NCBI GenBank assembly: GCA_001873285.1
Contig: MNYV01000143.1
Coordinates: 1 to 11,585 of the forward strand
DNA length: 11,585 bases
Source of the DNA: Nitrospirae bacterium CG2_30_53_67
GTDB taxonomy: Bacteria > CG2-30-53-67
Reading direction: 5' to 3'
Below the pieces are notes generated by a model. The model had not been told where the DNA came from, ran no database searches, and saw only the letters and a program-made list of their open reading frames with translations. The translations under genes were made by a program, and so were the position numbers. Of the stretch, positions 1-11,585 are shown in pieces (position 1 is the stretch's first letter; every line of letters begins with the position of its first letter).

Positions 1-165
1 TGGGTCAAGGGGTCAAGGATTCCAGGGGTCAAGTGAAGTGCTAAAAACATAAGGGGCCGAGGGTCATAGGGTTCAAGGATTCCAGTGTTTTTCTCTGGAG
101 ATTTTGCTTGCGTTTAAGTATTTCACTTGACCCCTTGAACCCTGGAATCCTCGAACCCTTTTTAC
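1..165. repeat. Cluster of direct and inverted intergenic repeats
   Basis: This non-coding stretch is built from variants of a unit related to GGGTTCAAGGATTCCAG. One copy is at about 2-38, a second direct copy at 69-85, and an inverted copy at about 121-158. The inverted arm 122-134 is an exact reverse complement of 25-37 (13 of 13), 141-151 of 16-26 (11 of 11), and 142-158 matches 69-85 at 16 of 17 positions. The outer copies could therefore pair as a long imperfect hairpin. No protein of credible length is encoded. The element type is unknown to me; it resembles dispersed, non-autonomous intergenic repeats and has no visible transposase or target-site duplication. The remainder up to the first gene (166-303) has no recognisable promoter that I would defend. 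Confidence 0.75.
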
Positions 166-290
166 CCACTAAATGGGAGAAGAACCATATTTTTTAACTT
201 CCTCCCGAAACGGTGACAGAACACGCCAGGACGGCTTGCTCAAAAAGATGTGTAAACCCCGCCATAAAGCGCTGGAATAACGGTGTAAAA

Positions 291-295
291 AGGAG
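291..295 (+). promoter_or_regulatory. Shine-Dalgarno site supporting a TTG start
   Basis: AGGAG preceded by a run of A's, 8 nt before the TTG at 304. This strong and well-spaced site is the main reason for accepting the rare TTG start of the small TusA-like gene. Confidence 0.7.
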
Positions 296-303
296 ATCCG
301 GAA

Positions 304-537
304 TTGCTGATCGACGGCAGGGGAGAGGATGAATCCGTTCCCTACGAAAGGCTAAGAACATTGATCACCCAGGAGGCCTGTCTCCTGAGCGACTTCATTG
401 AAGTTCTGGTGGACCGGGAGAGTTCGGCAAAGAAGATCAACATCCTGGCGAGCCTCGCGGGATATGAGACGGCCATCGAAAAAAGAGAGGGGCACTGGGC
501 ACTGAAGGTCGATACCCGTCACCGGCGGTGCCGGTAA
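304..537 (+). CDS. Small TusA/YedF-like protein lacking the catalytic cysteine
   Basis: A 77-residue protein that matches the layout of the TusA (SirA/YedF) fold almost from end to end. It has a first strand reading LIDGRGE (residues 2-8), the motif position VPYERLRT (12-19), then EVLVDRE in the second strand, a helix, and GYETAIEKREGHW leading to the last strand. In TusA proteins the strand after 'D-x-RG-E' is followed by a CPxP motif whose Cys carries sulfur as a persulfide. Here that position reads VPYE, so Cys and the second Pro are absent; the only Cys is residue 26, elsewhere in the fold. The classical sulfur-relay chemistry is therefore unlikely as such, and a binding or regulatory role is possible. 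The start is TTG, backed by a strong ribosome binding site. A PilZ gene follows 78 nt downstream on the same strand. The family call rests on my reading of the motif pattern and has not been tested by profile search. Confidence 0.65.
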   Translation: MLIDGRGEDESVPYERLRTLITQEACLLSDFIEVLVDRESSAKKINILASLAGYETAIEKREGHWALKVDTRHRRCR

Positions 538-600
538 TGGAGAGTGCATGGAAAATGGTTTGCCCGGCCGTGACCTGCTTTTCTTTTGACGGCCATTAAC

Positions 601-608
601 AGGGAGGG
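601..608 (+). promoter_or_regulatory. Shine-Dalgarno site deciding the PilZ start
   Basis: AGGGAGGG, 7 nt before GTG at 616. It favours this GTG over the in-frame TTG at 586, which has no such site. Confidence 0.7.
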
Positions 609-615
609 AAATCCG

Positions 616-909
616 GTGGAATATCGCAATAAGATCCGGAAACCTGTGAATTTCTCTTTCCAGTACACCCTGAAGGACGATCCTTCCGGATATCAGATCA
701 AGGACGGCAAGGTTGTGGATCACAGCGAAAAAGGAATCCGTTTTGAAGCTATGGAGAAGCTCCCGATCGGGACAAGGCTCAGGCTGATCTTCAAAAATCC
801 AGACCCCACCATCCAGGATTTCCGGCTCAAACCTGAGGGGGTTGTGGTCTGGAGCATCCAGCCCGATCCCAAAGAACCGGTTTTCCGGGTCGGGCTGAAA
901 TATCTTTAA
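616..909 (+). CDS. PilZ domain protein (cyclic di-GMP receptor)
   Basis: A single-domain PilZ protein of 97 residues from the GTG start. Both c-di-GMP contact motifs are present: RxxxR at residues 4-8 (RNKIR) in the N-terminal loop, and DxSxxG at 35-40 (DHSEKG) in the barrel. The C-terminal strands read GVVVW and FRVGLKYL, as is usual for the family. Proteins of this kind bind c-di-GMP in the cytoplasm and pass the signal on by contact with a partner, commonly in motility, exopolysaccharide or virulence control. No partner can be named from this window. It lies 78 nt after a small TusA-like gene and may share its transcript. Its TAA stop overlaps the stop codon of the oppositely oriented membrane-protein gene. 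An in-frame TTG at 586 would add 10 residues but has no ribosome binding site. Confidence 0.9.
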   Translation: MEYRNKIRKPVNFSFQYTLKDDPSGYQIKDGKVVDHSEKGIRFEAMEKLPIGTRLRLIFKNPDPTIQDFRLKPEGVVVWSIQPDPKEPVFRVGLKYL

Positions 910-1184
910 CGATCGCTTCCTTCCGGTGTTGCCGCAGCGTCATCCCCGGTTGGTCCTTTCATAGAAGAATCCATCAATTTCTGCCGGCTGGATGCCCCCA
1001 TGGATGATAGATCCGATATAAAATAAAATACACCTGCCAGGATCACGGCAACCAACAGAACGCCGAACCCGAGTTTGGGGCTCCGGTAAAAAATAAAAAC
1101 AAGGAGCACGGCTACAACGATGACATAGGGTTGATTGGCGTGGTAATAGTTCACAGCATAGTTCATGATCTGAGTGATATCCAT
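906..1184 (-). CDS. Small two-helix membrane protein of unknown function
   Basis: About 92 residues. A short polar N-terminus is followed by two hydrophobic segments separated by a basic turn (RSPK): roughly residues 20-34 (VIVVAVLLVFIFY core) and 40-58 (FGVLLVAVILAGVFYFI core). The tail of about 35 residues is hydrophilic, Ser/Gly/Asp-rich and probably disordered. There is no signal-peptidase site or recognised domain, and I do not recognise the family. Two ATGs are possible, at 1190 and 1184. The second is chosen because a GGGAGG site lies 7 nt before it and only 1 nt before the first. It sits 73 nt downstream of the MazG-like gene on the same strand and could be cotranscribed. Its stop codon overlaps that of the convergent PilZ gene. 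Confidence 0.7.
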   Translation of the reverse strand: MDITQIMNYAVNYYHANQPYVIVVAVLLVFIFYRSPKLGFGVLLVAVILAGVFYFISDLSSMGASSRQKLMDSSMKGPTGDDAAATPEGSDR

Positions 1185-1191
1185 ATACATT

Positions 1192-1197
1192 CCTCCC
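1192..1197 (-). promoter_or_regulatory. Shine-Dalgarno site deciding the membrane-protein start
   Basis: GGGAGG on the minus strand, 7 nt before the ATG at 1184 but only 1 nt before the ATG at 1190, so the inner ATG is the better start. Confidence 0.6.
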
Positions 1198-1257
1198 TGA
1201 GTGATTTCATTATATCACAGGCCGGTGAAATTTCGAATCAAACAGTGGAGGAAGGGT

Positions 1258-1626
1258 TCACCTCTCATGCCGGTCCGGAAAACTCTCCTTGTATTCCGAA
1301 TATTTCAGCGCTTTCCCCCGGACACGTTCCTTGGGATATTTCAGGGCATTCTTGTCCACCTTCCGATGGGCGGCATCTACCAGATCAATGCCGAGTTTCC
1401 TCGAAAGTTGAACGAGATAGATCAAAACATCCCCTAATTCATCCCGGATCTCGGCTCGCTTCTCATCGGGGAGTTCCATACTCTCAGCCTCAGTGAGCCA
1501 CTGGAAATGTTCTACAACCTCAGCAGCCTCAACCGACAGGGCCATGGCAAGATTCTTGGGAGAATGGAAACGATCCCAGTCTCTCTCCTCGACAAACTGC
1601 TGGATTTTCTGCGCCAGATCTTTCAT
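1258..1626 (-). CDS. MazG-like nucleotide pyrophosphohydrolase (dCTPase type)
   Basis: A 122-residue all-alpha protein of the MazG / RS21-C6 superfamily, whose members hydrolyse (d)NTPs to the monophosphate and pyrophosphate with Mg2+ and are thought to clean the nucleotide pool. The metal-binding signature is visible as E33-x-x-E36 (VEAAEVVEHF) and E63-x-x-D66 (RDELGDVLIYL). The neighbouring FHSPKNLAMAL and WLTEAE segments are typical of the short dCTP pyrophosphatase-like branch. The length fits a single-domain member. The ATG has GAGGAG 6 nt upstream. Exact substrate cannot be read from sequence. The small membrane-protein gene follows on the same strand, and a very short reading frame of doubtful status overlaps the start codon. 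Confidence 0.9.
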   Translation of the reverse strand: MKDLAQKIQQFVEERDWDRFHSPKNLAMALSVEAAEVVEHFQWLTEAESMELPDEKRAEIRDELGDVLIYLVQLSRKLGIDLVDAAHRKVDKNALKYPKERVRGKALKYSEYKESFPDRHER

Positions 1627-1730
1627 CCCGATCTCCTCATCATTTCAGTAAAAGCCTGTTTTTTCATCCACTTATGACCGGTCTCACGCAGGCTATCATA
1701 ACGGCGGCCTTTACGCAAAATAAAAACCAT
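1623..1730 (-). CDS. Possible 35-residue leader ORF coupled to the MazG-like gene
   Basis: A short reading frame beginning at ATG 1730, with a weak AGG 6 nt upstream. Its TGA stop overlaps the ATG of the MazG-like gene as ATGA, the usual arrangement for translational coupling. The peptide is basic (many Lys and Arg, with the core LRKGRRYDSLRETGHKW) and resembles nothing I recognise. The ribosome binding site of the MazG-like gene lies inside its last codons. It could equally be a chance open frame in the 5' untranslated region, so it is listed with low confidence. Confidence 0.25.
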   Translation of the reverse strand: MVFILRKGRRYDSLRETGHKWMKKQAFTEMMRRSG

Positions 1731-1866
1731 GCTAACCTGAATATATGATTTAAAGTTTTTCAGCCGGATTGACGATAAGAGCGCTGAGGGTGTACGATTC
1801 TTCATATTCGACATGCATCCGGTAAAAGACAACGACGGGAGTGCCCGTCCGAAAAGAGAGCGTTAA

Positions 1867-2319
1867 ATGGAGTTCAGTCTTAGCAAACTGGTGCGATATC
1901 TGATCCGAAAAGCCAGACTCGTCAGGAAGGATACCGGAGCTGTCGTGGAAGTTGACGTGGAAGCCCCGGTCATGGTTCCCAAGGTCTGCGTGGTACGGGC
2001 CCTGGTGGACCGGATGATCCCCGGCCAGCAGATCATTCTGAGGAGCACGGATCTCGAGATGCCTTGGGAGATGCAGCATTTCTGTAACATGTTAGGACAT
2101 GAACTGATGGACGTGGGCAGGGAAGACGACACCTACTTCTTCACCCTCAGGGTGCGGGGAGATGAGGACCGGCTCCCCTCGCAGGATCCTTTCCAGCTTG
2201 ACCTCAGCCCGCAAAGCATGATCCGGACCGTGGATATCACCCCGAACAGGGAACCCTGGAGGCTTCAGGGATCCTCACGGCTGCTGCCGGCCTCCCGGCC
2301 TGCGCTCAAAGCAAAGTGA
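1867..2319 (+). CDS. TusA/SirA-like protein with N- and C-terminal extensions, catalytic cysteine absent
   Basis: A 150-residue protein. Residues about 26-96 follow the TusA pattern: strand VVEVDVEAP, then VMVPKVCVVRAL where CPxP and the first helix normally stand, PGQQIILRSTD in the second strand, an EMQHFCNMLGHEL helix, and a final strand DTYFFTLRV. Only the second Pro of CPxP is kept (Pro38). The Cys position reads Val35 in my alignment, while a Cys occurs at 41 in the helix. The first 25 residues are basic and the last ~50 are polar without a recognisable domain. The ATG directly follows an in-frame TAA, so the start cannot be further upstream; a GAGAG stretch nearby is a mediocre ribosome binding site. 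TusA proteins carry sulfur in tRNA thiolation, molybdenum cofactor or dissimilatory sulfur metabolism; with no Cys, that role is doubtful. Assignment is by eye. Confidence 0.55.
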   Translation: MEFSLSKLVRYLIRKARLVRKDTGAVVEVDVEAPVMVPKVCVVRALVDRMIPGQQIILRSTDLEMPWEMQHFCNMLGHELMDVGREDDTYFFTLRVRGDEDRLPSQDPFQLDLSPQSMIRTVDITPNREPWRLQGSSRLLPASRPALKAK

Positions 2320-2410
2320 CGTCATCTCCAAACCTGCTGTGCAGAAAATTACTGATTCCGTTCCCATAGAATCTCTTACCCATACTTTCCACATCCAATA
2401 AAAACTTGAC

Positions 2411-2433
2411 TTTTGATGATGCAATCATCAAAA
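2411..2433. terminator. Perfect small hairpin between convergent genes; possible bidirectional terminator
   Basis: TTTTGATGAT (2411-2420), loop GCA, ATCATCAAAA (2424-2433): a perfect 10-bp stem with a 3-nt loop. It lies 17 nt past the cobD stop and about 90 nt past the stop of the plus-strand TusA-like gene. The stem has only 3 GC pairs and its own ends supply the U/A tract. On the minus strand GTTTTTATT follows shortly after. Position argues for termination, stem strength argues against, and an operator-like palindrome is an alternative. Confidence 0.4.
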
Positions 2434-2450
2434 TTTGGGATATTCAATAA

Positions 2451-3533
2451 TCATGCCAGCTTACGCACCGCCTTTTTCATGGCCTGGATCAGGAGGAGGT
2501 TTTCCTCGTGCATCCGTACGGCCACGCGGAAAAAAACGGGACCGAGGCCTGGGAATGAGGCGCAGTTGCGCACCAGGATCCCGGACCGGAGCAGGGACTC
2601 AAAGAGACGTTCCGGTTCGGGGAGGGGAGGGGAGGTCTCAATGAGCAGAAAGTTTGCTTGTGAAGGGAAGACCCGGACACCGGGGATGCCGCCCAGTTCA
2701 TGAATCAGATAATCCCTTTGCTCGCGGACCAGGGCGACCGCAGCCTGGCGGTACGCTTCATCGCTGAGTGCGGCGATTGCGGCCGCCTGGGAGAGGCGAT
2801 TGACCGTCCAAGGTTCCTGGTGGATCCTGATCCTCTCCATGAGAGGTTCAGAACCGTACAAGGCGCCCGATCTGAGACCCGGTATCCCATAAAACTTGGT
2901 CAACGAACGGAGGACCAGGAGATTCTCGTATTCAGTCACCCGGAACCGGAACGACTCGCCCAGGACAAAGTCCATGAACGCCTCGTCAATCACAAGGGTG
3001 ACCTTTGAGTCTCCGGACGCGGAAAGGATCTTTTTCATCTCACCGCAAGGAACCAAGCCGCCGGTAGGGTTGTTGGGATTGCAGATCAGGACCAGGTCCA
3101 CATCCTTCTGCATCTGCTGGATGAACCGGTCCGTATCGAGGGCGAACGCCTCTTCCTTGCGGAGGGGAAAATGAACCACGGCAGACCCGGCCAAGGAAAG
3201 GGCACTCTCATAGTCCGAATAGGAGGGCATGGGGATCAGCGCCCTCTTGGGGCGGAGCACCCTTGGGATCAGATAGATGAATTCGGTGCTCCCGTTCCCC
3301 GCAAGGATATTCTCAGGCGGGATGCGGTCCCTTGAAGATAGAGTCTCCCTCAGGGTCATCGCATCGGTTTCCGGGTATTGCACCAGCCGGTCCATCTCCT
3401 GCAGGACGGCCTTGATCGCTGTTTTGGGCGTACCCAGGGGATTGATATTCGATGAAAAATCGAGGATCTCCTTCTCCGGGACACCGTACCGCCTCGATAT
3501 CTCTCTGAGATTTCCCCCGTGTTTTTGCTGCAT
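2451..3533 (-). CDS. cobD: L-threonine-O-3-phosphate decarboxylase (CobD), last gene of the cobalamin cluster
   Basis: A PLP enzyme of aminotransferase fold type I that decarboxylates threonine phosphate to (R)-1-amino-2-propanol phosphate, the linker joined to cobyric acid by CbiB. From ATG 3533 the protein has 360 residues, normal for the family. The HGGN start (residues 5-8), DFSSNINPLG (25-34), CNPNNPTG (151-158), DEAF (183-186) and the PLP lysine K213 in SLTKFYGIPGLR are present, as is R221. A TTG at 3560 would add nine residues but has no ribosome binding site, whereas AGGGGG precedes the ATG by 10 nt. The gene starts 36 nt after the cbiB stop, and the linker-making and linker-attaching enzymes are thus adjacent. 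Generic histidinol-phosphate aminotransferase is the main alternative family; the HGGN motif and context decide for CobD. Confidence 0.93.
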   Translation of the reverse strand: MQQKHGGNLREISRRYGVPEKEILDFSSNINPLGTPKTAIKAVLQEMDRLVQYPETDAMTLRETLSSRDRIPPENILAGNGSTEFIYLIPRVLRPKRALIPMPSYSDYESALSLAGSAVVHFPLRKEEAFALDTDRFIQQMQKDVDLVLICNPNNPTGGLVPCGEMKKILSASGDSKVTLVIDEAFMDFVLGESFRFRVTEYENLLVLRSLTKFYGIPGLRSGALYGSEPLMERIRIHQEPWTVNRLSQAAAIAALSDEAYRQAAVALVREQRDYLIHELGGIPGVRVFPSQANFLLIETSPPLPEPERLFESLLRSGILVRNCASFPGLGPVFFRVAVRMHEENLLLIQAMKKAVRKLA

Positions 3534-3569
3534 GATGCCAACACCCCCTATTTTAAACAACCGGCCATA

Positions 3570-4526
3570 TTAGTGAGAAAGAAGGAACCGGATGAAAACC
3601 GAGAAAGCGATCATTAACAAAGAGCTCGCATACATCAGGGAGACGGCCTCCCGGATACACTTCACGTGGAGTGGCCTTTTGGGGTCGCCGAGATGAAGCT
3701 TCGGCCTCGCCGCCCCCATGTAGACATTCGTACCGCCGAGCTGCACGCCCAGCGCACCGGCTGCAGCCGCCTCGGGAATCCCCGCATTGGGGCTGTCGTG
3801 TTTTCTCCCATCCCGCCGCATGATCCGCAAAGCCCCCGGCGCCGAGAGATTCAAGAAAAGGGAGCCCAGTACCATGAGCAGGCCCGTGATCCTGGCTGGA
3901 ATAAAGTTCGCAAAGTCATCAAACCGAGCTGGAAACCACCCGAGATCCCGGAAATGTTCGTGCTTGTATCCCAGCATGGAATCCAGCGTGCTGACGGCCT
4001 TGTAGGCCATGGCCGCGGGCGGCCCTCCGATGAGCAGATAAAAAAGAGGGGCGATGACCCCATCCGAGGTGTTCTCGCTCACAGTCTCGACCGCAGCGCG
4101 GATGATCTCCTGCTCCGTAAGATCCTGCGTCTCTCTCCCTACGATCCCGGAGAGGAACCTGCGGGCCTCCTCTATGCGGCCTTGTTCCAGACATCTTTTG
4201 ACCCTGTCTGCCTCCTGGTGCAGGCTTCTTGCAGACAGAGTGGTGTAGGCCAGAAATACGGCAACTCCCCATCCCAGAACAGGGTGAATCCCGGCGGCCC
4301 CGTGTATCAGCAGGAGGCTCAGCCCGTAACACAGAAAAACCAGAAACAGTGTGATCATGATACCGGCCAGGCGTCTCCCTTGCGATGAATGCGTAATGCT
4401 TCGTGCAAAACCTTCCAGTCCGGCGATGAGCCTCCCCATCAGGACCACGGGGTGCGGGAACCCCTCTGGATCGCCGAAGATCAGGTCCAGGAAGCAGGCA
4501 GCAATCAGAGCCAAAGGCGTCATCAT
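3570..4526 (-). CDS. cbiB: Adenosylcobinamide-phosphate synthase CbiB (integral membrane)
   Basis: This enzyme attaches aminopropanol phosphate to the f side chain of (adenosyl)cobyric acid at the inner membrane. The protein has 318 residues, typical length. Family landmarks in order: DLIFGDPEGFPHPV near the start, a hydrophobic pair around residues 50-95, VGRETQDL followed by ETVSENTSDGVIAPLFY, KAVSTLDSMLGYK, ARFDDFANFIPARI, RDGRKHDSPNAGIPEAAAAGALGVQLGG, and a hydrophobic C-terminal segment. The first of two adjacent ATGs is taken, with AGGA about 6 nt upstream; that AGGA overlaps the TAG stop of the preceding GATase-like gene, so translation is probably coupled. Isoleucine codons are mostly ATC (14 ATC, 5 ATT, 2 ATA by my count), a useful contrast with the gene just upstream. 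Confidence 0.96.
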   Translation of the reverse strand: MMTPLALIAACFLDLIFGDPEGFPHPVVLMGRLIAGLEGFARSITHSSQGRRLAGIMITLFLVFLCYGLSLLLIHGAAGIHPVLGWGVAVFLAYTTLSARSLHQEADRVKRCLEQGRIEEARRFLSGIVGRETQDLTEQEIIRAAVETVSENTSDGVIAPLFYLLIGGPPAAMAYKAVSTLDSMLGYKHEHFRDLGWFPARFDDFANFIPARITGLLMVLGSLFLNLSAPGALRIMRRDGRKHDSPNAGIPEAAAAGALGVQLGGTNVYMGAARPKLHLGDPKRPLHVKCIREAVSLMYASSLLMIAFSVFIRFLLSH

Positions 4527-4533
4527 TCAATTC

Positions 4534-5721
4534 CTAATTGCCGGCATGAACATCTATCAGGCGCTTGAATATCAGCGTATCGATTCTGTCGATTATCGAC
4601 TTGAAGAGTCCTCCGTAGCTCTTGCGATCCGAGAACATCCTGGAACGCAGGGCCTTTATCTCACTGTCGGAGGTCTTTGAGAAGGTGATCGCCTCCCCTC
4701 GCTGGAGTACCTGCCTTTCAAGTTTGAGAAGCCTCCCCGCCTTTGATACAAAATCCCTCACGTCCTCTGCAAGACCACCGGGCTCATCAGTTCCCTCCCC
4801 ATAGAGCACAGCGAGTTCCCTGACCATCCTAAAAAGTGTGTAATATTCCCAACCCCTTATCCCCCTTCGCCATTGTATAAAGGGGCTTCTCTCAAACCAG
4901 AGGAAGTTCCGCTTCCCGAACTTGAAGAGATCCTCCACAGCGTTATAAAGCGCTCCCGCAGGGGGAGTATCTTTGAGGACACGCGGGACACCTAAGGCAA
5001 GCCCGAGATGCTTCCAGAGGTTCCTGAGCGCCAGCTCCCCGTTTTCGTCGCCGGGGGTATCGAAGTGCAGGAGCGAAGCGAAAACTTTCCCTCTGCCATA
5101 GAGACCTTCGACCACAAGCGGGTCGCCCTCCATCCTTTCGGGATTCAGGTTTATGCCATATGCCTTCTCAATGGTCTCCCATCCGCAGGACTTCATATCT
5201 CCGACGTTGAGGTCGGAACTGAAGGCATCGTCTGAAGCTTGCTCGAACGAGGCCAGGGTCCTCATTCCGCCCTCCTTTATAACGAATTGGGATGGCCACC
5301 AGATTGTGAATAAGGGCTCTTTCAAGCCCTCCCAGAGGGCATGGCCTTCTGTCTTTATCTGTATACGGCCTGAGAGGCTGGGTACCCTCTGCTTCAGAGG
5401 CTTTCTCCGTATGTCCAGAAGTCCGAGCCCCTCGGCTGTTGCAAGTCCGGCGCCACCGCATATCCCGATGTATGAGCCGCCGGAAGCTACAAATCTCCTT
5501 ATGCCTTCCGCCCCATCCCTGCCCAAGGCCCTCATTTTGTTAGAGGCCCATCCTCCGGGGACGAAGAGCGCCTTAAACTCATCAAGCCTTCCGGCCCTTA
5601 TTTCCTCGGAGCTGACAAGGGAAAACCCGGCCCCGAGACATCGCAGGCTCTTGTAGGATACCAGTGCCCAGAGAAAGGACTCGTCCCAGAAAAGCGCCGT
5701 ATCAGAACTCATATCAGCCAT
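4534..5721 (-). CDS. Class-I glutamine-amidotransferase-like protein (BPL_N type) embedded in the cobalamin operon
   Basis: A 395-residue protein with two parts. Residues about 7-235 look like the BPL_N/GATase-1 fold: LFVPGG (52-57), nucleophile elbow GICGGAG with Cys88, and LLHFDTPGDENG with His219 and Asp221, where amidotransferases have HPE. All three positions of a Cys-His-acid triad therefore seem occupied. Residues about 240-395 form an alpha-helical, aromatic-rich region (FLWFERSPF, RGWEYYTLF) that I cannot assign. The gene starts 6 nt after the cbiP stop and ends 7 nt before cbiB, so it is surely cotranscribed. No step of the known pathway requires it, since CbiP carries its own glutaminase domain. 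Codon use is foreign: 14 of 20 Ile codons are ATA. A role in side-chain amidation, linker or lower-ligand chemistry is only a guess; 'biotin-protein ligase' is the name of the domain and not a function call. Confidence 0.75.
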   Translation of the reverse strand: MADMSSDTALFWDESFLWALVSYKSLRCLGAGFSLVSSEEIRAGRLDEFKALFVPGGWASNKMRALGRDGAEGIRRFVASGGSYIGICGGAGLATAEGLGLLDIRRKPLKQRVPSLSGRIQIKTEGHALWEGLKEPLFTIWWPSQFVIKEGGMRTLASFEQASDDAFSSDLNVGDMKSCGWETIEKAYGINLNPERMEGDPLVVEGLYGRGKVFASLLHFDTPGDENGELALRNLWKHLGLALGVPRVLKDTPPAGALYNAVEDLFKFGKRNFLWFERSPFIQWRRGIRGWEYYTLFRMVRELAVLYGEGTDEPGGLAEDVRDFVSKAGRLLKLERQVLQRGEAITFSKTSDSEIKALRSRMFSDRKSYGGLFKSIIDRIDTLIFKRLIDVHAGN

Positions 5722-5727
5722 GACAAA

Positions 5728-7227
5728 CTATCCCAATCCAGCCGCTTGCAAGATGGCATCCATATCCACATACTCCCGGAAGAGGCCGGCCAGACGAGCA
5801 AACTCACGGGATTTCAACTCATGATAATCGGTCAGTTCGCTGCTGCATGCGTGGTGGTCTTTCCGGATCGAATCCAAAAGCCGCCGTCGGATGGGAGCAT
5901 TTTCGAATATACCGTGGATATAGGTCCCCCAGACATTCCCCTTCGAACTCTGTGCCCCATCCTCCTCATCCACTGACCGGCCATTCCTCTTGGTGATGCG
6001 AAACATGCCCGAACATCCATTCAAACGAATGCTCTTCCCCATATGAATCTCATATCCGGTCAGATTCGGGAGACCATCCATGGACACAGCTTGGACTTGA
6101 GCCGTAACTTTTCCCCATGCCAGAACGGTCTCCACAGGAAGAAGCCCAAGACCGGCTTCTGCACTCTTTGCGCTCTCCACTCCATGAGGATCTTCAATGG
6201 TCTTACCGAGCATCTGAAAACCGCCGCAGAGACCGATGACCTGGCCCCCGTTATTTGAATAATCACAGATCGCATGGGCCATACCCGTCTCTTTCAAATA
6301 TCGGAGATCCCCGATCGTATCTTTGCTCCCCGGGATGATCACCACATCCAGTCCACGAATGGTTTCCTTGTCATCGACATAGATGACGTCCATGCCCGGA
6401 TCTCCTTCCAGGGGATCCAGGTCCGTGTAGTTGGATAGGCGAGGCAGTCTGACCACCCCGACACGGACCTTACCATCCGGTTCCATGCTTCTGCTCCTTT
6501 TCTCCGACAGGGCCACACTGTCTTCCTGTTCGATACGGAGATCTCTTATGTAAGGGAGCACACCGAACACGGGTTTCCCGGTCCGCTCCTCTATTTGCTT
6601 CAACCCCGGAGCGAGAAGACTCCGATCACCGCGGAACTTATTGATGAGAAACCCTCTGACCCGTTCTCTTTGTTGATCCTTCAGCAGGGCCATGGTCCCG
6701 ATCAAAGAAGCAAAAACCCCGCCCCGGTCAATATCAGAAACCAGGATCACCGGGGCGTCGGCCAATTCGGCCATCCGCATGTTAACAATATCCTGCTCAG
6801 CGAGATTGATCTCGGCAGGACTGCCCGCCCCTTCCAGAACAATCAGATCGAACCGCTCACAGAGGGATTCATAAGCCTCCCGAATGACATCGAGAGCCCT
6901 CTCCTTCATGGCATAATATTCCCGTGCCTTTGCGTTCCCCACAGGTCTCCCCATAAAAATGACCTGCGAACCTAAATCCGTGGTCGGTTTCAAGAGGATC
7001 GGGTTCATCTCCACACAGGGATCGATCCTTGCAGCCTCGGCTTGCACAGCCTGAGCCCTTCCGATCTCTTTGCCGTCTTTGGTGATAAAAGAGTTCAAGG
7101 CCATATTCTGGGCCTTAAAAGGAGCGACCTTCACTCCCATGTCCGAAAAGATCCGACAAAGGGCCGTCACCACAATGCTCTTCCCCACATGGGAAGCCGT
7201 CCCCTGGATCATGATGGATTTACACAC
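5728..7227 (-). CDS. cbiP: Cobyric acid synthase CbiP/CobQ (glutamine-hydrolysing)
   Basis: This enzyme uses ATP and glutamine to amidate side chains b, d, e and g of (adenosyl)cobyrinic acid a,c-diamide, giving cobyric acid. The 499-residue length is standard. The N-terminal synthetase domain shows the dethiobiotin-synthetase-like nucleotide motif QGTASHVGKS (8-17), FKAQNMALNSF (37-47), LEGAGSPAEINL (131-142) and SDIDRGGVFA (164-173). The C-terminal glutaminase domain has GLCGGFQMLG with Cys334 and GTYIHGIFEN with His438. The start is GTG, with AGGGA about 9 nt upstream; an ATG five codons in is less likely because it would cut into the first strand. It is separated from cbiH by a repeat-derived gap and followed at 6 nt by the BPL_N-type gene. 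Confidence 0.97.
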   Translation of the reverse strand: MCKSIMIQGTASHVGKSIVVTALCRIFSDMGVKVAPFKAQNMALNSFITKDGKEIGRAQAVQAEAARIDPCVEMNPILLKPTTDLGSQVIFMGRPVGNAKAREYYAMKERALDVIREAYESLCERFDLIVLEGAGSPAEINLAEQDIVNMRMAELADAPVILVSDIDRGGVFASLIGTMALLKDQQRERVRGFLINKFRGDRSLLAPGLKQIEERTGKPVFGVLPYIRDLRIEQEDSVALSEKRSRSMEPDGKVRVGVVRLPRLSNYTDLDPLEGDPGMDVIYVDDKETIRGLDVVIIPGSKDTIGDLRYLKETGMAHAICDYSNNGGQVIGLCGGFQMLGKTIEDPHGVESAKSAEAGLGLLPVETVLAWGKVTAQVQAVSMDGLPNLTGYEIHMGKSIRLNGCSGMFRITKRNGRSVDEEDGAQSSKGNVWGTYIHGIFENAPIRRRLLDSIRKDHHACSSELTDYHELKSREFARLAGLFREYVDMDAILQAAGLG

Positions 7228-7242
7228 TGGTTTTCCCTTATA

Positions 7243-7322
7243 TTCTGTCCCCTGATTTTTTGTCTACCGCCTACTGTCTACTGATTGATCTGTCTTCTGT
7301 CGTCCGTCATCTGCCTTCTGTC
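7243..7322. repeat. Simple-repeat filler between cbiH and cbiP, entering the cbiH 3' end
   Basis: Short units recur: CTGTCTTCTGTC at 7290-7301 and CTGCCTTCTGTC at 7311-7322 (11 of 12 identical), and GTCTAC twice at 7262-7281. The second CTG..TGTC unit encodes the last residues of CbiH (TEGR and stop), so the repeat has grown into or replaced the end of that gene. No hairpin with a U tract is seen, and no promoter is obvious. Confidence 0.55.
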
Positions 7323-8155
7323 CGATACCCCCGACTCGTAACCAAAACCTCTCCGAACTTTTTGGTGTCCGAGTTTCCGATGATCACGGTGGTCAGCATA
7401 TCGATCTCGTGATCGAGCATATGGTCGAGGTCTGCGATCACGATCCTGCTCTCTCCCCGCAGGGCCGAGCGCACCAGGCCTACCGGGACATCCCCGCTTC
7501 TTGACTCTCGAATAATCTTCCGGGCCTCAACAATTTGTTCTGTTCTTCCCTTGCTCTTGGGATTGATCAAGACAATCACAAAATCACCTTGGGCTGCGGC
7601 ATGAAGTCTCTTTTGGATGGTCTCCCAATCCGTTAACAGATCACTGAGAGAGATCACGGCATAATCGTTCATAAGAGGCGCGCCCAGAAGGCTCGCCGCG
7701 GCCTGCCCGGCCGTGACCCCTGGGACCACCTCCAGGTAGATCTTGGACCGCGGATAATCCCGTTGCAGGTCATGGATCATCTCCAGCGCCGGTCCGGCCA
7801 TACCGTAGACCCCGGCGTCCCCACTCGAGATCAATGCCACCCTGCGCCCGAAAAAAGTCTCCCGCACCGCCTCCTCGCACCGTTTGATCTCACTCCTCAT
7901 CCCCGATTCCCGGAACTCTTTCCCGGGAAATGCATTGGAGAGGAGGCGCAGATAGGTCCGGTACCCGACAATCACCTCGCACTCGTCCAGGACCTCCCTG
8001 GCTCGGCCGGTCATCTGGTCCAGGTCTCCGGGTCCGATCCCTACGAGGTAGAGGCGCCCCTTGACTCGGCCAGCGCCGCCGTCACATTGCCGGATACGGC
8101 CTTCGAAATCACAAGTGAATCCGCGCCTGCGCCTTTCATGGCCGCCTGTTCGCAT
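7307..8155 (-). CDS. cbiH: Cobalt-precorrin-3 (precorrin-3B) C17-methyltransferase CbiH/CobJ, start uncertain
   Basis: An SAM-dependent methyltransferase that methylates C17 and drives ring contraction. The conserved domain is complete: RLYLVGIGPGDLDQMT at the start, VIVGYRTYL, ISSGDAGVYGMA, VVPGVTAGQAAASLLGAPL, and TTVIIGNSDTKKF near the end. The ferredoxin-like C-terminal domain of long CbiH proteins is absent. The start is a problem. The domain begins at about 8065 with VKGRLYLV, where Val is GTC and no ATG, GTG or TTG occurs in this frame between 8155 and that point. The nearest in-frame starts are ATG 8155 (used here, 282 residues) and ATG 8188 (293 residues), giving a basic, Gly-rich N-terminal extension read entirely inside cbiG in the -1 frame. 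A -1 frameshifted CbiG-CbiH fusion or a damaged start codon are alternatives. The final residues derive from a simple repeat. Confidence 0.88.
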   Translation of the reverse strand: MRTGGHERRRRGFTCDFEGRIRQCDGGAGRVKGRLYLVGIGPGDLDQMTGRAREVLDECEVIVGYRTYLRLLSNAFPGKEFRESGMRSEIKRCEEAVRETFFGRRVALISSGDAGVYGMAGPALEMIHDLQRDYPRSKIYLEVVPGVTAGQAAASLLGAPLMNDYAVISLSDLLTDWETIQKRLHAAAQGDFVIVLINPKSKGRTEQIVEARKIIRESRSGDVPVGLVRSALRGESRIVIADLDHMLDHEIDMLTTVIIGNSDTKKFGEVLVTSRGYRTEGR

Positions 8156-9114
8156 ACCCCTTTTACCCCCAATTCCTTCTCTGCCCATACCGAAGGGCCC
8201 GAGCCGTCCGGCATGGCATTGAGTTCATCTCTGGTATAGAAGACCAGAGGAACGCCGAGCTTCGCCGCAAAATTCAGGAGCCCGGCCTCATCCTTTTTCA
8301 CATCGATGGTGGCGATCCGCCCCACGGACTGCAGGGCAAATCCCTCCCGTTTCAGGAGCTCCGTAACCACCTCATGGATCTCCGTCCCGGAGGTCCCCCG
8401 GTTGCACCCGATCCCCAGGACCAGGTTCCTCGGCCGGAGGATGAGGGTCCCGGGGTCCTGTTCCACTTGCCTGATCCTCCGGCTGCTGACGATGATTCGG
8501 GCTTCACATGACGAACCAAGAAGCCCCTCCAGGGTATCAAAAGAGACCCACGAGCCGTCCGCATCCCCAATCCACGGAACCCCCTCCCTGAAGATCCCCA
8601 CACATAAACCGTTTACAAGAGAGGCGTTGATCTTCTTGACGGCCTCAGGATTTTCGACCGCAAGGCCCATCTCCCCGGCCCAGAGTTCCACAGCCGGAAA
8701 ACCGGAGAGGTCCGTGGCCGTGGTAATCACGGGATCGGCCCCGATGGCTTGCGCGGCCTTCCTGCAGAGGGCATTGGCTCCACCGACATGCCCGGATACG
8801 AGGCTGATGACATGCTCTCCCTTCTCGTCGATGACCAGGACCGCCGGATCCGTGCGCTTGTCCTCAAGCAGGGGAGCAATCACTCGTACCACGATCCCGG
8901 CGGCCATGACAAAAATCATCGAGCGGTACCGGCCCCAGATCCTTGCGACCAGATCCGAAAGCGGCGGATCAAAGGGGATGAGGTTCTCACCTTCCCCTGC
9001 AAGGTTTGAGAGCGTATAACCATGGCATGCGGGAAGTGCTTCGCATAGACGTTTCCCGATCTCCCTGCCGTTCCTGGTCACGGACAATACGGCTATGTCA
9101 GCTTCAGTTTTCAT
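8041..9114 (-). CDS. cbiG: Cobalt-precorrin-5A hydrolase CbiG
   Basis: CbiG opens the ring-A lactone of cobalt-precorrin-5A and releases acetaldehyde; its presence assigns the operon to the early-cobalt (anaerobic) pathway. The protein has 357 residues. The N-terminal domain includes FVMAAGIVVRVIAPLLEDKRTDPAVLV (split here as FVMAAGIVVR and DKRTDPAVLV, about 68-94) and SLVSGHVGGAN (104-114), typical of CbiG_N. A middle region follows, and the C-terminal domain runs from NLVLGIGCNRGTS (230-242) to SGNVTAALAE (341-350). The ATG at 9114 is chosen because GGGAGAAG stands immediately before it and the family homology begins there; the frame is open further upstream but only inside cbiF. It overlaps the end of cbiF by 11 nt, and its own last 25 nt encode the start of the CbiH domain in another frame. 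Confidence 0.94.
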   Translation of the reverse strand: MKTEADIAVLSVTRNGREIGKRLCEALPACHGYTLSNLAGEGENLIPFDPPLSDLVARIWGRYRSMIFVMAAGIVVRVIAPLLEDKRTDPAVLVIDEKGEHVISLVSGHVGGANALCRKAAQAIGADPVITTATDLSGFPAVELWAGEMGLAVENPEAVKKINASLVNGLCVGIFREGVPWIGDADGSWVSFDTLEGLLGSSCEARIIVSSRRIRQVEQDPGTLILRPRNLVLGIGCNRGTSGTEIHEVVTELLKREGFALQSVGRIATIDVKKDEAGLLNFAAKLGVPLVFYTRDELNAMPDGSGPSVWAEKELGVKGVCEQAAMKGAGADSLVISKAVSGNVTAALAESRGASTS

Positions 9115-9892
9115 CTTCTCCCTGGGCCTCCCGGTACCCGTGTGAAAAGTCTTCATCATAGAGCAGGGACCGGGGTGCGCTCTCCATGGAGCGGAGGATC
9201 GGATCCAGGACGTCTCCCACAATGATCAGGGCCTGGCGTTTGATCCCCTCCCGCTCCGTCTGCCCTGCGATCTCCGAGAGTTCCCCCCGGAGGATCTTCT
9301 GGTCCGGCCACGTGGCTCGATAGACCACGGCCGCCGGCGTATCCCCTCGGTAATGCTCCATGAGTTCCGAAACCACCTCCCGGATCATCCCCATACTGAG
9401 GAAGATCACCATGGTGGCGTTGTGGCTTGCGAGCAGGGAAAGGCGCTCTTTCTGAGGGACCGGCGTCCTCCCGCCCCGCCTCGTCAGGATCACGGTCTGG
9501 GAGATGTTGGGAAGAGTCAGTTCCTGGCGCAGGGCCGCTGCGGCCGCTGACCATGAACTCACCCCGGGCACCATATCAAAGGAGATCCGGTATTTCTCCA
9601 GTTCCACCATCTGCTCGAAGATCGCTCCATAGATGGACGGGTCCCCGGAATGGATGCGGACCACCTGGCGCCCTTGTAGCGCATCGGCCACCATGGCCTT
9701 GATGATCTCTTCGAGGGTCATCTTAGCGGTGTCTTGGATCCTGGCCCCCTCTTTGGCCCATTTCAGGATGTCGGGATTGACGAGTGAGCCCGCATAGAGG
9801 ATGGTATCCGCTTCAGAGATCAGCCGCCTGGCCCGCAGGGTCAGGAGTTCCGGGTCTCCGGGCCCGGCCCCCACAAAATAGACCTTAGACAT
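9104..9892 (-). CDS. cbiF: Cobalt-precorrin-4 (precorrin-4) C11-methyltransferase CbiF/CobM
   Basis: An SAM-dependent tetrapyrrole methylase that methylates C11 before CbiG opens the lactone. The 262-residue protein carries GAGPGDPE (8-15), the CbiF-specific YAGSLVNPD (33-41), RIHSGDPSIYGA (79-90), MVPGVSSWSAAAAAL and LTRRGGRTPVP. The last two separate it clearly from the C17 and C20 enzymes. The ATG has AGGGGG 8 nt upstream. The 3' end overlaps cbiG by 11 nt, so product and next enzyme are probably made in step. It is separated from cbiL by a 94-nt spacer that holds a 38-bp palindrome. Confidence 0.97.
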   Translation of the reverse strand: MSKVYFVGAGPGDPELLTLRARRLISEADTILYAGSLVNPDILKWAKEGARIQDTAKMTLEEIIKAMVADALQGRQVVRIHSGDPSIYGAIFEQMVELEKYRISFDMVPGVSSWSAAAAALRQELTLPNISQTVILTRRGGRTPVPQKERLSLLASHNATMVIFLSMGMIREVVSELMEHYRGDTPAAVVYRATWPDQKILRGELSEIAGQTEREGIKRQALIIVGDVLDPILRSMESAPRSLLYDEDFSHGYREAQGEDEN

Positions 9893-9939
9893 TCGTCAAT
9901 CCCCCTCATCTCTCGCCCACTACACAGTGGTAAACTCTC

Positions 9940-9977
9940 TGCCACAGAGCCCACAGAGCTCTGTGTTCTCTGTGGCA
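9940..9977. repeat. 38-bp imperfect palindrome between cbiL and cbiF
   Basis: Outer arms TGCCACAGAG (9940-9949) and CTCTGTGGCA (9968-9977) are exact reverse complements. Between them lies CACAGAGCTCTGTG (9952-9965), itself a perfect 14-bp palindrome, with a CC/TT mismatch pair at the join. The motif CACAGAG is used four times, twice on each strand. It starts 10 nt after the cbiL stop and has no U tract, so it reads as a REP-like element or mRNA-stabilising hairpin and not as a terminator. Confidence 0.7.
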
Positions 9978-9986
9978 ATAGGTTTT

Positions 9987-10709
9987 TCATTCGTGTTGAG
10001 ATGTCACGATCAAGGTGGAAAGGTAGTCCACTTGATCAGGATTTACTGCCGAAAGGTCCCGGTAAATCTTCTCCTCCGGGGTCCCGCACCGGGAGACCAG
10101 GACGGCCCGGTCCATCATCCCCATCTCCCTGAGAAGTTCGATCACTTCTCCAAGCACACGGTGGACCTTGATCAGGACCACGGTCTCGTACTTCTCCAGC
10201 GCCTCACGGATCTCGTCCATTCTGTAAGTCGCAGGGAGGATCAGGACACGTCCTCCGGTACGGGCCAGGGGGACTTGGGCCGCCGCCGCCGAGGCCGTGA
10301 TCGAACTGACCCCCGGGATGATCTTGCAGGTCACATCCGGATGCTGCTTCTGCATCCGGCCGAGGACATACCCAAAGGTGCTGTAAAGCAGGGGATCGCC
10401 CAGAGTAAGAAATGCCGCGTCGCTGCCTTTGGAAAGGACATGATAAATCTTTTCCACGGCATCCATCCATACTTTTTCCAAAACCTCGGGTTCCCTCTTC
10501 ATGGGAAAGGAAAGGAATTCTACCTTCTGCCACGCCGGATTTAAAATCTTCTTCACGACTTCGAATGCGTGGCTCCCCGAATCGGATCTCGCCTCCGGGC
10601 AAAAGATGACCGGCACCTGCTGAAGGATCCGGGCTCCCTTGAGGGTCAGAAGTTCCGGATCCCCCGGCCCCACGCCGATACCGTAAAATGTCCTTTGAAG
10701 TTTAGACAT
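9987..10709 (-). CDS. cbiL: Cobalt-factor II / precorrin-2 C20-methyltransferase CbiL/CobI
   Basis: An SAM-dependent enzyme that methylates C20 of cobalt-factor II (anaerobic form) or precorrin-2, the first methylation specific to the corrin branch. The protein has 240 residues, normal length. It shows YGIGVGPGDPELLTLKGAR near the start, PVIFCPEARSDSGSHA, AFLTLGDPLLYSTF (99-112) and IPGVSSITASAAA, the combination typical of the C20 enzyme; CPEA and LLYSTF distinguish it from CbiF and CbiH. The ATG has GGAAG about 4 nt upstream. Whether the substrate contains cobalt cannot be read from this gene, but cbiG downstream argues that it does. An A/T-rich 47-nt gap precedes it. Confidence 0.95.
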   Translation of the reverse strand: MSKLQRTFYGIGVGPGDPELLTLKGARILQQVPVIFCPEARSDSGSHAFEVVKKILNPAWQKVEFLSFPMKREPEVLEKVWMDAVEKIYHVLSKGSDAAFLTLGDPLLYSTFGYVLGRMQKQHPDVTCKIIPGVSSITASAAAAQVPLARTGGRVLILPATYRMDEIREALEKYETVVLIKVHRVLGEVIELLREMGMMDRAVLVSRCGTPEEKIYRDLSAVNPDQVDYLSTLIVTSQHE

Positions 10710-10756
10710 GTTCTTCCATATAATTTTTTATTTATAATAAATTATTCTTTTCCGCT
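10710..10756 (-). promoter_or_regulatory. A/T-only island upstream of cbiL; possible internal promoter
   Basis: Positions 10718-10746 are 29 consecutive A/T bases in an otherwise GC-rich operon, including TATAAA- and TTATAT-like hexamers on the minus strand. No convincing -35 box is seen. It may be an internal promoter, an unstructured ribosome standby site before the GGAAG of cbiL, or neutral filler. Confidence 0.25.
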
Positions 10757-11585
10757 CTACGAGCCATCGGCCGAGATGATGAACACGGGATTTTCCGCCT
10801 GCATCATGACCTTTCCCTTGAGGTCGTGCCCCCGGCCGATCTGGACCGAGACCACATCAAGAGAGAGTCCCCGTTTCTTCAGGAACGCCACGGTCTGGTG
10901 CAGGGTCTCCAGGGTCACGGCATTGACCACGATCCTCCCGCCTGGACAAAGCCTCCGGACCGCGTTCCTGAGGATCTCTTCCAGATGCCCGCCGCTTCCG
11001 CCGATGAAGACCCGGTCAGGATCGGCAAGCCCCTTGAGCACGGAAGGGGCCTCACCCCGGACGACTCGGATATTCCCGGACCCGAAGCGCAGAATGTTCC
11101 GTTTCAGCATGGAGATCCGCTTGGCCGACTTCTCCACGGCATAGACCGTAACCCCCCGGGCCAGCCTGGCGGCCTCGATCGAGACCGAACCGGATCCGGC
11201 GCCCACGTCCCAGAGGATATGGCCCGGCCCGATCCTGAGCTTCCCAAGGGTCACGGCCCTGACCTCGGACCGGGTGATCATCCCCTTGTCGTGGGCCAAG
11301 ACATGATCCGGGATCCCGAATCCCTCCTCCCCGGCCCGGTCGTTCAGGATAATCATCACGTTCAGATCGGGAAACCGCTTCCCGGTCAGTGAAGAGAGGT
11401 TCCCCTGCCAGACCTTCTCATCCGGTCCTCCCAACCGGCTGCAGACATAGACCGTCGTGTCCGGAAGACCGGCTTTCAGCAGGGCCCTCGCGATCCGCGA
11501 CGGATGGTTCTTCGGATCCGTGAGCACGGCCACCTTGGTGCGGCTCCTGACCGTATGAATCACCGAGAGGAGATCCCGTCCATGG
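10757..11585 (-). CDS. cbiET: CbiE-CbiT fusion (CobL-like cobalt-precorrin methyltransferase/decarboxylase), 5' end outside window
   Basis: The frame is open to the right edge. The first residues read HGRDLL, matching the HGR motif of CbiE (C5-methyltransferase), and continue through the C-terminal half of that domain to about LNDR. The second domain is CbiT, which methylates C15 and decarboxylates the C12 acetate: KGMITRSEVRAVTLGKL, the SAM-binding glycine loop DVGAGSGSVSIE (encoded at about 11209-11174), YAVEKSAKRISML, and DRVFIGGSGGHLEEIL. This E-T order equals CobL of the aerobic pathway. An internal GTG at 11563 could look like a start but falls inside the CbiE domain and is not one. Roughly the first 110-130 residues are missing from view. 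The stop is TAG, 47 nt before cbiL. Confidence 0.95.
   Translation of the reverse strand, partial: HGRDLLSVIHTVRSRTKVAVLTDPKNHPSRIARALLKAGLPDTTVYVCSRLGGPDEKVWQGNLSSLTGKRFPDLNVMIILNDRAGEEGFGIPDHVLAHDKGMITRSEVRAVTLGKLRIGPGHILWDVGAGSGSVSIEAARLARGVTVYAVEKSAKRISMLKRNILRFGSGNIRVVRGEAPSVLKGLADPDRVFIGGSGGHLEEILRNAVRRLCPGGRIVVNAVTLETLHQTVAFLKKRGLSLDVVSVQIGRGHDLKGKVMMQAENPVFIISADGS

Follow-up and report, generated by a model that had tools for sequence, protein, structure and literature searches.

The gene at positions 4534..5721 (minus strand) of the window, the whole analysed stretch of 11,585 nt, was found to encode a GATase-like protein of a Dsr- and cob-associated family, as judged from its open reading frame, a Pfam BPL_N match and 61 relatives. 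The family keeps a catalytic-type Cys-His-Asp/Glu triad, lies in cob operons and downstream of a cobalamin riboswitch, and depends in its distribution on the joint presence of dsr and cob genes. A role in the cob pathway of dsr-bearing cells is very probable. As a fuller explanation we tentatively propose an accessory tetrapyrrole amidohydrolase or amidase with a Cys triad, which would edit amides at the junction of siroheme and corrin synthesis.

The open reading frame, starting with ATG and coding for 395 aa, was confirmed, and the coordinates bore out the close spacing described by the sequence-only reading, with 6 nt (5722-5727) to cbiP and 7 nt (4527-4533) to cbiB. The gene stood within a run of cob genes on a single strand (minus for all window features given here). 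The run contained cbiP for cobyric acid synthase (5728..7227; 654.6 bits), cbiB for adenosylcobinamide-phosphate synthase (3570..4526; Pfam CobD_Cbib 1e-106, TIGR00380 above cut-off) and a threonine-phosphate decarboxylase gene of cobD type (2451..3560; TIGR01140, 332 bits). The upstream part of the same operon (7307..11563) held cbiH, cbiG, cbiF, cbiL and a cbiE/T-type gene with a tentative 5' end in the window; these genes were syntenic with the operons of G003 (L172) and G001 (L027), and cbiF matched TIGR01465 with 343 bits. CbiP had been said to bring its own glutaminase domain, and an intact GATase_3 domain (GLCGGFQ) was indeed present in it. Against the copy of the same genus, dN/dS was 0.43 for the GATase-like gene, 0.08 for cbiB and 0.19 for cbiP, and the value of 0.43 indicated mild purifying selection on the GATase-like gene. 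The reading frames of cbiH (7307-8188) and cbiG (8041-9222) overlapped by 148 nt in different frames, in the window as in G003 (L172), which may reflect a misplaced cbiH start or a genuine long overlap.

BPL_N (PF09825) was the sole Pfam domain above cut-off in the GATase-like protein (27.4 bits against 24.2), the alignment covering only 46 of the 283 positions of the profile, and a GATase_3-type domain reached 18.9 bits, under its cut-off of 27. The Pfam search gave no match to the biotin-ligase catalytic domain at E<=1 and did not find the ATP-binding CbiA domain; NCBIfam returned nothing strong, and the PDB sequence search returned weak GATase matches only. The AlphaFold2 model, built from 16 sequences (pLDDT 87, pTM 0.90), was matched by Foldseek to the class I glutamine amidotransferase fold (E 1.4e-7), and on this model the N-terminal half is a domain of that fold. 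Residues 6-242 (4996..5706) matched PdxT/YaaE 2ywd with Z 21.6 and rmsd 2.1 over 177 residues, and HisH with Z ~20. Cys88 (codon 5458..5460), the presumed nucleophile, lay in a strand-Cys-helix elbow (GICGGAG) with strand 83-87 before it and helix 89-93 after it in the model; His219 (5065..5067) and Asp221 of the LHFD motif (5059..5061) were likewise where the sequence-only reading had placed them, and the secondary-structure positions of the triad residues fitted the class I GATase fold. Conservation across relatives, the lack of which that reading had named as a refutation, was complete: Cys and His were each kept in 61/61, and the third position was acidic in 61/61 (Asp in 42, Glu in 19). 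Such strict conservation argues for catalysis.

A helical C-terminal domain was also present, but it spanned about 144 residues (252-395; 4537..4968; model pLDDT 85.8) and not about 155 as first estimated. Its invariant or nearly invariant residues were W275, R278, W284, R286, R289, E292, E335 and R359. Modelled alone, the domain had no Foldseek match at E<=0.001, its best structural Z of 8.6 (rmsd 4.3) was in the chance range for helical bundles, where a fold could be missed, and the PDB sequence search gave no matches beyond chance.

The scan of 84,980 species genomes yielded 17 loci of the family, from Nitrospirota, Actinomycetota (Aquicultor, Thermoleophilia, Gaiellales) and Deltaproteobacteria-type bins, among them a copy of the window's own genus with 96% identity from a Hainich groundwater bin. 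Only two of the loci, this window-genus copy and a Nitrospirota copy, stood beside cob genes, and most others adjoined dsrEFH, aprAB, dsrAB or dsrL; the neighbouring dsrE, dsrF, dsrH, dsrA, dsrB, aprA and aprB genes were above their NCBIfam cut-offs. Neither cob-type nor dsr-type genes were close to the family gene in L006 and L014. Other weak matches in the sampled genomes had only ~45-150 residues in common with the family, and L018, with 53 residues matched, was left out as a member in the alignments.

The 17 genomes of the scan loci all contained dsrA, which scored above cut-off in 16 and was divided between contigs in the other. In a sample of 386 genomes of the domain, full-length members (>200 bits) occurred in 6, all of them within the 36 dsrA genomes. 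In a set of 198 genomes of a Nitrospirota-like phylum, which included the Thermodesulfovibrionales genome of L003, the family occurred in 42 genomes, 41 of them with dsrA (Fisher 7e-17, too small a value because of kinship among the tabulated genomes, although the members span many families). The sole carrier without dsrA, G604, was a draft with its copy between cbiGH and dsrEFH, and its sister genome has dsrA. Where the family gene and dsrA shared a contig, 7-20 kb separated them in ten genomes, and one further genome had a spacing of 41 kb. The family gene was inside dsr clusters in Actinobacteria, in L008 (beside dsrN-dsrB-dsrA) and in G358, close to dsr in several Nitrospirota-like genomes, and outside any dsr cluster in the window. 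In Actinobacteria its nearest neighbours were dsrEFH, aprAB, SQR-like, dsrL and dsrAB genes, and in the loci examined there were no cob genes beside it and no cob linkage. The cobalamin link of the original reading was thus upheld, but the reading had missed a second requirement, the near-exclusive co-occurrence with Dsr sulfite reduction. Within the best-represented phylum only about half of the dsr genomes carried the family. The window genome itself had two dsrAB loci of unequal score, L093 (G000:C147) and L094 (G000:C37), and the second adjoined a DsrL-like oxidoreductase gene.

With cbiF as the marker of corrin synthesis, the 198 genomes were divided into four classes. The family was present in 38/52 genomes with both dsrA and cbiF, in 3/35 with dsrA only, in 0/37 with cbiF only and in 1/74 with neither; the three carriers with dsrA and without cbiF were draft genomes in which other cob genes adjoined the family gene. 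The effect of cbiF within dsrA genomes had Fisher p 1e-9 and that of dsrA within cbiF genomes p 1e-13, both p-values being too low owing to relatedness of the genomes. A general cob gene was rejected by the absence from genomes with cbiF only, and a pure dsr gene was weakened by the rarity in genomes with dsrA only, together with the operon and riboswitch data. In the window's family, the gene was carried by G000, G001 and G003, all with dsr and cob, and was lacking in G005, also with both; it was lacking too in the dsr-positive, cob-negative genomes G002 and G004 of this family and G006 and G007 of the same class. Since 14/52 dsrA- and cbiF-bearing genomes of the Nitrospirota-like phylum, as well as G005, lacked the gene, both pathways can be present without it. 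G358, which was 100% complete, had the gene in a dsr cluster, no cbiF and only one CbiA/DsrN-type gene, and a few further carriers were without a cbiF match. The copy number of CbiA/DsrN tracked the presence of cob and not that of the GATase-like gene.

In the Nitrospirota-like phylum, cbi genes were located within 3 kb of the family gene in 37/40 neighbourhoods, so the homologues were not scattered free of cob/cbi genes. The cbiGH genes lay within 200 nt in 31/40, usually upstream and mostly overlapping the start of the family gene. In G590 the family gene was first in its operon, overlapped cbiA and was followed by a cbiX-cbiC (sirohydrochlorin chelatase) fusion. A full cobalamin riboswitch (103.6 bits) ended 127 nt upstream of its start codon, and a strong terminator hairpin with a T run (-19.7 kcal/mol, z -5.5) ended at the ATG, so that conservation in cob operons was joined here by a riboswitch directly upstream. 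Cobalamin riboswitches also headed cob gene runs in G566, G284 and, in the window's genus, G001, and judging from gene direction their transcripts would extend to the family gene. A second cobalamin riboswitch occurred farther along the G590 region (L151:13099-13263), before cbiM-type genes. The neighbours of the family gene included amidase genes: the window has cbiP, G590 has cbiA and G003 has DsrN. Placement in cob operons in two separate lineages and riboswitch control in one made a role in the corrinoid pathway likely. The accessory role in this pathway suggested by the sequence-only reading was supported to that extent, but it did not cover the Actinobacteria copies, which stood with dsrEFH, apr and dsr genes and no cob genes.

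The window's gene was probably acquired by transfer. In G003, of the window's family, the cob genes had the same order, cbiP overlapped cbiB and nothing lay between them, and the window's cob proteins were closest to those of G003 and G005. The window's GATase-like protein was most similar to Nitrospirota-type members and grouped with them with support of 100/99. Vertical descent, with one clade formed with the divergent copy of G003, was rejected (p-AU 2e-5); that copy adjoins a DsrN-type gene 15 kb from dsrA. The discordant affinities and the lack of a gene between cbiP and cbiB in G003 thus pointed to a probable transfer into an existing cob operon, and going by these sequence comparisons the site of insertion was probably unlike that of the donor type. 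Insertion into a native cob operon favours a functional link to corrinoid synthesis over chance neighbourhood.

Sirohydrochlorin is the common precursor of siroheme and cobalamin/corrinoids, and DsrN, CbiA and CfbB, which are homologous, amidate similar side chains. To our knowledge, there is no explanation of how cells keep siroheme and cobalamin products apart. DsrN is described as a CbiA homologue that amidates siroheme (PMC10504309), and the a and c side chains as the shared targets of amidation by CbiA, CobB and CfbB (PMC7242693). For bacteria making both siroheme-dependent DsrAB and corrinoids, we infer that the protein most likely acts on a sirohydrochlorin- or corrin-type intermediate, at its carboxylate/carboxamide side chains, with amide hydrolysis as the reaction and editing as the purpose. 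Binding of the polyanionic macrocycle, or of a partner amidase, would fall to the W141-W142-P loop and to the C-terminal domain, rich in Arg and Trp, and Cys88, activated by His219 and Asp/Glu221, would attack the amide carbonyl to give an acyl-enzyme. Water would then resolve the acyl-enzyme, and removal of the misplaced amide would keep the products of DsrN (siroheme) apart from those of CbiA/CbiP (corrin). Against such editing, the nearest actinobacterial neighbours were not amidases, and editing between DsrN and CbiA leaves G358, with its lack of cbiF and its single CbiA/DsrN-type gene, unexplained. That the protein represents a new enzymatic step or quality control joining dissimilatory sulfite reduction and cobamide synthesis, as a Cys-triad hydrolase that sorts amidated tetrapyrroles, is somewhat doubtful. 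If true, the editing hydrolase would be needed only by cells running the siroheme-amide and corrin pathways together.

The fold and the triad would also suit a true glutaminase which, like PdxT, feeds ammonia to a partner such as CbiA, CbiP, DsrN or another enzyme. PdxT, the closest fold, is an active glutaminase that supplies Pdx1, and it too is without the Gln of the G-x-C-x-G-x-Q elbow; the adjoining amidase genes would provide partners. However, CbiP of the window has a GATase domain of its own, complete CbiA and DsrN-type genes are found in the carrier genomes, the C-terminal domain matches no ATP-binding family, and the need for dsr is left unexplained; this reading is unlikely. The need for both dsr and cob, together with cobalamin riboswitch control, would be accounted for if the protein protected or repaired corrinoids (or cobalt handling) in a sulfite- and sulfide-rich cytoplasm, for example with Cys88 stripping a sulfur ligand or adduct, for the cobalt of corrinoids takes up sulfite and thiols as ligands. 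We know of no case of sulfur-adduct removal by the class I GATase fold, many genomes with dsr and cob lack the gene, and G358 carries it without cbiF; protection also seems improbable.

A role as a sulfur-relay partner of DsrEFH/TusA, with Cys88 carrying sulfane sulfur and the cob linkage secondary, would agree with the dsrEFH genes near the family gene in 11/11 actinobacterial-type loci and with type II dsrEFH within 3 kb in 11/40 Nitrospirota-like neighbourhoods. The presence of DsrEFH nevertheless failed to separate genomes with and without the GATase-like gene, dsrH being about equally common in both groups of dsr genomes; the gene or a relative occurs in G030, G064, G066 and G072, where dsrH is missing, and the independent cob-operon insertion and riboswitch control would go unexplained. 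We regard this role as decidedly unlikely. Loss of catalysis, leaving a binding or regulatory protein that allots sirohydrochlorin to iron for siroheme or to cobalt for cobalamin, would fit the order in G590 of riboswitch, GATase-like gene, cbiA and chelatase-cbiC fusion, as dsr-bearing cells make much siroheme, but it is at odds with the strictly conserved triad and appears very unlikely.

The nearest known systems have some features in common with the family. PdxT/YaaE and HisH resemble its N-terminal fold (Z 20-21.6) and share the position and kind of the triad, whereas the GATase-like family adds the C-terminal helical domain, a GFCGGAG/GICGGAG elbow and another genome context. The cut-off of BPL_N, a GATase-like N domain named for biotin-protein ligases, was passed without any biotin-ligase domain. 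The amidases CbiA/CobB, CbiP and DsrN have a pathway or operon in common with the family and a distant GATase_3-type domain; here, unlike in them, the GATase domain stands at the N-terminus, joined to a helical domain, and the CbiA domain is absent. Like the accessory genes DsrEFH and DsrN, the family is nearly confined to dsr genomes and often lies in or near dsr clusters. By keyword search, no such protein was named in Dsr surveys (PMC10504309, PMC10591310, PMC11406059, PMC13293266, PMC13047784) or mentioned in a tetrapyrrole review, and BPL_N or BPL-N was not found together with dsr or cobalamin in the openly accessible literature. We rate the family as a known fold with a role previously undescribed in the literature searched. 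Dsr and cob, both well-surveyed systems, each gain a candidate gene from it, and a conserved, cobalamin-controlled protein near-exclusive to cells with both pathways offers a concrete gene for testing product separation.

Several other genes were observed near members of the family. A ThiC-like gene followed the family gene in Nitrospirota-like cob operons (L091:10961-12262; also L130, L131, L147, L149 and L155), in some with a 4-nt overlap; it was above the ThiC and below the BzaB cut-off and scored as ordinary ThiC, but may have a lower-ligand (BzaF-like) role. In Aquicultor-type loci, cobalamin riboswitches (L007:15498-15692 and L004:17041-17212, both minus strand) were directly before ThiC-like genes, which may make a cobamide lower ligand, and Thi4 in L007 was preceded by a TPP riboswitch. 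A Cons_hypoth698 gene (putative sulfate exporter type) was ~2.5 kb or less from the family gene in the Deltaproteobacteria-type bins L006 (4078-5679) and L008 (3817-5262). The SQR-like gene next to the family gene at L004:6569-7573 matched the first 330/406 positions of SQR_III_seleno (NCBIfam), where the match broke off, so it may encode a selenoprotein made by stop-codon readthrough.
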